Below, in pieces: positions 1-64,000 of a stretch of 64,000 nt of DNA (the stretch's first letter is position 1; each line of letters begins with the position of its first letter). Under the pieces are notes generated by a model. The model saw nothing but the letters and a program-made list of their open reading frames with translations. It was not told where the DNA came from and ran no database searches. The stretch is from contig JAFYXO010000019.1 of assembly GCA_017546125.1 (NCBI GenBank), positions 1 to 64,000 of the forward strand. The letters run 5' to 3'. Source of the stretch: Bacteroidales bacterium. Lineage in GTDB: Bacteria; Bacteroidota; Bacteroidia; Bacteroidales; UBA932. The translations under genes were made by a program, and so were the position numbers.

Positions 1-5
1 AAAAT

Positions 6-58
6 AAAAGAGCTCTAACTCTTTGATTTACAATCATTTAAGAATTAAAGCTCTTTTT
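6..58 (-). terminator. Possible terminator after tRNA-Leu
   Basis: Nine-base arms (plus-strand 6-14 AAAAGAGCT and 49-57 AGCTCTTTT) can pair downstream of the tRNA on the minus strand, and the A-rich plus-strand bases 1-9 give a U-rich tail. The loop is long (34 nt), so this is a weak terminator call. Confidence 0.4.
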
Positions 59-59
59 G

Positions 60-141
60 TGCGGGCGAAGGGACTCGAACCCCCACGCCTCTCGGCACCA
101 GATCCTAAGTCTGGATTGTCTACCAATTTCAACACGCCCGC
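60..141 (-). tRNA. tRNA-Leu (anticodon UAG)
   Basis: The minus strand gives a complete class II tRNA. The 7-bp acceptor stem is formed by plus-strand 61-67 and 135-141 (GCGGGCG/CGCCCGC). There is a D-arm, an anticodon stem CCAGA/TCTGG with loop CTTAGGA (anticodon TAG), a long variable arm typical of leucine tRNAs, and a T-arm with GGTTCGAGTCC. It should read CUN leucine codons. No CCA is encoded, as is common in this phylum. A well-spaced promoter lies upstream at 178-208. No integrated element or repeated tRNA 3' end is seen beside it. Confidence 0.96.
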
Positions 142-177
142 TTTTCCAAAAGAACTTTTGTTTCCGTTTTGGGATTG

Positions 178-208
178 CAAATGTAGGTACTTTTTTTGAA
201 AGTGCAAA
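178..208 (-). promoter_or_regulatory. Bacteroidota-type promoter of tRNA-Leu
   Basis: On the minus strand TTTG (plus 205-208) is separated by 19 nt from TACATTTG (plus 178-185). This matches the phylum's -33 TTTG / -7 TAnnTTTG promoter, and it sits about 37 nt before the mature tRNA 5' end. Confidence 0.75.
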
Positions 209-225
209 TTTTATTTACACTTTTT

Positions 226-1074
226 TTAGTTTTTTGTGAATTTTGCAGACACCCAATTATCCTTTACAAGTTCGTATTCGAACTTAAGTGATTGTCTTTC
301 TGCCTCTTCTATAAGCATAGGGAGGTCTTGTGTGTAGAAGCCACTTATTATCAATATTCCTCCAGGTACTAGTCCGCGTGAGTAGGTGGACATATCTTGA
401 AGGAGAATATTGCGGTTAATGTTGGCGAGAATTATGTCGTATTTGCCTGCCTGGATGAGGCAAGCATCACCGCAGCGGGCATCGATCTCTTCGTTGGCTC
501 TGTTTTTCCAGGCGTTCTCCCTTACCGAGAATACAGCTGTGGGGTCGATGTCGATGGCGTGGATAGGGGCTTTGGCTTTCATCTTCTTGGCGAGGATAGC
601 CAGGATTCCTGTTCCACAACCCATATCAAGTACGGTTTTGTCCTTGATGTTTTTCTCCTCTTTCTGCATCGCCTCCATCATCAGAGATGTGGTCTGGTGG
701 TGACCTGTACCAAATGCCATCTTAGGTGTGATGGTGATGGTATATTTGGTACGGGGAAGACCTTTGTGGAAGTGGGCCTTCACAGTACATTTGCCGATTA
801 CGATTGGTTCGAATGATGCTTCCCATACAGCATTCCAGTTCTGCTCTTTCACATAATTGGTAGTGTAGGTGAATTGGAACAGGTCCTGGTCGATACCGCT
901 GAGGAGCACTTTGAGATTTCTTTCAGAGAATTGCTCTACAGGGATGTATGCCTTAAGGTAAGGGTCTTCCTGAACATAACTTTCAAAACCAAGTTCTTCA
1001 ATTTCTGCAGTAATGATGTCTGCAAAGTCATCGCTGTAAGGTTTGATCTCTATTTGAACTTCTATGTAATCCAT
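226..1074 (-). CDS. prmA: Ribosomal protein L11 methyltransferase
   Basis: SAM-dependent methyltransferase of 282 aa, expected to methylate lysine side chains and the N-terminus of ribosomal protein L11 in the cytoplasm. The N-terminal L11-binding part (about 1-100) is followed by FGTGHHQTT at 121-129, specific for PrmA, and by the SAM-binding motif I VLDMGCGTG at 148-156. An NINRN stretch near residue 220 fits the family's catalytic NPP-like region. The length is normal. The start ATG at 1074 is the first of the domain. A perfect 12-bp palindrome (1091-1124) lies only 16 nt upstream of the start, so it would be in the mRNA leader or the promoter. Confidence 0.95.
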   Translation of the reverse strand: MDYIEVQIEIKPYSDDFADIITAEIEELGFESYVQEDPYLKAYIPVEQFSERNLKVLLSGIDQDLFQFTYTTNYVKEQNWNAVWEASFEPIVIGKCTVKAHFHKGLPRTKYTITITPKMAFGTGHHQTTSLMMEAMQKEEKNIKDKTVLDMGCGTGILAILAKKMKAKAPIHAIDIDPTAVFSVRENAWKNRANEEIDARCGDACLIQAGKYDIILANINRNILLQDMSTYSRGLVPGGILIISGFYTQDLPMLIEEAERQSLKFEYELVKDNWVSAKFTKN

Positions 1075-1090
1075 AATGTGCTTTTATGAT

Positions 1091-1223
1091 TTTGGGCACG
1101 AATTTACAACTTTTCGTGCCCAAATTCTATTTTTTATACAAAATGGGCACAAAAACAGCTGTTTCCGTGCCCAAAGGGCAATTCCAGGGTGCTACGGGCA
1201 CAGAATCGGCCCTTTTTGTGCCC
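1091..1223. repeat. Three GGGCAC...GTGCCC palindromes
   Basis: Three successive hairpin-forming elements. First: arms 1091-1102 and 1113-1124 (TTTGGGCACGAA/TTCGTGCCCAAA, 12 bp perfect). Second: GGGCAC 1145-1150 with GTGCCC 1167-1172 around the inner palindrome AAACAGCTGTTT. Third: GGGCACA 1196-1202 with TGTGCCC 1217-1223. The same arm sequence recurs at 18821-18903, and the inner core resembles the 51-bp array at 12931-13469. They are probably REP-like elements. They are not simple terminators, because the flanking genes prmA and tpiA both run on the minus strand and the elements sit before prmA. Confidence 0.8.
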
Positions 1224-1451
1224 ATAATATTGCTGTGCCGGAAATTGGCCATTTTTCAGCCCGCAGGGCAACCAGTGGGCTTCCGCCGGGCCGGGGTGTG
1301 TCGGTGTATAATTTGCGTCAGCAAGTGTCTGATTCACAGCGAATTACTTACTTTTAGGGTGGGGAAAATCACCCACCCTCGCGGAGGGGAACTTGTTGAT
1401 AGTCAGCTGGTTGTTGACGCGATTCGAGGCCAGGAGGAGGATTGTGTGTAA
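1224..1451. other. Intergenic stretch without a gene
   Basis: This is the rest of the 432-bp gap between tpiA and prmA. It is more GC-rich than its surroundings in 1250-1300. It holds one clear hairpin, AGGGTGGG (1356-1363) with CCCACCCT (1372-1379), 8 bp with an 8-nt loop. Reading frames across it show no ribosome site or recognisable protein, and I see nothing else in it. Confidence 0.6.
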
Positions 1452-1484
1452 AGAAAAAGGATGACCTTATCAGTCATCCCTTTT
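1452..1484 (-). terminator. Intrinsic terminator of tpiA
   Basis: Arms GGATGAC (1459-1465) and GTCATCC (1473-1479) are followed on the minus strand by a U-rich run (plus-strand AAGAAAAA). The same stem sequence is reused in the terminator after the aminotransferase gene at 60025-60056. Confidence 0.75.
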
Positions 1485-1506
1485 ATGTCTCTGCTATGTG
1501 AGCGGA

Positions 1507-2262
1507 CTAGTACGATGTAGCGATACCGATGAAGTCTTCAGCTTTTAGAGCTGCGCCACCGATAAGACCGCCGTCGATGTCTGGCTGTGCAAATAGCTCA
1601 GGTGCATTTGATGGTTTGCAGCTACCACCGTAAAGGATGGTGATCTCTTCAGCTAGTTCAGCACCGAATTTGTCAGCAAGAGCTTTGCGGATGAATGCGT
1701 GGATCTCTTGTGCTTGCTCAGAAGAAGCAGTAAGACCTGTACCGATAGCCCAGACTGGTTCGTAAGCGATTACCACTTGTGCCATCTCTTCAGCTGTAAG
1801 GGTGAAAAGTACCTCTTCGATCTGTTTGCCAACTACCTCGAAGTGTTTGCCAGCAACTCTTTCGTCTTTAACTTCACCTACACAGAAGATAGGTTTAAGA
1901 CCTGCAGCAAGGGCAAGTTTTACTTTGGTTACAAGGGTAGCAGATGTCTCACCATAGTACTCTCTTCTCTCTGAGTGACCAAGGATAACATAGGTACAGC
2001 CTACAGATTTAAGCATATCTACAGAAACCTCACCGGTGTAAGCGCCTTTCTCGTGGTCAGCACAGTTTTGTGCTGCAAGAGCGATGTTTGAACCTGCAAG
2101 TTTTGCAGCTACCTCTGAAAGGTGGGTGAAAGGTGGTGCTACGATTAGCTGTACATCAGATGGTACAGTAGAAAGTTTAGATAGGATGCCGTCAACAAGC
2201 TCTTTGCCTTCGCTGACAACTGTGTTCATTTTCCAGTTTCCTGCTACGATTTTAGTTCTCAT
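1507..2262 (-). CDS. tpiA: Triosephosphate isomerase
   Basis: Interconverts dihydroxyacetone phosphate and glyceraldehyde 3-phosphate in glycolysis. At 251 aa the TIM barrel has normal length. It opens with the substrate-binding GNWKMN (residues 8-13, Lys11). The catalytic histidine is His96 in ILGHSERR, and the catalytic base is Glu168 in AYEPVWAIGTG. It ends with the phosphate-binding LYGGS and GGLIGGAAL segments. It is divergent from tig, with its own -7 element at 2301-2308, and is monocistronic with a terminator at 1452-1484. Confidence 0.98.
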   Translation of the reverse strand: MRTKIVAGNWKMNTVVSEGKELVDGILSKLSTVPSDVQLIVAPPFTHLSEVAAKLAGSNIALAAQNCADHEKGAYTGEVSVDMLKSVGCTYVILGHSERREYYGETSATLVTKVKLALAAGLKPIFCVGEVKDERVAGKHFEVVGKQIEEVLFTLTAEEMAQVVIAYEPVWAIGTGLTASSEQAQEIHAFIRKALADKFGAELAEEITILYGGSCKPSNAPELFAQPDIDGGLIGGAALKAEDFIGIATSY

Positions 2263-2300
2263 ATCTCTTATTTATTTTTAATACATTCTATTTGGGGGTG

Positions 2301-2308
2301 CAAAATTA
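2301..2308 (-). promoter_or_regulatory. -7 element of tpiA promoter
   Basis: The minus strand reads TAATTTTG, fitting TAnnTTTG, 39 nt before the tpiA start. No clean -33 TTTG is visible at the normal distance. Confidence 0.5.
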
Positions 2309-2329
2309 GAAAAATTCAACTAAAATTTA

Positions 2330-2337
2330 TACTTTTG
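2330..2337 (+). promoter_or_regulatory. -7 element of tig promoter
   Basis: TACTTTTG fits TAnnTTTG and lies 41 nt before the tig start codon. No clear -33 box is seen. Confidence 0.5.
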
Positions 2338-2378
2338 CGGGCTAATTAGGAAAAAAGTAAAATAATATATAATCGATT

Positions 2379-3701
2379 ATGAACATTACAGAACTTAAAA
2401 AGGACGACTTGATGATTCAAGTCCAAATGGACTTCACTAAAGAAGACTATGCAGACAAAAAGAAAAAACTTTTGAACAAATTCCGTAGAGAGGTGGATAT
2501 CAAAGGTTTTAGAAAAGGTATGGCACCTATGTCTCTTGTAGAGAAAACTCACGGTCAATCTGCTTTGGTAGAGTCTATCAACGAGCTTATCTCTGAGTCT
2601 CTTGACAACTACGTAAAAGAGAACAACCTTACCATTCTTGGTGAGCCTCTTCCAAACGAGGAAGTTGAGTCTAAAAATGACTGGGCTGCAGGTGAGAACT
2701 TCACTTTCGTTTTCGATATGGCACTTGCTCCAAACTATGAGCTTAACCTTTCAGCAGAGGACGTAATCCCTCACTATACTATCACAGCTACTGCCAAATC
2801 TAAAGAGGAGTACAAATCAAACATCCTTAAACAATACGGCAAACTTGAGAACTGCGAGACAGTTAAAGAGGAAGATTTCATCGTAGCTAACTTCGAGCAA
2901 GGTGAGACTAAAGTTGAGAACACTTACGTGGCTATGAGAACTATCAAGGATGAGGCTTCAAAAGCTCTATTCCTTGGTAAGAAATCTGGTGAGTCATTCG
3001 ACCTTAACGTAAACGAGGTATTCGTAAATGAGGCTGACCGCGCTGCAATGCTTAAGGTTAAGAAAGAGGAGCTTGCTTCTCTGGACCCTATGTGGAAATT
3101 CACCATCGTAGAGGTTAAAAACTATGTTGACGCTGTTCCTGGCCAAGAGCTTTACGATATGCTGTTTGGTAAAGATGCAGTTAAGACTGAAGAGGAATTC
3201 GACGCTAAACTTGCAGAGAGAATGGCTGCTGAGTATGCTGAGGAGACTGACTACCGCTTCATCCTTGATGCACGCGAGTATATCATCAACAAAGCTAACA
3301 TCACCCTTCCTGAGGATTTCATGAAGAGATGGCTATTTGCTGCTAACCAGGGCAAATTCACTATGGAACAAATCGAACAGGAGTTCCCTGCATTTGCTAA
3401 AGATTTCCGTTGGCAGACCATCACCCAAAGAATCATCAAAGAGCAAAAGCTTGAGATCAAGAAAGAGGATATGCTTGAGCAAGCTAAGAAATTGGCTAAA
3501 TACCAATTCGCTTCTTACGGTATTCCAAACGTACCAGAGGAGTATCTTGTTAAACATGCTGAGAGCCTGATCGCTAACGAGAACGAGGGTCGCAGAATCT
3601 TCGAAAAAGTGGAAGAGACCAAAGTTCTTGACTATGTTCGCAGCGTAGTGACTGTAGAGAAGAAGAAAATCTCTCTAGACAAATTCCAAAAATTGCAGTA
3701 A
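2379..3701 (+). CDS. tig: Trigger factor (ribosome-associated chaperone)
   Basis: Chaperone at the ribosome exit tunnel, 440 aa. The N-terminal ribosome-binding domain (about 1-115) carries the loop GFRKGMAPMS, a variant of the GFRxGxxP signature at about residues 43-52. The central FKBP-like region (about 150-245) is degenerate compared with E. coli, as is usual in Bacteroidota. The C-terminal helical domain has the LPEDFMKRW segment. The start at 2379 follows an A-rich leader. It is first in tig-clpP-clpX, the common chaperone-protease order. Confidence 0.93.
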   Translation: MNITELKKDDLMIQVQMDFTKEDYADKKKKLLNKFRREVDIKGFRKGMAPMSLVEKTHGQSALVESINELISESLDNYVKENNLTILGEPLPNEEVESKNDWAAGENFTFVFDMALAPNYELNLSAEDVIPHYTITATAKSKEEYKSNILKQYGKLENCETVKEEDFIVANFEQGETKVENTYVAMRTIKDEASKALFLGKKSGESFDLNVNEVFVNEADRAAMLKVKKEELASLDPMWKFTIVEVKNYVDAVPGQELYDMLFGKDAVKTEEEFDAKLAERMAAEYAEETDYRFILDAREYIINKANITLPEDFMKRWLFAANQGKFTMEQIEQEFPAFAKDFRWQTITQRIIKEQKLEIKKEDMLEQAKKLAKYQFASYGIPNVPEEYLVKHAESLIANENEGRRIFEKVEETKVLDYVRSVVTVEKKKISLDKFQKLQ

Positions 3702-3717
3702 TTAAAACTCATAGATA

Positions 3718-4386
3718 ATGGCAACAGAATTCGAAAAATACGCAAAAGGTCACTTGGGAATCAGCAGCACCTCGCTTGACAAATATTCAAGGGTGTATGC
3801 CGGCTATATCAATCCTACTATTATAGAGGAGAGACAGCTCAATGTGGCTACAATGGATGTATTCTCAAGACTTATGATGGACCGCATCATCTTTCTGGGA
3901 GTAGGTATCGATACTGATGTTGCCAATATCATCCAGGCCCAACTCCTCTTCCTGGAGTCCACTGACCCTTCTGCCGATATCCAATTGTATATCAACTCTC
4001 CTGGCGGAATGGTGTATGCAGGGCTTGGTATTTACGATACAATGCAGCTTGTTACACCGGATGTGGCCACTATCTGCACAGGTATGGCGGCATCGATGGC
4101 TGCAGTCCTATTGACCGCAGGGGCAAAGGGGAAGAGAACCGCTCTTCCCCACTCCCGCGTTCTTATCCACCAGCCAATGGGTGGTGCTGAGGGACAGGCA
4201 TCGGATATTGAGATCGCAGCACGCGAGATCAAGAAACTTAAAGGGGAGTTGTATGATATTATCTCCAAACACTCGGGCAAATCGGTCAAACAGATCGAGA
4301 AGGATGCTGACCGCGACTATTGGATGAGTGCAGAGGAGGCTGTCAAATATGGTATGATCGACTCTATTCTAAGTCGTACCAAATAA
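3718..4386 (+). CDS. clpP: ATP-dependent Clp protease proteolytic subunit
   Basis: Serine protease subunit forming the tetradecameric chamber used by ClpX. Its 222 aa carry the full catalytic triad: Ser126 in GMAASMAA, His151 in LIHQPMGG, and Asp200 in DADRDYWM. The oxyanion-hole stretch NSPGG is at 93-97. The N-terminal extension of about 25 residues before the conserved core is typical of this phylum. It lies 16 nt after tig and 10 nt before clpX, so the three are probably cotranscribed. Confidence 0.97.
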   Translation: MATEFEKYAKGHLGISSTSLDKYSRVYAGYINPTIIEERQLNVATMDVFSRLMMDRIIFLGVGIDTDVANIIQAQLLFLESTDPSADIQLYINSPGGMVYAGLGIYDTMQLVTPDVATICTGMAASMAAVLLTAGAKGKRTALPHSRVLIHQPMGGAEGQASDIEIAAREIKKLKGELYDIISKHSGKSVKQIEKDADRDYWMSAEEAVKYGMIDSILSRTK

Positions 4387-4396
4387 TTGAATAGTT

Positions 4397-5659
4397 ATGA
4401 GTAAAAAGAAGGTGGAGAGGTGCAGCTTCTGCGGAAGGGGCAGCGACCAGGTGGATATTATTATGGGTGCAGGTGATGCATACTTGTGTGCAGACTGTGC
4501 TTTGACGGTATCGCAATATGTTCAGGATATCTTCGGAGAGGATGCTGTAAAGATACATAAAGGTGCTGCCGGAAGGGGGGATGCAAAAGGGGCTCAGGAG
4601 AAACTTCTGATGACTCCAAAGGAGATCACCGCTTTCTTGGACCAATATGTCATCGGTCAGGATGACGCCAAAAAATTCCTTTCGGTAGCGGTCTATAACC
4701 ACTACAAGAGGATCAATTCTCCAAAAAGCGACGAGCTTGAACTTGAGAAGTCGAATATCCTCCTTGTGGGTGCTACCGGTACCGGCAAGACCCTCCTTGC
4801 AAGGAGCATTGCGAAGATGCTCAACGTCCCATTTGCCATAGTGGATGCCACTGTTCTGACTGAGGCGGGTTATGTGGGTGAAGATGTGGAGACCATCCTA
4901 ACCAGACTTCTTCAGGCTTCAGATTACGATGTGGAGAAGGCGCAGAGAGGTATTGTCTTTATTGATGAGATAGATAAGATTGCCCGTAAGAGCGACAACC
5001 CTTCCATCACCCGCGATGTCTCTGGTGAAGGTGTGCAGCAGGCAATGCTCAAGCTGCTCGAGGGCAGTATCGTGAATGTTCCCCCTCAGGGTGGAAGAAA
5101 GCACCCGGATCAGAAGATGATTGCGGTGGATACCAAAAATATCCTGTTTATCTGCGGAGGTGCATTTGAAGGTATCGAAAGGAAGATTGCCCAAAGGCTC
5201 AATACCGCTGTGGTGGGATACGGGGCGCAGAAGAAAAATGAGGCTATCGATAAGGAGAACCTGCTCCAGTACATTGCCCCTCAGGATCTCCGTTCATACG
5301 GACTTATCCCTGAGATTATCGGCCGCCTCCCTGTATTGACCTTCCTCAATCCATTGGACAAAGTGGCATTGCTCAGGATTTTGACTGAGCCTAAAAATGC
5401 ACTTATCAAGCAGTATGTGAAGATGTTTGAGATGGATGGGGTAGAGCTTGTGGTGAAGAGCGAGGTGCTCGACTTTATCGTGGATACCGCTATCCAATAC
5501 AAATTGGGGGCACGTGGTCTGAGATCAATCTGCGAGGCAATTCTCCTCGACTCGATGTACGAGGTACCCGGCAGTGGCAAGAAAAAACTCACCATCGACC
5601 TCAAATATGCGAAGGAGAAGGTGGCTCAGTTTACAGGAAATCTGCTTACTGAGAAATAA
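4397..5659 (+). CDS. clpX: ClpX unfoldase
   Basis: AAA+ unfoldase that delivers substrates to ClpP. Its 420 aa begin with a C4 zinc-binding domain (Cys9, Cys12, Cys31, Cys34). Then come Walker A GATGTGKT (125-132), the pore loop GYVG (158-161), Walker B IVFIDEID (about 186-193), sensor regions, and the C-terminal small domain. The ClpP-docking loop, IGF in E. coli, reads VGY here (in [11 protein letters not shown]). The end overlaps the end of convergent birA by 14 bp, so no terminator hairpin fits between them. Confidence 0.97.
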
Positions 5660-6437
5660 TATACTTCAACTCCTTGAAGGCAAAAGATTTGATTTCGCCT
5701 GTTTCCGTTTCGATTCGGAGGCAGGCGTTTTTCTCTACTCCACGGATGTATCCGCGGAAGGTTTCGCCTGTGGTGAGGTCTACGTAGGTATGCAGTTCGT
5801 TGAGGCGGTAGAGGGCGTTGAGGTATTGCCCCTGTAGGGTAGGGCGGGCTCCATCGGATGAGTCTTGTGTAGCAGAGGTCTCTGCGTCGGGCTGTGTAAG
5901 CGGTATGTAGAGGTTTGCAATCTGACCAAGAAGCAGGACAAGCTCTTCCCTCCGGTCGAGCGGCTCTCCGGCACCCCCAAGCTCGAGTAGAAGTGAGGTG
6001 GGATTTGGGGCGTCGCTGCGGAAAACGGTCTGGTTGAGGTTGACTCCGATACCTGCTATACAGACTGACAAAGTGTCACCCGACAAGACGTTTTCTATGA
6101 GTATTCCGCAAATTTTTTTGTCTCCGACATAGATGTCATTGGGCCATTTGATTTTGGCCTCGATTCCCTTTTCTGCGAGGTAATTCACTACACCCAAAGC
6201 CACTACTTCTGATAGTTCGAATTGTCTTGTAGACAGGAAGTTGGACGGTTTGAACAGGATGGAGAATGTGAGGTTTTCCCCAGCTGCGCTCTCCCAGGTA
6301 TTCCCCCTCTGTCCGCGCCCTGCTGTCTGGAATTCTGCTGCCCATACGGTGAAATCTGTAGCCTCATGGCGGCGCCTGTGGGCCTCACTATTGGTGGAAT
6401 CTATCTCCTTTAGCCAATTTACTTTGACATCTATCAT
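5646..6437 (-). CDS. birA: Biotin--[acetyl-CoA-carboxylase] ligase
   Basis: Activates biotin to biotinyl-AMP and attaches it to carrier proteins. The catalytic domain contains a GRGQRGNTW nucleotide/biotin loop and KWPNDIYV, followed by [11 protein letters not shown], then a short C-terminal SH3-like domain. It lacks the N-terminal DNA-binding helix-turn-helix of E. coli BirA, so it is a monofunctional ligase. The frame is open 51 codons further upstream, but I chose ATG at 6437 ([13 protein letters not shown]), which gives 263 aa. The extra stretch would run across the rsfS promoter and has no conserved sequence. Confidence 0.9.
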
Positions 6438-6457
6438 AAATGGTCGAAAATTTGCAG

Positions 6458-6465
6458 TATATTTG
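6458..6465 (+). promoter_or_regulatory. -7 element upstream of rsfS
   Basis: TATATTTG fits TAnnTTTG, 23 nt before the rsfS start and between the divergent birA and rsfS genes. Confidence 0.5.
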
Positions 6466-6488
6466 TCGGACAAAAATAGAAATAATAA

Positions 6489-6842
6489 ATGAAAGAAATT
6501 GACATTATTGCAGAAGCAATGCTCGACAAAAAGGCAAAGAATGTATGTGCTTTGGATCTTACCAAGATTGGTGCAGCTATTGCCGATCATTTTGTTATTT
6601 GCAATGCAGACTCCACTACCGCCGTTGCGGCTATCTCGGACAACATCGAAGATATGATGTGGGAAAAAGGGAACAGAAAATTACGCAGAATGCAGGGTAA
6701 AGAGAATGGTTTCTGGGTTATCCTTGACTATGATGATATAGTGGTTCACGTTTTCCTTACCGAATACAGAAACTTTTACAGGCTCGAGGATCTTTGGGCC
6801 GATGCTATCCGTAAAGACTACAAAGACGAGTATGACGACTAA
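6489..6842 (+). CDS. rsfS: Ribosome silencing factor RsfS
   Basis: DUF143/Iojap family protein of 117 aa that binds ribosomal protein L14 and blocks subunit joining when nutrients fall. The family core is visible as ALDLTKIGAAIADHFVICNADSTTAVAAI (given here only as landmarks: Asp18, Asp28, His29), followed by WVILDYDDIVVHVF and the C-terminal YRLEDLW. It starts an operon with ftsH, cdsA and psd. The ftsH start overlaps its end by 11 bp. Confidence 0.93.
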   Translation: MKEIDIIAEAMLDKKAKNVCALDLTKIGAAIADHFVICNADSTTAVAAISDNIEDMMWEKGNRKLRRMQGKENGFWVILDYDDIVVHVFLTEYRNFYRLEDLWADAIRKDYKDEYDD

Positions 6843-8853
6843 AAACAGTAACCAACCCCAAAACAACAATAACAATAGAAGACCTCAGCCTAAAAAGCCC
6901 AGATTCAACTTTATGTGGATCTACTTTTTTGTGATACTGGCTTTGGGCTTTGTCTTTAGAATGTATGGATCTGCAGACCCTGTGAAGACCGAGTGGCTTA
7001 CAGTGAAGGAGCAGATGATCCCGGCTGGTGATGTGGAGAAAGTTACATATATCACCAATCTCCAGAGAGCCGAGGTGTATATCTACAAAGACAGTCTGTC
7101 GAAATATGTGAACAAATATTTCGGAGGTAGGGAACCATCTATGGGACCCCATTTCTTCTTTATCGTATCGCCAAATTTCAATGCTGAGGAGAATTTGGAG
7201 GAGGCGCGCATGGCACTCCCTGCCGAGCAGAGATTTGTCATCACTACTGAGACCAGAGAGAACTATTTCGGGAAGCTTCTCGAATGGTTCATATTCCCTC
7301 TGTTGATCTTCGGTATCCTATGGTTCATCATGTTCCGCCCTATGCAGAAAGGTATGGGTGGCGGCCAGGGTGGTGGCGGTATCTTCAATGTGGGCAAATC
7401 CCAGGCAAAACTCTATGAGAAGGAGAACAATGTGAAGGTTACCTTCAAGGATGTAGCCGGTCTCGAAGAGGCTAAAGTGGAGGTGATGGAGATCGTTGAT
7501 TTCCTTAAAAACCCTAAAAAATATACCGCTCTTGGAGGTAAGATTCCTAAGGGTGCACTCCTTGTGGGCCCTCCAGGTACAGGTAAGACACTCCTTGCGA
7601 AAGCTGTAGCGGGTGAGGCAGATGTCCCATTCTTCTCCATTTCGGGTTCAGACTTCGTGGAGATGTTCGTGGGTGTAGGTGCTTCAAGGGTGAGAGACCT
7701 TTTCCGCCAGGCTAAAGAGAAAGCCCCTTGTATTGTCTTCATCGACGAGATCGACGCAGTGGGTCGTGCCCGTAGCAAGAATGTGGGTTTCTCATCAAAC
7801 GATGAGAGGGAGAATACCCTTAACCAGCTCCTTACAGAGATGGATGGTTTCGGGACAAACTCGGGTGTAATCATCCTGGCAGCTACCAACCGTGCAGATA
7901 TCCTTGACAAGGCACTTATGCGTGCAGGACGTTTTGACAGACAGATCCATGTGGATCTTCCTGAGCTAAAGGAGAGGGAGGAGATATTCAATGTCCATCT
8001 TAAGAATCTGAAACTTGTGAAAGGTTTTGAGGTGGCTTTCCTTGCCAAGCAGACCCCGGGATTCTCAGGTGCGGATATTGCAAATGTATGTAACGAGGCT
8101 GCCCTTATCGCAGCACGTAAAGATAAGCCTGCCATCGACAAGCAGGACTTCCTCGATGCTATCGACAGAATAGTGGGTGGTCTTGAGAGAAAGAGCAAGA
8201 TTATCACTGACAATGAGAAGAGGACTATCGCATATCATGAAGCGGGTCACGCCACTGTAAGCTGGATGCTTCCACATGCAAACCCTCTACTTAAAGTGAC
8301 CATTATCCCTCGCGGAAGGGCACTTGGAGCTGCATGGTATCTCCCTGAGGAGAGACAGATCACTACCACCGAGCAGATGATGGATGAGATGGCCGCTACA
8401 CTTGGAGGTAGGGCTGCAGAGGAGATTATCAATGGTAAAATCTCTACCGGAGCGCTCAGCGATCTGGAGAAAGTTACCAAACAGTCATATGCAATGGTGA
8501 TGTACTACGGTATGAGTGACAAGGTGGGACACCTCTCGTTCTATGACTCTACCGGAGGCAGCGGATACAACTTCGACAAGCCTTACAGCCAGAAGACTGC
8601 AGAGCTTATTGATAAGGAGGCGAAGCAATTTATCGACCAGGCTCATAAGACAGCCCTTGAGGTTCTCAAGGAGAATATGGAGGGCTTCACCCAATTGGCT
8701 GAGCTCCTTCTTGAGAGGGAGGTTATCTTCTCGGAAGATTTGGAGAAGATTTTCGGACCAAGAAAACCGAAAGATGGGGAGGCTCCCAGGGAGACGCCCG
8801 ATTTTGAGGAGGTAAAACAAGTGGAAGAACCTGTTAAAGAGGAAACAGTATGA
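6832..8853 (+). CDS. ftsH: ATP-dependent zinc metalloprotease FtsH
   Basis: Membrane-bound AAA+ protease for quality control of membrane and short-lived proteins. Two membrane segments (about 28-44 and 152-168) flank a periplasmic domain. Then come a Gly-rich linker, Walker A GPPGTGKT, Walker [13 protein letters not shown], the second region of homology, and the zinc site HEAGH in the C-terminal protease domain. ATG at 6832 is preferred over 6802, because 6802 lies well inside rsfS while 6832 gives an 11-bp overlap. The product is 673 aa. The N-terminus is Asn/Gln-rich and the C-terminus acidic. The stop overlaps the cdsA start (ATGA). Confidence 0.96.
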   Translation: MTTKNSNQPQNNNNNRRPQPKKPRFNFMWIYFFVILALGFVFRMYGSADPVKTEWLTVKEQMIPAGDVEKVTYITNLQRAEVYIYKDSLSKYVNKYFGGREPSMGPHFFFIVSPNFNAEENLEEARMALPAEQRFVITTETRENYFGKLLEWFIFPLLIFGILWFIMFRPMQKGMGGGQGGGGIFNVGKSQAKLYEKENNVKVTFKDVAGLEEAKVEVMEIVDFLKNPKKYTALGGKIPKGALLVGPPGTGKTLLAKAVAGEADVPFFSISGSDFVEMFVGVGASRVRDLFRQAKEKAPCIVFIDEIDAVGRARSKNVGFSSNDERENTLNQLLTEMDGFGTNSGVIILAATNRADILDKALMRAGRFDRQIHVDLPELKEREEIFNVHLKNLKLVKGFEVAFLAKQTPGFSGADIANVCNEAALIAARKDKPAIDKQDFLDAIDRIVGGLERKSKIITDNEKRTIAYHEAGHATVSWMLPHANPLLKVTIIPRGRALGAAWYLPEERQITTTEQMMDEMAATLGGRAAEEIINGKISTGALSDLEKVTKQSYAMVMYYGMSDKVGHLSFYDSTGGSGYNFDKPYSQKTAELIDKEAKQFIDQAHKTALEVLKENMEGFTQLAELLLEREVIFSEDLEKIFGPRKPKDGEAPRETPDFEEVKQVEEPVKEETV

Positions 8854-9674
8854 AAAGCTTTATAACAAGAACTTTAAGCGCAATCGTTTTTGCTGCTATT
8901 ATGCTAGGGGGACTTTTATGGACCCCTATGGCATTTTGTATAGTATTCGGACTTGTCATCGTGGTGATGATGTATGAGTACCTCAATATTACCATTGGCA
9001 AGAAGCTCTGCTTCGGGCAGTGGCTCTCTATCCTGAGCGGACTTTTCCTATTTGTAGGGGTCTTCTCCGTGAGATATTTCGGGCTTAATCCGGGTATTTT
9101 GTTTGCATTGGCATTGCCACTATCATTGATCTTCATCTCCCTTCTTTGGCAGAAAGGGGACTATAGCAGCTACCCTTACCTTTTGAGTGCCATTGTCTAT
9201 ATTGCATTGCCTTTCACCCTATTGGATCTTCTCGCTTTTGACTATGCAGGTCGTTTCAACGGAGTGATTGTGTTGGCACTCTTCATTATCCTTTGGGCTT
9301 CTGATGTGGGCGCATACCTTTTCGGAATGACCTTCGGCCAAAAGAACGGTCACAAACTGTTCCCGTCGATCTCTCCGAAGAAGTCGTGGGAGGGTTATAT
9401 CGGCAGTTTCTTCGTGAGTGCAGTGGTAGGATTTTACCTTGCAAAATTTGACCTTCTCCCTTTCAAATATGTTCATGCAGTGGTTCTGGCTATCGTGATC
9501 AATGTCTTTGCGACACTTGGCGACCTGGTGGAATCACAGCTCAAACGCAATTTTGATGTGAAAGATTCGGGTAAAATCATGCCTGGTCACGGCGGGCTCC
9601 TAGACAGGTTTGACGGAGCATTAATTGCTTTTCCGATAGCAATTGCCTATATTTACATCTTCGGACTAATCTAA
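8850..9674 (+). CDS. cdsA: Phosphatidate cytidylyltransferase
   Basis: Makes CDP-diacylglycerol from phosphatidate and CTP in the inner membrane, the branch point of phospholipid synthesis. It is a 274-aa polytopic protein (about eight hydrophobic segments). The CdsA signature S-x-x-K-R-N-x4-KD-x-G-x3-PGHGG-x2-DR-x-D is at residues 229-255. It is translationally coupled to ftsH by a 4-bp ATGA overlap and is followed 15 nt later by psd. Confidence 0.96.
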   Translation: MKSFITRTLSAIVFAAIMLGGLLWTPMAFCIVFGLVIVVMMYEYLNITIGKKLCFGQWLSILSGLFLFVGVFSVRYFGLNPGILFALALPLSLIFISLLWQKGDYSSYPYLLSAIVYIALPFTLLDLLAFDYAGRFNGVIVLALFIILWASDVGAYLFGMTFGQKNGHKLFPSISPKKSWEGYIGSFFVSAVVGFYLAKFDLLPFKYVHAVVLAIVINVFATLGDLVESQLKRNFDVKDSGKIMPGHGGLLDRFDGALIAFPIAIAYIYIFGLI

Positions 9675-9689
9675 ACCTAAACCTAAAAT

Positions 9690-10346
9690 ATGAAAGTACA
9701 CAAAGAGGGGTATAAAACCATTTTTATCACGCTGACTCTAGCGATAATTTTCTCGATCATAGCTTTGGATATCTTTGACTACACTATGTGGGCATGGGTA
9801 GCTGTAGCACTTTTTATCGGTTTTACCATTTTTATTCTCTCATTCTTCAGAGTCCCTGTGAGGGTGGCAAATGGTAGCGGTACACTCGTAAGTGCCCCTG
9901 CTGACGGAAAGGTGGTTATCGTTGAGGAGGTGGAAGAGCCTGAATATTTCAAAGGTAAGAGGATTCAGGTCTCAGTTTTCATGTCATTCTTCAATGTGCA
10001 TGTGAACTGGTTCCCCGTAAGTGGTGAGGTGGTGCACTACAAATACCATCCCGGTAAATATGTGGCAGCATTCTACCCCAAATCATCAGAGAAAAATGAG
10101 AGGACTACTATCGTGATCCGCAATGAGAACGGTACAGAGGTCCTTACCCGTCAGATTGCCGGCCTTTTCGCCAGAAGGGTGGTTTGTTATGCCCAGAAGG
10201 GGAAAAAGGTAGAGGCTGGTGGACCTGAGGGGTTCATCAAGTTCGGTTCACGTGCAGACATTTTCCTTCCACTCGATGCCAAACTTAATGTGAAAGTGGG
10301 AGATAAAGTGGTGGGCTCAGAATCGATTATAGCAGAGATTAAATAG
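9690..10346 (+). CDS. psd: Phosphatidylserine decarboxylase (short, PSD-B type)
   Basis: Converts phosphatidylserine to phosphatidylethanolamine. The 218-aa proenzyme has two N-terminal membrane segments (about 11-28 and 33-51). The self-cleavage site is Gly186-Ser187 in KFGSRADIF; Ser187 should become the pyruvoyl prosthetic group. The His residues in FFNVHVNWFP and KYHPG match the family. The length is that of the short archaetidylserine/phosphatidylserine decarboxylases, not the approximately 320-aa E. coli form. It follows cdsA, so two steps of lipid synthesis are cotranscribed with ftsH. Confidence 0.94.
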   Translation: MKVHKEGYKTIFITLTLAIIFSIIALDIFDYTMWAWVAVALFIGFTIFILSFFRVPVRVANGSGTLVSAPADGKVVIVEEVEEPEYFKGKRIQVSVFMSFFNVHVNWFPVSGEVVHYKYHPGKYVAAFYPKSSEKNERTTIVIRNENGTEVLTRQIAGLFARRVVCYAQKGKKVEAGGPEGFIKFGSRADIFLPLDAKLNVKVGDKVVGSESIIAEIK

Positions 10347-10367
10347 TAACAAATTAAAATTAGAGAT

Positions 10368-11720
10368 ATGAAACAATACATCGCTGAAAACCAGGACAGA
10401 TTTCTTAATGAACTGTTTGAATTGCTGAGAATCCCTTCGGTAAGTTCCCAATCCGCACATAAGGATGATATGGTGACTTGCGCCAACAAATTGGTTGAGC
10501 TCCTTTTGGCTGCCGGTGCAGATAGTGCACAAGTGTATCCGACTAAGGGTCACCCTGTAGTTTTTGGCGAGAAACGTTTCGATCCAAGCAGACCTACCAT
10601 CCTGGTATACGGTCACTACGATGTGCAGCCTGTGGATCCTATCGAGCTATGGAAATCAAATCCATACGAGCCTGAGATCCGTGACGGCGCTATCTATGCA
10701 AGGGGTGCAAACGACGATAAAGGTCAGCTATTCATGCACGTAAAGGCATTTGAATACCTTGTGAAGAAAGGTCTTGTAAACCACAATATCAAGTTTATCC
10801 TTGAGGGTGAGGAGGAGATCGGTTCTCCAAGTTTGGCAGAGTGGGCTAAAGAGCACAAGGATCTTCTTGCTTGCGATATTATGCTTGTATCCGATACCAC
10901 AATGATAAGCGAGAAAGTTCCATCTATCAACTGCGGTATGAGGGGCCTTGCTTATGTGGAGGTAGAGGTTACAGGTCCTAATAAAGACCTTCACTCAGGT
11001 CACTATGGTGGAGCTGTGGTGAACCCTATCAACGCACTTTGCAAGATGATTGACCAGCTTATCGACGATAAGGGCCATATCACTATCAAAGGCTTCTATG
11101 ATGATGTGGTAGAGCTTTCGGCAGAGGACCGTGCAATGTTGGCGCGTGCTCCATTTGACGAGAAAGAGTACAAAGAGTTCCTTGATATCGATGCAGTCTC
11201 TGGTGAAGAGGGATATTCTACCATGGAGAGAACCGGTATCCGTCCATGTCTGGATGTAAACGGTATCTGGGGTGGCTTCATCGGAGAGGGCTCAAAGACT
11301 GTCCTTCCATCTGTGGCACACGCCAAGATCTCAATGCGTCTGGTTCCAAATCAGGATTGCAATAAGATTGCGAAATTGTTCGAAGAACACTTTATGTCGA
11401 TCGCACCTGCAGGTGTGAGGGTGAAAGTTACCCCTCATCACGGCGGAAACGGTTTCCTTATCCCTATCTCCTCACCTGCATACAAAGCAGCAGCCAAAGC
11501 GATGGAAGAGGTGTACGGCATCGAGCCTGTGCCAAGCCGTGGTGGCGGTTCTATCCCTATCCTTGCAGATATGCAACAGATCCTTCAGGCAGATCCTCTT
11601 CTAATGGGATTCGGTTTGGAGAGAGATACCATCCACTCACCCAATGAGAGCTACCTTCTGTCCCAACTGTGGAGAGGAATGGAGTCTATCGCATTGTTCT
11701 ACAAATACTTTGACAAATAA
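10368..11720 (+). CDS. M20 family dipeptidase
   Basis: Zinc di/tripeptidase of 450 aa, probably cytoplasmic (no signal peptide). Metal ligands are visible in YGHYDVQPVDP (His83, Asp85), and the catalytic Glu pair is in LEGEEEIGSPS. A dimerisation (lid) domain is inserted at about residues 195-360, with HSGHYGG just before it. The closest familiar group is the M20 carnosinase/CNDP-like dipeptidases; the substrate cannot be read from sequence. It lies 21 nt after psd and 12 nt before pyrF. Confidence 0.9.
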   Translation: MKQYIAENQDRFLNELFELLRIPSVSSQSAHKDDMVTCANKLVELLLAAGADSAQVYPTKGHPVVFGEKRFDPSRPTILVYGHYDVQPVDPIELWKSNPYEPEIRDGAIYARGANDDKGQLFMHVKAFEYLVKKGLVNHNIKFILEGEEEIGSPSLAEWAKEHKDLLACDIMLVSDTTMISEKVPSINCGMRGLAYVEVEVTGPNKDLHSGHYGGAVVNPINALCKMIDQLIDDKGHITIKGFYDDVVELSAEDRAMLARAPFDEKEYKEFLDIDAVSGEEGYSTMERTGIRPCLDVNGIWGGFIGEGSKTVLPSVAHAKISMRLVPNQDCNKIAKLFEEHFMSIAPAGVRVKVTPHHGGNGFLIPISSPAYKAAAKAMEEVYGIEPVPSRGGGSIPILADMQQILQADPLLMGFGLERDTIHSPNESYLLSQLWRGMESIALFYKYFDK

Positions 11721-11732
11721 TATACCGATATA

Positions 11733-12542
11733 ATGACCTACGAAGAACTATATTCTCAGATTGAGAAGAAGAAAAGCTGCCTTTGTGTGGGGCTTGATAC
11801 AGATTTGAAGAAAATCCCATCGCACCTGTTGTCGATGGAGAACCCTATTTTTGAGTTCAACAAAGCTATAGTGGATGCAACTGCACCATATTGCGTAGCA
11901 TATAAGCCAAACATCGCTTTCTATGAGGCAGAGGGTGTTTCAGGGTGGCAACAACTCGAGATGACCGTCTCTTATATCCGTGAGAAATACCCGGAAATGT
12001 TCATCATTGCTGATGCAAAAAGGGGTGATATCGGAAATACAGCGGCACTTTATGCGAAGGCATTTTTCGAGAAGATGGACTTCGATGCTGTGACATTGGC
12101 TCCATATATGGGAAGGGATGCTATCGATCCATTCCTGAAATATGAGGGTAAATGGGTTATCGTGTTGGCATTGACCTCCAACCCTTCGGCAGAAGATTTC
12201 GAGACCAAGGTTCTTGAAGATGGTCGTCCTCTATTCCGTGAGGTGATAGAGAATATGAATGATATAGTACCTGAGTCGCATCAGAGGGTGATGTATGTGG
12301 TAGGCGCTACCAGAGCTGAGAAGCTTGCTGAGATCAGAGAGTTCTGCCCAAAACATTTCTACCTGGTGCCAGGTGTAGGTGCACAGGGCGGATCTGCTGA
12401 GGAGGTTCTCAAATATGGTTCAAATGATGCGTGTGGTGTACTTATCAACTCTTCACGTGCCATCATCTACGCCTCAAAAGGTGAGGATTTCGCTCAGGCT
12501 GCAGGTGAAGCAGCCAAGAACAGCGGTTGTTATTGGAAATAG
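11733..12542 (+). CDS. pyrF: Orotidine 5'-phosphate decarboxylase
   Basis: Last step of UMP synthesis, decarboxylating OMP. Its 269 aa belong to the longer type 2 PyrF family. The catalytic Lys/Asp array is DAKRGDIGNT (residues 94-103), the substrate-binding region LCVGLDTDLKKIP is near the N-terminus, and the phosphate-binding PGVGAQGGS is near the C-terminus. Confidence 0.97.
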   Translation: MTYEELYSQIEKKKSCLCVGLDTDLKKIPSHLLSMENPIFEFNKAIVDATAPYCVAYKPNIAFYEAEGVSGWQQLEMTVSYIREKYPEMFIIADAKRGDIGNTAALYAKAFFEKMDFDAVTLAPYMGRDAIDPFLKYEGKWVIVLALTSNPSAEDFETKVLEDGRPLFREVIENMNDIVPESHQRVMYVVGATRAEKLAEIREFCPKHFYLVPGVGAQGGSAEEVLKYGSNDACGVLINSSRAIIYASKGEDFAQAAGEAAKNSGCYWK

Positions 12543-12554
12543 GGTAGTGCCACT

Positions 12555-12926
12555 ATGGGAAAAGCTATAATGACCATCATTCTGTTGGTGGCATCAAATG
12601 TCTTTATGACACTGGCCTGGTATGGCCACTTGAAGCTGGCTGAATACAAATGGTTCAGTTCACTTCCACTTATCGGAGTGATAGCCATCAGCTGGATAAT
12701 CGCTTTCTTCGAGTACTGTCTTCAGGTACCTGCAAACAGAATGGGATTCATCGGTACCGGCGGACCATTCTCGCTGATGCAGTTGAAGGTGATTCAGGAG
12801 GTGATTACACTTACTGTCTTTGTGATTTTCAGCCTTGCGGTCTTCAAGACGGAGCAATTCAGACTCAATCACCTGATCGGTTTTGTCTTCCTCGTCCTGG
12901 CCGTCTACTTCATGTTCAAGAAATAA
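12555..12926 (+). CDS. DUF486 family membrane protein
   Basis: Small integral membrane protein of 123 aa with four hydrophobic segments (about 4-20, 34-52, 70-92, 100-120). It carries the family's conserved stretch FEYCLQVPANRMG, recognised as DUF486, related in shape to small multidrug-resistance/EamA-type proteins. The function is unknown. It is last in the run from psd to pyrF and ends immediately before the 51-bp repeat array, whose first unit could double as its terminator. Confidence 0.85.
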   Translation: MGKAIMTIILLVASNVFMTLAWYGHLKLAEYKWFSSLPLIGVIAISWIIAFFEYCLQVPANRMGFIGTGGPFSLMQLKVIQEVITLTVFVIFSLAVFKTEQFRLNHLIGFVFLVLAVYFMFKK

Positions 12927-12930
12927 AAGT

Positions 12931-13469
12931 CGGGGGCGGAATGATATTTTCTGCCCCCGATTTGTTAACAATCTCTCCCCGCGGGGGTAAAAGTGCCAGT
13001 TTCGCCCCCGAGTCACCAACATTCCTGTCCGGCGGGGGTAAAAGTGCCTGTTTCGCCCCCGAATGACCAATATTCCTATCCGGCGGGGGTAAAAGTGCCA
13101 GTTTCGCCCCCGAGTCACCAATATTCCTCTCCCGCGGGGGTAAAAGTGCCAGTTTCGCCCCCGAGTCACCAACATTCCTATCCGGCGGGGGTAAAAGCAT
13201 CAGTTTCGCCCCCGAGTCACCAACATTCCTGTCCGGCGGGGGTAAAAATGCCAGTTTCGCCCCCGAGTCACCAATATTCCTGTCCAGCGGGGGTAAAAGT
13301 GCTTGTTTCGCCCCCGAGTGACCAACTTTCCTATCCGTCGGGGGTAAAAGTGCCAGTTTCGCTCCAGAGTCACCAACATTCCTGTCCGGCGGGGGTAAAA
13401 GTGCTTTTTTTGCCCCCGAGTGACCAACATTCCTCTCCGGCGGGGGTAAAAATGCCAGTTTCGCCCCCG
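12931..13469. repeat. 51-bp palindromic tandem array, 11 units
   Basis: Units begin with CGGGGG at 12931, 12982, 13033, 13084, 13135, 13186, 13237, 13288, 13339, 13390 and 13441, an exact period of 51. Each unit is a 29-bp imperfect palindrome (arms CGGGGG/CCCCCG, core AAAAGTGCCAGTTT) plus a 22-bp linker beginning AGTCACCAA. The first unit has the same arms and register but a different loop and linker. Unit 9 (13339) has a damaged right arm (GCTCCAG), and the last unit ends after its palindrome. Because 51 = 3 x 17 and units lack stops, long frames of 17-residue repeats run on both strands; I regard these as by-products. The array lies between DUF486 (plus) and the HUH gene (minus). Confidence 0.95.
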
Positions 13470-13496
13470 CCTCCCAGATAGGCCGGACCGACAGAG

Positions 13497-14396
13497 CTAC
13501 TTTGAAGAAAGTGGGAACATACTGTCCACATCATAAATATCCATTCTCAGAATCCTGGATACCTGACTGTTGCTGGCATGGTAATCAAAATGCATACATT
13601 TTGCCAACTCGTACTTCGCATTGCTGTCCAACTTGGTCAGCGCAAATGTACCAAACCTGTCATAGCTGATTTTTCTCAGGACAGAATACATCTCATTATC
13701 TGATAGGTATAGAGAGTCACCTATCATTTGTGCCACTTCTTTATATGCCTCAACCCCCTTCGTAACAGATGAAAAGTAGTCGTGTGCATTATAGAAAAGG
13801 CTTTCAGCTTCCTTTACATGACAATACGATAGGGGAGAGATATATTCTTCTTGCATAAAGTAATGTGATGGACAATTAATGTCATGGCTATGAAACATGG
13901 CTCTTTTAACCTTATAGGGTAGAGAGCTATACAAGCCACCTGATGATATCGGCATATTGAAGAAGAACATATTGGCTCCCCAAGGATAGGTAAATGGGGT
14001 GTACTCCTTGTTGACAACATATCCGTTCCTGTTGATATATACAATATTGATCCTGAACTGATTGACATTTTCTATCTTTTTAATGCCATACTCGCAGGGG
14101 TGAATCTTATAACCTTTGAGATTGCAGAGCATCTTGGCCAATCTGCATTGGAATTCCTCAAAGAACACCCTTACTATATCAAGCTTACCTGAAATAAGGT
14201 AGTGGTGGTGATTATTCATCAGCTGGAAAGTGTACACAGTCACTTCCGGATATTTCCCGGCAAAAAGGGCTGTCAGATTCATCCCCAATACAAAATCCTC
14301 CTTGTCTCGATAGATATTGTCGCTCTCTTTTCCCGGTGTGTAGAGATGCCAGCAAGGACCATTTTTCTGGCATAATTCAATAAATTTTCTCTCCAT
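13497..14396 (-). CDS. RAYT-like HUH (Y1) transposase-family protein
   Basis: 299 aa. The N-terminal half has the Y1-transposase/REP-associated tyrosine transposase layout: a beta-strand histidine in WHLYTPG (His17), an IYRDKEDF segment, the metal-binding motif LMNNHHHYLI (His63 and His65; the usual form is MPNHVHLL), and a helix with the candidate nucleophile Tyr120 in NIVYINRNGY followed by TYPWGAN, which parallels YIhxNP..YPWSS of RAYTs. The C-terminal 150 residues are an extension with a possible helix-turn-helix near 262-290. No IS200-type ends or TnpB partner are visible, so it looks like a resident single gene. The stop codon is 27 bp from the last repeat unit. Confidence 0.8.
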   Translation of the reverse strand: MERKFIELCQKNGPCWHLYTPGKESDNIYRDKEDFVLGMNLTALFAGKYPEVTVYTFQLMNNHHHYLISGKLDIVRVFFEEFQCRLAKMLCNLKGYKIHPCEYGIKKIENVNQFRINIVYINRNGYVVNKEYTPFTYPWGANMFFFNMPISSGGLYSSLPYKVKRAMFHSHDINCPSHYFMQEEYISPLSYCHVKEAESLFYNAHDYFSSVTKGVEAYKEVAQMIGDSLYLSDNEMYSVLRKISYDRFGTFALTKLDSNAKYELAKCMHFDYHASNSQVSRILRMDIYDVDSMFPLSSK

Positions 14397-14415
14397 AATA
14401 TCTCACTTCACATAT

Positions 14416-14518
14416 TTTGGTAAAGGTAGATAAAGAAAAATTACCGGGCCATACGCTAAACGGCTATAAACGGATAAGTTTAAAACAATGTCTAAAAATT
14501 ATTGTTACCTTTACCAAA
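14416..14518. promoter_or_regulatory. Divergent promoter region with perfect 13-bp inverted repeat
   Basis: TTTGGTAAAGGTA (14416-14428) is repeated inverted as TACCTTTACCAAA (14506-14518). The outward-facing TACCTTTA copies lie 19 nt before the HUH gene start and 16 nt before the lipoprotein start. Each resembles a -7 TAnnTTTG element with one mismatch, so both genes may share the same promoter or regulator signal. Confidence 0.55.
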
Positions 14519-14534
14519 TCTAATATTTTCGCAT

Positions 14535-15413
14535 ATGAAAAAACTACTTCTTATCGTCTCTGTCATCCTGATTGCTGCATCATGTCAGCCAAAATGTGAT
14601 GATCCAAACTGTCAAACATTCAAAAACGCCAAGTGGGAAGTTACCGAAATTGAGAAGGGTATCACCCTGAAACAGTATCACTTCCAGGGCGAAGAGCAGA
14701 TTTTTGAATCTTCACAATATGTCAGCATTATTGAGATCGATGTGAAAGCAGCCAAAAAAGGTCGCTGGGCATTGGCAAATGACCCTGGAAAAATTACCCA
14801 GACCAGCAAGTTTGCGGCAGACAGCGGTGCCCTTGTAGCTATGAACGGTACATTCTACAATATGCGTGTGCCTTATAATAGTGTAAGCTTCTTCAGAAAA
14901 TATGGTGAACTTTGCTATGAGTTTACTGAGAATATGGGGCAAAGGGATAACGGTGCAGTGGCCATCAAAGCTGACGGTCAGGTATATCTTGTAGCTGCTC
15001 CTGTCGATACAGCAGGTATGGTGCTTGATAAAGAGTGGGCTATCAATATCGCTGAGCCACACGTAATGGGAAGCGGTCCGCTACTTATGATGGACGGCAA
15101 GGAGGCTTATCTTGACCAAAGCTCATTCAACAAGAACCGCCACCCAAGAAGTGCTCTGGCTACCAATTCTAGGAAGGTGTTCCTTATCACTGTGGATGGT
15201 CGCGCAAAGGGTGTGGCTGATGGTATGAGCCTTCCTGAATTTACCAAAGTAATGCACTATTTAGGTGCCGATTCAGCCCTCAATTTGGATGGCGGCGGAT
15301 CCACTACACTATATGTAAAGGGTATGGGTATCGTTAACCACCCATCAGACAACAAACAGTTTGACAAGGAGGGTGAAAGATATGTTGTAAACTCCCTTCT
15401 ATTCATCAAATAG
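14535..15413 (+). CDS. NAGPA-domain (phosphodiester glycosidase-like) lipoprotein
   Basis: 292 aa from ATG at 14535; an upstream ATG in frame (14502) is not used because the signal sequence starts here. The signal MKKLLLIVSVILIAASC is a lipobox with Cys17, so the protein should be lipidated. The body matches the NAGPA/DUF2233 family (phosphodiester alpha-GlcNAcase-like), with LVAMNGTFYN, a region NSRKVFLITVDGR, and the conserved ALNLDGGGSTTLYV. It is probably a periplasmic or surface hydrolase acting on phosphodiester-linked sugars; the substrate is unknown. It is first of three exported hydrolases spaced 15-27 nt apart. Confidence 0.87.
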   Translation: MKKLLLIVSVILIAASCQPKCDDPNCQTFKNAKWEVTEIEKGITLKQYHFQGEEQIFESSQYVSIIEIDVKAAKKGRWALANDPGKITQTSKFAADSGALVAMNGTFYNMRVPYNSVSFFRKYGELCYEFTENMGQRDNGAVAIKADGQVYLVAAPVDTAGMVLDKEWAINIAEPHVMGSGPLLMMDGKEAYLDQSSFNKNRHPRSALATNSRKVFLITVDGRAKGVADGMSLPEFTKVMHYLGADSALNLDGGGSTTLYVKGMGIVNHPSDNKQFDKEGERYVVNSLLFIK

Positions 15414-15428
15414 GAGACACAGCCAAAT

Positions 15429-16685
15429 ATGAAATACATTTTCCACTTTATAGTAGCTGCCTTATTGTTAGGCAGCTGCTCTTCCGACATTGTTGTATCT
15501 CATCAGGAGAAGAGCGCCTACACCATAACTACATCTCCAGCTGAAACCAATGAGACCCAGATGAATTTCAGCTGGGCTACTGATACCACCATTACTGAGG
15601 CTACCCTCGAGGTGACAAAGGTGAACGACAAAAGGTGGAAGAAATCTGTTACCCAGACATTCAAAGGTGTCCTTTGTACCACTTTTGACAGTGTTTACTC
15701 AAAAACTCACGACGGAAAGGACTTCTACGAAGATGTTGTTATCAATAAATACAACGCTACTGTCACAGGTCTTGTTCCCGATACCCGTTACAAATACAGA
15801 GTCATCACCACTGATACCTCATCAGTGCACTATTTCCATACTGCTGGGGCCAGAAACTGGGAGGCGTGTATCATTTCAGATTTCCATGTCTACTCTCCAC
15901 TATACGGCAGGACCCAGTCTGCGATGGATATGATAGCCACTGTCGAGAACTACAAACCATTTGACTGGATACTCCATCTGGGGGACATCACAGCATGGGG
16001 TGGCAGTTATACCTTCTGGAAAGACCTTTATAAGGAGGCTCCATTCCATAAATATATGTGGGCCGGAGTCAATGGCAATCACGACAATATGACCCGCGGA
16101 TATATCCGTACCACCAATGAGTTCTTCCGTGATGCTGCAGCTTATCCGCGCAACGGATATCCTGGAGAGGAGGGTGTCTGCTACCATTTCCGCTACGGTG
16201 ACGTCCTTTTCATCATGCTGAACAATGAGAACATGAGAGACAGCTCGGGACTGGCAGCAGCTCAGCAATGGGTACGTGAGGTGGTTGCCCAAAATCCTGC
16301 ACCTTATAAGGTGGTGTGCGAGCACTACCAGTGGTTTTTCGGAAAAGATGGAAGCACTTCCCAGTATGGCAGATGGGCATCTCTTTTCGATGAACTTGGA
16401 ATCAATCTCGCCCTTGCTGGCAATAACCATATCTATGTCAGCACCCATAAACTGAACAATACCGTCTATATCCAGACACCATCTTCAGATAATGAGCGTG
16501 GTGTGGAATATGATCCTGCCGCTCCCCTTAAAGAGAATGGCGACAAGATCAAATTCCGCTGGAGCGAGGGTTCTAATACTGTGGGAGCCATGCACATGAA
16601 GGTAACCCCCGAGAAGATGACTCTGGTCCTCCTCGACCGTTACGGAAACGTGCTGGATACCAATTATATCTATCCTAATATTTAG
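15429..16685 (+). CDS. Metallophosphatase lipoprotein with fibronectin III-like domain
   Basis: 418 aa with lipobox LLGSC (Cys17). Residues about 28-138 form a beta-rich fibronectin III/purple-acid-phosphatase N-terminal domain. The calcineurin-like phosphoesterase follows, with all five metal motifs: SDFH (Asp151, His153), GD (185-186), GNHDN (216-220), His299 in CEHY, and GNNHIY (331-336). It should be an exported dinuclear metal phosphoesterase. It sits between the NAGPA lipoprotein and the M28 peptidase and is likely in the same operon. Confidence 0.9.
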   Translation: MKYIFHFIVAALLLGSCSSDIVVSHQEKSAYTITTSPAETNETQMNFSWATDTTITEATLEVTKVNDKRWKKSVTQTFKGVLCTTFDSVYSKTHDGKDFYEDVVINKYNATVTGLVPDTRYKYRVITTDTSSVHYFHTAGARNWEACIISDFHVYSPLYGRTQSAMDMIATVENYKPFDWILHLGDITAWGGSYTFWKDLYKEAPFHKYMWAGVNGNHDNMTRGYIRTTNEFFRDAAAYPRNGYPGEEGVCYHFRYGDVLFIMLNNENMRDSSGLAAAQQWVREVVAQNPAPYKVVCEHYQWFFGKDGSTSQYGRWASLFDELGINLALAGNNHIYVSTHKLNNTVYIQTPSSDNERGVEYDPAAPLKENGDKIKFRWSEGSNTVGAMHMKVTPEKMTLVLLDRYGNVLDTNYIYPNI

Positions 16686-16712
16686 TTCCACTTCTTAAAT
16701 CAAACAAAAACT

Positions 16713-18800
16713 ATGAGCAAATGTAGATCATTGCTCTTGGCAGTTCTGTTTCTTGGATCCATCAGTGCCGCTGCCCAAGAGTACGTTAACCCATTTTATC
16801 ATTGCTTATTAAACGAAGCTTATTATGACCAGCTGGTAGGTGAATCTTCCGGAGACAGGACATTCAACTACATTATGGATATTGCACCATACGAAAGGGA
16901 CCGTAAGCATAGTGACTACACCGGTGAGTTTTTCGAGTCAAAATATGTGGTAGAAAAGCTGAAAAGCTACGGCATAGACAATGCCCAGACCCTCAAACTT
17001 GGCAAGACAAAAACTTGGGACGGTGTGAGTGCATCTCTCTGGGAGGTCTCTCCAAACACCGCCAAAATAGCAGATTATCAGGACTTGGCAGCTATCCTGG
17101 CACAGGGGAGTGCCAATGCTGATGTCAAGGCAGAGCTTGTCTGGATCGGCCGTGGCAGCGACAAGGAACTTGAGGGGCTTGACCTCAATGGAAAAATCGT
17201 TGTTACAGAGGCTTCCGGTGGTCGTGTTCACGATAAGGTGGTGGCCAAAGGGGCTGTGGGTGTCATCAGCTACAACTCACCACGTCCACTTGTGGACCCT
17301 ATCCAGATCCCTAATTCAGGTATCCGCAGCAAGAACCCCACATTCTGCTTCAATATTACCCCTCGTGATGGTTATGCCCTAAGGGACAGACTTTTGTATG
17401 GGGAGAAGATTACCGTTCATGCAAAGGTGGAGGCAACCAATGAGGAGACCGATATCGAGGTCCCAACCTGCTATATCCCCGGTACCGACCCGGAGGCTGG
17501 TGAGGTGGTATTCGTGGCTCACCTGTACGAAGGCTATGTGAAGCTTGGTGCCAATGACAATACCTCGGGTTCCGCTGCACTTATTGAGACTGCCCGTACC
17601 ATTCAGGAACTCTATCAAAGCGGCAGACTACCACGTGCAAAAAGGGGTATGAGATTTATATGGGTGCCCGAATTCCAGGGCAGCATCCCTTGGGCTATTG
17701 CCAATAAGGAGACCCTTGAGAAGGCCCTTTGCGCCATAAATCTTGATATGGTGGGTCTATGGCTCAGCAAGAGCGAAGGCTACTATTGCGTTCACCGCAC
17801 CACAATGGGTAACCCTCACTACCTCAATGATGTGGCTGAGTCTTTCTTCCACTATATGGGTGCCACCAACCGCAGTTTCGTGGCTACAGGTATGGGGCGT
17901 CCCGACGCAACCAAACCTGTATTCAGCCTCACCGGCTCACATGATCCTTTCTACTACACCATCAATGCCCACTACGGTGCATCTGACCACGAGGTGTTCA
18001 ACGATTGGGGTGTACAGGTTCCAAGCGTGATTATGATCACCTGGCCTGACAACTACTACCACACCTCAGGCGACAGACCTGCCATTTGCGACCCTACACA
18101 GCTCCATGGAGCGGTAGTCATTGCGGCAGCGAGCGCATATACCATTGCGTCAGCAGAGGAGGATGGTGCGATTAAAATTGCCTCAGAAGTGGCATCAAAC
18201 GGAGACAAGAGACTTGCAGTGAAGATGAAACATGACCTTGCCCAAATGGGCAATGCATCTGCAGAAGAGCTTGCGGCAGCTTACAAGAGTGCCCGCTGGA
18301 ATCAGGATGCGGTGATGAACAACGAAGTGGCAACCATTGCGACAGTATTGGAGCTCGCTCCTGAGAGCAAGGCCCTTGCCTCATATGTGCAGGCACTTCA
18401 GAAGGGTATTCGTGAGAAAGCGAAGCTCAACGCAATGGAGATCGATGCAGCGATGAAAGCTTGCGCTGCCAGACTTGAATGTGCACCTGTGAAGCTTGAA
18501 CTCACCGCTGAGGAGAAGGCGGCTTCAAAAGTGTATCCACGTGCCACACCAAAGGTGAAAGAGGGTGGTTATGGTGTGATGAGAACCATCTCCCGTGACC
18601 TTATGGCGAAATATGGATTCGACAAGAGGGGTGCTGTAATAAATGGTAGCGAGATAGCAAAACTTACCACAGACGGAACAAACAGTATACTTGATATCAA
18701 GAAGATGGTGGATGCTCAGTTCCCGGTAGGGGATTCACTGGAGACCATTACCCGCTATATTCAGATGCTTGAAGAGGCCGGACTGGTAACTACCAAATAA
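16713..18800 (+). CDS. Secreted M28 family peptidase
   Basis: 695 aa with an N-terminal signal peptide ending near AAAQ (about residue 22). A protease-associated (PA) domain lies at about 120-240. The M28 zinc core reads HLYEGY (His270), GANDNTSG (Asp282), VPEFQGS (Glu320) and NLDMVG (Asp345), with a later GASDHEVF histidine. The C-terminal approximately 200 residues are helical and end in a winged-helix-like stretch. It is probably an exported aminopeptidase of the cluster with aminopeptidase-like DUF4910 relatives. It ends 10 nt before the palindromes at 18811. Confidence 0.85.
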   Translation: MSKCRSLLLAVLFLGSISAAAQEYVNPFYHCLLNEAYYDQLVGESSGDRTFNYIMDIAPYERDRKHSDYTGEFFESKYVVEKLKSYGIDNAQTLKLGKTKTWDGVSASLWEVSPNTAKIADYQDLAAILAQGSANADVKAELVWIGRGSDKELEGLDLNGKIVVTEASGGRVHDKVVAKGAVGVISYNSPRPLVDPIQIPNSGIRSKNPTFCFNITPRDGYALRDRLLYGEKITVHAKVEATNEETDIEVPTCYIPGTDPEAGEVVFVAHLYEGYVKLGANDNTSGSAALIETARTIQELYQSGRLPRAKRGMRFIWVPEFQGSIPWAIANKETLEKALCAINLDMVGLWLSKSEGYYCVHRTTMGNPHYLNDVAESFFHYMGATNRSFVATGMGRPDATKPVFSLTGSHDPFYYTINAHYGASDHEVFNDWGVQVPSVIMITWPDNYYHTSGDRPAICDPTQLHGAVVIAAASAYTIASAEEDGAIKIASEVASNGDKRLAVKMKHDLAQMGNASAEELAAAYKSARWNQDAVMNNEVATIATVLELAPESKALASYVQALQKGIREKAKLNAMEIDAAMKACAARLECAPVKLELTAEEKAASKVYPRATPKVKEGGYGVMRTISRDLMAKYGFDKRGAVINGSEIAKLTTDGTNSILDIKKMVDAQFPVGDSLETITRYIQMLEEAGLVTTK

Positions 18801-18810
18801 AGAATCATAC

Positions 18811-18864
18811 TGATACAAAATTTGGGCACGAAAAGTAGTGTTTTCGTGCCCAAATTGTATCAAA
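18811..18864. repeat. Long palindrome of the GGGCAC family (possible bidirectional terminator)
   Basis: AATTTGGGCACGAAAA (18819-18834) and TTTTCGTGCCCAAATT (18841-18856) form a perfect 16-bp stem with a 6-nt loop. The outer flanks TGATACAA and TTGTATCA extend the pairing after a 2-nt offset. It lies between the convergent M28 and rpe genes, so it may terminate both. Its arms are those of the elements at 1091-1223. Confidence 0.85.
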
Positions 18865-18873
18865 AACAACATT

Positions 18874-18903
18874 CGGGCACGAAAGTGGCTGTTTTGGTGC
18901 CCG
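18874..18903. repeat. Second GGGCAC-family palindrome
   Basis: CGGGCAC (18874-18880) and GTGCCCG (18897-18903) enclose GAAAGTGGCTGTTTTG. This core is close to the AAAAGTGCCAGTTT core of the 51-bp array and links the two repeat families. It is followed by TTTTT, so it could also end M28 transcripts. Confidence 0.8.
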
Positions 18904-18936
18904 TTTTTATCGGAACCCAGTGTGGGTTCGGTTATG

Positions 18937-19578
18937 TTACCCTTTGAGGGCGATGATCTCGGCCATCGGATCCTGGGCAGAGAAGACAGAGCTTCCTGCT
19001 ACGAGTGCGTCAGCTCCCGCTTTGGCCAGGATAGGGGCGTTGTGACGGTTTACTCCGCCATCCACCTCGATAAGGGTCTGAAGATTTCTTTTTAGAATCA
19101 TCTCTTTGAGGGTGGCCACCTTTTTAACGGCGTTCTCAATAAATTTCTGTCCGCCGAAACCTGGGTTTACAGACATTAGAAGCACATAGTCGCACTCCTC
19201 AAGGATATCTTCAAGAAGGTGTACAGGGGTGTGTGGATTTAGGGCCACACCCGCTTTCATCCCTTTATTTCTGATGTTCTGGAGTGATCTGTGAAGATGG
19301 GTACAAGCTTCATAGTGTACTGAGAGGTACTCTACACCCATGTCGGCAAATTTATCGACATATCTGTCAGGATCGATGATCATCAGGTGGGCATCCAAGG
19401 TCTTTTTTGCCTCTTTAGCTATCGCACTTACTACAGGGAAGCCGTACGATATGTTTGGGACGAATACACCGTCCATAATATCCAGGTGGATCCACTCAGC
19501 TTCAGATGCATTTACCATCTGGATGTCGCGAGCCAGATTTCCAAAATCTGCCGCAAGGATTGAAGGTGCGATTATCAT
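18937..19578 (-). CDS. rpe: Ribulose-phosphate 3-epimerase
   Basis: Interconverts ribulose 5-phosphate and xylulose 5-phosphate in the pentose phosphate pathway. The 213-aa TIM barrel has all family marks: SILAADFGNL (substrate Ser, residues 5-14), WIHLDIMDGVFVPN with metal ligands His and Asp, HLMI, MSVNPGFGGQKF, and VDGGVNRHN with the second catalytic Asp. It lies 2 nt downstream of pepD, so it is translationally close to it. Confidence 0.97.
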   Translation of the reverse strand: MIIAPSILAADFGNLARDIQMVNASEAEWIHLDIMDGVFVPNISYGFPVVSAIAKEAKKTLDAHLMIIDPDRYVDKFADMGVEYLSVHYEACTHLHRSLQNIRNKGMKAGVALNPHTPVHLLEDILEECDYVLLMSVNPGFGGQKFIENAVKKVATLKEMILKRNLQTLIEVDGGVNRHNAPILAKAGADALVAGSSVFSAQDPMAEIIALKG

Positions 19579-19580
19579 AA

Positions 19581-21014
19581 CTATTTGCAGTTTACGATTA
19601 CGTATTCAAGTAATTTGTTGAATTTGTCCAGGCTTGCCAATTCAAGTCTCTCACCAGGTGCGTGTACACCTCTGATGGTAGGACCGAATGAGATCATATC
19701 GAGCTTAGGATATTTGTCAAGGATAAGACCGCACTCAAGACCTGCGTGGATAGCCCTTACGATAGGGTCTACACCAAACAGCTCTTTATAACCCCTCTTG
19801 GTAAGGTCAAGTACAGGTGATTTGAGCTGTGGTTTCCATCCAGGGTACTCAGATTCGTGTGTAACCTCAGCACCTGCAAGCAGGAATGATGCTTCCACTT
19901 TTTCAGCTGCGTGGTGACGAGCGCTGTTGATCGAGCTCCTCTGGCTGGTGCCTACGCGGATACGTCCGTCTACCATCTTGACAGATGCCAGGTTGGTCGA
20001 TGTCTCCACAAGTCCCTTCATCTCCTGGCTCATAGCGAGAACACCGTGAGGTGCTGAGTTGAAGCAAGAGATGAGGTTGAGGGCCACCTGTGTGTCGATA
20101 GCTTCATCACTCCACTCTGCCTCTTCAAAGATAGGGGCAATATTTGGTTCAGTGGCAGCATATTCAGCTTTGATATCTTCGGCTGTAGCCAAATGGAGTT
20201 TCCTGATAGCTTTAAGATCCTCTTCCTTAAGTGCGATGATGGCGTATGCCTCACGGGCAATGGCGTTGCGTTTGTTTCCTCCGTCAATAGCACAAAGGGA
20301 TACATTGAACTCCTTCATGATTTTGTAAAGTGAGCGGCTGAGGAGCTGGATGGCATTTGCACGACCTTTGTCGATGTCGTCACCGCTGTGTCCACCTACA
20401 CCACCGCAGAATCCGATCTTATATTTCAGAAGCTCTTTATCAAGTTTCTTGGTGGTATAATCGAAGTGGGCAGTGGTATCCACACCGCCGGCACAGCCGA
20501 TGAATAGTTCGCCTTCATCCTCAGAGTCGAGGTTGATCAGGATGCTTCCACTCATAAAGTCAGGGGTAAGGGCGAACGCTCCGTCCATACCTGTCTCTTC
20601 GCTGATTGTGAAGAGTGCTTCGATTTTACCATGTTCGAGGGTGTTGTCTTCAAGAAGTGCAAGTGATGCAGCTATACCGATACCGCAGTCAGCACCAAGA
20701 GTGGTCTCTTTGGCTATCATCCAGCCATCTTCGATGACCGCTTTGATAGGGTCTTTGGCGAAATCGTGCTCCACGCCGTTGTTTTTCTCGCACACCATGT
20801 CCGAGTGGCTTTGGAGAATGATAGTGGGTGAAGATTCTCTGCCAGGGGTAGCCTCTTTGGTAATCAAGACATTACCAACCTTGTCTGTTTTGCAGTCAAG
20901 CTGGTGTTTCTTGGCGAAATCTTGAAGATATGCTATAATATGTCCTTCATTCCCTGATTCACGGGGAATACAAATAATCTCGCTGAAGATAGCGAGAATT
21001 CTGTCTGTAGTCAT
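19581..21014 (-). CDS. pepD: Aminoacyl-histidine (cytosol non-specific) dipeptidase
   Basis: 477-aa M20 family (PepD type) zinc dipeptidase, cytoplasmic. It shows LQSHSDMVCEK (metal His and Asp), TLGADCGIGIA (bridging Asp), TISEETGMDGA (catalytic Glu), and NLDSEDEGE. The inserted domain is at about 200-380, and a C-terminal HAGLECGLI histidine completes the site. It lies 14 nt downstream of dnaA and just upstream of rpe, forming a dnaA-pepD-rpe unit. Confidence 0.94.
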   Translation of the reverse strand: MTTDRILAIFSEIICIPRESGNEGHIIAYLQDFAKKHQLDCKTDKVGNVLITKEATPGRESSPTIILQSHSDMVCEKNNGVEHDFAKDPIKAVIEDGWMIAKETTLGADCGIGIAASLALLEDNTLEHGKIEALFTISEETGMDGAFALTPDFMSGSILINLDSEDEGELFIGCAGGVDTTAHFDYTTKKLDKELLKYKIGFCGGVGGHSGDDIDKGRANAIQLLSRSLYKIMKEFNVSLCAIDGGNKRNAIAREAYAIIALKEEDLKAIRKLHLATAEDIKAEYAATEPNIAPIFEEAEWSDEAIDTQVALNLISCFNSAPHGVLAMSQEMKGLVETSTNLASVKMVDGRIRVGTSQRSSINSARHHAAEKVEASFLLAGAEVTHESEYPGWKPQLKSPVLDLTKRGYKELFGVDPIVRAIHAGLECGLILDKYPKLDMISFGPTIRGVHAPGERLELASLDKFNKLLEYVIVNCK

Positions 21015-21028
21015 AATGTCAAATATAT

Positions 21029-22456
21029 CTATTGGATGTTTGTGCGAAGTTCTCTCTCTATGTCGGAGATGTATTGGCGGAATGTACGGTCAGTGTCCAT
21101 AAGATCACAAACGGTATTGCAAGCATATAGTACTGTGGCGTGGTTCTTTCCGCCTATCTGGCTTCCGATAGAGTCCAATGAGGTATTTGTCAGATTTCGG
21201 CTGAGATACATAGCGATCTGTCTTGCTTGTACAATCTCTCTCTTTCTGGTATTTGAAAGCAGGATCTCAGGGGTAATGCCGAAATAATCACAGACTGTCT
21301 TTTTGATTTTAGCGACAGAGATGTCGTTTTTAGGGGTGCTGACAATCTTGTCGATAAGCTCTTGAGCCAAGCTGAGGGTAATCTTTCTCTTGGTAAGGGT
21401 AGCGTTGGCGATAAGGGAGATAAGTGTCCCTTCAAGCTCACGGATGTTGCTCATCACTTTGGATGCAATGTAGTTGATCACATCGTCAGGCATACTGATA
21501 CCTTCTCTGAAGCTTTTGGCTTTGAGAATCTCAATCTTGGTCTGATAGTCAGGTGGCAAAAGCTCTGTGGTAAGACCCCATTTGAATCTTGACAATAGTC
21601 TCTGGTCAAGACCCTGAAGGTCTACAGGTGGCCTGTCTGATGTAAGGATCAGCTGTTTGCCAAGCTGGTGAAGGTGGTTGAATACCTGGAAGAATGCATT
21701 CTGGGTAGAGTGCTTCTCAGCGAATTCGTGTACATCATCTATGATAAGCACATCTATCGACTGATAGAAGTGTAAAAAGTCTGTAAGTTTGTTCTTGACA
21801 GTAACGGCGTCGATGTATTGGGTCATGAACACATGTGCTGTCACATAAAGAACGATCTTCTCCGGATATCTGTTTTTGATCTCCAGACCGATGGCTTGGG
21901 CCAGGTGTGTCTTTCCGAGGCCGGAACCACCATATAGGAATAGAGGATTGAATGCGTTGTTACCTGGCTTCTTGGCGATCTCCATACCGGCAGAACGGCC
22001 CAATTTGTTGCAATTGCCCTCTATAAAGTTTTCAAAATTGTAGTTGAGTGAGAGGTTTGGATTGATGTCCAGTCTCTTTAGCCCAGGGATGGTGTATGGG
22101 TCCAGACCTGCCATGTTTGAAACTTGGCTTGGACTCATAGGGATGCTGGGGTTTTTGATCTCCTTGGCAGAGTTTCCAGGGTAGGTGATAGAGGAGTTGT
22201 TGATGATCTTAACCTTGTAGATCAAGCGTGCATTGGCACCAATCACCCTGCGGAGGGTTTTGCTCAACAAATCGAGGTAGTGTTCCTCCAAATATTCCCT
22301 GAAAAATTCAGACGGTACCTCAAGCGTCAATGTAGAGCCTTCCATGGCTATTGCCTGAATGGGCTCAAACCATGTCCTGAAGCTCTGTGGAGATATTATG
22401 TCCTTGATAATCAAGAGACAATCACTCCATGCAGATATGTTTTTTTGCTCTGACAT
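21029..22456 (-). CDS. dnaA: Chromosomal replication initiator DnaA
   Basis: 475 aa. Domain I (about 1-85) is recognisable from SFRTWFEPIQA. It is followed by a short linker and the AAA+ domain with Walker A GGSGLGKTHLAQAIG and Walker B VLIIDDVHEF. The C-terminal DNA-binding domain has the DnaA signature GGKNHATVLYAC. It binds origin DNA to start replication. No cluster of TTATCCACA-like boxes is visible within the 199-bp AT-rich gap upstream, so the origin is probably elsewhere. Confidence 0.98.
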   Translation of the reverse strand: MSEQKNISAWSDCLLIIKDIISPQSFRTWFEPIQAIAMEGSTLTLEVPSEFFREYLEEHYLDLLSKTLRRVIGANARLIYKVKIINNSSITYPGNSAKEIKNPSIPMSPSQVSNMAGLDPYTIPGLKRLDINPNLSLNYNFENFIEGNCNKLGRSAGMEIAKKPGNNAFNPLFLYGGSGLGKTHLAQAIGLEIKNRYPEKIVLYVTAHVFMTQYIDAVTVKNKLTDFLHFYQSIDVLIIDDVHEFAEKHSTQNAFFQVFNHLHQLGKQLILTSDRPPVDLQGLDQRLLSRFKWGLTTELLPPDYQTKIEILKAKSFREGISMPDDVINYIASKVMSNIRELEGTLISLIANATLTKRKITLSLAQELIDKIVSTPKNDISVAKIKKTVCDYFGITPEILLSNTRKREIVQARQIAMYLSRNLTNTSLDSIGSQIGGKNHATVLYACNTVCDLMDTDRTFRQYISDIERELRTNIQ

Positions 22457-22655
22457 TTACGTTTAGGTTTAGTCGTTTTTTTAAGGATAAGGACTACAAA
22501 GATGAGTAAAAAAACTCTACTAGCGAAAAGAAATTTTCAAAAAAAAATTAAGTGCCTAATATTCAATATTAAAAAATTTTCAGGCAAATTTTTTTTTAAA
22601 ATTCGAGATTTTATACTTATGTTTTTGCTTTTAATGGGCCGAAATTTTTCAAAAA
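22457..22655. other. AT-rich gap upstream of dnaA
   Basis: This 199-bp spacer lies between the amidase and dnaA, both on the minus strand. It is strongly A/T-rich with long A and T runs. It should hold the dnaA promoter, but I cannot pick a convincing TAnnTTTG element. I see no consensus DnaA boxes or iteron repeats. Confidence 0.6.
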
Positions 22656-23699
22656 TTAAAAAGTGGCGATGAAGGCACCTGGGAATAGGTTTTTTATATT
22701 TTGAAGCTCTTTTGATGCCTCCTCTCTGGTGACAAATCTCCCATAAGTGTATTTGTATACTCCGTTCACTTTGACATGTTCGCATTGGAGCCCTTTGAAC
22801 TCTTTTGAGTTGCTGTCAAGAAGTTTGCCTGAAGCCATGATCTGGATTCTGAATTTGCCCTCTTTGGGCGCCTCTTTTTCGTATGAGATCTCAATCGATT
22901 TGTCGTATTGTTTTTTGTAGGCTTTGAATGCGTTGAATATGGCATTTGCAAACTGCACCTGGCTCTGTTTTCCTGTCAATGCCTTGAAATCCTGAGGATT
23001 GGAGAGGAAACCAAGCTCTACAAGGATAGAGGGCATGGTACACTTCCACAGTACCAGGAATGGTGCCTGTTTGACACCTCTGTTGTGGGTGATGGGCCCT
23101 TTCTTGAATTCATTCTGGACAGCCTCTGCTATGATAAGGCTCTGCTCCAAGTGCGCATTCTGAAGCAGGGAGAATATTATGTATGATTCGGGGTTTTTGG
23201 GGTCAAAGCCGGAGTATTTCTCATTGTACCCATCCTCGAGTGTGAGTACGCTGTTCTCAAGCTGGCACACCTCCATATTTGAGCTGCTTTTGTCAAGACC
23301 CATTACGAATGTCTCTGTCCCTCGTGCTGAGGTCGATCTGGTGGCATTGACGTGGATCGAGATGAAGAGGTCTGCGTGGTTTTTGTTCGCTATGGCAGCC
23401 CTCTCATCAAGTGGGACGAATTTGTCGGTGGAGCGTGTGTACACAACCTTTATTTCGGGGTATTGCTCTTTGATTTTATTGCCGAGCAATTTGGCTACCG
23501 CCAATGTGATATTCTTCTCCTGAACCTTGCCGGAGATGGTTCCAGGGTCTTTTCCGCCGTGTCCTGCGTCTATTACCACGGTCTTCAGCTCCACTATTTG
23601 TTTGCTCTGGGTCTCCTGAGCAGCGGTGGTTGTCGGGATAAGGATATATATGATTGCAAAAATCAGGGCGATTGTCCCTTTTCTGTCAATTATAGGCAT
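22656..23699 (-). CDS. N-acetylmuramoyl-L-alanine amidase with SPOR-like tail
   Basis: 347 aa, exported. A hydrophobic N-terminus (about 8-27, ending TTTAAQ) acts as a signal. The Amidase_3 domain follows, with zinc ligands in VIDAGHGGKDPG (His47), Glu61 in QEKNITLAVA, FISIHVNA, and the catalytic Glu in ILVELGFLSN. Residues about 282-347 resemble a SPOR domain (FRIQIMASG...YGRFVTREEA), which binds denuded glycan at division sites. It cleaves the peptide from peptidoglycan glycan strands. It is divergent from lptD. Confidence 0.92.
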   Translation of the reverse strand: MPIIDRKGTIALIFAIIYILIPTTTAAQETQSKQIVELKTVVIDAGHGGKDPGTISGKVQEKNITLAVAKLLGNKIKEQYPEIKVVYTRSTDKFVPLDERAAIANKNHADLFISIHVNATRSTSARGTETFVMGLDKSSSNMEVCQLENSVLTLEDGYNEKYSGFDPKNPESYIIFSLLQNAHLEQSLIIAEAVQNEFKKGPITHNRGVKQAPFLVLWKCTMPSILVELGFLSNPQDFKALTGKQSQVQFANAIFNAFKAYKKQYDKSIEISYEKEAPKEGKFRIQIMASGKLLDSNSKEFKGLQCEHVKVNGVYKYTYGRFVTREEASKELQNIKNLFPGAFIATF

Positions 23700-23718
23700 T
23701 TTGAATCAAAAAAATTAT

Positions 23719-23741
23719 TATATTTGCGTGCTGCAAAAGTA
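23719..23741. promoter_or_regulatory. Divergent -7 elements for lptD and the amidase
   Basis: TATATTTG (23719-23726, plus) lies 40 nt before lptD. The minus strand reads TACTTTTG at 23734-23741, 34 nt before the amidase start. Both fit TAnnTTTG. The corresponding -33 boxes are not clear. Confidence 0.5.
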
Positions 23742-23766
23742 GCAATAATTTTTCAAACGTTGGTGG

Positions 23767-26598
23767 ATGCCGCGATATAATCTCCTCAAACTAATCACCT
23801 TTTGTTCCTTGCTTCTCCTTATCATTAGCGGGAATAGTGCGTATGCCCAAAAGAAATTGAGCATAGAGGATGATTCTTTGTCTGTCCGCAGGGTCCCTTT
23901 CAGGGATAGGGATACCACCATGGCGCTGAGCGATTCCTTGACCAAAACGGCAGCGGATACCCTTAAAGCATTTGCCGTGGCCGATTCTGTGGCTGTCTCT
24001 GACTCGGTGGCAGTTGCCGATTCTGTGGCGAAAAAGAGGGGTATGCTTGAGTTTCCTGTATTTTCGGAGGCACAGGATTCCACTGTAGAAGACTTCTCCG
24101 GACCTCATAAGATGATTTATTACTATGGTGGTGTTAAAGTCACATACGGCAATATGGGAATCGAGGCGGATTATATGGCGTACGATGTGGACAAGCAGAC
24201 AGTATTTGCTTCGGGCCTTAAGGACTCGCTCGGAAATATACTCACACGACCGGTGATGTCCATGGATGGTCAGTCATACAATGTCGATCACGTATATTAT
24301 AATTTCGAATCAAGGAAGGCCAAAATCAAAAATATGATTACCCAGCAGCAGGAGGGTATCCTTCACGGAGAGAATCTGAAGATGATGGCGGACAAGTCGA
24401 TCAACATCACCAAGGGAAAATACACAGTGTGTGATCTTGATCATCCCCACTACTATCTGAAGATGACTGCAGCCAAGATTGTGACAGAGCCCAAGCAGAG
24501 GACTGTATTCGGCCCTGCCTATGTGGTGGTGGCAGATGTTCCGCTTCCGCTGGTAATCCCGTTCGGATTTGTGCCCCAGAGGCCTCAGAGGGCGAGTGGT
24601 ATCATGTTCCCAACTTTCGGTGAGGAGCAGGCCCGTGGTTTCTATATGAGGGATTTGGGTTACTACATGGTCTTCGGTGACCACTTCGATGTGGCGATAA
24701 ATACAGATATCTACACTTTGGGTTCGTGGAATGTGGAGTTGAACTCAAGATACAAGCTCAGATACAAATTCAACGGTGATATCGGATTGACATACTCTGT
24801 GGACAGGACAGGTGAGAAGGGGAGCAATGACTTTTTTGAGAGCAAGAACTTCTCTGTGAAATGGTCCCACAGTCAGGATGCCAAGGCCAATCCCGGAACT
24901 ACATTCAGGGCCTCCGTAAACTTCTCCAGCCCATCGAACAACCGATTCAATGCCACCAATATCAATCAGGCACTTGAGAACCAGTTCGGCTCGAATATCT
25001 CCTTCGGTAAGACATGGGAGAAGATGAACCTCTCCATAAACGCCCTCCATAGCCAGAATACAAGAGACAGCTCATATGTCATAACATTACCTAACATCAC
25101 ATTCAATGTGAACAGGTTTTTCCCTTTCAAACGTAAGAACAGAGTGGGGAAAGAGAGATTTTATGAGCAGATCTCATTCGGTTACGGTGCTACATTCCTC
25201 AATAAAGTCGATTTCAAGGCCAAGGAGGTGAAGGATCCCGATTTCTGGTCCAAACTAAAGGCGGGTATGAACCACAGGTTCAATATCGGACTCCCTTCGT
25301 TTACCCTTCTGAAGTATCTGAATTTCTCTCCGAGTGTCCAGTATGGAATGAACTGGTATTTCCAGGAGCAGCATCCCGAGTATAATGAGGAGACTGGAAG
25401 ACTTGAATACAAGAGGACTCCGCAGTTCAGCACATTCGGTGTCAGCCAGGATTTCTCGGCAGGTCTCTCAATGAGTACCCGTATCTATGGTACATTTATG
25501 TTCCTGAATCCTAAAGGGAAGCTTAAAGCGATCAGACATATGATCACACCATCTGTCTCTTTCTCATACAAGCCTGAGATGGGTACAGCGGTAAATGGTT
25601 ATAGCGTCTACAGATACACCACCAAAGATGGTGAGACTCACGAGGTGGAATACAACAAATATGCAGGAGGTTTGAACTCTCCTCCATCTCCGGGGCAGAC
25701 TGCAGCGCTCTCATTTGAGCTGAAGAACAACCTTGAAGCGAAGATGGCTGATGACAAGGATACCACCGGAGTAGGCACCAAGAAGATCAAACTTATCGAC
25801 AACCTGAGTATCCGGGGCAGTTACAACTTCTTGGCGGAGCAATACAAACTCTCAACTTTGAGCGTCTCGGCCAACACCACAGTGATGGGTAAGATAGGTA
25901 TCAGCGGAAATATGACATTGGACCCATATTCCATCAATGAGAGAGGACAAAGACAGGATGTATTCCAGGCTGTCCAGACAAAAGGAAAGAGCCTGGCCAG
26001 GATAACCAATGCATCGGCATCACTCTCATGGAGTATCAGCGGAGAGGGAAAAATGGAGGGCAATGATGGTGCGGAGGCTGCAAGACAGCAGGGTGGCGGA
26101 GCCTTTGGCTCACAAGGTGCAAATCAGAATAGTGGGGGTGCCGGGATTGTGACCAATACAGAGCAGATGTCCTACAACAAAATATACTATCACCCATACA
26201 CTGGTGAGTATATCCCCGGAGGATGGCTCTATTATTTGAATCCGGCTGTTCCATGGCAGGTGGGACTTAACCTGAACTACTCTTATTCGAAATCGTATTC
26301 GTACGCAAATGAACAACTTCAGACGAAGCATAACCATACACAAACATTGTCGGTCAACGGATCATTGTCTCTGACAAAAGCATTTAACATCAGTTTCAAT
26401 ACCGGTCTTGACTTGACCAAGCTCAAACCAACCACTACCACATTCAACTTAACTTACGATTTGCACTGTTTCAATATCGCTGTGATGTGGGTGCCTTTCG
26501 GACAGTGGGAGAGCTGGAGTTTCAGAATTGCAGCCAAGGCATCTGCACTTGCTGACTTGCTCCAATACAGAAAGTCTTCGTCTTACTGGGATAATTAG
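23767..26598 (+). CDS. lptD: LptD-like outer-membrane LPS assembly protein
   Basis: 943 aa. An N-terminal signal ends near AYAQ (residue 28). A low-complexity Asp-Ser-Val-Ala segment (about 72-90, DSVAVSDSVAVADSVA) precedes an OstA-like domain (VKVTYGNMGIEADYMAYD and repeats, about 115-240). A large C-terminal beta-barrel follows, rich in alternating aromatic strands. It matches the long Bacteroidota LptD proteins that insert lipopolysaccharide into the outer leaflet. A Gln/Gly-rich loop sits at about 765-790. It is followed after 18 nt by ridA. Confidence 0.85.
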   Translation: MPRYNLLKLITFCSLLLLIISGNSAYAQKKLSIEDDSLSVRRVPFRDRDTTMALSDSLTKTAADTLKAFAVADSVAVSDSVAVADSVAKKRGMLEFPVFSEAQDSTVEDFSGPHKMIYYYGGVKVTYGNMGIEADYMAYDVDKQTVFASGLKDSLGNILTRPVMSMDGQSYNVDHVYYNFESRKAKIKNMITQQQEGILHGENLKMMADKSINITKGKYTVCDLDHPHYYLKMTAAKIVTEPKQRTVFGPAYVVVADVPLPLVIPFGFVPQRPQRASGIMFPTFGEEQARGFYMRDLGYYMVFGDHFDVAINTDIYTLGSWNVELNSRYKLRYKFNGDIGLTYSVDRTGEKGSNDFFESKNFSVKWSHSQDAKANPGTTFRASVNFSSPSNNRFNATNINQALENQFGSNISFGKTWEKMNLSINALHSQNTRDSSYVITLPNITFNVNRFFPFKRKNRVGKERFYEQISFGYGATFLNKVDFKAKEVKDPDFWSKLKAGMNHRFNIGLPSFTLLKYLNFSPSVQYGMNWYFQEQHPEYNEETGRLEYKRTPQFSTFGVSQDFSAGLSMSTRIYGTFMFLNPKGKLKAIRHMITPSVSFSYKPEMGTAVNGYSVYRYTTKDGETHEVEYNKYAGGLNSPPSPGQTAALSFELKNNLEAKMADDKDTTGVGTKKIKLIDNLSIRGSYNFLAEQYKLSTLSVSANTTVMGKIGISGNMTLDPYSINERGQRQDVFQAVQTKGKSLARITNASASLSWSISGEGKMEGNDGAEAARQQGGGAFGSQGANQNSGGAGIVTNTEQMSYNKIYYHPYTGEYIPGGWLYYLNPAVPWQVGLNLNYSYSKSYSYANEQLQTKHNHTQTLSVNGSLSLTKAFNISFNTGLDLTKLKPTTTTFNLTYDLHCFNIAVMWVPFGQWESWSFRIAAKASALADLLQYRKSSSYWDN

Positions 26599-26616
26599 TA
26601 ACCAAAATTTAATATT

Positions 26617-26997
26617 ATGAGCAAAAGAGTTATTGCCAGTCCATTGGCACCTAAGGCTGTAGGACCTTACAGTCAAGCTGTAGAAGCAAATGGTACACTT
26701 TATGTATCAGGTCAATTACCAATTGATGCACAGACAGGAGAATTTCCTGAGGGTGGAGTGAAAGAGCAATTGGTTCAAATTTTTAAAAACTTGCAATATA
26801 TTCTGGAAGAGGCAGGATATAGCTTTGACAATGTGGTTAAAACCACTGTTTACTTGACAAATATGGGTGACTTCGCTACACTTAACGAGGTTTATTCCCA
26901 ATTCTACCGCGAGCCATACCCAGCAAGAGTAGCTTATGCAGTAGCTGCACTTCCTAAAGGGGCACTTGCAGAGGTAGATGTAATAGCAGTTAAATAA
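26617..26997 (+). CDS. ridA: RidA family enamine/imine deaminase
   Basis: 126 aa, full-length YjgF/YER057c/UK114 family. It hydrolyses reactive enamines/imines produced by PLP enzymes. The signature APKAVGPYSQAVEANG is at residues 9-24. The substrate-binding Arg is in YPARVAYAVAALPKGA, and the terminal Glu in AEVDVIAVK is conserved. Cytoplasmic trimer in known relatives. Confidence 0.96.
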   Translation: MSKRVIASPLAPKAVGPYSQAVEANGTLYVSGQLPIDAQTGEFPEGGVKEQLVQIFKNLQYILEEAGYSFDNVVKTTVYLTNMGDFATLNEVYSQFYREPYPARVAYAVAALPKGALAEVDVIAVK

Positions 26998-27025
26998 TTA
27001 TTTTTTTAGTGTCTAAACCAAAACT

Positions 27026-28753
27026 ATGTACGGTATATTAGAACTTAATGGAAAGAGTTTTGAAGAGCTTGTTAAGATAGCGGAAGAGCTTCATATCAGA
27101 AGGGCTTCATCTATCGAGAAGGAGGATCTTATCTATAAGATTCTCGATGAGCAGGCTATTCAAAGCAAAGAGAATCCTCGTCCTAAAAGGGTTAGAACAA
27201 GGATAGTGAAAGAGGTTATACAGACCCCTAAAGAGGAGCCTGTACCGGTAGCGGAAGTGACACCTCCAGTGAAGAAAGAAGTTGAAGCCAAACCTAAAAG
27301 GGGTAAAGGGAGACCTCCCAAGAAGGAGACCAATGTAACTGAGACAGCTGCTGCACCAGCTGCTGCACCAGCACAAGCGCCAGCGCCAGCACCTGTAAAG
27401 GCTCAGCAACCAGAACCTGTGGCAGAACCTGCACCTAAGTCAGAGGAGAAGGAGGCACCACAACATAAAAAACGTGGCCGCCGTCCAAAGAATCAGAAAC
27501 CAGAGAGTGCAGTTGAGGCACCAAAAGAGGAATCATCAGCAGAAGTTGTTGCCCCAGCGGAGCCATCTGCAGAGAAAGCAGAGAGAACTGACCGTCATCA
27601 CGATCATCACAAGCACCATCCAAAAGTGGAGTTTGAGGGTATTGTGGAGGCTGTCGGTGTATTGGAGATCATGCCTGACGGTTATGGTTTCCTACGTTCA
27701 TCAGACTATAACTACCTTAACTCTCCTGATGATATCTATGTGTCACAGTCTCAGATCAAACACTATGCATTGAAGACAGGTGATACCATCAAAGGTGAGA
27801 TCCGTCCTCCAAAAGAGGGTGACAAATATTTCCCGCTTGTAAAGGTCAACAGTATCAATGGTCGTACACCTGAATTTATCAGAGACCGTGTTCCATTTGA
27901 TTTCCTGACACCTCTCTTCCCTGAAGAGAAATTCAATATTACAGCAAATGGGCACAACAATATCTCTACCCGTGTAGTGGATCTCTTTACCCCTATCGGA
28001 AAAGGCCAACGTGGTCTTATCGTTGCCCAGCCTAAAACAGGTAAGACAATGTTGTTGAAGGCTATTGCCAATGCTATTGCTGATAACCACCCGGAGGTTT
28101 ATATGATAGTGCTCCTTATCGATGAGCGTCCTGAAGAGGTGACCGATATGGCCCGCAGTGTGAAGGCTGAGGTGGTGGCATCAACTTTTGATGAGCCTGC
28201 AGAGAGACACGTGAAGGTGGCAAGTATCGTCCTTGAAAAAGCTAAGAGGATGGTGGAGTGCGGTCACGATGTGGTGATCCTTCTTGACTCAATTACCCGT
28301 CTGGCACGTGCTTTCAATACAGTTCAGCCAGCTTCCGGTAAGGTTCTTTCCGGTGGTGTGGATGCTAACGCCCTTCATAAACCTAAGAGATTCTTCGGTG
28401 CTGCTCGTAATATAGAAAACGGAGGCTCTCTTACCATTTTGGCGACAGCTCTTACTGAGACAGGTTCGAAGATGGATGAGGTGATCTTTGAAGAGTTTAA
28501 AGGTACAGGTAATATGGAGTTGCAGCTTGACAGAAGATTGTCCAACAAGCGTATCTTCCCGGCTGTCGATGTTACACTCAGCAGTACGCGTCGTGATGAC
28601 CTTCTTCTTGCCAAAGAGAAGATCAACCGCCTATGGATACTCCGTAACTACCTTGCCGATATGAATTGCGTTGAGGCTATGGAGTTCATGAAGTCACGTC
28701 TGGAGAAGACAGAGACCAATGATGAGTTCCTCATCTCTATGAACGGAGAGTAA
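27026..28753 (+). CDS. rho: Transcription termination factor Rho
   Basis: 575 aa, hexameric RNA helicase for factor-dependent termination. The N-terminal Rho_N domain (about 1-45) is followed by a long Ala/Pro/Glu/Lys-rich, probably disordered insert (about 55-195, with AT-hook-like [10 protein letters not shown] and KRGRRPKN). Next comes the cold-shock RNA-binding domain ([11 protein letters not shown]), then the ATPase with Walker [10 protein letters not shown] and DERPEEVTD. Such inserts are usual in Bacteroidota and may aid RNA binding or phase behaviour. A structured RNA starts about 34 nt after the stop. Confidence 0.97.
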
Positions 28754-28786
28754 TAATTTGATACCGGCCAGGTGGTGTACAACATC

Positions 28787-28898
28787 AGATTAGGAGCAGT
28801 TATTTGAAGATAATACGCATTTCTGTGCCCGATCCCTCAATGACAAGAGGGACTGGGAGCACAAAGCCATTACGCAGTAAGAAAAGTGCTCCTAATCT
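28787..28898 (+). ncRNA. 6S-like structured RNA
   Basis: A perfect 12-bp closing stem pairs 28787-28798 (AGATTAGGAGCA) with 28887-28898. The apex is a long hairpin: TGTGC/GCACA (28824-28828/28859-28863), CC/GG, then TCCCTC/GAGGGA (28833-28838/28847-28852) around an 8-nt loop. Between them is an open bubble of 25 and 23 nt, whose 3' strand can form a small TTAC-gca-GTAA hairpin. This rod with a central bubble is the 6S RNA architecture, which traps RNA polymerase. A possible weak promoter (TTTG 28757-28760) lies inside the rho end region. The strand is inferred from this and from the downstream terminator. The identity is not confirmed against any RNA family model. Confidence 0.6.
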
Positions 28899-28950
28899 GC
28901 TAGAACTAACTGAGACACACCCGGAACATACGACCGTGAATACATAATAA

Positions 28951-28983
28951 AAGAGGCTACCTGAAAAGGCAGCCTCTTATTTT
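28951..28983. terminator. Bidirectional intrinsic terminator
   Basis: AAGAGGCT (28951-28958) pairs with AGCCTCTT (28971-28978), with additional inner pairing, followed by ATTTT on the plus strand and TTTTATTA on the minus strand. It can end the rho/structured-RNA transcript and the convergent ferredoxin gene. Confidence 0.75.
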
Positions 28984-28999
28984 GTGTGTGTAACTCTGA

Positions 29000-29170
29000 T
29001 TAGTTAGCGCTGATAGCACCTACAGGGCAAGCGTCAACACAAGTACCGCAATCTGCACAAAGAGAAGCGTCGATTGAGTAAACATCACCAGCTTGGATAG
29101 CACCTACAGGGCATTCTGATTGGCAAGAGCCACAAGCTGCACACAAATCAGGGTTAATTACGTGAGCCAT
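29000..29170 (-). CDS. Small 2[4Fe-4S] ferredoxin
   Basis: A 56-aa electron carrier beginning MAHVINPDLC. It has two complete cluster motifs: Cys10-x2-Cys13-x2-Cys16-x3-Cys20-Pro and Cys38-x2-Cys41-x2-Cys44-x3-Cys48-Pro. The two halves both end PVGAI, showing the internal duplication typical of clostridial-type ferredoxins. It probably serves pyruvate:ferredoxin oxidoreductase or hydrogenase-type partners of an anaerobe. It has its own promoter at 29213-29244 and a terminator at 28951-28983. Confidence 0.96.
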   Translation of the reverse strand: MAHVINPDLCAACGSCQSECPVGAIQAGDVYSIDASLCADCGTCVDACPVGAISAN

Positions 29171-29212
29171 AATTTTAATTAATTAAAAAGTTAATAATTC
29201 TAGAATTCGGCG

Positions 29213-29244
29213 CAAATGTAATGCAAATGTACCGAACTAGCAAA
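29213..29244 (-). promoter_or_regulatory. Ferredoxin promoter
   Basis: The minus strand has TTTG (plus 29241-29244), 20 nt, then TACATTTG (plus 29213-29220), a good Bacteroidota promoter. A second copy of TACATTTG sits 11 nt upstream (plus 29224-29231). Confidence 0.7.
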
Positions 29245-29247
29245 TTA

Positions 29248-32151
29248 TTAGTAGCCGAAAATCTCCTCTGTAGATACTTTCTTGATGGTTCCGTATTTTT
29301 TAAGACCTTTCAAATCAAGATCTTTGGCGTCACCCAAGATAGCGATAGAATATTTTCTGTTTTTTACCCACTCTTGCTGGAATTTCACGATGTCCTCCAT
29401 GGTGTAGCCCTGAACTTTCTCGAAGATATCTTTGTTGATATCGTAGTTGAGGCCAAGGTCACGCATCCTGATGTATCTGCTCAGGACATCTGATTTTACC
29501 ACTCTGGTGGTTCTGATATTTGCAAGGAGTGACTCTTTGGCGATATCAAATGCGTTGTCGGATTGTGGCATATCGTTGATGATCTCGTCGAAAGCCTCAA
29601 GTGCGTCGATCATCTTATCGTTCTGGGTGGCGATGAACATGTTGTAGTTGTATGTTTTGCCAACTTTAGAAGGTGATGACAATGATGCACCGGCTGAGTA
29701 TGCAAGACCTCTGGCCTCTCTCATCTCCTGGAATACGATGGCGTTCATGCCACCACCGAAGTATGAGTTGTAAAGGGCGATGATAGGGGCATTTGCTGCG
29801 TTGTACTCTTCACCTCTATTAGAGTAGCCTGCTAGGTAGATCTGTTTGGCATCGTAAGGGGCGATGATCACCTCATTTTTGGTGATCTCTCTCTCCTTGA
29901 ATGAATCGTTCTTAACGATAGTGGTCAACTTCTCAGGAACATTGTGGAGTTCTGCAATGGTGGCCACAATCTCCTCTTGGGTCATAGGTCCATAGTAAAG
30001 TATTTCGTGCTCGTATGAGTTCAAGGCGTGGATTCTGTCAAGAAGTGCCTCATCCTTAAGACCTTTTATCTCATTGTTTGAGAGATTGTTGGTAGATGGA
30101 GAGTTAGGACCGTAGGTGTTGTATGCTCTCAACTGATTGAAGTTCGCACTCTGGTTGAGTTTGTTGTTCTGGCGTCTCTTGAGTATGTCAGCTTTAAGTC
30201 CTTGAAGAGCTACAGGATTTGCCTGAGCATCTGCAAGAAGTGACTCTAAAAGGGTAACAGCCTCTTTCATGTTCTCGCCAAGGCCAGAGACTACTACTTG
30301 TGTCTTTTCGGCACTTGTGTACACACCGTATGAGCAGGCAAGGCCGTAGAAAGCTGTTTTGATCTGCTCAGGGGTCATAGTGCTGGTGCCAAGATAGTCA
30401 AGGTATTGTGTTGCTGTGCCAAGACATTTGTCCTCATTGTTACCCATATCAAACTGATAGATGAGGGTGAAGATGTCGTTGGTGGTGTTCTGTTTGTAGA
30501 GGACAGGGATATTGCTCTTGGCTGTAAGGATAGACATATCTTTCTCGAAGTCCACAAATACTGGCTCGATAGGGGCTACCACTGAAGCCTGGATCTCACG
30601 AAGGAATGCACTTGATGTGTCCCTGTTCATGAAGATAGGGGTGATGGCAGGTTTTGCTATCTTTAGCTCATTGGGGTCTTTCTTCTGAATCTTGTTGATT
30701 ACAGTGTAGTTGTCTCCGAAATATTCGTTGGCATATGCTACGATATCCTCTTTGGTAATCTTTGATATATTGTCTACCTGGTTGATGAATCTCTCCCATG
30801 ATACTTCATTGATGAAGCAGTTTACGAAAGAGTCTGTGCGGCCGTAGCTGCTTTCAAGATATTCTACCTGGCTTAGCTTAAAGTTGTTTACGATGGCTTT
30901 TAGAATGTCGTCATCAAAGTTTCCTTTTTTGAGGTTCTCCACCTCGGCAAGGATAATCTCTTTAACCTCTTCAAGTGACTGACCCTGTTTTGGACGGGCC
31001 TGGATGAGGAATACTGAGTAGTCTGCCTGTGCGTAGTTGCCACCGAAAGCACTCAATACTTTCTGCTGCTGGTTTACATTGAGGTCGATAAGGCCGGCCT
31101 GACCATTGTTCATTACTTGGCTGATAACTTCAAGTTTGTCGCTGCTTGGATCTTTGATACCAGGGAATCTCCATGCAAGTGTTACACTTGGTGACTCAAG
31201 ACCATATACCTCTTTAACGATAGGCTCGGTGATAGGTGCTTCAGGCTCAAACTCCATCTTCTTGAGGTTAGGGTTGGCTTTCAACTGGCCGAAATACTGG
31301 TCGATGATCTTGATGGTCTTGTCAGGATCGAAATCACCGGACATACAGATGGCGATGTTGTTGGCCACGTACCACTCTTTATAGTAGTTTTTGATATTGG
31401 TGATAGATGGGTTCTTGAGGTGCTGTTGGGTTCCAAGAACTGTCTGGGTTCCGTAAGGGTGGTTCTTGAAGAGTGCAGAGAACATCTGTTCGTAGATCTT
31501 GCGAGAGTCCTGTGTAAGGGACATGTTTTTCTCTTCGTATACAGTCTCAAGCTCAGTGTGGAAACCGCGGATAACATTGTTTGCGAAGCGGTCAGCCTGG
31601 ATTTTTGCCCAGTTCTCGATCTGGTTTGAAGGGATGTTTTCAGTGTAGACTGTCATGTCATAGCCGGTGTATGCGTTGGTACCGTCAGCACCGATGGCAG
31701 CCATAAGTTTGTCATACTCGTTAGGGATGGCATATTTTGAAGCCTCATATGACAAAGAGTCAATCACTCTGTAGATGGCAGTCCTTTCATCTTCATCGGT
31801 AGTCTTTCGGTAGATCTCAAATTGTGCCTCGATAGCATCAAGAAGAGGTTTCTCCATCTCATAGTTTTGGGTACCGAAAGACTCTGTACCTTTGAACATA
31901 AGGTGCTCGAAATAGTGGGCAAGACCGGTAGTCTCGCTAGGGTCATTTTTACCACCAACCTTCACTGCGATGTGAGCGTCAATTCTTGGCTCATCTTTTG
32001 TAACACTCATATAAACTTTGAGACCGTTGTCCAAAGTGTATATTCTGGTGTTGGTTGGGTCGTTGGGAACTGTTTCATATTTGTACTGGCTACAAGAAAC
32101 AGTAAAAACTAGTAGAAGGGCGTATAGCCCGAATTTTAAGATACGGTTCAT
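29248..32151 (-). CDS. M16 family (insulinase-type) metalloprotease lipoprotein
   Basis: 967 aa. The signal ends in FTVSC, so Cys20 is the predicted lipidation site, placing it in the periplasm or outer membrane. The zinc motif HYFEH (His79, Glu82, His83) and the downstream Glu in ELETVYEEKNMS show that the N-terminal unit is active. Three further M16 modules follow, the last of which (AYSAGASLSS region) is typical of the non-catalytic partner half. The architecture equals two fused subunits, as in pitrilysin and many Bacteroidota peptidases. It is transcribed ahead of the ferredoxin gene. Confidence 0.92.
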   Translation of the reverse strand: MNRILKFGLYALLLVFTVSCSQYKYETVPNDPTNTRIYTLDNGLKVYMSVTKDEPRIDAHIAVKVGGKNDPSETTGLAHYFEHLMFKGTESFGTQNYEMEKPLLDAIEAQFEIYRKTTDEDERTAIYRVIDSLSYEASKYAIPNEYDKLMAAIGADGTNAYTGYDMTVYTENIPSNQIENWAKIQADRFANNVIRGFHTELETVYEEKNMSLTQDSRKIYEQMFSALFKNHPYGTQTVLGTQQHLKNPSITNIKNYYKEWYVANNIAICMSGDFDPDKTIKIIDQYFGQLKANPNLKKMEFEPEAPITEPIVKEVYGLESPSVTLAWRFPGIKDPSSDKLEVISQVMNNGQAGLIDLNVNQQQKVLSAFGGNYAQADYSVFLIQARPKQGQSLEEVKEIILAEVENLKKGNFDDDILKAIVNNFKLSQVEYLESSYGRTDSFVNCFINEVSWERFINQVDNISKITKEDIVAYANEYFGDNYTVINKIQKKDPNELKIAKPAITPIFMNRDTSSAFLREIQASVVAPIEPVFVDFEKDMSILTAKSNIPVLYKQNTTNDIFTLIYQFDMGNNEDKCLGTATQYLDYLGTSTMTPEQIKTAFYGLACSYGVYTSAEKTQVVVSGLGENMKEAVTLLESLLADAQANPVALQGLKADILKRRQNNKLNQSANFNQLRAYNTYGPNSPSTNNLSNNEIKGLKDEALLDRIHALNSYEHEILYYGPMTQEEIVATIAELHNVPEKLTTIVKNDSFKEREITKNEVIIAPYDAKQIYLAGYSNRGEEYNAANAPIIALYNSYFGGGMNAIVFQEMREARGLAYSAGASLSSPSKVGKTYNYNMFIATQNDKMIDALEAFDEIINDMPQSDNAFDIAKESLLANIRTTRVVKSDVLSRYIRMRDLGLNYDINKDIFEKVQGYTMEDIVKFQQEWVKNRKYSIAILGDAKDLDLKGLKKYGTIKKVSTEEIFGY

Positions 32152-32173
32152 ATTGAGTTTAATTTATTTGGCA

Positions 32174-32207
32174 CAAAAGTAATATTATTTCGTATTTTTT
32201 ACCGAAA
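32174..32207 (-). promoter_or_regulatory. Promoter of the M16 protease gene
   Basis: On the minus strand TTTCG (plus 32203-32207), near the -33 consensus, stands 21 nt before TACTTTTG (plus 32174-32181), 22 nt upstream of the start codon. Confidence 0.55.
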
Positions 32208-32220
32208 TTTGGAGGTTGTT

Positions 32221-33318
32221 ATGAGAAATTTTGCAGAAAAATTAATTTTAGTGGTTATTGTGCTGATTTTCAGCGCAAACTTTGCTTTTGCCCAAAATGA
32301 GTTCGGTGGTGTGGTCAAATTTGACAAGACCATTCACGATTTTGGTGATATCCTTATAACAGATGGTGAGCAGAAGTGTAAATTTACCTATACAAATATC
32401 TCAGACAAACCTATCGTGGTGCATAAGGTTATCAGCTCTTGTGGCTGTACTGAGCCCACTTGGGACAAAAAGCCGCTCAGACCGGGTGAGAAAGGGGTGA
32501 TAAATGTCTCTTTCAAGAATGATCAGGGCCCTTATCCCTTTGATAAAGGCATTACTGTATATGTGTCGGATGTATACAAGCCTGTGGTGCTGAGAATCAG
32601 GGGTGTGGTTCACAACAAGAAGAAGAGCCTCGATGAGATGTTCCCCGAGAAATTTGGCGTGGTGGGTTTCAAATCAAAAGTTTTGAGCCTTGGGCAGATA
32701 GAGCAAGGGATGGCGAGAAATGAGTCTGTGGAGATAGCAAACTTCTCTTCGAAGGAGGTGACCGTCACTTTTGCAGAGGTTACCCCCGGACTTTTCTTGA
32801 GCCCTGCCAAAATAACCATCCCTGCAAAAGGGAAAGGTGAATTGGTTTATGTGGTGGATACCAAGAAGACCAAAGAGCAATGTTGGGGCAAGACCCCATT
32901 CAGTGCTAAGGTGGTGGTCAATGGAAAAGTGCAGAGCGGGCATCTGGAGGTGGAGACCCTGATCAAGGAGAACTTCTCCGCTTATTCGGAGAGTCAGCTT
33001 AAGGTGGCTGCCCTTCCAAAATTTGTGACCTCGTCACTTTCATTCGGCAAATGCAAGTCGGGAGAGGTGAAGAAGATGGAGTTTACCTTTACCAATATGG
33101 GAAAGGAGACTATGAAGATATATAAGATGGATTCGAGTGAGGAGGGTTGTACCTTCAAATACCCTAGTGAGGTGGCTCCGGGTGCAAAGGGTAAGATAGA
33201 GGTCTCTGTCGATACCTCAAAAGCAAAAGGTGAGGTGCTCTATGTGGTCTCAGTGATCTCAAATGCCCCCACAAGACCAATTATCAACTTATTCATTACA
33301 GGAGAAATAGAAAACTAA
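32221..33318 (+). CDS. DUF1573 protein, exported
   Basis: 365 aa. The ATG at 32221 is preferred over one 12 nt upstream because GGAGG (32211-32215) is correctly spaced before it and would be inside the longer frame. The signal sequence ends near FAFAQ. An N-terminal DUF1573 domain (Ig-like, GGVVKFDKTIHDFGDI, with SSCGCT) is followed by a degenerate middle region and a second similar domain near 280-365 (FTFTNMGKE). DUF1573 proteins are common and uncharacterised in this phylum. It is followed 6 nt later by meaB. Confidence 0.85.
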   Translation: MRNFAEKLILVVIVLIFSANFAFAQNEFGGVVKFDKTIHDFGDILITDGEQKCKFTYTNISDKPIVVHKVISSCGCTEPTWDKKPLRPGEKGVINVSFKNDQGPYPFDKGITVYVSDVYKPVVLRIRGVVHNKKKSLDEMFPEKFGVVGFKSKVLSLGQIEQGMARNESVEIANFSSKEVTVTFAEVTPGLFLSPAKITIPAKGKGELVYVVDTKKTKEQCWGKTPFSAKVVVNGKVQSGHLEVETLIKENFSAYSESQLKVAALPKFVTSSLSFGKCKSGEVKKMEFTFTNMGKETMKIYKMDSSEEGCTFKYPSEVAPGAKGKIEVSVDTSKAKGEVLYVVSVISNAPTRPIINLFITGEIEN

Positions 33319-33324
33319 ATAACT

Positions 33325-34461
33325 ATGGACAACAGCAAACATCAAGGTGACTTCTTCGAGGAGTACCATAATGAAGATACAGCTTTAGTGGTAAATGACG
33401 GTGTGGAGCAGCCACCCGTGGTCAATCCCTATATCAAGAATTTCTTCAAGAACAAGAGAAAATCTATCCTCACTGTGGAGGAGTATATGGATGGAATTGT
33501 AAAGGGTGACACTGTGATTCTGAGTAAGGCGATAACCCTTATAGAGAGTTCGCTGCCAGAACACAGAACGATGGCACGTGAGATTATCACACGCTGTCAG
33601 GAGCTCTCTTCTGCCAACCAGTCGATGAGAATCGGTATTACAGGTGTGCCCGGAGCGGGTAAAAGTACCTTTATCGAATCTTTCGGCAATCTGGTGACAG
33701 AGAGGGGACATAAATTGGCTGTATTGGCTATCGACCCAAGTAGTGAGAAGAGTAAGGGTAGTATCCTTGGTGACAAGACCAGAATGGAGACACTTTGCAA
33801 TAACCCTAAGGCCTTCATTCGCCCCAGCCCAAGTGCCGGTTCACTGGGTGGTGTAGCCCGTAAGACACGTGAGACAGTCCTTCTATGTGAGACTGCCGGC
33901 TACGATGTGGTGTTCATTGAGACAGTGGGTGTGGGTCAGTCAGAGACTGCTGTGCACTCCATGAGTGACTTCTTCCTTCTCCTTATGCTTTCAGGTGCCG
34001 GTGATGACCTTCAAGGTATCAAGAGGGGTATTATGGAGATGTCGGATCTTATTGCCATCACCAAAGCTGATGGCAACAATGTGGATAAGGCCAATATGGC
34101 ACGTGCCCTATATGCCAATGCTCTCCACTTGTTCCCACCGACAGAGTCCACCTGGGTGCCTACAGCACTCACCTCTTCATCCCTTGAGAAGAAGGGTCTG
34201 GACGAGATTTGGGCCAAGATAGAGGAATATTTCGCCCTTGTGAAGGGTAACGGATATTATCAGAAGCGTCGTCGTGAGCAGGCGAGATTCTGGATGTATG
34301 AGAGTATAAATGAGTCTCTTAAGGAGATGTTCTATGAGAATCCTGTCATAGAGAAGATCATTACCCAGTATGAGGACAGTGTGTTGGAGGGTAAGATGGA
34401 CTCTTTCGCTGCTGCAGGTGAGTTGCTTGAGAGATATAACGAAAGGGATATCAGAAATTAG
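33325..34461 (+). CDS. meaB: MeaB/ArgK-type GTPase (methylmalonyl-CoA mutase chaperone)
   Basis: 378-aa G3E GTPase that protects and reloads the B12 cofactor of methylmalonyl-CoA mutase. It has P-loop GITGVPGAGKST, a switch region DPSSEKSKGSILGDKTRM, the conserved RPSPSAGSLGGVARKTRE, and VFIETVGVGQSE. NKxD is replaced by the family form TKADG. The mutase itself is not in this window. The N-terminal approximately 55 residues are longer than in E. coli ArgK. Neighbours suggest no pathway link. Confidence 0.93.
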   Translation: MDNSKHQGDFFEEYHNEDTALVVNDGVEQPPVVNPYIKNFFKNKRKSILTVEEYMDGIVKGDTVILSKAITLIESSLPEHRTMAREIITRCQELSSANQSMRIGITGVPGAGKSTFIESFGNLVTERGHKLAVLAIDPSSEKSKGSILGDKTRMETLCNNPKAFIRPSPSAGSLGGVARKTRETVLLCETAGYDVVFIETVGVGQSETAVHSMSDFFLLLMLSGAGDDLQGIKRGIMEMSDLIAITKADGNNVDKANMARALYANALHLFPPTESTWVPTALTSSSLEKKGLDEIWAKIEEYFALVKGNGYYQKRRREQARFWMYESINESLKEMFYENPVIEKIITQYEDSVLEGKMDSFAAAGELLERYNERDIRN

Positions 34462-34468
34462 TTAGGGG

Positions 34469-35620
34469 ATGAGTCTGGAACTGGTCATAGAGGTTTTGAA
34501 GAATGCCTGTCTGGTGACAGGTCTGGTGGTGGTGATGATGATGACCATCGAGTACATCAATGTTCGCTCTGCCGGGAAATGGTTCTCTTCTCTGCAGAAT
34601 TCAAAGTTCAAGCAGGTGTTTCTCGGATCACTTCTGGGGCTGATTCCCGGTTGTGTCGGTGGATTTGCAGCAGTCTCACTCTATTCGCACGGACTGATAA
34701 GCCTAGGTGCCCTTGTCGCTGCGATGATATCCTCATCGGGGGATGAGTCGTTTGTGATGCTGGCGATGATTCCGCAGACAGCCCTCATCCTGTTTGGGGT
34801 GCTGTTTGTTATTGCCATGGCGGGAGGTCTGCTGGTGGACAAGATTTATAAAAAGGGTGCAGTCGTCAGTTGTGACCAGAAGTTTGAGGTGCACGAGGAG
34901 CATTCTCACGAAGTGGCAGAGGGGAGCAAAGGGGGATTTTCTCCGGTGAAGGTGATTATAGTGGCGGGGCTGGCCCTTTTTGCAGCAGCCCTGTTTACAG
35001 GTACGCTTGAGCATACCCATCAACATCCTCAGACGGCGGCGGAGGTGCTGCACGAAGGGGATATGCACCACGAAGCGGCGGAGGCCCACCACCACCATGA
35101 GCACCATGAGGCCCATGAGCACCACGGTCACCATCACGGCTCCATATCGCTGCTGGATGAGAGATGGATCAATATCCTTTTCGGGGTGATAAGTGTAGTG
35201 GTACTTCTACTTACATTAAATTCAAGTGAACATTTTGTCAGGGAGCATCTGTGGAATCATGTGATCAAAAAGCATTGCCTCTCAATTTTCCTCTGGACAT
35301 TGGGTGCATTGGCAGTGATACAGATCGGACTCCAGTATATTGATATCGAGCCGTGGCTGGAGGAGAACAAGTTTGTGGTGTTGCTGATAGCGGCTCTGAT
35401 AGGTATGATACCCGAATCGGGTCCACATATGATTTTTATAACCCTTTTTGCAGGTGGATATATCCCATTTTCAGTCCTGTTGGCAAGCTCAATATCGCAG
35501 GATGGGCACACCGCTCTTCCTCTGTTGGCTTCCGACAAATCGGGCTTTGTGAGGACCAAATTGGTAAATGCTTTAATAGCAGTGCTCTGCGGAGGGGCGT
35601 TAATGTTATTTGGTTTATAA
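34469..35620 (+). CDS. ArsP_2-type putative heavy-metal/manganese transporter
   Basis: 383-aa polytopic membrane protein with about ten hydrophobic segments in two similar halves. Each half has a Gly/Pro-Gly-containing helix followed by Ser-Ser-Gly/Ser-Gln-Asp-Gly: IPGCVGGF and SSSGDES in the first, IPESGPH and SISQDGH in the second, indicating an internal inverted-type duplication. A cytosolic or periplasmic loop at about 185-230 is extremely His-rich, consistent with metal binding. It belongs to the ArsP_2 group often named putative manganese transporter; substrate and direction are not shown. It starts 8 nt after meaB. Confidence 0.78.
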   Translation: MSLELVIEVLKNACLVTGLVVVMMMTIEYINVRSAGKWFSSLQNSKFKQVFLGSLLGLIPGCVGGFAAVSLYSHGLISLGALVAAMISSSGDESFVMLAMIPQTALILFGVLFVIAMAGGLLVDKIYKKGAVVSCDQKFEVHEEHSHEVAEGSKGGFSPVKVIIVAGLALFAAALFTGTLEHTHQHPQTAAEVLHEGDMHHEAAEAHHHHEHHEAHEHHGHHHGSISLLDERWINILFGVISVVVLLLTLNSSEHFVREHLWNHVIKKHCLSIFLWTLGALAVIQIGLQYIDIEPWLEENKFVVLLIAALIGMIPESGPHMIFITLFAGGYIPFSVLLASSISQDGHTALPLLASDKSGFVRTKLVNALIAVLCGGALMLFGL

Positions 35621-35628
35621 ATATTGAT

Positions 35629-35636
35629 TATATTTG
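35629..35636 (+). promoter_or_regulatory. -7 element upstream of secA
   Basis: TATATTTG, 22 nt before the secA start. A TTTG at 35609-35612 is 16 nt upstream, shorter than the usual 19-21 spacing. Confidence 0.5.
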
Positions 35637-35658
35637 CAGTTTATTATAAATAGAGATA

Positions 35659-38600
35659 ATGGCATCATTTAACAAATTACTACAAAAGCTGTTCGGATCG
35701 AAGGCGGAGAGAGATATGAAGCAGATAAGACCTATCCTGGATAAGGTCCTTGCTTCATATAGTCGTATTGATACCCTTTCAAATGATGAGTTGAGGGCTG
35801 AATCAGAGAAATTAAAGAAAATTATAGCAGATAGAATTGCTAAGGACGAGACCAGAAAACATGAGTTGAGGGCTCAGCTTGAGGATGTGGATATCGCTCC
35901 TGAGAAGAAGGAGGCTTTGGCTACTGAGGTGGACAAGCTTACCAAGAAGATCGATGAGGAGATTGAGGTGGTTCTCAATGAGATTCTTCCCGATGCATTC
36001 GCTATCGTGAAATCTACAGCAAGAAGATTCAAAGAGAATAGTGAGATCAGAGTTACTGCTTCTGATTTCGATAGAGATTTGAGTACGTCACACGATTTCG
36101 TTACTATCGAAGGGGATGTGGCTGTATGGAAAAACACTTGGATGGCGGGTGGTAACCCTATAGTATGGGATATGGTCCACTACGATGTTCAGCTGATCGG
36201 TGGTATCGTCCTTCATCAGGGTAAGATCTCTGAGATGGCTACCGGTGAGGGTAAGACCCTTGTGGCTACACTACCAGTGTTCCTTAATGCTTTGGCCGGC
36301 AAAGGTGTTCACGTGGTGACTGTGAACGACTACTTGTCAAAACGTGACTCTGAGTGGATGGGACCTCTTTATATGTTCCATGGTTTGAGTGTGGACTGTA
36401 TCGACAAGCATCAGCCCAATTCAGAGGCCCGCAAAAAAGCATACCGTTCAAATATTACATTCGGTACCAACAATGAGTTCGGTTTCGACTATTTGAGGGA
36501 TAATATGGCACTTGATCCTCAGGATCTTGTACAGAAGAAACATCACTATGCTATCGTCGATGAGGTGGACTCTGTGTTGATCGACGATGCGAGAACTCCA
36601 CTTATCATCTCAGGTCCTGTGCCTAAAGGTGATGACCAGCAGTTCATGAACTACAAACCTTATGTGGAGAGGGTTTACAATGCCCAGAAACAGTTGGTGG
36701 GCAAACTTTTGGTTGAGGCTAAGAAACTTTTGGCTGAGGGTAATGAAGTAGAGGGTGGAAAACTTCTTCTCCGTGCCCACAAAGGTCTTCCAAAATACAA
36801 TCCGCTTATCAAGTTCCTTTCAGAGCCCGGAATCAAGCAGACTCTTCAGAAGGTGGAGAATTTCTATATGCAGGACAATAACAAACAGATGCACATCATC
36901 ACAGATGAGCTCTATTTTGTTATAGAAGAGCAACATAAGAGCGTGGAGATGACCGATAAGGGTAATGACCTGATCACATCGACACTTGATGACAACAAAT
37001 TCTTCATACTCCCTGATATCGGTACAGAGATATCTGAACTTGAGAAAATCGACATGACCCCTGAGGAGAAGCAGATCAAGAAGGATCAGCTTCTGGCTGA
37101 ATATGCCCTCAAATCTGAAAGGGTGCACACTGTGAACCAGCTTCTCAAAGCGTACGCCATGTTCGAGAAAGATGTGGAGTATGTGGTGATGGACAACAAG
37201 ATCAAGATCGTAGACGAGCAGACAGGACGTATCCTCGAGGGTAGAAGGTATTCAGATGGCCTTCACCAGGCAATAGAGGCTAAAGAGAATGTGAAGGTGG
37301 AGGCAGCTACACAGACATTTGCTACCATCACCCTTCAGAACTACTTCAGAATGTATCACAAGCTTGCCGGTATGACAGGTACAGCGGAGACTGAAGCAGG
37401 CGAGTTCTGGTCTATCTATAAGCTTGATGTGGTGGTGATCCCTACCAACAGACCTATCGCCCGTCATGACGAGGAGGACAATATCTATAAGACCAAGAAA
37501 GAGAAATATAATGCTGTGATCCAGCAGATCGTGGAGCTTACATCGAAAGGGAGACCTGTCCTTGTGGGTACCACCTCAGTGGAGATTTCAGAGCTGTTGA
37601 GCCGTATGCTCAAGCTTCGCGGCATCAAACACAATGTGTTGAATGCGAAGCAGCATGCGCGCGAGGCTGAGATCGTCCTCAATGCCGGTCAGCCGGGTAC
37701 AGTGACCATCGCTACAAATATGGCGGGTCGTGGTACCGACATCAAGTTGGGACCTGGTGTGAAAGAGGCTGGTGGTCTTGCGATTATCGGTACAGAGAGA
37801 CACGACAGTCGCCGTGTCGACAGACAGCTTCGTGGTCGTGCCGGTCGTCAGGGTGACCCAGGTTCATCTACATTCTATGTCTCTCTTGAAGACGATCTGA
37901 TGCGTATTTTCGGATCTGACCGTATCGCATCGATTGTAGACAAGATGGGTCTTCAGGAGGGCGAGGTTCTTCAGCACCCTATGCTCTCTAGCTCTATTGA
38001 GAGGGCTCAGAAGAAGGTGGAGGAGAACAACTTCGGTACACGTAAACGCCTTTTGGAGTATGACGATGTGATGAACTCTCAGAGGGAGGTTATCTACAGC
38101 AAGCGTCGCAATGCCCTTTATGGCGAGAGAATCGATGTGGACATCCTCAATATGATGAGCGACTATTGCGAAATCATGGCTGAGATGGCCAAGGAGATGG
38201 ATTACGAATCGTTCTCAATGGAGGTTATCAAGAACCTGTCGGTAGATCCTGCTATGGATGAGAAGTTCTTCAATGAGGCGTCTGCTGAGAAAATTTACGA
38301 GGCTCTATATGATAAGGTAAGGTCTGAGTATACCAGAAGGTCAGAACTTATGGTCAAACAGGCTTGGCCAATCATCGAACGCATATATCAGACCCAGGGT
38401 GCCCGCTTTGAGAACGTGGTGGTCCCTGTAGGTGACGGCACCAAGATCATGCAGGTTCTTTTGAACCTCAAGAAGGCTTACGAGAGCAATGGTAAGGAGC
38501 TTATCCGTGCTGTGAACAAGACAGTAACCCTTATCAATATCGATGAGTACTGGAAGGAGCACTTGCGTGAAATGGATGAGCTCAAGCAATCTGTACAGAA

Positions 38601-38943
38601 TGCTACATACGAGCAGAAAGATCCGCTCCTTATCTATAAGTTTGAGAGCTTCAACCTATTCAAGAAGGTTCTTGAAAATATCACAAAAGACACCCTTTCA
38701 TATCTCCTTAGAGCCCATATTGCCCTAAGGCAGAATACAGAGGAGGCTTCTCTTGATGAGGGTCGTCAGAAGAAAGCAGACCTTTCTGCAATGCGCGCTT
38801 CGCGCAATGAGATGACCTCAAATCTTGGAGGTGAGGCTAAGAGCAATGCCCCTGTAAGGGTAGAGAAAAGAGTTGGTAGAAACGACCCATGTCCTTGCGG
38901 ATCGGGTAAAAAATATAAAAACTGTCATGGAAAAGAAGTATAA
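35659..38943 (+). CDS. secA: Preprotein translocase ATPase SecA
   Basis: 1094 aa, longer than E. coli SecA (901) because of insertions in the first nucleotide-binding domain region (about 300-480), usual in Bacteroidota. It has Walker [10 protein letters not shown], the [17 protein letters not shown] Walker B region, the PPXD domain, NBD2 with [12 protein letters not shown] and the [13 protein letters not shown] motif, and helical scaffold. A C-terminal zinc/SecB-ribosome tail ends [17 protein letters not shown]. It drives protein export through SecYEG. Its last 17 bp overlap lpdA. Confidence 0.98.
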
Positions 38944-40324
38944 TGTAATAGTAATCGGTTCAGGCCCTGGTGGCTATGTTGCAGCCATTAAAGCTGCCCA
39001 ATTGGGATTTGAAACAGCTGTAGTAGAGCGTGCAAATTTGGGTGGTATCTGTCTTAACTGGGGTTGTATCCCTACCAAAGCTTTGTTGAAGAGTGCCCAG
39101 GCATTGCATTATGCTCAAAATTCAGAGAGTTATGGTTTCAGCGTAAATGGGGAGATCTCTGTCGATATCGCCAAAGTGGTGGAGAGGAGTAGAGGTGTCT
39201 CTGCGCAGATGTCAAAAGGTGTGGAGTACCTTCTTAAGAAGAATAAGGTGACCGTTATCCAGGGTGAGGGCTCTGTTAGAGCTGGTAAAGTGGTGGCTGT
39301 AAATACCCCTGAGGGTGTCGTGGAGTATGGTGCAGACCATATCATCCTTGCTACCGGTGCAAGACCAAATTCTCTCCCTTTTGCACCTATCGATGGTGAG
39401 AAGATCATCTCATATTTCCAGGCATTGGTTCCTGAGAAGTTGCCTAAGAGCATGGCGATTATCGGTTCAGGAGCTATCGGAAGCGAATTCGCATTTTTCT
39501 ATAAGAGCATGGGTGTAGAGCAAGTTCACCTTATCGAGTATGTGGACCGTATCGTTCCACTTGAGGATGATGAGGTGTCTGCACAGCTAAGCCGCTCTTT
39601 CAGAAAGATGGGTATCAAGGTTATGGTCTCTGCACAAGTGAAAGGTGTGGATACTACCGGTGAGCTTTGTAAGGTGACTGTCGAGACCAAGAAAGGTGTT
39701 GAGGTTATTGAGGCTGAGCTGGTACTTTCTGCTGCAGGTGTGGTTCCAAATACCGAACATTTGGGTCTTGAGGAGCTTGGCGTACAGATGAATAGAGGTA
39801 AAGTGATCGTGGACGAGCACTACAGGACAAACGTAGAGGGTATTTACGCTATCGGTGACATTATCCCTACCCCTGCACTTGCCCACATGGCTTCTGCTGA
39901 GGCTATCCACTGCGTAGAGCATATTGCAGGTATTGATTCACCTCTAATCAACTATGGCAATATCCCGGGATGTACCTATACATCTCCTGAGATTGCATCA
40001 GTGGGTATGACTGAGAGGGCTGTTAAAGAGAAAGGTATAGAATATAAGGTGGGCAAGTTCCCATTTACAGCATCGGGTAAAGCTGCTGCTGCAGGCGAGA
40101 GGGACGGTTTCATCAAACTTATCGTGGATGCCAATACTGATGAGGTTTTGGGTGCCCATATGGTAGGTGCAAATGTGACTGAGATGATTGCCGGCATAGT
40201 TGTGGCACGCAATATGGGTGCGAAGGCTGCTGATATTATCCATTCAGTACACCCTCACCCGACTATGAGTGAAGCTATCATGGAGGCTGCTGAGGCTTCT
40301 ACAGGTCATGCAATACATATTTAA
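38927..40324 (+). CDS. lpdA: Dihydrolipoyl dehydrogenase
   Basis: E3 flavoprotein (465 aa from ATG 38927) that reoxidises lipoamide in 2-oxoacid dehydrogenase or glycine cleavage complexes. It has the FAD-binding [10 protein letters not shown] (residues 11-20), the redox disulfide [12 protein letters not shown] (Cys42, Cys47), NAD-binding [16 protein letters not shown], and the C-terminal active-site HPHPTMSE (His-Pro-His with Glu). The start inside secA (17-bp overlap) is chosen because the Rossmann fold begins there; an earlier in-frame start would lie fully within the SecA zinc tail. Confidence 0.96.
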
Positions 40325-40335
40325 AACTATATACT

Positions 40336-40755
40336 ATGAGTAAAGACGTAAGCGTACAACAGGTCAATGACATTTGTCGTATATCACATTCGACAACTTT
40401 GTCAGGAGAGATGGTGTCAGCATCTGACATCAGAATCGATGGCAAGTTTACAGGTAAACTCTATACCAAGGGTAAATTGGTGATAGGTGAAAGGGCATTG
40501 ATCGAAGGTGTAGTGGTTTGTAACAGTGCAGACATTTGGGGCGAGATGAAGGGTGAAATCTTTGTGGAGAGCGCACTGTCACTTAAAGCCAAATCTGTAT
40601 ACACCGGTGCTGTGAAATCTTCTAAAGTGGGTATAGAGATGGGTGCCATTTTCAATGGTACTTGCAACATCATTACAGGAGAGGAGTTCAAGAAACATGC
40701 TACTGAGCACTTTCCTGCACAAAATGTAAAACCTGCAGAGGTTAAGAAAAACTAG
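40336..40755 (+). CDS. Bactofilin-family cytoskeletal protein
   Basis: 139 aa, polymer-forming bactofilin (DUF583). The central right-handed beta-helix (about 15-115) shows the regular short-strand pattern with Gly turns: DIRIDGKFTGKLYTKGKLVIGE, ALIEGVVVCNSADIWGEMKGE (landmarks only). Short polar tails flank it. It probably forms membrane-associated filaments affecting cell shape or peptidoglycan work. It starts 12 nt after lpdA, and its end overlaps the convergent RluA gene by 4 bp. Confidence 0.9.
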   Translation: MSKDVSVQQVNDICRISHSTTLSGEMVSASDIRIDGKFTGKLYTKGKLVIGERALIEGVVVCNSADIWGEMKGEIFVESALSLKAKSVYTGAVKSSKVGIEMGAIFNGTCNIITGEEFKKHATEHFPAQNVKPAEVKKN

Positions 40756-41414
40756 AAGATGTGAAATCTGCCCGGAAGTGGGGTGCGGAGTTTGACAGGT
40801 TCGCCACTGACGGGATGTGTAAATGTAAGTCTATCGGCGTGGAGAGCAAGACGACCTATCGGATTGCTTTTCGCGCCGTACTTTTTGTCCCCTGCGATGG
40901 GGTGTCCGATAGATGAGAGCTGGACTCTGATCTGATTTTTTCTCCCTGTGAGGATGTTGATTTTTAGTAGGGAGTACCCCTGGCCAAATTTGGTTACCTT
41001 GTACTTGGTGATGGCGAGTTTTCCCTGGTCCGAGTGTGACTGGTATACCACCATTGCCCTGTTCTCTGAGATGAAGCTGCGAAGCTCATCCTCAGGTTTG
41101 TCGGGAAGACCCTCCACTATTGCCATATAACCCCTCTCTGTGACCATTTCGCTCCATCTTGACTGCAGAGCCTCCTGTACCTCCCTTGTCTTGGCGAAGA
41201 GCAATATGCCGGAGGTGTCCCTGTCGAGACGGTGAAGGACGAAGAGCTGGGATCTTTTATTGCCGTAGGCGAGATGATCTTTCACCAGACGGTAGGCTGT
41301 GACATCCCTCTCCCGGTCTGTCGCTACGGAGAGGAGACCTGAAGGTTTGTTGATCGCTATGATGTAGTTGTCCTCGTAGAGAATTTTAATCTCTACCGGA
41401 TGGTGATGTCTCAT
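40752..41414 (-). CDS. RluA family RNA pseudouridine synthase
   Basis: 220 aa, catalytic domain only (no S4 RNA-binding domain). The catalytic Asp64 lies in HRLDRDTSG. Further motifs are INKPSGLLSV, GRKNQIRVQL and GDKKYGA, ending HADRLTFTHP. It is closest in layout to RluA/TruC-type enzymes modifying rRNA or tRNA; the target base cannot be read from sequence. Its start overlaps the GT2 stop by 4 bp, indicating translational coupling. Confidence 0.92.
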   Translation of the reverse strand: MRHHHPVEIKILYEDNYIIAINKPSGLLSVATDRERDVTAYRLVKDHLAYGNKRSQLFVLHRLDRDTSGILLFAKTREVQEALQSRWSEMVTERGYMAIVEGLPDKPEDELRSFISENRAMVVYQSHSDQGKLAITKYKVTKFGQGYSLLKINILTGRKNQIRVQLSSIGHPIAGDKKYGAKSNPIGRLALHADRLTFTHPVSGEPVKLRTPLPGRFHIF

Positions 41415-42373
41415 CGGATGGTCTTGTTGATGTTGTACTCGTTGCGGTTCTGGCTATTGCGTGAGATAAGCTCTCCGAGGAATCCGGCCATGAACAGCAG
41501 TGTGCCGATAACGACAGCCACAAGTGCCAGATAGAAGAGAGGCTGGTCAGTTACAGGTCTGAATTTCAGACCGTGTGCCTGAGATATAAGCTTGTCTGCA
41601 ATGATCCATACTGTGATAAAACCACCTGTGAGGAACGATATGATCCCGAGAAGTCCGAAGATGTGCATAGGCTTCTTTCCGAATTTCGACAGGAAATAGA
41701 TGGTCATCAGGTCGAGCACCCCATTGAAGAAGCGGTCGATACCGAATTTGCTCTTGCCGAATTTGCGTTTCTGGTGGTGGACCACCTTCTCGCCGATCTT
41801 GCCATAACCTGCATTCTTGGCGAGGTAAGGGATATATCTGTGCATATCGCCATACACCTCTACAGCTTTTACCACCTCATTCTTGTACGCCTTGAGGCCG
41901 CAGTTCATGTCGTGAAGTTTGATGCCTGTCACCTTGCGGGCTGTATAGTTGTAGAGTTTTGACGGGATATTTTTTGTAAAAGTGTTGTCGTGACGTTTTT
42001 TCTTCCAGCCGGATACGAGGTCGTAATCCTCCTCCATAATCATTCTGTACAATTCAGGGATCTCTTCAGGGTCATCCTGCAAGTCTGCATCCATGGTTAC
42101 CACCACGTCACCTTGGGCAGCCTTGAAACCCTCAAACAGGGCAGCAGATTTGCCATAATTGCGGCGGAAACTGATTGCACGTATGTGCTCGTCCTCCTTG
42201 GCAAGGGTCTCTATCTCTTTCCAGGAGCCGTCTGTGCTTCCGTCATTGATCATAATTATCTCATACTCCTTATCCTTGAGATACGATTCTGAGATAGCCT
42301 TGCGGATCCATTCGATAAGTTCTCGAAGGGACTCCTCCTCATTGTAAAGTGATATAACGATAGATAGATCCAT
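41411..42373 (-). CDS. Family 2 glycosyltransferase, DPM/ArnC-like
   Basis: 320 aa. The GT-A domain (1-220) has the nucleotide-binding start SIVISLYNEEESL, the DXD-like MDADLQDDPEEI, and the acceptor-site region DMNCGLKAY. Two C-terminal membrane helices (about 235-260 and 270-300) anchor it. Members transfer a sugar to polyprenyl phosphate on the cytoplasmic face for envelope glycans. It is in the middle of an overlapping trio DUF4199-GT2-RluA. Confidence 0.92.
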   Translation of the reverse strand: MDLSIVISLYNEEESLRELIEWIRKAISESYLKDKEYEIIMINDGSTDGSWKEIETLAKEDEHIRAISFRRNYGKSAALFEGFKAAQGDVVVTMDADLQDDPEEIPELYRMIMEEDYDLVSGWKKKRHDNTFTKNIPSKLYNYTARKVTGIKLHDMNCGLKAYKNEVVKAVEVYGDMHRYIPYLAKNAGYGKIGEKVVHHQKRKFGKSKFGIDRFFNGVLDLMTIYFLSKFGKKPMHIFGLLGIISFLTGGFITVWIIADKLISQAHGLKFRPVTDQPLFYLALVAVVIGTLLFMAGFLGELISRNSQNRNEYNINKTIR

Positions 42374-42900
42374 TATTCTTCAGTATTGGTCTCTTCTTCA
42401 GAGAAAAGTGATGACTTGGTGCTGCTGGCCAAAATGGCTGGGAAAATAAGGCCGAAGATGATACAGTCAAAAAAGATTGAGAAGATAATCACCTTAGGCA
42501 TGATGGTGGATAGTGTCTGGTAGTCAAAAATCATACCTCCTGCAGCACCCATGCTCTCCTGTGTAGTCAGGAATGTCTCGATAAGGATTTCGATAGTCTC
42601 CGGACGGATCAACGTGTAGTCGATGTAGGAGTATGTGGTACATATGACAGATGACAGAAGGCACACCTTGAAGCCGAACTTGAACGACTCGCCGTAGCTT
42701 ACAGAGACTTCGCTCATCTTTGTGTACTGGGTCATGAAGTATTTCAAAAGGTATATGATCGCTACAAACTTGGCGAGAGAGATAATGGTTCCCAGCCAGC
42801 CTGGAGGGTCAAACATTCCGATAAGGGATACCACTATAGTTACCAGTGAGAGAATCAGTCCGTATTTGGCGGCCAAAGACCATTTCATTTTATTTTCCAT
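42373..42900 (-). CDS. DUF4199 membrane protein
   Basis: 175 aa with four membrane segments (about 10-30, 35-52, 70-90, 130-158). It matches the uncharacterised DUF4199 family found next to glycosyltransferase genes in Bacteroidota. The stop codon overlaps the GT2 start by one base, so it is translated together with the glycosyltransferase and may assist it at the membrane. Confidence 0.82.
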   Translation of the reverse strand: MENKMKWSLAAKYGLILSLVTIVVSLIGMFDPPGWLGTIISLAKFVAIIYLLKYFMTQYTKMSEVSVSYGESFKFGFKVCLLSSVICTTYSYIDYTLIRPETIEILIETFLTTQESMGAAGGMIFDYQTLSTIMPKVIIFSIFFDCIIFGLIFPAILASSTKSSLFSEEETNTEE

Positions 42901-43552
42901 AGTTATCTGTTGTATTTAACCCGACAAAGATACTATTTTATTTGTATTTGTGCAGCACTTCTGTGCATACCTGTCCCATACGGGGTGCTTCGGGCTGGGA
43001 AAGGGGCGATTTCCGCGATGTTCGGTCACAGGAGAGCGGCTACGGAACCTATTACTAAGCAGCCTGTGAGGACTGTGTGGAATATTGACCTATTTTTGTC
43101 ACAGTGGGAGTTAAACAGGGGCTTTTGGTCTGTTTTTTTGTATCACTGTGATGGATTTTAGGAGTTTTCTGTCACAGTGGTAACTTATTGGAGGTAATCC
43201 CCCTGATGAAACTTCGTGATTGGTGGTGAAATTCGAAGGCCACATGGAAAACTTGTAGAGTGGTGTCATTGGCATATGGTGTGGCTTCTGCAGGCTGTTC
43301 GTGGGTAGAAGCCACTGTATATGCTCGCACGGGTTGATTTAAAGGGTACAGATGTGGCTTCTGATTTGCAGGAAGTACATCGGCTCATTGTGCTTTTATT
43401 ACATCATGACCATTAGTGAACACTCTGTGAGTGTTCACAGCGAGCAGCCGCGTAAGCGGTGGTGGGAGTGAGCATAGCGAACGCCTGAAGAACCGAATCT
43501 TCGAGCCGAGTTGCAGTGTGGAAATGTGAGCGAAAACAATAGCATGAGAATT
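42901..43552. other. Repeat-rich 652-bp spacer without a convincing gene
   Basis: I see no gene with a start site or a recognisable protein. The spacer holds several short repeats. TCACAGTG occurs at 43099-43106 and 43172-43179, with the palindrome ATCACTGTGAT between (43142-43152). TGTGGCTTCTG occurs at 43280-43290 and 43353-43363, with its inverse AGAAGCCAC at 43307-43315. A perfect 10-bp stem GTGAACACTC/GAGTGTTCAC lies at 43416-43438. Composition drifts to higher GC than the flanking genes. It may be the scar of a lost mobile element. Confidence 0.7.
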
Positions 43553-44149
43553 CTACATGTTAGTTTTCAGATCAAAATACATAAGCCTAGTTTGCATAGA
43601 TTCATTAGGGGCTGTGTTATAGTAATTTTTCTCCTCCTCTTCATCCGCGTACAAGTATTTGAACCCATTCCTTTTATAGAAGGCCAGTACTGATTCCCGA
43701 TTGTATGCATCTACGATGAGGAATCTGCAGCCGGTTTTATTGTCCTTTGCACAAAACCAGTCCTTTATGAATTGAATAAGCTGTGTGCCAATATTCATAC
43801 CTCTGAACACAGTGTTCACACCTACTCTTCCTATCAATACAGCAGGGTAACTACGCCCTCTTTTAGCGTTTGGAAGTGTTCTATTAAGTCTGTTTTTTGA
43901 CGAGGAAGATAATGAGATGGTTTTTATACTATCATTAGAAATAGTGAAGAATGCAGTTATTGTATATGGCTTGGTATTAGAAACCCAGCAATATGTCTTG
44001 CCAATCATTTCATCTGCATATTTCTGCGCATCATTAATGAAAAAGTCATCTAAATCCACGTCGCCACAAGAGAAGTCCTGACAATGTTTGTAAACATCAC
44101 CGGACAACTGCACTATTGTGCAATTGTCAAAAATATCAAAGCTCTTCAT
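43553..44149 (-). CDS. GNAT family N-acetyltransferase (possible toxin)
   Basis: 198 aa. The GNAT fold spans about 30-170, with motif A LIGRVGVNTVFRGMNIG (acetyl-CoA pyrophosphate loop, Arg116-Gly117 to Gly121) and the B-motif tail FYKRNGFKYL (158-167). Layout and the YPAVLIGRVGV stretch resemble TacT/AtaT-type acetyltransferase toxins that modify aminoacyl-tRNA. It lies 10 nt after a 54-codon ORF, as expected for an antitoxin-toxin pair, but the small partner has no recognised DUF1778/RHH domain. An ordinary acetyltransferase remains possible. The gene is bordered by a repeat-rich spacer. Confidence 0.8.
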   Translation of the reverse strand: MKSFDIFDNCTIVQLSGDVYKHCQDFSCGDVDLDDFFINDAQKYADEMIGKTYCWVSNTKPYTITAFFTISNDSIKTISLSSSSKNRLNRTLPNAKRGRSYPAVLIGRVGVNTVFRGMNIGTQLIQFIKDWFCAKDNKTGCRFLIVDAYNRESVLAFYKRNGFKYLYADEEEEKNYYNTAPNESMQTRLMYFDLKTNM

Positions 44150-44159
44150 TTGAGAGATT

Positions 44160-44324
44160 TTAAAAAGTGAAGTTCTTTGATTTTTCTAAAATATTGTGGA
44201 TTTGTTCTTCCCGTTCCGGTGTGAGTTCTGGTGGAAGATTTTTGCTATTAGCATCTGCCGCAGATACGAAATCCACCGCACTTTGTCCCATTAACACATG
44301 TACCATTTTGATCGACATTGCCAT
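44160..44324 (-). CDS. Small ORF upstream of the GNAT gene (possible antitoxin)
   Basis: 54 aa from ATG 44324 (MAMSIKMVHVLMG), preceded by an A-rich leader. The open frame extends to 44384, but that would start inside the promoter palindrome. The first third is hydrophobic and the C-terminus is charged (PELTPEREEQIHNILEKS), probably helical. I do not recognise a family. Tight spacing to the GNAT gene and a shared promoter suggest one functional unit. Confidence 0.65.
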   Translation of the reverse strand: MAMSIKMVHVLMGQSAVDFVSAADANSKNLPPELTPEREEQIHNILEKSKNFTF

Positions 44325-44363
44325 AATTGTTCTTTGTTTGAGTAATAAATTGTTTGTCGGTAG

Positions 44364-44392
44364 CAAAGGTAATATTTTTTTCATTACCTTTG
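44364..44392. promoter_or_regulatory. Divergent promoter palindrome between the GNAT pair and thrS
   Basis: CAAAGGTAAT (44364-44373) and ATTACCTTTG (44383-44392) form a perfect 10-bp inverted repeat. Each arm contains a consensus TACCTTTG -7 element pointing outward, one to the small ORF/GNAT pair and one to thrS. A protein bound to the palindrome would control both directions. Confidence 0.65.
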
Positions 44393-44420
44393 TAGGTCAA
44401 AATAGAAAACAACGGCAATT

Positions 44421-46355
44421 ATGATAAATATAACATTTCCTGACGGCAGTGTCCGCAGTTACAATGAAGGGATTACCCCTTATGAGATAGCTCAGAGCAT
44501 CTCACCCCGTCTGGCAGCTGATGTTCTGGCTGCAAGTGTTGACGGTCAAGTTTATGATTTGGATCGCCCTGTAAACAAGGACGCATCTTTGAAGCTGCAC
44601 AAGTGGGAGGATCAGGAGGCCAAACAGACTTTCTGGCACTCATCTTCTCACCTTATGGCAGAGGCTCTTCAAATCCTTTATCCTGGTATTAAATTCGGTA
44701 TCGGTCCTGCTATCGAGACCGGTTTCTACTATGATGTGGATCTTGGTGACAGAACCCTTGTAGAGGCTGACCTAAAGAAGATTGAAGACAAGATGATCGA
44801 ATTGGCTCGTGAGAAACAGCCATTCGTGAGAAAAGATATTTCCAAGGCTGAGGCTATGGCCACATACACCGAGAAGGGTGACCAATACAAATGTGAGCTT
44901 ATCAACGATCTTGAAGACGGTACCATTACCTTCTATACTACCGGTAGCTTTACCGACCTTTGTAGAGGTCCTCACTTGAGAGATACCTCTGTGATCAAAG
45001 CTGTGAAACTTACCTCTATTGCAGGTGCTTACTGGAGAGGAAATGAGAAGAATAAGATGCTTACCCGTATCTACGGTGTGACATTCCCTAAGAAATCTCT
45101 TCTTGATGAGTATCTTGCCATGATTGAAGAGGCCAAGAAGCGTGACCATAGAAAGATCGGTAAGGAGATGGAGCTGTTTACATTCTCTCAGAGAGTGGGT
45201 GCAGGTCTCCCTATGTGGCTACCTAAAGGTGCTGAACTTCGCGGCAGACTTGAGGCTTTCCTTAAGAAAGTGCAGAAAGCTTATGGTTACCTTCCTGTAA
45301 TTTCTCCTCATATCGGACAGAAAGAGCTTTATGTGACTTCAGGCCACTATGCAAAATATGGTGCTGACTCATTCCAGCCAATCCATACTCCACAGGAGGG
45401 CGAAGAGTTCTTGCTCAAACCAATGAACTGTCCTCACCACTGTGAGATTTACAAATCAAAACCACGTTCTTACAAGGATCTTCCTGTACGTCTTGCAGAG
45501 TTCGGTACTGTGTACAGATACGAGCAGAGTGGTGAGCTTCACGGTTTGACACGTGTACGTGGTTTTACTCAGGATGATGCACACATCTTCTGCCGTCCTG
45601 ACCAGCTTAAAGAGGAGTTCTGCAAGGTTATTGATATCGTGCTATACATCTTCAAGACTCTTAATTTCCCTGAGTTTACTGCACAGATCTCTTTGAGGGA
45701 CAAGGTAAACAGAGAGAAATATATCGGTACTGACGAGAACTGGGAGAAGGCTGAGAACGCTATCATCGAGGCATCTGCCGAGAAAGGTTTGAATACTGTG
45801 GTTGAATATGGTGAGGCAGCTTTCTACGGACCAAAACTTGACTTTATGGTTCGCGACGCTATCGGACGCAAATGGCAGCTTGGTACTATCCAGGTGGACT
45901 ACAACCTTCCAGAGCGTTTTGAACTTGAATATATCGGTGCAGACGACAAGAAACACCGTCCTATTATGATCCACAGAGCACCATTCGGCTCAATGGAAAG
46001 ATTTGTGGCAGTGCTTATTGAGCACACCGGTGGCAAATTCCCTCTATGGCTCACTCCTGATCAGGTAGTGGTATTGCCTGTGAGTGAAAAGTATAACGAT
46101 TATGCAAAAAAAGTTTGCGAATTGCTTAATAATTACGATATTCGCGCCTCAATTGACGATCGTAACGAAACTATCGGCAAGAAGATTAGAGAGAATGAGC
46201 TCAAGAGGATTCCTTTCCTTCTCATCGTAGGTGAGAAAGAAGCGGAGTCTAACTTGGTGTCTGTAAGGCGCCAAGGCCAGGGAGATCAAGGTCAGATGAC
46301 TGTTGAGGATTTCGTTACTTTGGTAAATGAAGAGGTAAAAAAAGAACTTAACTAA
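44421..46355 (+). CDS. thrS: Threonine--tRNA ligase
   Basis: Class II aminoacyl-tRNA synthetase, 644 aa. It has the TGS domain (1-62), the editing domain with HSSSH (His73, His77) and the Cys-containing FTDLCRGPH, the catalytic domain with motif 2 [17 protein letters not shown], zinc ligands including Cys in [13 protein letters not shown], and the C-terminal anticodon-binding domain. The full complement shows an editing-competent enzyme. It heads the conserved thrS-infC-rpmI-rplT operon, here followed by lepB. Confidence 0.98.
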
Positions 46356-46379
46356 CTTAACTAATAGGAGGACACTTAT

Positions 46380-47000
46380 ATCGCAACACCTAACAAAAAG
46401 CGACCATATGTCGCACCAAGACCGATGAATGCAGGGGGACCAAGACCTTCTGGCAATAATTCGCGTCAAAATAATCAAAACCAGAAAGAGGAAGGGGCAA
46501 GAATCAATGAAGAGATTACAGCTCCAAGAGTTCGTCTAGTGGGAGACAATATCCCTGAACAAGGTATTTTCGCTTTAGCTGATGCCTTAAAGCTAGCTGA
46601 AGAACTTGAACTTGATTTGGTAGAGGTGTCTGCAAAGGCAGATCCACCTGTATGTAAGATTATTGATTACCAAAAATTCCTTTACCAGCAGAAGCGTAAA
46701 GCGAAAGAGATGAAGGCAAATGCCTCTAAAGTGGTGATTAAAGAGATCAGATTTGGTCCTAACACAGATGAGCACGACTTCCAGTTCAAGCTCAACCACG
46801 CCAAGAGCTTCCTTCAAGAGGGATCTAAGGTAAAATCTTACGTATTTTTCAAAGGTAGATCCATTATGTTCTCTGAGCAGGGTGAGAAATTGCTCCTCAG
46901 ATTTGCAGTTGAGCTTGAAGACTATGGTCAGGCTGAGCAAATGCCTAAGTTGGAAGGTAAGAGGATGATCATGATGATCGCTCCCAAAAAGAAGAAATAA
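46380..47000 (+). CDS. infC: Translation initiation factor IF-3 with ATC start
   Basis: 206 aa. The frame has a stop at 46365-46367, then a perfect AGGAGG (46366-46371), 8 nt, then ATC at 46380 beginning (M)[14 protein letters not shown]. The first ATG (46425) has no ribosome site and would remove these basic residues. A rare non-AUG start is the known basis of infC autoregulation in other bacteria: IF-3 rejects such codons. The N-domain (about 45-115, [30 protein letters not shown]) and the C-domain ([21 protein letters not shown]-like FKGRSIMF) are complete. Confidence 0.88.
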
Positions 47001-47035
47001 AACATTTTGTTTAACTATAAAATAATTTTAGAACA

Positions 47036-47230
47036 ATGCCCAAAATGAAAACCAACTCCGGTGCTAAAAAGCGCTTTGTGCTTACCGGGACTGGAAAAGT
47101 GAAGAGAAGACACGCTTATCACAGCCACATTCTCACTAAAAAAACCACTAAGCAGAAAAGAAATCTTAACAAAGTCGTAATCGCTGACGCTTGCGACCAA
47201 AAGAGAATTAAAGAGCTTATCACTGCTTAA
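47036..47230 (+). CDS. rpmI: Ribosomal protein L35
   Basis: 64 aa, very basic, with the family start [14 protein letters not shown] and the central [19 protein letters not shown] stretch. It is a large-subunit protein. It stands between infC and rplT, the standard order, and has normal length. Confidence 0.98.
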
Positions 47231-47315
47231 TTATTAATCAATTGTTTAACTGAATGCTTAGCAGAATAAGACTCTCAACAGGGGAGGGCGCTGACATTCT
47301 TAAAACCAAAAAAGT

Positions 47316-47660
47316 ATGCCAAGATCGGTAAATTCGGTAGCTTCAAGAGCACGCCGTAAAAAAATTCTTAAAGAGACCCGTGGTAATTTCCTATCACGTA
47401 AAAATGTCTGGACCGTTGCCAAGAATACTTGGGAGAAAGGTCAAACTTATGCTTACCGCGATCGTAAGCAGAAAAAACGTAATTTCCGTGCACTTTGGAT
47501 CATGCGTATCAACGCTGCTGCAAGAGAACATGGTATGAACTACTCTCAATTTATGGGAGCACTTGCAAAACAAAACATCGGTCTTAACCGTAAAGTTCTT
47601 GCAGACCTTGCAGTTAATAATCCTCAGGCATTTGAAGCGATTATCAACTCAGTAAAATAG
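47316..47660 (+). CDS. rplT: Ribosomal protein L20
   Basis: 114 aa, basic, with the L20 start [18 protein letters not shown] and the conserved [16 protein letters not shown]. It binds 23S rRNA early in assembly and, in other bacteria, represses its own operon. The 85-nt rpmI-rplT gap is larger than the other gaps here and could hold a regulatory structure, but I cannot define one. Confidence 0.98.
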
Positions 47661-47668
47661 TTCTTTGA

Positions 47669-49009
47669 GTGAAAGAAATCCTTCATAACAGATGGTTTAA
47701 GTTCGGATTCTGGGCTGTACTCTATACAGCATGGGTAATATGGCTCGGAAACTTCTGGTGGCTTTTTGGTCTCATAGTAGTATTCGACTTATACATCACC
47801 AAGAAGTTAAAATGGGCTTTCTGGAGAAAGACCTACAAAGAGGGTGAAAAACCTAACGTACTGCTTGAATGGCTCGATGCTGTAATCTATGCAGTAATAG
47901 TGGTTACCTTTATAAATATGTTCTTTATCCAGTCGTTCGTGATACCTACTTCATCTATGGAGAAAACATTGATGACAGGTGATTATCTGTTTGTAGGAAA
48001 ATTAGCTTATGGCCCCAAGGTGGCAGAAAGACCTCTTTCTATCCCATTTGTCCATAATGCACTTCCAAACGGAAGCAAATCTTATTCAGATCTTATCAAG
48101 ATCGATTACAGAAGGCTTGCCGGTTTTTCGGAGGTGAAGAGAGATGACAATGTCGTGTTCGGTTTCCCACATGGAGATACAGTTCTCCGCAAGTGTCCTA
48201 CTGACGACTACTACACTCACGTAAGGCTTAATGGAAGAGAGTATACAGAGAAGATGTATGGCCCTCTTACAGTGAGACCGGTGGACAAAAAAGATAATTA
48301 TGTGAAGAGATGTGTTGCCATCGCAGGAGATACTCTCCAGATTAAAGATGGACAAGTCTATGTAAATGGAGTTCCTCAAGAGAGTTATCCAGGTATACAG
48401 AATACCTATACAGTGGTTACCAATGGCACCTCTATAAATTCCAAACTTTTGGATGATATGGATGTGAATCCAAATGAGTATTGGTTCGATGCAGCCCTTC
48501 CGGGTTACAGATCAATTCCTCTAAATAAGGTAAATGCTGAGAAGGTAAGCAAACTTGGAAATGTGGTAAGCGTGGAGCAGAATATAGATTCTTTCCCACC
48601 AGATTACCCGGACTCATATTTGTTGATTTTCCCATTTTCACGTGACTTCCAGTGGACCAGAGATAACTACGGACCTTTATACATACCTGCGAAGGATGCT
48701 ACCGTAGAGATTAATCTCACCAACCTGCCTCTTTATAGAAGAATCATCTCAGTATATGAGAAGAACACTTTGGAGGTGAAAGATGGAAAAATCTTTATCA
48801 ATGGAGAAGTTGCAGAGAGCTATACATTCCAGCAGGATTATTACTTCATGATGGGTGATAACAGACACAACTCACTTGACTCCCGTTATTGGGGTTTCGT
48901 GCCTGAAGATCACATAGTAGGAAAGCCTCGAGTTATCTGGTTTTCATCAGATAAAAACAAGCCTTTCCCACGGAATATCAGATGGAATCGCCTGTTTAAG
49001 TTTGTATAG
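47669..49009 (+). CDS. lepB: Signal peptidase I (long form)
   Basis: 446 aa from GTG at 47669, chosen because it keeps the first membrane segments and follows rplT by 8 nt. Three hydrophobic segments (about 12-26, 28-44, 70-90) precede the catalytic box IPTSSMEKT (Ser96). The general base is Lys213 in YVKRCVAIAGD, and the C-terminal box is MGDNRHNSLDSR. About 150 residues are inserted between the last two motifs, as in other Bacteroidota enzymes. It cleaves Sec signal peptides at the outer face of the inner membrane. Confidence 0.95.
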   Translation: MKEILHNRWFKFGFWAVLYTAWVIWLGNFWWLFGLIVVFDLYITKKLKWAFWRKTYKEGEKPNVLLEWLDAVIYAVIVVTFINMFFIQSFVIPTSSMEKTLMTGDYLFVGKLAYGPKVAERPLSIPFVHNALPNGSKSYSDLIKIDYRRLAGFSEVKRDDNVVFGFPHGDTVLRKCPTDDYYTHVRLNGREYTEKMYGPLTVRPVDKKDNYVKRCVAIAGDTLQIKDGQVYVNGVPQESYPGIQNTYTVVTNGTSINSKLLDDMDVNPNEYWFDAALPGYRSIPLNKVNAEKVSKLGNVVSVEQNIDSFPPDYPDSYLLIFPFSRDFQWTRDNYGPLYIPAKDATVEINLTNLPLYRRIISVYEKNTLEVKDGKIFINGEVAESYTFQQDYYFMMGDNRHNSLDSRYWGFVPEDHIVGKPRVIWFSSDKNKPFPRNIRWNRLFKFV

Positions 49010-49014
49010 AAAGA

Positions 49015-49046
49015 TTTGCAAATTAGAGAAAAAAAAGGGATATTTG
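49015..49046 (+). promoter_or_regulatory. Promoter of rpmB-rpmG
   Basis: TTTG (49015-49018), a 20-nt spacer, then GATATTTG (49039-49046), one mismatch from TAnnTTTG, 41 nt before rpmB. Confidence 0.6.
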
Positions 49047-49087
49047 CACCCCCGAAAAAATAGTATAATCAATAAATTACACATACA

Positions 49088-49330
49088 ATGGCAAGAGTTT
49101 GTCAAATAACTGGAAAGAAAAGGGTGATCGGAAACAATGTTTCACACTCAAAACGCCGTACCAAACGTGAGTTTGCACCCAATCTAAGGACTAAACGCTT
49201 CTGGTCTGAAGAAGAACAAAGATTCATTACCCTGAAAGTATCAGCTGCTGGTATCAGGACAATTAATAAAAACGGTTTGGCCGCTGCATTGAAAGCTGCT
49301 CAAGCTAAGGGTTTAATCGATTTAGTATAA
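49088..49330 (+). CDS. rpmB: Ribosomal protein L28
   Basis: 80 aa with the family start MARVCQITGKKRVIGNNVSHS and RTKRFW. It is a large-subunit protein of usual length. It is first of the three-gene unit rpmB-rpmG-DUF4295, ten nt before rpmG. Confidence 0.98.
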   Translation: MARVCQITGKKRVIGNNVSHSKRRTKREFAPNLRTKRFWSEEEQRFITLKVSAAGIRTINKNGLAAALKAAQAKGLIDLV

Positions 49331-49339
49331 TTATAGACT

Positions 49340-49528
49340 ATGGCAAAGAAAGCTAAAGGTAATAGAGTACAAGTCATTCTTGAGTGTACTGAGCAAAAAG
49401 AGAGCGGTGTTCCTGGTATCTCACGTTACGTTACTACTAAAAATAAAAAGAATACCACTCAAAGACTTGAAAGGATGAAATACAATCCTTATTTGAGAAA
49501 AGTAACCCTTCACAAAGAAATTAAATAA
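49340..49528 (+). CDS. rpmG: Ribosomal protein L33
   Basis: 62 aa, with [12 protein letters not shown] and the C-terminal [19 protein letters not shown] stretch of L33. Only one cysteine of the zinc-ribbon pairs remains, so this is the zinc-free (C-minus) form. Confidence 0.97.
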
Positions 49529-49548
49529 CTCGTTAATATTATTTTACT

Positions 49549-49710
49549 ATGGCAAAGAAAGCTGTTGCAACATTTAGTGGTGACAAGTCTGCTTCAAGAA
49601 ACTACGTGAAATGTATCCGTATGGATAAATCAGCACGTACTGGAGCTTATGTATTCACCGAGGAACTAGTTACTGTAGACAAAACTAAAGAATTCTTTGA
49701 GAAGAAATAA
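49549..49710 (+). CDS. DUF4295 family protein
   Basis: 53 aa, MAKKAVATFSGDKSASRNYV at the N-terminus, matching the DUF4295 proteins found in Bacteroidota next to rpmG. It is basic, Lys-rich and followed by a strong terminator, so its position suggests a phylum-specific ribosome-associated protein. The function is not established from sequence. Confidence 0.92.
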   Translation: MAKKAVATFSGDKSASRNYVKCIRMDKSARTGAYVFTEELVTVDKTKEFFEKK

Positions 49711-49736
49711 TCTTTAATGAGATATAGATAAAAAAG

Positions 49737-49766
49737 GCGGTCTTTCTAAAGAGGACCGCTTTTTTT
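49737..49766 (+). terminator. Intrinsic terminator after DUF4295
   Basis: GCGGTC (49737-49742) and GACCGC (49754-49759) form a stem, followed by seven T (49760-49766). Confidence 0.9.
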
Positions 49767-49789
49767 ATCATAATTCTTAATAAAATAGT

Positions 49790-49797
49790 TACATTTG
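49790..49797 (+). promoter_or_regulatory. -7 element upstream of ftsY
   Basis: TACATTTG matches TAnnTTTG, 25 nt before the ftsY start and just after the preceding terminator. No clear -33 box. Confidence 0.5.
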
Positions 49798-49822
49798 TAG
49801 GTTACAATAAAAATGGATTGTT

Positions 49823-50788
49823 ATGGCATTTTTTTGGCAAAAGAAGAAAACTGAAACTGAGTTGGAGACCCTTGATAAAGGCCTTCAAAAGACAAAGTCA
49901 AGCATCTTAGACAAGATAGCCAGAGCTGTTGCGGGTAAGAGCCGAGTGGATGATGAGGTTCTTGACGGTATAGAGGATGCTCTTATAGCCTCAGATGTGG
50001 GTGTCGATACTACACTCAAGATTATCGACATGCTTGAAGAGAGGGTGGCTAAAGACAAATACATGAATGTGGCCGAACTTCACGCTATCCTTAAGGAGGA
50101 GATGGCCTCATTGCTTAACATCAGTCCGGATGGGGCAGATGAGGATGGTGATGCCAATGTTTTCGACTTTTCCAAGAAGCCATATGTGATAATGGTGGTG
50201 GGTGTGAATGGTGTTGGTAAGACCACCACAATCGGAAAGCTTGCTGCCCGTCTTAAAGCTTCGGGAAAGAAGGTGATGCTTGGTGCTGCAGATACATTCA
50301 GAGCTGCGGCAGTGGATCAGCTTGTCATCTGGAGTGAGAGGGCCGGTGTCCCTATTGTAAAGCAGGCTATGGGTTCTGACCCTGCATCTGTAGCATACGA
50401 TACAGTCAAATCGGCTGTTGCAAACGATATTGATGTTGTCCTTATCGATACAGCAGGTCGTCTTCACAATAAGATCAATCTTATGAATGAGCTGACCAAG
50501 ATCAGGAATGTGATGAGAAAGGTGGTCCCTGATGCTCCTCACGAAGTTCTGTTGGTATTGGACGGCTCTACAGGACAGAACGCTTTCATGCAGGCAAAAG
50601 AGTTCACCAAAGCTACAGATATCACAGCTATGGCTGTAACCAAACTTGATGGTACTGCCAAAGGTGGAGTGGTGCTTGGTATAGCTGATCAGTTCAATAT
50701 TCCTGTGAAATTCATCGGTGTAGGTGAAAAGATTGAGGATTTGCAGATATTCGACAAGAGGTCGTTTGTAGATTCGTTGTTTAATTAG
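49823..50788 (+). CDS. ftsY: Signal recognition particle receptor FtsY
   Basis: 321-aa SRP GTPase receptor for co-translational membrane targeting. The short N-terminal part is followed by the helical N domain (about 20-95) and the G domain with GVNGVGKTTTIGKLA, DTFRAAAVDQL, DTAGRLHNK, TKLDGTAKGG and the C-terminal FIGVGEKIEDL. It lacks the long acidic A domain of E. coli FtsY. It is followed 18 nt later by pheT. Confidence 0.97.
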   Translation: MAFFWQKKKTETELETLDKGLQKTKSSILDKIARAVAGKSRVDDEVLDGIEDALIASDVGVDTTLKIIDMLEERVAKDKYMNVAELHAILKEEMASLLNISPDGADEDGDANVFDFSKKPYVIMVVGVNGVGKTTTIGKLAARLKASGKKVMLGAADTFRAAAVDQLVIWSERAGVPIVKQAMGSDPASVAYDTVKSAVANDIDVVLIDTAGRLHNKINLMNELTKIRNVMRKVVPDAPHEVLLVLDGSTGQNAFMQAKEFTKATDITAMAVTKLDGTAKGGVVLGIADQFNIPVKFIGVGEKIEDLQIFDKRSFVDSLFN

Positions 50789-50806
50789 AAGAAGTTACTT
50801 AGCATT

Positions 50807-53269
50807 ATGAATATATCTTATAATTGGTTAAAAGAGTACGTATCTTTCGATCTTACTCCAGAAAAAGTTTCAGAAATCCTTACCTCTATCGGATTGGAGG
50901 TAGAGGAGATGAGTGTTGTAGAGGATATTCCGGGTGGTTTGGCCGGTGTTGTGGTAGCAGAGGTGGTGGAGTGTGATATTCACCCCAATTCTGACCACTT
51001 GCATATAACCAAAGTCTTTACCGGAGAAGGTGAACCATTCCAAGTGGTGTGTGGTGCCCCTAACGTGGCTAAAGGTCAGAAGGTGCTTTTGGCTACAGTA
51101 GGTTCTGTACTGCCTACTCCAGATGGGGAAGGTTTCAAGATCAAGAGATCGAAGATCAGAGGAGAAGAGTCATTGGGTATGATTTGCGCTGAGGATGAAT
51201 TGGGTATCGGAGAATCTCATGACGGTATTATGGTTCTTGAACCTGAGGCAGTTCCAGGTACCCCTGCAAAAGATTATTTGAAACTATCTACAGATACAAT
51301 CTTTGTTATAGGTCTGACTCCAAACAGGGTGGATGGTGCTTCACACTTCGGTATAGCACGTGATTTGGCAGCATACCTTCAAACCAATGGTATGGGTGGT
51401 GAACTCAAATTCCCAAGTGTGGATGCATTCCAGGAGGGGGAAGGTGAGGCTACACCTGTAGTGGTTGAGTCTCCGGAGGGCTCTCCTCGCTATATGGGTA
51501 TCACCCTTAAAAATGTTAAAATCGCACCATCTCCAGAGTGGTTGCAAAAGAAACTTCTGGCGATAGGACTTCGTCCAATCAATAACGTGGTGGATATTAC
51601 CAACTTTATCCTTCACGAGACAGGCCAGCCCCTTCATGCCTTCGATCTTGATAAGATTAAAGGTGGTAAAGTGGTGGTAAGAAAGGCTCAGAAAGGTGAG
51701 AAATTTGTAACCCTTGACGGTGTAGAGCGTACTTTGTCATCAGAGGATCTTATGATATGCAATGCTGAGGAGCCAATGTGTATAGCCGGTGTATTTGGCG
51801 GTCTTGAGTCAGGTATTACCGATGAGACTACATCGATGTTCCTTGAGAGTGCATATTTTAACCCTGTATCTGTAAGAAAGACATCTAAGAGACATACTCT
51901 TAAGACAGATGCATCTTTCAGATTTGAAAGGGGGGCAAACCCAAGCATGGTCCCTTATGCAGGTAAGAGAGCTGCTTTGCTTATTCAGGAGCTTGCCGGT
52001 GCTGAGGTGGTAGGCAAGGTGCAGGAGTTCTACCCTGAGGAGATTGCCAGGAAACGTATTGAACTCGATTATGGCAGAGTAGAGACACTTATCGGCAAGA
52101 ATCTTGGTAAAGAGACCATCGAGAGTATCTTGAACCATCTTGGTTATGAGTTTGAATCAAAATGTGAAAATGGTGCTGTAGTATTGGCACCTTACCATAT
52201 GGTGGATGTATACAGAGAGTGTGATGTGGTAGAGGAGATCCTCAGAATCTATGGCTACAACAATATCGACCTCCCTACAAGCGTGAAGGTATCCATTAAC
52301 TCAACTCCAAAACCAGATCCAGAGGAGGTAAGAATGAAGATTCTTGACTTCCTGGCATCAAACGGATTTATGGAGTGTATGAACAACTCACTTACCAAAG
52401 GTGAGTACTATGAGAAGATGAAGACATTCCCTAAAGAGAAGAGTGTCTATATTATGAACCCTCTAAGTTCAGACCTGAATGTGATGAGACAAACCCTTCT
52501 TTTCAGCGGACTTGAGGTGGTAGCATACAACTTGAACAGGCAGGCATCTTCACTTAAGTTCTTTGAACTTGGAAATGTTTACTCATACGAGCCAAAAGAG
52601 GGCGAAGAGAACCCTACAGACTCACTCAAATCGTATAAAGAGGGTGCAAGACTATCTATGTTCATCTCAGGCAAGTCTACCCAATACTGGAGAAACAGCA
52701 TAGGTGAGGGTCACTTCTTCACTTTGAAGGGTTATCTTGAACTTCTCCTTAAGAAGATGGGTGTCGATATCTACTCCCTAGAGGCTGTTCCGGCACCTGG
52801 TGACCTTTTCTCTGAGGGTATAGAGTATTTGACCAAAGGTGGCAAGAGATTGGCCCTTATCGGTACTGTAGCTCCTGCGAGATTGAAAGCATTCGGTATC
52901 AAACAGCCTGTGTTTGCAGCTGAGCTTAACTGGGATTTGCTATTCGATCTATACAAGAAAAACAAGGTCAAATATAAAGAGCTTCCTAAGTTCCCAGAGG
53001 TGAAACGTGACTTCGCACTTCTACTTGATGAAAATGTGACATTTGCACAGATCCGTCAGGCTGCATTCAGCACAGAGAAGAGACTCCTCAAACAGGTATC
53101 ACTGTTCGATGTCTATAGAGGTGACAAGATTCCGGAGGGCAAGAAACAATATGCAGTAAGCTTCGTCCTTCAGGATCCTGAGAAGACCCTTACAGACCAA
53201 TATGTAGAACAGGTAATGTCAAAACTCCTTAACAGCTTCACCAAGCAATTCGGAGCGACATTGAGATAA
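50807..53269 (+). CDS. pheT: Phenylalanine--tRNA ligase beta subunit
   Basis: 820 aa, full length. It has an EMAP/tRNA-binding domain (about 40-150, HPNSDHLHITKV), B3/B4 editing domain, B5 domain, catalytic-like core (EILRIYGYNNI), and the C-terminal ferredoxin-fold anticodon-binding domain (KFPEVKRDFALLLDE). It works as a heterotetramer with PheS, which is not in this window. Confidence 0.98.
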   Translation: MNISYNWLKEYVSFDLTPEKVSEILTSIGLEVEEMSVVEDIPGGLAGVVVAEVVECDIHPNSDHLHITKVFTGEGEPFQVVCGAPNVAKGQKVLLATVGSVLPTPDGEGFKIKRSKIRGEESLGMICAEDELGIGESHDGIMVLEPEAVPGTPAKDYLKLSTDTIFVIGLTPNRVDGASHFGIARDLAAYLQTNGMGGELKFPSVDAFQEGEGEATPVVVESPEGSPRYMGITLKNVKIAPSPEWLQKKLLAIGLRPINNVVDITNFILHETGQPLHAFDLDKIKGGKVVVRKAQKGEKFVTLDGVERTLSSEDLMICNAEEPMCIAGVFGGLESGITDETTSMFLESAYFNPVSVRKTSKRHTLKTDASFRFERGANPSMVPYAGKRAALLIQELAGAEVVGKVQEFYPEEIARKRIELDYGRVETLIGKNLGKETIESILNHLGYEFESKCENGAVVLAPYHMVDVYRECDVVEEILRIYGYNNIDLPTSVKVSINSTPKPDPEEVRMKILDFLASNGFMECMNNSLTKGEYYEKMKTFPKEKSVYIMNPLSSDLNVMRQTLLFSGLEVVAYNLNRQASSLKFFELGNVYSYEPKEGEENPTDSLKSYKEGARLSMFISGKSTQYWRNSIGEGHFFTLKGYLELLLKKMGVDIYSLEAVPAPGDLFSEGIEYLTKGGKRLALIGTVAPARLKAFGIKQPVFAAELNWDLLFDLYKKNKVKYKELPKFPEVKRDFALLLDENVTFAQIRQAAFSTEKRLLKQVSLFDVYRGDKIPEGKKQYAVSFVLQDPEKTLTDQYVEQVMSKLLNSFTKQFGATLR

Positions 53270-53274
53270 AAAAT

Positions 53275-53307
53275 GAGACCGGCTAAATCAGCCGGTCTCT
53301 CTTTTTT
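53275..53307. terminator. Terminator between pheT and the barrel gene
   Basis: GAGACCGGCT (53275-53284) pairs perfectly with AGCCGGTCTC (53290-53299) over a 5-nt loop, followed by TCTTTTTT. A-rich sequence on the other side lets it serve the convergent gene as well. Confidence 0.9.
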
Positions 53308-53322
53308 GCTTGTAATCAAGTG

Positions 53323-53781
53323 TTAGAATGTGTATTTGACACCAACTCCACCACCGTGCCATGAGAATGCGATGCCGGTAAGGTTGATACCAGGTGTCCA
53401 GTCTACTGAAAGAGCAACAGGTGCTCCTGCGAATTTGTATTCAAGACCGATCATACCGTTGATAGATGCATTGAATGACATAGGGTCACCCAAGAAGAGA
53501 CCAACGTATGCACCAGGACCTGCATACCAAGAAAGGCCATTAACACCACCAAGCTGATTCTCCCAAGTGTAGAAACCGCTTACAAGTATGCCAAGACCAT
53601 TTTTGTTGAAAAGGCCAGAAAGGTTTGCACCAAGTTCCAATGCGTTAGCTGAGCTTACATGAGTTTTATATGTTACAGCTACATCGTAACCAAGTTTAAG
53701 ACCCAACGCGTTTTGGTAATTCTGGGCAAAAGCCGATACGCTAACTACTAAAGCAGCGATGATTGCAATAAATTTCTTCAT
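53323..53781 (-). CDS. Small outer-membrane beta-barrel-like protein
   Basis: 152 aa with a signal peptide (MKKFIAIIAALVVSVSAFAQ). The mature part has alternating beta-strand patterns rich in Gly and aromatics and ends in ...VKYTF. The terminal Phe is the usual BAM recognition residue of outer-membrane barrels. I do not recognise a family. It follows deoC by 18 nt and may be cotranscribed with it. Confidence 0.75.
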   Translation of the reverse strand: MKKFIAIIAALVVSVSAFAQNYQNALGLKLGYDVAVTYKTHVSSANALELGANLSGLFNKNGLGILVSGFYTWENQLGGVNGLSWYAGPGAYVGLFLGDPMSFNASINGMIGLEYKFAGAPVALSVDWTPGINLTGIAFSWHGGGVGVKYTF

Positions 53782-53799
53782 TTTTTAATTTGTTAGGTG

Positions 53800-54660
53800 T
53801 TAGTAATATTTAACTTCTGTTCCCACGATTTCGGTGAGCAGGTTGTTTGCCATACGGCTTGCACCGAAGCGGAACATCTCTTTATTAAGCCACTCTTTTC
53901 CAAGGATAGTATCCACGATACCATAGAATAGGGCAGCATCATCACAAGTGACAATACCACCGGCAGGTTTGAAACCAATCTTCTTGCCTGTAGCATTGTA
54001 GTATGCTTTGATACATTCACACATCACCACAGCAGCTTCAGGTGTAGCGGCTGGAGATGTCTTGCCTGTGGATGTCTTGATGAAGTCAGCACCAGCCTCC
54101 ATGGCGATAAATGATGCCAATGCGATATCCTGTGTTGTTGGTAGAGAACCTGACTCAAGGATGACTTTAAGGTGGGCGTCACCGACAGTCTTTTTGATCT
54201 CAGAAATCTCTCGAGCGCACTCAGCATAGTCTCCGTCAAGGAATGCGTTGTGAGCCAATACGATATCCACCTCGTTTGCTCCATTCTCCACAGCCATTTT
54301 GCTCTCGAGAACTTTAACCTCCAAGTAGCTCTGAGATGCAGGGAAGCAGCCCGAAACCACTGTGATATGTACACCTTCAGCTGTAAGGGTATCTTTGATG
54401 GTCTTGCTGAAGTTAGGATATACACAGATGGATGCAGGATAAGGTGCATATGGATAAAGCTCTTTGGACTTGTTTACCTTCTCGACCAAAGCTTTTACCT
54501 TAGTGGGGGTGTCGGTACCATTGAGGGTGGTCAAATCGACCATTCCAAGGCAGTCTGAGTAGATCTCTTTGGTTTTCCAGTTTGATAGATTGGCTTTAAC
54601 AGAGTCTATAGTAGCTTTGATAGCTTCATCTGTAAGGGTGTAATTGTATTTTTTTAGCAT
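53800..54660 (-). CDS. deoC: Deoxyribose-phosphate aldolase
   Basis: 286 aa, class I aldolase splitting 2-deoxyribose 5-phosphate to glyceraldehyde 3-phosphate and acetaldehyde in deoxynucleoside breakdown. It has VDLTTLNGTDT, ANEVDIVLAHNAFL (the conserved Asp), the Schiff-base Lys in DFIKTSTGKTSP, and KPAGGI with the second active-site Lys. It lies 11 nt after dtd in the same minus-strand run. Confidence 0.95.
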   Translation of the reverse strand: MLKKYNYTLTDEAIKATIDSVKANLSNWKTKEIYSDCLGMVDLTTLNGTDTPTKVKALVEKVNKSKELYPYAPYPASICVYPNFSKTIKDTLTAEGVHITVVSGCFPASQSYLEVKVLESKMAVENGANEVDIVLAHNAFLDGDYAECAREISEIKKTVGDAHLKVILESGSLPTTQDIALASFIAMEAGADFIKTSTGKTSPAATPEAAVVMCECIKAYYNATGKKIGFKPAGGIVTCDDAALFYGIVDTILGKEWLNKEMFRFGASRMANNLLTEIVGTEVKYY

Positions 54661-54671
54661 ATTTTCTCGTT

Positions 54672-55124
54672 TTATACTTTGTTCTTAGTGTCAATTATTA
54701 TGGTCACAGGGCCATCATTTATAAGGGAAACTTTCATCTCCGCACCAAAGATACCACATTGGATATTTTTACCCAAATCTCTGGTTAAGATTTTCTTGAA
54801 ATCTTCATATAGAGGGATTGAGATCTCAGGTCTGGCCGCTTTGATGTATGAAGGTCTGTTCCCTTTTTTTGTGGATGCGTGGAGTGTGAACTGGCTTACA
54901 ACCAATATATCTCCATTCACATCTTTGATCGAGCGGTTCATAACCCCATTCTCATCATCGAAGATTCTCAGATTCACGATCTTGGCGGTGAGCCATTCGA
55001 TATCGGTCATATCGTCTTCAGCCTCAATTCCCACCAATATCATCATTCCGGGTCCGATTGCCCCGTTGATTTTGCCCTCTATCTCTACAGAGGCCTTTGT
55101 AACTCTTTGGATTACAACTTTCAT
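54672..55124 (-). CDS. dtd: D-aminoacyl-tRNA deacylase
   Basis: 150 aa, removes D-amino acids from mischarged tRNA. The DTD motif SQFTLHA and the family start MKVVIQRVTKASVEIEG are clear. The usual Gly-Pro (NGPVT) motif reads DGPVTII here, with Gly and Pro kept. It lies between the radical SAM gene (4-nt gap) and deoC. Confidence 0.96.
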   Translation of the reverse strand: MKVVIQRVTKASVEIEGKINGAIGPGMMILVGIEAEDDMTDIEWLTAKIVNLRIFDDENGVMNRSIKDVNGDILVVSQFTLHASTKKGNRPSYIKAARPEISIPLYEDFKKILTRDLGKNIQCGIFGAEMKVSLINDGPVTIIIDTKNKV

Positions 55125-55128
55125 GACT

Positions 55129-55905
55129 CTATCCTCTTATTTGAACTTTAATCCCTTTTTCGACGAGTGGTCTTGCGATCTCCTCCATCTCCTCGACTGT
55201 CACTTTGGAGAGATTCTGAGCAGGGGTCTCCCTGTCAAGTGTGTACATCATCACCTCTCTTGCGTTCAAACTGATAGCCATTTCGACCCATTTGCGTACA
55301 TCTTCAGGTGATGTGCAGTCGATAACCTGACCATCCACTTCCCCTTTCAGGAACATGGTCTGAAGTATGAAATTCCCCTGGAAATGTCTGAGGTTCTTTA
55401 CGATTTTTGCGACAGTGTAACCGCTGTTTGGACGGTCAATCTTCTCTACAAACGCATCGGTGGCTCCGTCAAGCTTGAGGATAGGGTTGTCTATCTTCAT
55501 AAGGGCTGTACGAATCTCCTCTTTGACAATCTGTGTGGCGTTTGATAGGACAGATACCACTGCAGATGGGAAATATTTTTCCCTCATCTTGAGGGTGAAG
55601 TCGATTATTTCGGGGAAATCGGGGTGGAGAGTTGGCTCTCCATTTCCTGAGAAGGTGATGGTATTGATCTCGGTGCCCTCTTGTTTGAGTGCCGCCATTC
55701 TGCTCTCCATCGCCTCAAATACCTCCTCGCGGGTAGGGAGTTTCGTGTCCTCCTTCCCATCTTTGTTCCAGCCGCATTCGCAGTAGATGCAGTCAAAGCT
55801 GCACCATTTGCCATAGCGGGGCAATAGATTGACCCCCAGAGAATTGCCGAGGCGGCGACTCTTGATGGGGCCGAAAATTATATCGTTGAAAAGTATTGTT
55901 GACAT
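55129..55905 (-). CDS. Radical SAM protein
   Basis: 258 aa from ATG 55905, chosen because it is one base after the upstream stop. The frame itself opens 19 codons earlier. The iron-sulfur motif is Cys35-x3-Cys39-x2-Cys42 (CSFDCIYC), followed by an extra Cys44. A SAM-binding GNGEPTLHPDFPEI follows. The layout matches short radical SAM proteins of the wyosine/TatD-adjacent type, but the reaction is not identifiable. Confidence 0.88.
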   Translation of the reverse strand: MSTILFNDIIFGPIKSRRLGNSLGVNLLPRYGKWCSFDCIYCECGWNKDGKEDTKLPTREEVFEAMESRMAALKQEGTEINTITFSGNGEPTLHPDFPEIIDFTLKMREKYFPSAVVSVLSNATQIVKEEIRTALMKIDNPILKLDGATDAFVEKIDRPNSGYTVAKIVKNLRHFQGNFILQTMFLKGEVDGQVIDCTSPEDVRKWVEMAISLNAREVMMYTLDRETPAQNLSKVTVEEMEEIARPLVEKGIKVQIRG

Positions 55906-55906
55906 A

Positions 55907-57100
55907 CTATAAAATACGTGTTGCTTTGCTCTTGGCAGTAAGTGCAAAATTTTTCCAGTCAATGTTGTCTATAAGGACAGCGCCCGGCATCTTGCCCACT
56001 TCAAATGATCCGAAGGTGTCCCCTTTGCCGAGGGCAATGGCCCCGTTCAGAGTAGCCCACATCAAAATTTCTGCCAATGGTATTTCAGGGTGGTGAGCCT
56101 GGAGACATTTGATCTCCTCTGCCATCGAAAGGATGTGGTTGGATGAGAGGCTGTCAGTTCCTATTGCGATACGCACCCCTTTTGAGCGTAGCAAATCGTA
56201 TGGGGCAAGGGTGTCGTGGATGAAGATATTTGATAGGGGGCAGGTGACCCAAGTGACATTTTGGAATGTGCTCAGCGCTGCCTCCACCGACTCTTCATTT
56301 GTCGCAGTGTTGTGGATAAGGAGGATGCTCTCCTCAAATGGAGCAGGGTGCACCTGTTTCAAATTGTCGATGAAGTAGAACAATGCAGGTTTCCCTGTTA
56401 CAGGGGGAGTCGGCATGTTGCGGCCGCGGTAGTTCTCAGCCAGGGCGCCGGTGCCGCTGATCAGAAGGTCCTCCTCCTCTTGAGATTCCTGATTGTGGTA
56501 TGAAACGAATCCGTCTTTCAAACCCTCCGCAGCAGATAGTTGCAGAAGTTTGGGACTCATAGTGTAAGGGGAGTGTGGGGTGGGGGCGGCGTCAAGACCC
56601 ATTGCTTTAGCTTTGGCCTCCAGCTCTTTAACCCCTGTCATCACCTCTTCTGCCTCCTCGGGGAATGCTCCGAACACTTCGAGGAATGTGCGGGTATATA
56701 TCTTGCTGCGGCTCTTCGCATCAAAGCTCTCGTCGCAGTTTGAGATGTCTGCCATAGCGGTAACACCCTCTGCATAGAGCTTTTCGAATTGCTCCTCTAT
56801 AAGTGCAAGGCGCACCTCTTTGGGTGCTGAGTCGCGGAGTGCATTGATCTGGTTTATGAAGCCCGACATACCGGTCTTCTCTTCGAATTTATCTTTCAAA
56901 TGTGAAAGTTCTATGTGGCAATGGGCATTGGTGAAGCCCGGGCATAGGATTCCATTGTAGAACTCTGTGCTCTCTGTCTCACCCTCAAGCTGACCTATTC
57001 CGGTCACCACTCCGTTCTCGTCGAAATCTACAAATCCGTTTTTGATAGGTTCCCCGACGATAGGGAAAACATAATTAGCGGAAATCCTCCTTTTTGTCAT
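55907..57100 (-). CDS. Amidohydrolase (Atz/Trz type)
   Basis: 397 aa from ATG 57100 (MTKRRISANYVFP). The longer frame would cover the preceding gene. The metal-dependent hydrolase core has GFTNAHCHIELS (His60, His62), TPHSPYTMSP, SFHN-like YHNQESQEEE, HNTATNEE and TDSLSSN (Asp). This set of motifs occurs in deaminases such as guanine, S-adenosylhomocysteine and aminofutalosine deaminases; the substrate is unknown. The start overlaps the DUF4296 end by 26 bp. Confidence 0.88.
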   Translation of the reverse strand: MTKRRISANYVFPIVGEPIKNGFVDFDENGVVTGIGQLEGETESTEFYNGILCPGFTNAHCHIELSHLKDKFEEKTGMSGFINQINALRDSAPKEVRLALIEEQFEKLYAEGVTAMADISNCDESFDAKSRSKIYTRTFLEVFGAFPEEAEEVMTGVKELEAKAKAMGLDAAPTPHSPYTMSPKLLQLSAAEGLKDGFVSYHNQESQEEEDLLISGTGALAENYRGRNMPTPPVTGKPALFYFIDNLKQVHPAPFEESILLIHNTATNEESVEAALSTFQNVTWVTCPLSNIFIHDTLAPYDLLRSKGVRIAIGTDSLSSNHILSMAEEIKCLQAHHPEIPLAEILMWATLNGAIALGKGDTFGSFEVGKMPGAVLIDNIDWKNFALTAKSKATRIL

Positions 57101-57806
57101 TGAATACTGCTTTATTAAAATTCTTAAGTCTTTTGTTTGCCCTCTCCTCATCCTCATCTTCTGTCTGTTCCATCTCTTCGAGAGATTTGGGAACAGGCTT
57201 GTTGAATCCATTGTCGGTGAGTGAATCCGAAGGTTCAGCAGATGTCACGATAAATGTGACATCGTCGTACATCCCCGGTAATGAGTCGTATAGGAAGTAG
57301 GGTAATGTGATATGGTTAAGGATGATGGAGTCGATAGTGGGTGAGGTTACCTCCATAGTGTCAGATTTGAAGAAGAGGAGGCGAAGGGCTCTGTAGTATC
57401 CGTTACCTTTGACCGTTTGATCACCATATAGCTCAAGCGAGTCAAGGAGTTTCCATCTCCTGTTTTTGCTTGCCTCTTTGGCGATATATATGTCCAATGC
57501 CTCTTTCCTCTCTTTGAGCATCGATTCTGCCAACTTGAACGTTTTGGTAAGTTCTTCAGGTTTGTGAAGGTAGTAATCGATGGTGGCCTGGTACTGGTCG
57601 AATGTGTATCCGTGTTTTTTGAGAATGGGGATGTAGATGCTTACGCTGTCACCCAAGTCGTGCTGGTCGGTACTCTCCACATATCGGTCTGCCATATAGA
57701 AATCGTAGAAGATGTCGGCCAGGTCGTCTTTGCTGATAATGTTGTCAGGCCGGCACGAGATGGCTGCTACGACTGTAAATACGAGTATGTATATGGTTCT
57801 TTTCAT
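57075..57806 (-). CDS. DUF4296 lipoprotein
   Basis: 243 aa from ATG 57806, where the lipoprotein signal MKRTIYILVFTVVAAISC begins (Cys18). The DUF4296 region covers the N-terminal half (about 25-110: ISKDDLADIFYDFYMADRYVE, helical). The C-terminus is acidic and Lys-rich and probably disordered. No function is known. It is first of the minus-strand operon that runs to deoC. Confidence 0.83.
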   Translation of the reverse strand: MKRTIYILVFTVVAAISCRPDNIISKDDLADIFYDFYMADRYVESTDQHDLGDSVSIYIPILKKHGYTFDQYQATIDYYLHKPEELTKTFKLAESMLKERKEALDIYIAKEASKNRRWKLLDSLELYGDQTVKGNGYYRALRLLFFKSDTMEVTSPTIDSIILNHITLPYFLYDSLPGMYDDVTFIVTSAEPSDSLTDNGFNKPVPKSLEEMEQTEDEDEERANKRLKNFNKAVFNDKKEDFR

Positions 57807-57823
57807 CCTAAACATGTTACTTG

Positions 57824-57853
57824 CAAAAGTATAAAAAATTATCAATATATTTG
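57824..57853. promoter_or_regulatory. Divergent -7 elements for DUF4296 and the deacetylase
   Basis: The minus strand has TACTTTTG (57824-57831), 17 nt before the DUF4296 start. The plus strand has TATATTTG (57846-57853), 20 nt before the deacetylase start, with a TTG 22 nt further upstream. Confidence 0.5.
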
Positions 57854-57873
57854 TCAATTACAATTGAGGAGAG

Positions 57874-58485
57874 ATGCTGTTTAGACCCCCAAAACTATTG
57901 AAACTGGTGTATCCGTCATTTATATGGAGACTCCCTTCCGATGGGGAGAGTTTTTATCTCACATTTGATGATGGACCTACCCCGGATATAACACCTTGGG
58001 TGCTTGACAGATTGGATGAATATGGTGCCAAGGCGACATTCTTCTGCTTGGGCAAGAATGTGGAGTTGTACCCCGAGATTTATCAGGAGGTGCTCAGGAG
58101 GGGACATAGTGTGGGGAACCATACATACAGCCATCAGAAGGGGTGGGGGATGCCGGCGACCGACTATGTAATAGATGTCGATACTGCTGCAGACCTTATA
58201 GAGTCCGATCTCTTCAGACCACCATATTTCAGGATCACCAGACTTCAGGAGAGACTTCTGAGTGAGAAGTATAAAAATGTGATGTGGAGTATTTTGGCGA
58301 GGGATTACAACAGGTCGTTGACCCCAAGACAATGTGCCGATAATGTGATAAAACATATCGGGTCGGGGGAGATAGCGGTGATGCACGATTCGGTCAAATG
58401 TTTCGGAAGGGTGGAGAGTGCCTTGCCATGGATTTTGGACGAAGTGTACAATAAGAATTTAAAATGTAAATCTATAATATTATGA
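57874..58485 (+). CDS. Polysaccharide deacetylase
   Basis: 203 aa, carbohydrate esterase family 4 / NodB-like fold. Metal and catalytic motifs are TFDDGPTPD (Asp-Asp), GNHTYSH (two His), RPPYFRI, and MHDS near the end. It probably removes acetyl groups from an envelope glycan or peptidoglycan. There is no clear signal peptide. It ends in an ATGA overlap with purD. Confidence 0.92.
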   Translation: MLFRPPKLLKLVYPSFIWRLPSDGESFYLTFDDGPTPDITPWVLDRLDEYGAKATFFCLGKNVELYPEIYQEVLRRGHSVGNHTYSHQKGWGMPATDYVIDVDTAADLIESDLFRPPYFRITRLQERLLSEKYKNVMWSILARDYNRSLTPRQCADNVIKHIGSGEIAVMHDSVKCFGRVESALPWILDEVYNKNLKCKSIIL

Positions 58486-59762
58486 CAAACATCAATGTTT
58501 TGGTTCTTGGCTCAGGTGGCCGTGAACACGCACTATCTTGGAAAATAGCACAAAGTGAAAAATTGGGTAAACTTTATTGTTTGCCTGGCAACCCTGGTAC
58601 AGCCTCTATTGCAGAGAATATCTCAGGAAGTGCTACAGATTTTGCGAAAGTGAAAGAGGTAGTGTTGGAGAAGAAGGTTGATTTGGTAGTTGTAGGTCCT
58701 GAAGAGCCACTTGTGAAGGGTATCTGTGACTATTTCAGTGGTGATGAGGATTTGAAAAGTGTGATGTTTATCGGTCCTGACAAATTGGGAGCTACCCTTG
58801 AGGGTTCTAAAGATTTTGCCAAAGAGTTTATGGTGAAAAATGGTGTCCCAACAGCCAAATATGAGTCGTTCGGTAAAGGTGATGAGGAGAAAGCACGTGA
58901 GTTTATGAAAGGTCTTACACCTCCATACGTTTTGAAGGCTGACGGTCTTGCTGCGGGTAAAGGTGTCCTTATCATAGATGATCTTGATGAGGCAATGGCT
59001 TCACTTTCGGAGATGTTTGACGGTAAATTCGGCGATGCCGGAAATACTGTGGTTATAGAGCAGTTCCTTAAAGGTATTGAGGCTTCATGCTTCGTGTTGA
59101 CCGACGGTAAGGATTATCTTCTATTGCCTGAGGCTAAAGATTACAAGAGGATCGGCGAAGGTGATAAAGGTTTGAATACAGGTGGTATGGGTGCAGTGTC
59201 ACCAGTCCCTTTCTATACAGAGGAGTTCAAGTCTAAAGTGGAGGAGAGAATTGTGAAGCCAACCATCAAAGGGCTTGCTGAAGCCGGTTCCAAATATTGT
59301 GGCTTCATCTTTATTGGTCTTATGAACTGCGGTGGTGATCCATATGTTATTGAGTATAATGTGAGGATGGGCGATCCAGAGACTGAGGCTGTGATGACCC
59401 GTATCGACAGTGACTTCTTGGGTCACTTGGTCGCTGCGGCCAAAGGTGAGCTCGCTTCTGAGAAGATGGTGTACTCACCTAAGACAGCACTTACTTGTGT
59501 ACAGGTGTCTGGAGGATATCCTGAGGGGTATGCCAAAGGGTATGAGATAGCCGGTCTGGACGAGGTTAAGGATGCTATAGTATTCCATGCAGGCACATCT
59601 GAGAAAGATGGCAAGGTGGTGACATCCGGAGGTAGAGTCCTTGCTGTGACTGCACTTGGTGAGACAATTCCACAAACCAGAGAGCTTCTATTCTCTGAAG
59701 TGACAAAAATCAAATACACAGACAAATACTTCAGAAGCGATATCGGTCTCGATGTGCTGTAA
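58482..59762 (+). CDS. purD: Phosphoribosylamine--glycine ligase
   Basis: 426 aa, ATP-grasp enzyme of purine synthesis step 2, making GAR. It has LGSGGREHAL at the N-terminus, the ADGLAAGKGV ATP-binding loop, GTGGMGA-like NTGGMGAVSP, and EYNVRMGDPE. The length matches E. coli PurD. It is translationally coupled to the deacetylase by an ATGA overlap. Its mRNA ends in a hairpin-rich spacer. Confidence 0.97.
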   Translation: MTNINVLVLGSGGREHALSWKIAQSEKLGKLYCLPGNPGTASIAENISGSATDFAKVKEVVLEKKVDLVVVGPEEPLVKGICDYFSGDEDLKSVMFIGPDKLGATLEGSKDFAKEFMVKNGVPTAKYESFGKGDEEKAREFMKGLTPPYVLKADGLAAGKGVLIIDDLDEAMASLSEMFDGKFGDAGNTVVIEQFLKGIEASCFVLTDGKDYLLLPEAKDYKRIGEGDKGLNTGGMGAVSPVPFYTEEFKSKVEERIVKPTIKGLAEAGSKYCGFIFIGLMNCGGDPYVIEYNVRMGDPETEAVMTRIDSDFLGHLVAAAKGELASEKMVYSPKTALTCVQVSGGYPEGYAKGYEIAGLDEVKDAIVFHAGTSEKDGKVVTSGGRVLAVTALGETIPQTRELLFSEVTKIKYTDKYFRSDIGLDVL

Positions 59763-60024
59763 GTGGTGAATTAAAGTAGTCTTTTCTCCCTTTCGTGCAA
59801 TTCGCCATTCCAAAGATGTGCCCTGGAGGTGTGTCTGAGAGGGGGTGGCGGAAAGGTGCGGCAAATTTGCCCCGCCTTTTCACATACCCTGTCTGGAGAG
59901 GCCTGTGGAGGGGGTAAGTGGAAAGGTGATTTGCAGGAAGTCATATCCAAGAGTGAACTCCTGTCAAGGTGTAGGCATGGGGTTGCTGTCGATAATGGGA
60001 TTCTGATGGTTCGCTACACTGAAT
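59763..60024. other. Spacer downstream of purD with a degenerate tandem repeat
   Basis: I see no gene. Two degenerate direct copies of about 68 bp are visible. One starts at CCCTGG (59821) and has GGGGGT at 59841-59846 followed by GGAAAGGTG. The other starts at CCCTGTC (59888) and has GGGGGT at 59910-59915 followed by GGAAAGGTG. They lack the GGGCAC arms seen elsewhere. The rest has no recognisable feature. Confidence 0.55.
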
Positions 60025-60056
60025 AAAAAAAGAGGATGACTTAATGGGTCATCCTC
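60025..60056 (-). terminator. Terminator downstream of the aminotransferase
   Basis: GAGGATGAC (60032-60040) and GTCATCCTC (60048-60056) form a perfect 9-bp stem. On the minus strand it is followed by seven U. It shares its stem sequence with the tpiA terminator. The structured element 60069-60187 lies between it and the gene end. Confidence 0.8.
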
Positions 60057-60068
60057 ATAATATTGTTA

Positions 60069-60187
60069 ATGTTGATTAAAAAGGTGGGATTTCAAGGCTT
60101 GCGAAGAGTGAAAAACCGGAGCATACTGGTGTATGTGAGGATTTTGAACTCGAGCGTAACGCAGAAATTACCCTTTTTAATTAACAT
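60069..60187. repeat. Rod-like structured element, possible dispersed repeat
   Basis: ATGTTGATTAAAAAGG (60069-60084) pairs with CCTTTTTAATTAACAT (60172-60187) with one G.U pair. Inside, ATTTC/GAAAT, TTGCG/CGTAA, GAGT/ACTC and a CATAC-tggt-GTATG tip form a long rod with tandem GA mismatches. Where pairs are not Watson-Crick, they are G.U on the plus strand but A.C on the minus strand, so an RNA from the plus strand would fold better. It abuts the aminotransferase stop codon. I believe similar sequences recur in other Bacteroidales, but cannot verify this. Confidence 0.6.
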
Positions 60188-61386
60188 TATAGAGTGCGGC
60201 CAGGGTATTGTTTAAGAGCTACCTCTAGACATTTCATAGCAGCTACTAGGTCTTCCTCTTTAAGAACGTAAGCGATACGAACTTGGTTTACACCCATACC
60301 TTTAGTTGCGTAGAAACCTTCAGCTGGAGCTACCATTACAGTTTGTCCCTCGTATGAGAACTCTTCAAGTAGCCATTGAGCGAATTTGTCAGCGTTGTCA
60401 ACTGGAAGCTCAACTACAGCGTAGAAAGCACCTTGTGGGTTAGGGCATTTAACACCTTCCATTTTGTTAAGAGCCTCTAGCATAACGTCTCTTCTGTGCA
60501 TGTACTCTTTCTTAACCATATCGAAGTATGATTGAGGAGTATCAAGTGCACCTTCAGAAGCGATCTGACCGTATGCAGGTGAGCAAAGACGAGCCTGAGC
60601 AAATTTAAGAACACCTTTCATTACCTCTTTGTTCTTTGATACGATGCAACCGATTCTCACACCGCAAAGAGAGTATCTCTTAGATACAGAGTCGATAAGG
60701 ATAACGTTCTCCTCAAGACCAGGAAGGTGCATGCAAGAGTAGTGAGGCTCTTCAGTGTAGCAGAACTCACGGTATACCTCGTCAGAGTAGATGTATAGAC
60801 CGTGTTTTTTAGCTACTTCACCAAGTTTCTCGATAGACTCTTTTGAGTAAAGAACACCTGTAGGGTTTGCAGGGTTGCAAAGGATGATACCTTTGGTCTT
60901 AGGAGTGATCTTCTTCTCGAACTCCTCTACTGAAGGAAGTGCGAAACCAGTCTCAATAGTAGTGGTAATAGGAACCAATTTAACGTCATTCTGAAGAGCG
61001 AATGAGTTGTAGTTGGTGTAGAAAGGCTCCATTACGATAACCTCATCATCAGGGTCACAAGTAACAGCAAGAGCGATTTGAAGAGCCTCGCTACCACCAG
61101 TAGTGATGTTGATGTCGGTGTATTCTACATTGATATTGATGTTTTGGTAGTATTTTGCAAGACCTTTTCTGTAAGACTCGATACCTGCAGAGTTAGGGTA
61201 TTCTACCAAAGTAAGTTTGTTCATCTTAACAGCGTCAAGAGCTTGGTCCGGAGAGATGATGTCTGGCTGACCAATGTTAAGGTGATAAACTTTAGTACCA
61301 CGTTTTTTTGCTTCATCAGCGAAAGGAACTAGCTTTCTGATAGGAGAAGCAGGCATCTTTTGTGCCTTTTGTGAAAGTGTTAGCAT
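60187..61386 (-). CDS. Class I/II pyridoxal phosphate aminotransferase
   Basis: 399 aa fold type I aminotransferase. The PLP Lys is in SVSKRYSLCGVRIG. Other motifs are NIGQPDI (substrate), NPANPTGVLYS with the Asn-Pro pair, and YSDEVYREF (Asp, Tyr). It is closest to aspartate or aromatic aminotransferases of the 1-gamma subgroup; the exact substrate is uncertain. It is followed by the rod-like element and a terminator, and lies 25 nt downstream of dacB. Confidence 0.93.
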   Translation of the reverse strand: MLTLSQKAQKMPASPIRKLVPFADEAKKRGTKVYHLNIGQPDIISPDQALDAVKMNKLTLVEYPNSAGIESYRKGLAKYYQNININVEYTDINITTGGSEALQIALAVTCDPDDEVIVMEPFYTNYNSFALQNDVKLVPITTTIETGFALPSVEEFEKKITPKTKGIILCNPANPTGVLYSKESIEKLGEVAKKHGLYIYSDEVYREFCYTEEPHYSCMHLPGLEENVILIDSVSKRYSLCGVRIGCIVSKNKEVMKGVLKFAQARLCSPAYGQIASEGALDTPQSYFDMVKKEYMHRRDVMLEALNKMEGVKCPNPQGAFYAVVELPVDNADKFAQWLLEEFSYEGQTVMVAPAEGFYATKGMGVNQVRIAYVLKEEDLVAAMKCLEVALKQYPGRTL

Positions 61387-61411
61387 TTCGATATTTAATT
61401 AAAAAATTGTG

Positions 61412-62875
61412 TTATTTCTTTTTACCCGCATATACGGATAGTTCTTTCATAAAACCTTCAATTTGTGCTTGCATTTTGGAAGTGGAGCCGTTGTTGACCA
61501 AAATGGCAAATCTGATAGGACCCTGAGCGCAATCCACATAACCTGCATAACATTTTACGCATGAAAGTGAGCCGCTTTTGGCGTGGATTCTCTGTTTTAC
61601 TTCGTCGCTCTCCTCTTTCAATACATTTTTGAGTGTACCTCTTGGTTTGCCGGGAACAGGGAAGCTTGCCAAATACTCTGCAAATGTATCACTTTTCATC
61701 ATCATTTTGTAATATTTGGTGAAAAATCTTGGAGATACATAGTTTTCTCTTGAAAGACCGCTTCCGTCATCCTGTGTATATCCCAGCAAATCAACACCTT
61801 GCTCTGTTAGCCAGTTGTTGAGGACAACCCTTGCAGAATCGTAACTTCCTACACCTGTGATCTCTTTGCCGAGGCTCTTGAACAAGTTCTCTGCGAAGAG
61901 GTTATTGCTGACAAGGTTGGTCTCGTCGATGATGATATCCATAGTAGGTGAGTAGGTGGTTTTGATGATGCAAAGTGAGTCTGCTGCAGGTGTCTCCACA
62001 TTGTCCACATCTTCGATGGTGGTGTTGCAGACAACGCCGTGGTTAGTCAGATATTTTTCAAACTCCTTGGCACATCCCAAGTGAGGGTATTTGTTTGAGT
62101 AATTGCGTTTTACTTCACCTCTGGTGTATGGGAGATTTCCGTGAAGCTCGGTGATAGGGGCCATGTTCTGAAGGTAGCACCAGGTGGAGTATCTGCTTGA
62201 TGAGTCACCGGTGTTGATAAGTGTTCTGATCTCCAGGCCAGGAACTTCAGGGTAGACAGCTTTAAGGATAGCTGGAAGACCGATGGTGTCAGATGGAGCC
62301 ACAAAGAAATCTTGTGTATTCTCATAGTAGCAAAGTCCCGATGCACCACTTCCGTAGTAGTAACCGATGTTGCCCCAGGTCCAGCTGTCAGGAATCATCT
62401 CATCTGTAAGGTATGTGTCGTCTGCGATGATGCGTCCGTTGATCGCCTCGATGCCGAGTGAGTCAAGTGCAGATTTCCAAGCTCCGAATACCTCTTCGAT
62501 AGGGATTGCATTTGGGAATGTACTTCCTAGTGTGGGGTCGCCGCCGCCGATGATCCATATATCACCATTTAGAAGCGAATCCTGAATCTCACCAGTGTAT
62601 CCGATGCTGGTTTCATAGCGGAAGTCTTTACCAAGGATGCTGATGGCAGCACCTGTGGTGATGGTCTTCATGGTAGATGCTGTCAGCAATGGAAGGTCGG
62701 GATTCCATTGTGCCACGCACTTGCCGTTGTTGTCTTCTGCATAGATACCTACCACCGCATTTTGGAACAGAGAATCTTTCTGAAGCACATTTTTGACATA
62801 TTTCTGAACATTATTGCTTTGAGCAAAGCCTGAAAGGGGCACCAAAAGTAGTGCTAAGAGTACTATTTTCTTCAT
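61412..62875 (-). CDS. dacB: D-alanyl-D-alanine carboxypeptidase/endopeptidase (PBP4 type)
   Basis: 487 aa S13 family penicillin-binding protein, periplasmic. The signal MKKIVLLALLLVPLSGFAQ is followed by the SxxK motif Ser67-Thr-Met-Lys70 in TASTMKTITTGA. The SxN-like DGSGLSRENY and the KTG-like HAKSGSLSC complete the active site, with Lys-Ser-Gly replacing Lys-Thr-Gly. A large insertion domain at about 95-280 is typical of the class. It trims peptidoglycan crosslinks. Confidence 0.94.
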   Translation of the reverse strand: MKKIVLLALLLVPLSGFAQSNNVQKYVKNVLQKDSLFQNAVVGIYAEDNNGKCVAQWNPDLPLLTASTMKTITTGAAISILGKDFRYETSIGYTGEIQDSLLNGDIWIIGGGDPTLGSTFPNAIPIEEVFGAWKSALDSLGIEAINGRIIADDTYLTDEMIPDSWTWGNIGYYYGSGASGLCYYENTQDFFVAPSDTIGLPAILKAVYPEVPGLEIRTLINTGDSSSRYSTWCYLQNMAPITELHGNLPYTRGEVKRNYSNKYPHLGCAKEFEKYLTNHGVVCNTTIEDVDNVETPAADSLCIIKTTYSPTMDIIIDETNLVSNNLFAENLFKSLGKEITGVGSYDSARVVLNNWLTEQGVDLLGYTQDDGSGLSRENYVSPRFFTKYYKMMMKSDTFAEYLASFPVPGKPRGTLKNVLKEESDEVKQRIHAKSGSLSCVKCYAGYVDCAQGPIRFAILVNNGSTSKMQAQIEGFMKELSVYAGKKK

Positions 62876-62912
62876 AGGTTTAATTAAATGCTAATTATCT
62901 ACAAAATTAGAT

Positions 62913-62920
62913 TAAATTTG
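62913..62920 (+). promoter_or_regulatory. -7 element upstream of glnN
   Basis: TAAATTTG matches TAnnTTTG, 21 nt before the glnN start codon, in the divergent gap with dacB. No clear -33 box. Confidence 0.5.
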
Positions 62921-62941
62921 CGGGATATAAAATATTTTAAG

Positions 62942-64000
62942 ATGAGTATTTTCAGAAGGAGCGCTCTAAGTGAGTTTGCGGCCCATAAAGCTGAGAGATT
63001 TTATCAGGAAGAGAGACCTGTGTCCGAGTTTTTTGGTCAGAATGTTTTTGATGATGCGAAGATGAAGAGATATCTCTCTCCGCGTGCTTATGATGCAGTT
63101 ATGGCCTCTATCCATGAAGGGACCAAGATTGACCGCGCGATAGCTGATGAGGTGGCTGATGGTATGAAGGGTTGGGCAATGGAGATGGGTGCTACCCACT
63201 ATACTCACTGGTTCTCCCCACTTACCGATTCTACAGCTGAGAAGCACGAGGCGTTCGTGGATATCGACAAGAACGGGGTTATCTTCGAGAATTTCAAGGG
63301 CGATGCCCTCGTTCAGCAGGAGCCTGACGCTTCAAGTTTCCCAAGTGGTGGCTTGCGCAATACCTTTGAGGCCCGCGGCTATACCGCATGGGATCCTTCT
63401 TCTCCTGCATTTATCATAGACCAGACCCTTTGTATCCCTACAGTTTTCGTCTCTTATATGGGAGAGGCGCTGGATATGAAGATTCCCCATTTGAAGTCGT
63501 TGCAGACAGTGGAGAAGGCTTCGCTTGCAGTATTGGAACTATTTGGTGATGAGGCACAAAGGGTAAATGTGATGCTGGGATTGGAGCAGGAGTATTTCCT
63601 TGTGGATGAGTCCCTTTTCAGGGCAAGGCCAGATTTGCAGATTTGCAACAGGACCCTTATCGGACACACTGCAGCCAAGGACCAGCAGCTTGAAGACCAC
63701 TATTTCGGGGCAATCCCTTCGAGGGTGATGGCCTTTATGAAGGATTTTGAGACCGAGGCGTACAAACTCGGTATCCTCCTCAAGACCCGCCACAATGAGG
63801 TGGCCCCCAACCAATATGAGTGCGCCCCTTACTATTCGGAGGCAAACCTTGCCATCGACCACAACCTCAAGCTTATGATCGTGATGCGCAAGATCGCGCA
63901 GAAGCACCATTTGGAGGTGTTGTTCCACGAAAAGCCATTTGACGGAGTCAATGGTTCCGGCAAGCACTGCAACTGGTCGGTGGTGACCGACAAGGGGAAA
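62942..64000 (+). CDS. glnN: Type III glutamine synthetase (5' part)
   Basis: The first 353 codons are present; the frame is open at the window end, so the C-terminal half is missing (the family is about 700-730 aa). It starts MSIFRRSALSEFAAH with an A-rich leader. Family marks are ATHYTHWFSPLTDSTAEKH, EARGYTAWDPSSPAFI, the catalytic GLEQEYFLVD, and TRHNEVAPNQYE, ending in FDGVNGSGKHCNWS (ammonium/ATP site). It assimilates ammonia into glutamine. Type III enzymes are typical of Bacteroidota. Confidence 0.97.
   Translation, partial: MSIFRRSALSEFAAHKAERFYQEERPVSEFFGQNVFDDAKMKRYLSPRAYDAVMASIHEGTKIDRAIADEVADGMKGWAMEMGATHYTHWFSPLTDSTAEKHEAFVDIDKNGVIFENFKGDALVQQEPDASSFPSGGLRNTFEARGYTAWDPSSPAFIIDQTLCIPTVFVSYMGEALDMKIPHLKSLQTVEKASLAVLELFGDEAQRVNVMLGLEQEYFLVDESLFRARPDLQICNRTLIGHTAAKDQQLEDHYFGAIPSRVMAFMKDFETEAYKLGILLKTRHNEVAPNQYECAPYYSEANLAIDHNLKLMIVMRKIAQKHHLEVLFHEKPFDGVNGSGKHCNWSVVTDKGK

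Follow-up and report, generated by a model that had tools for sequence, protein, structure and literature searches.

A RAYT-like HUH protein gene of Bacteroidales with flanking and dispersed hairpins at a constant pitch of about 51 bp

The substrate of the IS200/IS605 transposase TnpA consists of two end hairpins that lie on the same strand. For REP/RAYT systems, the way in which REPs are spread by RAYTs and the nature of the moving unit are still open questions. REP clusters and tandem arrays beside RAYT genes have already been described in Pseudomonas; each REP family of P. fluorescens SBW25 has a pitch of its own (71 and 110 bp), and the doublets are inverted (PMC3116915). The RAYT of E. 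coli needs a mid-stem mismatch in the REP (PMC8266576). Of the subclasses described by Quentin and colleagues, subclass 2.6 from Bacteroidetes is flanked by atypical hairpins, and subclass 2.1 has a C-terminal domain and no REPs (PMC6006769).

The DNA analyzed here is a stretch of 64,000 nucleotides (the window) from contig 10 of a Bacteroidales genome of 1.86 Mb in 43 contigs (G000). It was compared with two sister species (G001 and G002) and with relatives named as Bacteroidales MAGs. Because the genomes compared are MAGs, unit counts in arrays may be imperfect. At 12932..13468 the window contains an array of eleven direct 51-bp units, each consisting of a 27-bp hairpin, GGGGG-N17-CCCCC, and a 24-bp linker. 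By eye and by pattern search the hairpins start at 12932+51n (n = 0 to 10) with zero indels, and TRF reported a single array at 12981-13469 with period 51, 87% matches and no indels, which confirms the eleven hairpin units at an exact 51-bp period described in an earlier note on this DNA. The loop of unit 1 differs, and in unit 9 (13340) the right arm is damaged. On one side of the array a DMT_6 gene ends at 12926, and on the other side ends a minus-strand gene for a protein of 299 aa (13497-14396), so the array lies between two converging genes; the gap between the array end and the stop of the latter ORF is 27 bp, as had been stated before. A protein-coding role of the array was rejected due to several overlapping open frames and the intergenic position. 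It does not qualify as a CRISPR array either, since the linkers of different units are homologous, where a CRISPR array would have unrelated spacers, and a single 51-mer is repeated throughout. In Rfam the window array had no match. A second hairpin family, GGGCAC-N16-GTGCCC, is present in the window as a cluster of three hairpins at 1094..1223 and as a doublet at 18824..18902, in both cases 51 bp apart. The folded-strand z-score was modest for one GGGGG unit (-2.1) and strong for the GGGCAC doublet (-6.3). At 35081-35134 the window also contains a short tandem repeat that reads as His-rich codons (CACCACCACGAGCACCAT).

The product of the minus-strand gene at 13497..14396 is a RAYT-like Y1 HUH protein, of which about 150 aa make up a helical C-terminal domain. 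The Y1 layout that had been read from the window alone, with H17, H63, H65 and Y120, was found at these positions, and all four residues are conserved without exception in two alignments, with 7 and 34 relatives; N124 is likewise invariant in the larger one. The AF2 model calculated from 34 aligned relatives has an HUH fold (pLDDT 87.5, pTM 0.73). The top Foldseek entries were the IS608/ISDra2 transposases and 4er8, and after re-alignment 4er8, the complex of the E. coli RAYT with a REP hairpin, ranked first with Z 12.6 over 154 residues, followed by IS608 TnpA with Z 7.7. When the PDB was searched with a sequence profile, ISDra2 alone was matched, below the threshold. The window protein matched no family in Pfam, NCBIfam, PADLOC or PHROGs and did not pass the models PF01797 and NF047646; its paralogues weakly match Y1_Tnp and the NCBI REP transposase model, two of them reaching about 23 bits with NF047646, where the cut-off is 80. 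The last ~65 residues are helical and weakly HTH-like, with structural matches all at E above 0.4. Modelled alone, the C-terminal domain reached a lower pLDDT (74.6) and none of its structural matches was significant, and Pfam showed no match to Bac_DnaA_C, HTH_23 or HTH_28 in the C-terminus. The genome encodes 12 homologues including the window gene, the closest other one being 46% identical. Orthologues with 98% and 82% identity are found at the same place in the two sister species. The plasmid and phage collections contained no homologue.

A genome-wide search for the CGGGGG and GGGCAC hairpins named in the earlier note showed that both families are dispersed and hence not confined to the locus. 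The GGGGGC-arm family has 22 hairpins in G000, and clusters of two to four also occur on its contigs 5, 6 (two clusters) and 25 as well as in the two sister species. The hairpin-linker-hairpin pattern was found 15 and 14 times on the two strands of G000 and 0 and 0 times in the reversed control. According to the pattern listings, 39 of 40 GGGGGC intervals in the three species are 51 bp long and one is 50 bp long. For the GGGCAC-arm family, with ~52 raw matches per strand in G000, all 30 intervals in the scanned stretches are 51 bp, and so are 24 of 24 with a stricter detector. Random sequence of the same composition (347 kb) contained zero similar-hairpin pairs; together with the empty reversed control this excludes chance as the source of the array pattern. 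Most hairpin clusters of the genome lie far from the RAYT-like gene. The linkers of the GGGCAC family have a mean identity of 43% (28.5% when shuffled) and a central T-run; they are homologous and have diverged strongly, while their length has stayed the same. In the GGGCAC stem, two mid-stem positions are paired in 31% and 26% of cases, more rarely than in shuffles (46% and 43%), which is reminiscent of the bulge in the E. coli REP. Covariation outside this stem looked convincing by eye and was not above shuffles; it is not claimed here. Neighbouring hairpins are mostly in direct orientation (66 direct, 9 inverted, 2 ties), and the stem asymmetry points the same way in 20 neighbours and the opposite way in one. 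The motif GT[AG]G occurs at the 5' foot of 9 of 124 hairpins, which is no enrichment over the 11.7 expected from shuffling, and is present in none of the 11 hairpins of the window array. Two further repeats were noticed during these scans. Next to a GGGCAC cluster on contig 31 of G000 (L232:1-600), a stretch whose translation repeats VSIHAPTWGAT looks like a CRISPR array, and contig 14 (45423-45570; L092:5424-5571) contains a dispersed repeat of another kind, ~150 bp long and ending in inverted repeats, which is matched with ~93% identity at many sites of G001 and G002.

Relatives of the RAYT-like gene were gathered by protein alone, disregarding repeats, and their flanks were then scanned for hairpins; pitch is given from centre to centre, with hairpins of ~25-41 bp and linkers of ~12-26 bp. 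Within 1.2 kb of the relatives, 57 of 59 pairs of similar hairpins less than 90 bp apart have a pitch of 49.5-53 bp, and 25 of 77 distinct relatives have at least one flanking pair at this pitch, both counts coming mostly from protein-fetched loci; a separate pooled pair count includes a few loci fetched for the pattern. Any other spacing from 30 to 90 bp was seen beside at most one gene each among the 77 relatives. In 52 of the 77 the detector found no 51-bp pair, some of them having single flanking hairpins only, and this weakens the explanation that we favor below. The letters of the hairpins differ between relatives. AAAAGMAC-type hairpins stand on both sides of the genes L125, L129 and L133 at 51-52 bp, CGAGCAGG hairpins form at least 12 units at 51-52 bp beside L198/L236, the first of them 16 bp after the gene, and CGTCCATG hairpins are 51 bp apart at L136/L189; hairpins with other letters beside L276, L269, L275 and L270 are nearly all spaced by 50-51 bp. 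When 200 genomes of the family were searched for the pattern, six of them, from three genera, had true GGGGG arrays with 51-bp pitch, and all six belong to the 30 genomes in which a close relative of the gene is encoded; in three of them (G045, G188 and G080) the array lies ~10-40 bp from the gene. Since these genomes are not phylogenetically independent, no formal probability was drawn from this overlap. The many GGGGG pattern matches in other genera are GC-rich noise without 51-bp layout and were not counted. That an in-register array right beside the gene is unusual, as the earlier note had held, does not stand in this form, because such arrays recur in this branch, and tandem REP arrays beside RAYT genes are also known in Pseudomonas (PMC3116915).

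In a tree of 34 proteins, like hairpins group together. The GGGGGC genes (window and L077) stand next to the GGGCAC gene (L007), and the genes with (C)TCCCGCG hairpins (L008/L009) and with AAAAGMAC hairpins (L125/L129/L133) form groups as well. L007, L008/L009, L012 and other paralogues have their own hairpins beside them, whose letters follow the protein clades, with hairpin families assigned to paralogues solely by proximity. The paralogues L009 and L012 carry the same hairpin on both sides of the gene. Two hairpin types, TGGTCCTTAACC and GATGTGCCCTGCAG, occur near the more distant paralogues L012 (G000) and L081 (G001), and at L012 both types are found on both sides. Two other repeats are unrelated, namely a ATTAGTGTCATTGACACTAAT palindrome array with 42-bp period (L155:1997-2190, G126 contig 206) and an 89-bp repeat at L093.

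Like the REP/RAYT (TnpA_REP) REPtrons of E. coli and Pseudomonas, the locus combines a Y1 HUH fold with gene-flanking palindromes that are also dispersed (PMC3116915, PMC6006769, PMC8266576), and as in REPtrons and REPINs there is one palindrome family per paralogue, with doublets and tandem arrays beside the gene. The REP/RAYT reading of the earlier note is well supported in so far as the HUH fold is nearest to a RAYT, the hairpins are dispersed and relatives are flanked by their own clusters. However, this is not a canonical RAYT. The system works like a REPtron, but two canonical features fail, because neighbours are direct, whereas BIME/REPIN doublets are inverted, and there is no GTRG guide. 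The family cut-offs are not reached, the same 51-bp pitch occurs in many unrelated families in contrast to the family-specific pitch of SBW25, the protein has ~300 aa, and a dozen homologues are encoded in 1.86 Mb. The earlier note had named three outcomes that would speak against its reading, namely hairpins confined to the locus, an unchanged array in genomes lacking the gene and a predicted structure without HUH fold, and none of them was obtained.

TnpA_Y1 subclass 2.6 comes from the same phylum, its NH[LIV]H-type motif is found in the paralogues, and its flanking hairpins are atypical, without GTAG and with copies elsewhere in the genome (PMC6006769). However, its proteins have a mean length of 179 aa compared to 299 aa and the motif YIH[QN]NP instead of Y[IV]NRNG, which in the window protein reads YINRNG; the parts of PMC6006769 considered here mention neither fixed pitch nor arrays for this subclass. 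Subclass 2.1 (TIRYT) likewise has long proteins, with a C-terminal domain that may be of HTH type, but is reported without nearby REP-like sequences and with terminal inverted repeats only (PMC6006769). The present branch has features of both subclasses, but its combination of length, motif and association fits neither of them. With TnpA of IS200/IS605 elements (IS608, ISDra2) it has in common the Y1 HUH fold and the direct orientation of the hairpins, but no whole-element copies are found here and the dispersed units carry no gene. The BrickBuilt MITE of Porphyromonas gingivalis also consists of tandem repeats dispersed in a Bacteroidales genome, but has a unit of 23 nt, no spacers and an always intergenic position, and the sections of PMC4596501 considered here do not mention a linked HUH gene. 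In the open-access literature we found no description of a 51-bp rule; subscription papers, some of them on RAYT classification, are outside this scope.

We consider it likely that the locus represents a REPtron-like unit and belongs to a divergent RAYT-like branch found in Bacteroidales, that the neighbouring and dispersed hairpins are its cognate sites, and that units of ~51 nt are handled by a dimer. The pitch shared by unrelated-looking hairpins points to an undescribed RAYT-like branch with a built-in length ruler. The gene product would be a Y1 HUH nuclease, the adjoining hairpins and their dispersed copies would be its cognate sites, and we infer that the array is a substrate of this enzyme. 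Most likely, a dimer would bind two hairpins that point the same way within one single strand of DNA, one per subunit, similar to IS200/IS605 transposases that bind two ends; single-stranded DNA could be available, for example, at the replication fork. Cuts at positions fixed relative to the hairpins would then allow single units of ~51 nt to be gained, lost or moved by cut-and-join, and the pitch of 51 nt would be set by the geometry of the dimer-hairpin complex. The data show the predicted fold, the invariant catalytic residues, the association of gene and hairpins, the dispersal, pitch and direct orientation of the hairpins and changes of copy number in steps of 51 bp, while dimer binding, the cut position and a causal role of the protein in these changes are inferred. 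The number of GGGCAC hairpins follows the gene only partly, as G002, in which the cognate paralogue was not found, has 25 raw matches, compared to 52 in G000 and 10 in G001, and this also weakens the proposal. The many protein-hairpin pairs that share a pitch of ~51 bp and differ in their letters form a natural series for studying what such an enzyme measures and where it cuts.

The hairpins could instead be a host feature, acting as two-way terminators or stabilisers of mRNA 3' ends, with arrays formed by replication slippage and the nuclease gene being a bystander or a user. In a rough ORF-based count most clusters indeed lie between convergent or tandem genes, and 0 of 26 classified clusters lie between divergent genes. 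At the window locus, where hairpin 1 is common to the three species and the total units are 11, 3 and 4, the copy number changes by whole units, as slippage would give, although unequal recombination could do so too. However, slippage is insufficient because it explains the copy changes and leaves the pitch shared by unrelated hairpin families, and the dispersed doublets, unexplained. Fixed-pitch pairs with other letters recur beside relatives in other genera, several clusters lie inside reading frames, and the T-run of ordinary intrinsic terminators is absent after the window units. Altogether, we regard a host feature as unlikely.

Rather improbable in our view is that the pitch reflects a ruler of double-stranded DNA, in which ~five helical turns would bring cruciforms or bound proteins to the same side of the helix and so serve chromosome architecture or gene repression. 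The range of 50-53 bp does bracket five turns at 10.2-10.5 bp, and the helical, weakly HTH-like C-terminal part of the protein would suit such a role, but the stem asymmetry and the same-strand orientation suggest strand-specific recognition, and gene repression cannot be the main role of clusters that mostly lie far from the gene. Highly improbable is an IS200/IS605-like transposon of gene plus flanking hairpins that moves as a whole and leaves behind or stacks its ends as arrays: the same hairpins do stand in the same order on both gene sides (L125, L129, L133, L009 and L012), one G001 site is without gene and the hairpins are direct as at IS200/IS605 ends, but the G000 paralogues are at most 46% identical to the window gene and recent copies are absent, the gene is found at the same position in three species, and the plasmid and phage collections gave no match.

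Differences between the sister species are also found at other sites. At 18.8 kb of the window, where G000 has the GGGCAC doublet, the sisters have arrays of the GGGGGC family at the same intergenic place. This difference at 18824-18902 could have arisen if one family replaced the other, if stems were converted or if the species share a hot spot of insertion. In the alignment with G001 contig 15 (93352-93480) and G002 contig 34 (19696-19875), the last hairpins are aligned. At the site of the paralogue L007, G001 has a single hairpin, and G000 has hairpins together with the paralogue gene. GGGCAC units are also found in frame within genes. The folC gene (L231:1354-2943) contains 3, 1 and 0 units in the three species, each of 17 codons, so that the repeats alter proteins between sister species. 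In uvrA (L221:1229-4225), three in-frame units lie in an insertion of ~80 residues relative to 2r6f, and further in-frame GGGCAC units are present in a priA-like gene (L226:683-2473) and on the N-terminal side of an alpha-L-fucosidase ORF (L224:646-2163). We tentatively speculate that a hairpin with its linker, ~51 nt in total, might be a mobile unit of single-stranded DNA that is built and trimmed stepwise at a fixed pitch by a dedicated HUH protein serving as molecular ruler, is written in many hairpin codes across Bacteroidales and, with its 17 codons here, grows in frame within genes such as folC and uvrA. Within folC, at L231 ~2129-2242, another stretch that is repeated elsewhere seems to have been inserted next to the hairpins.
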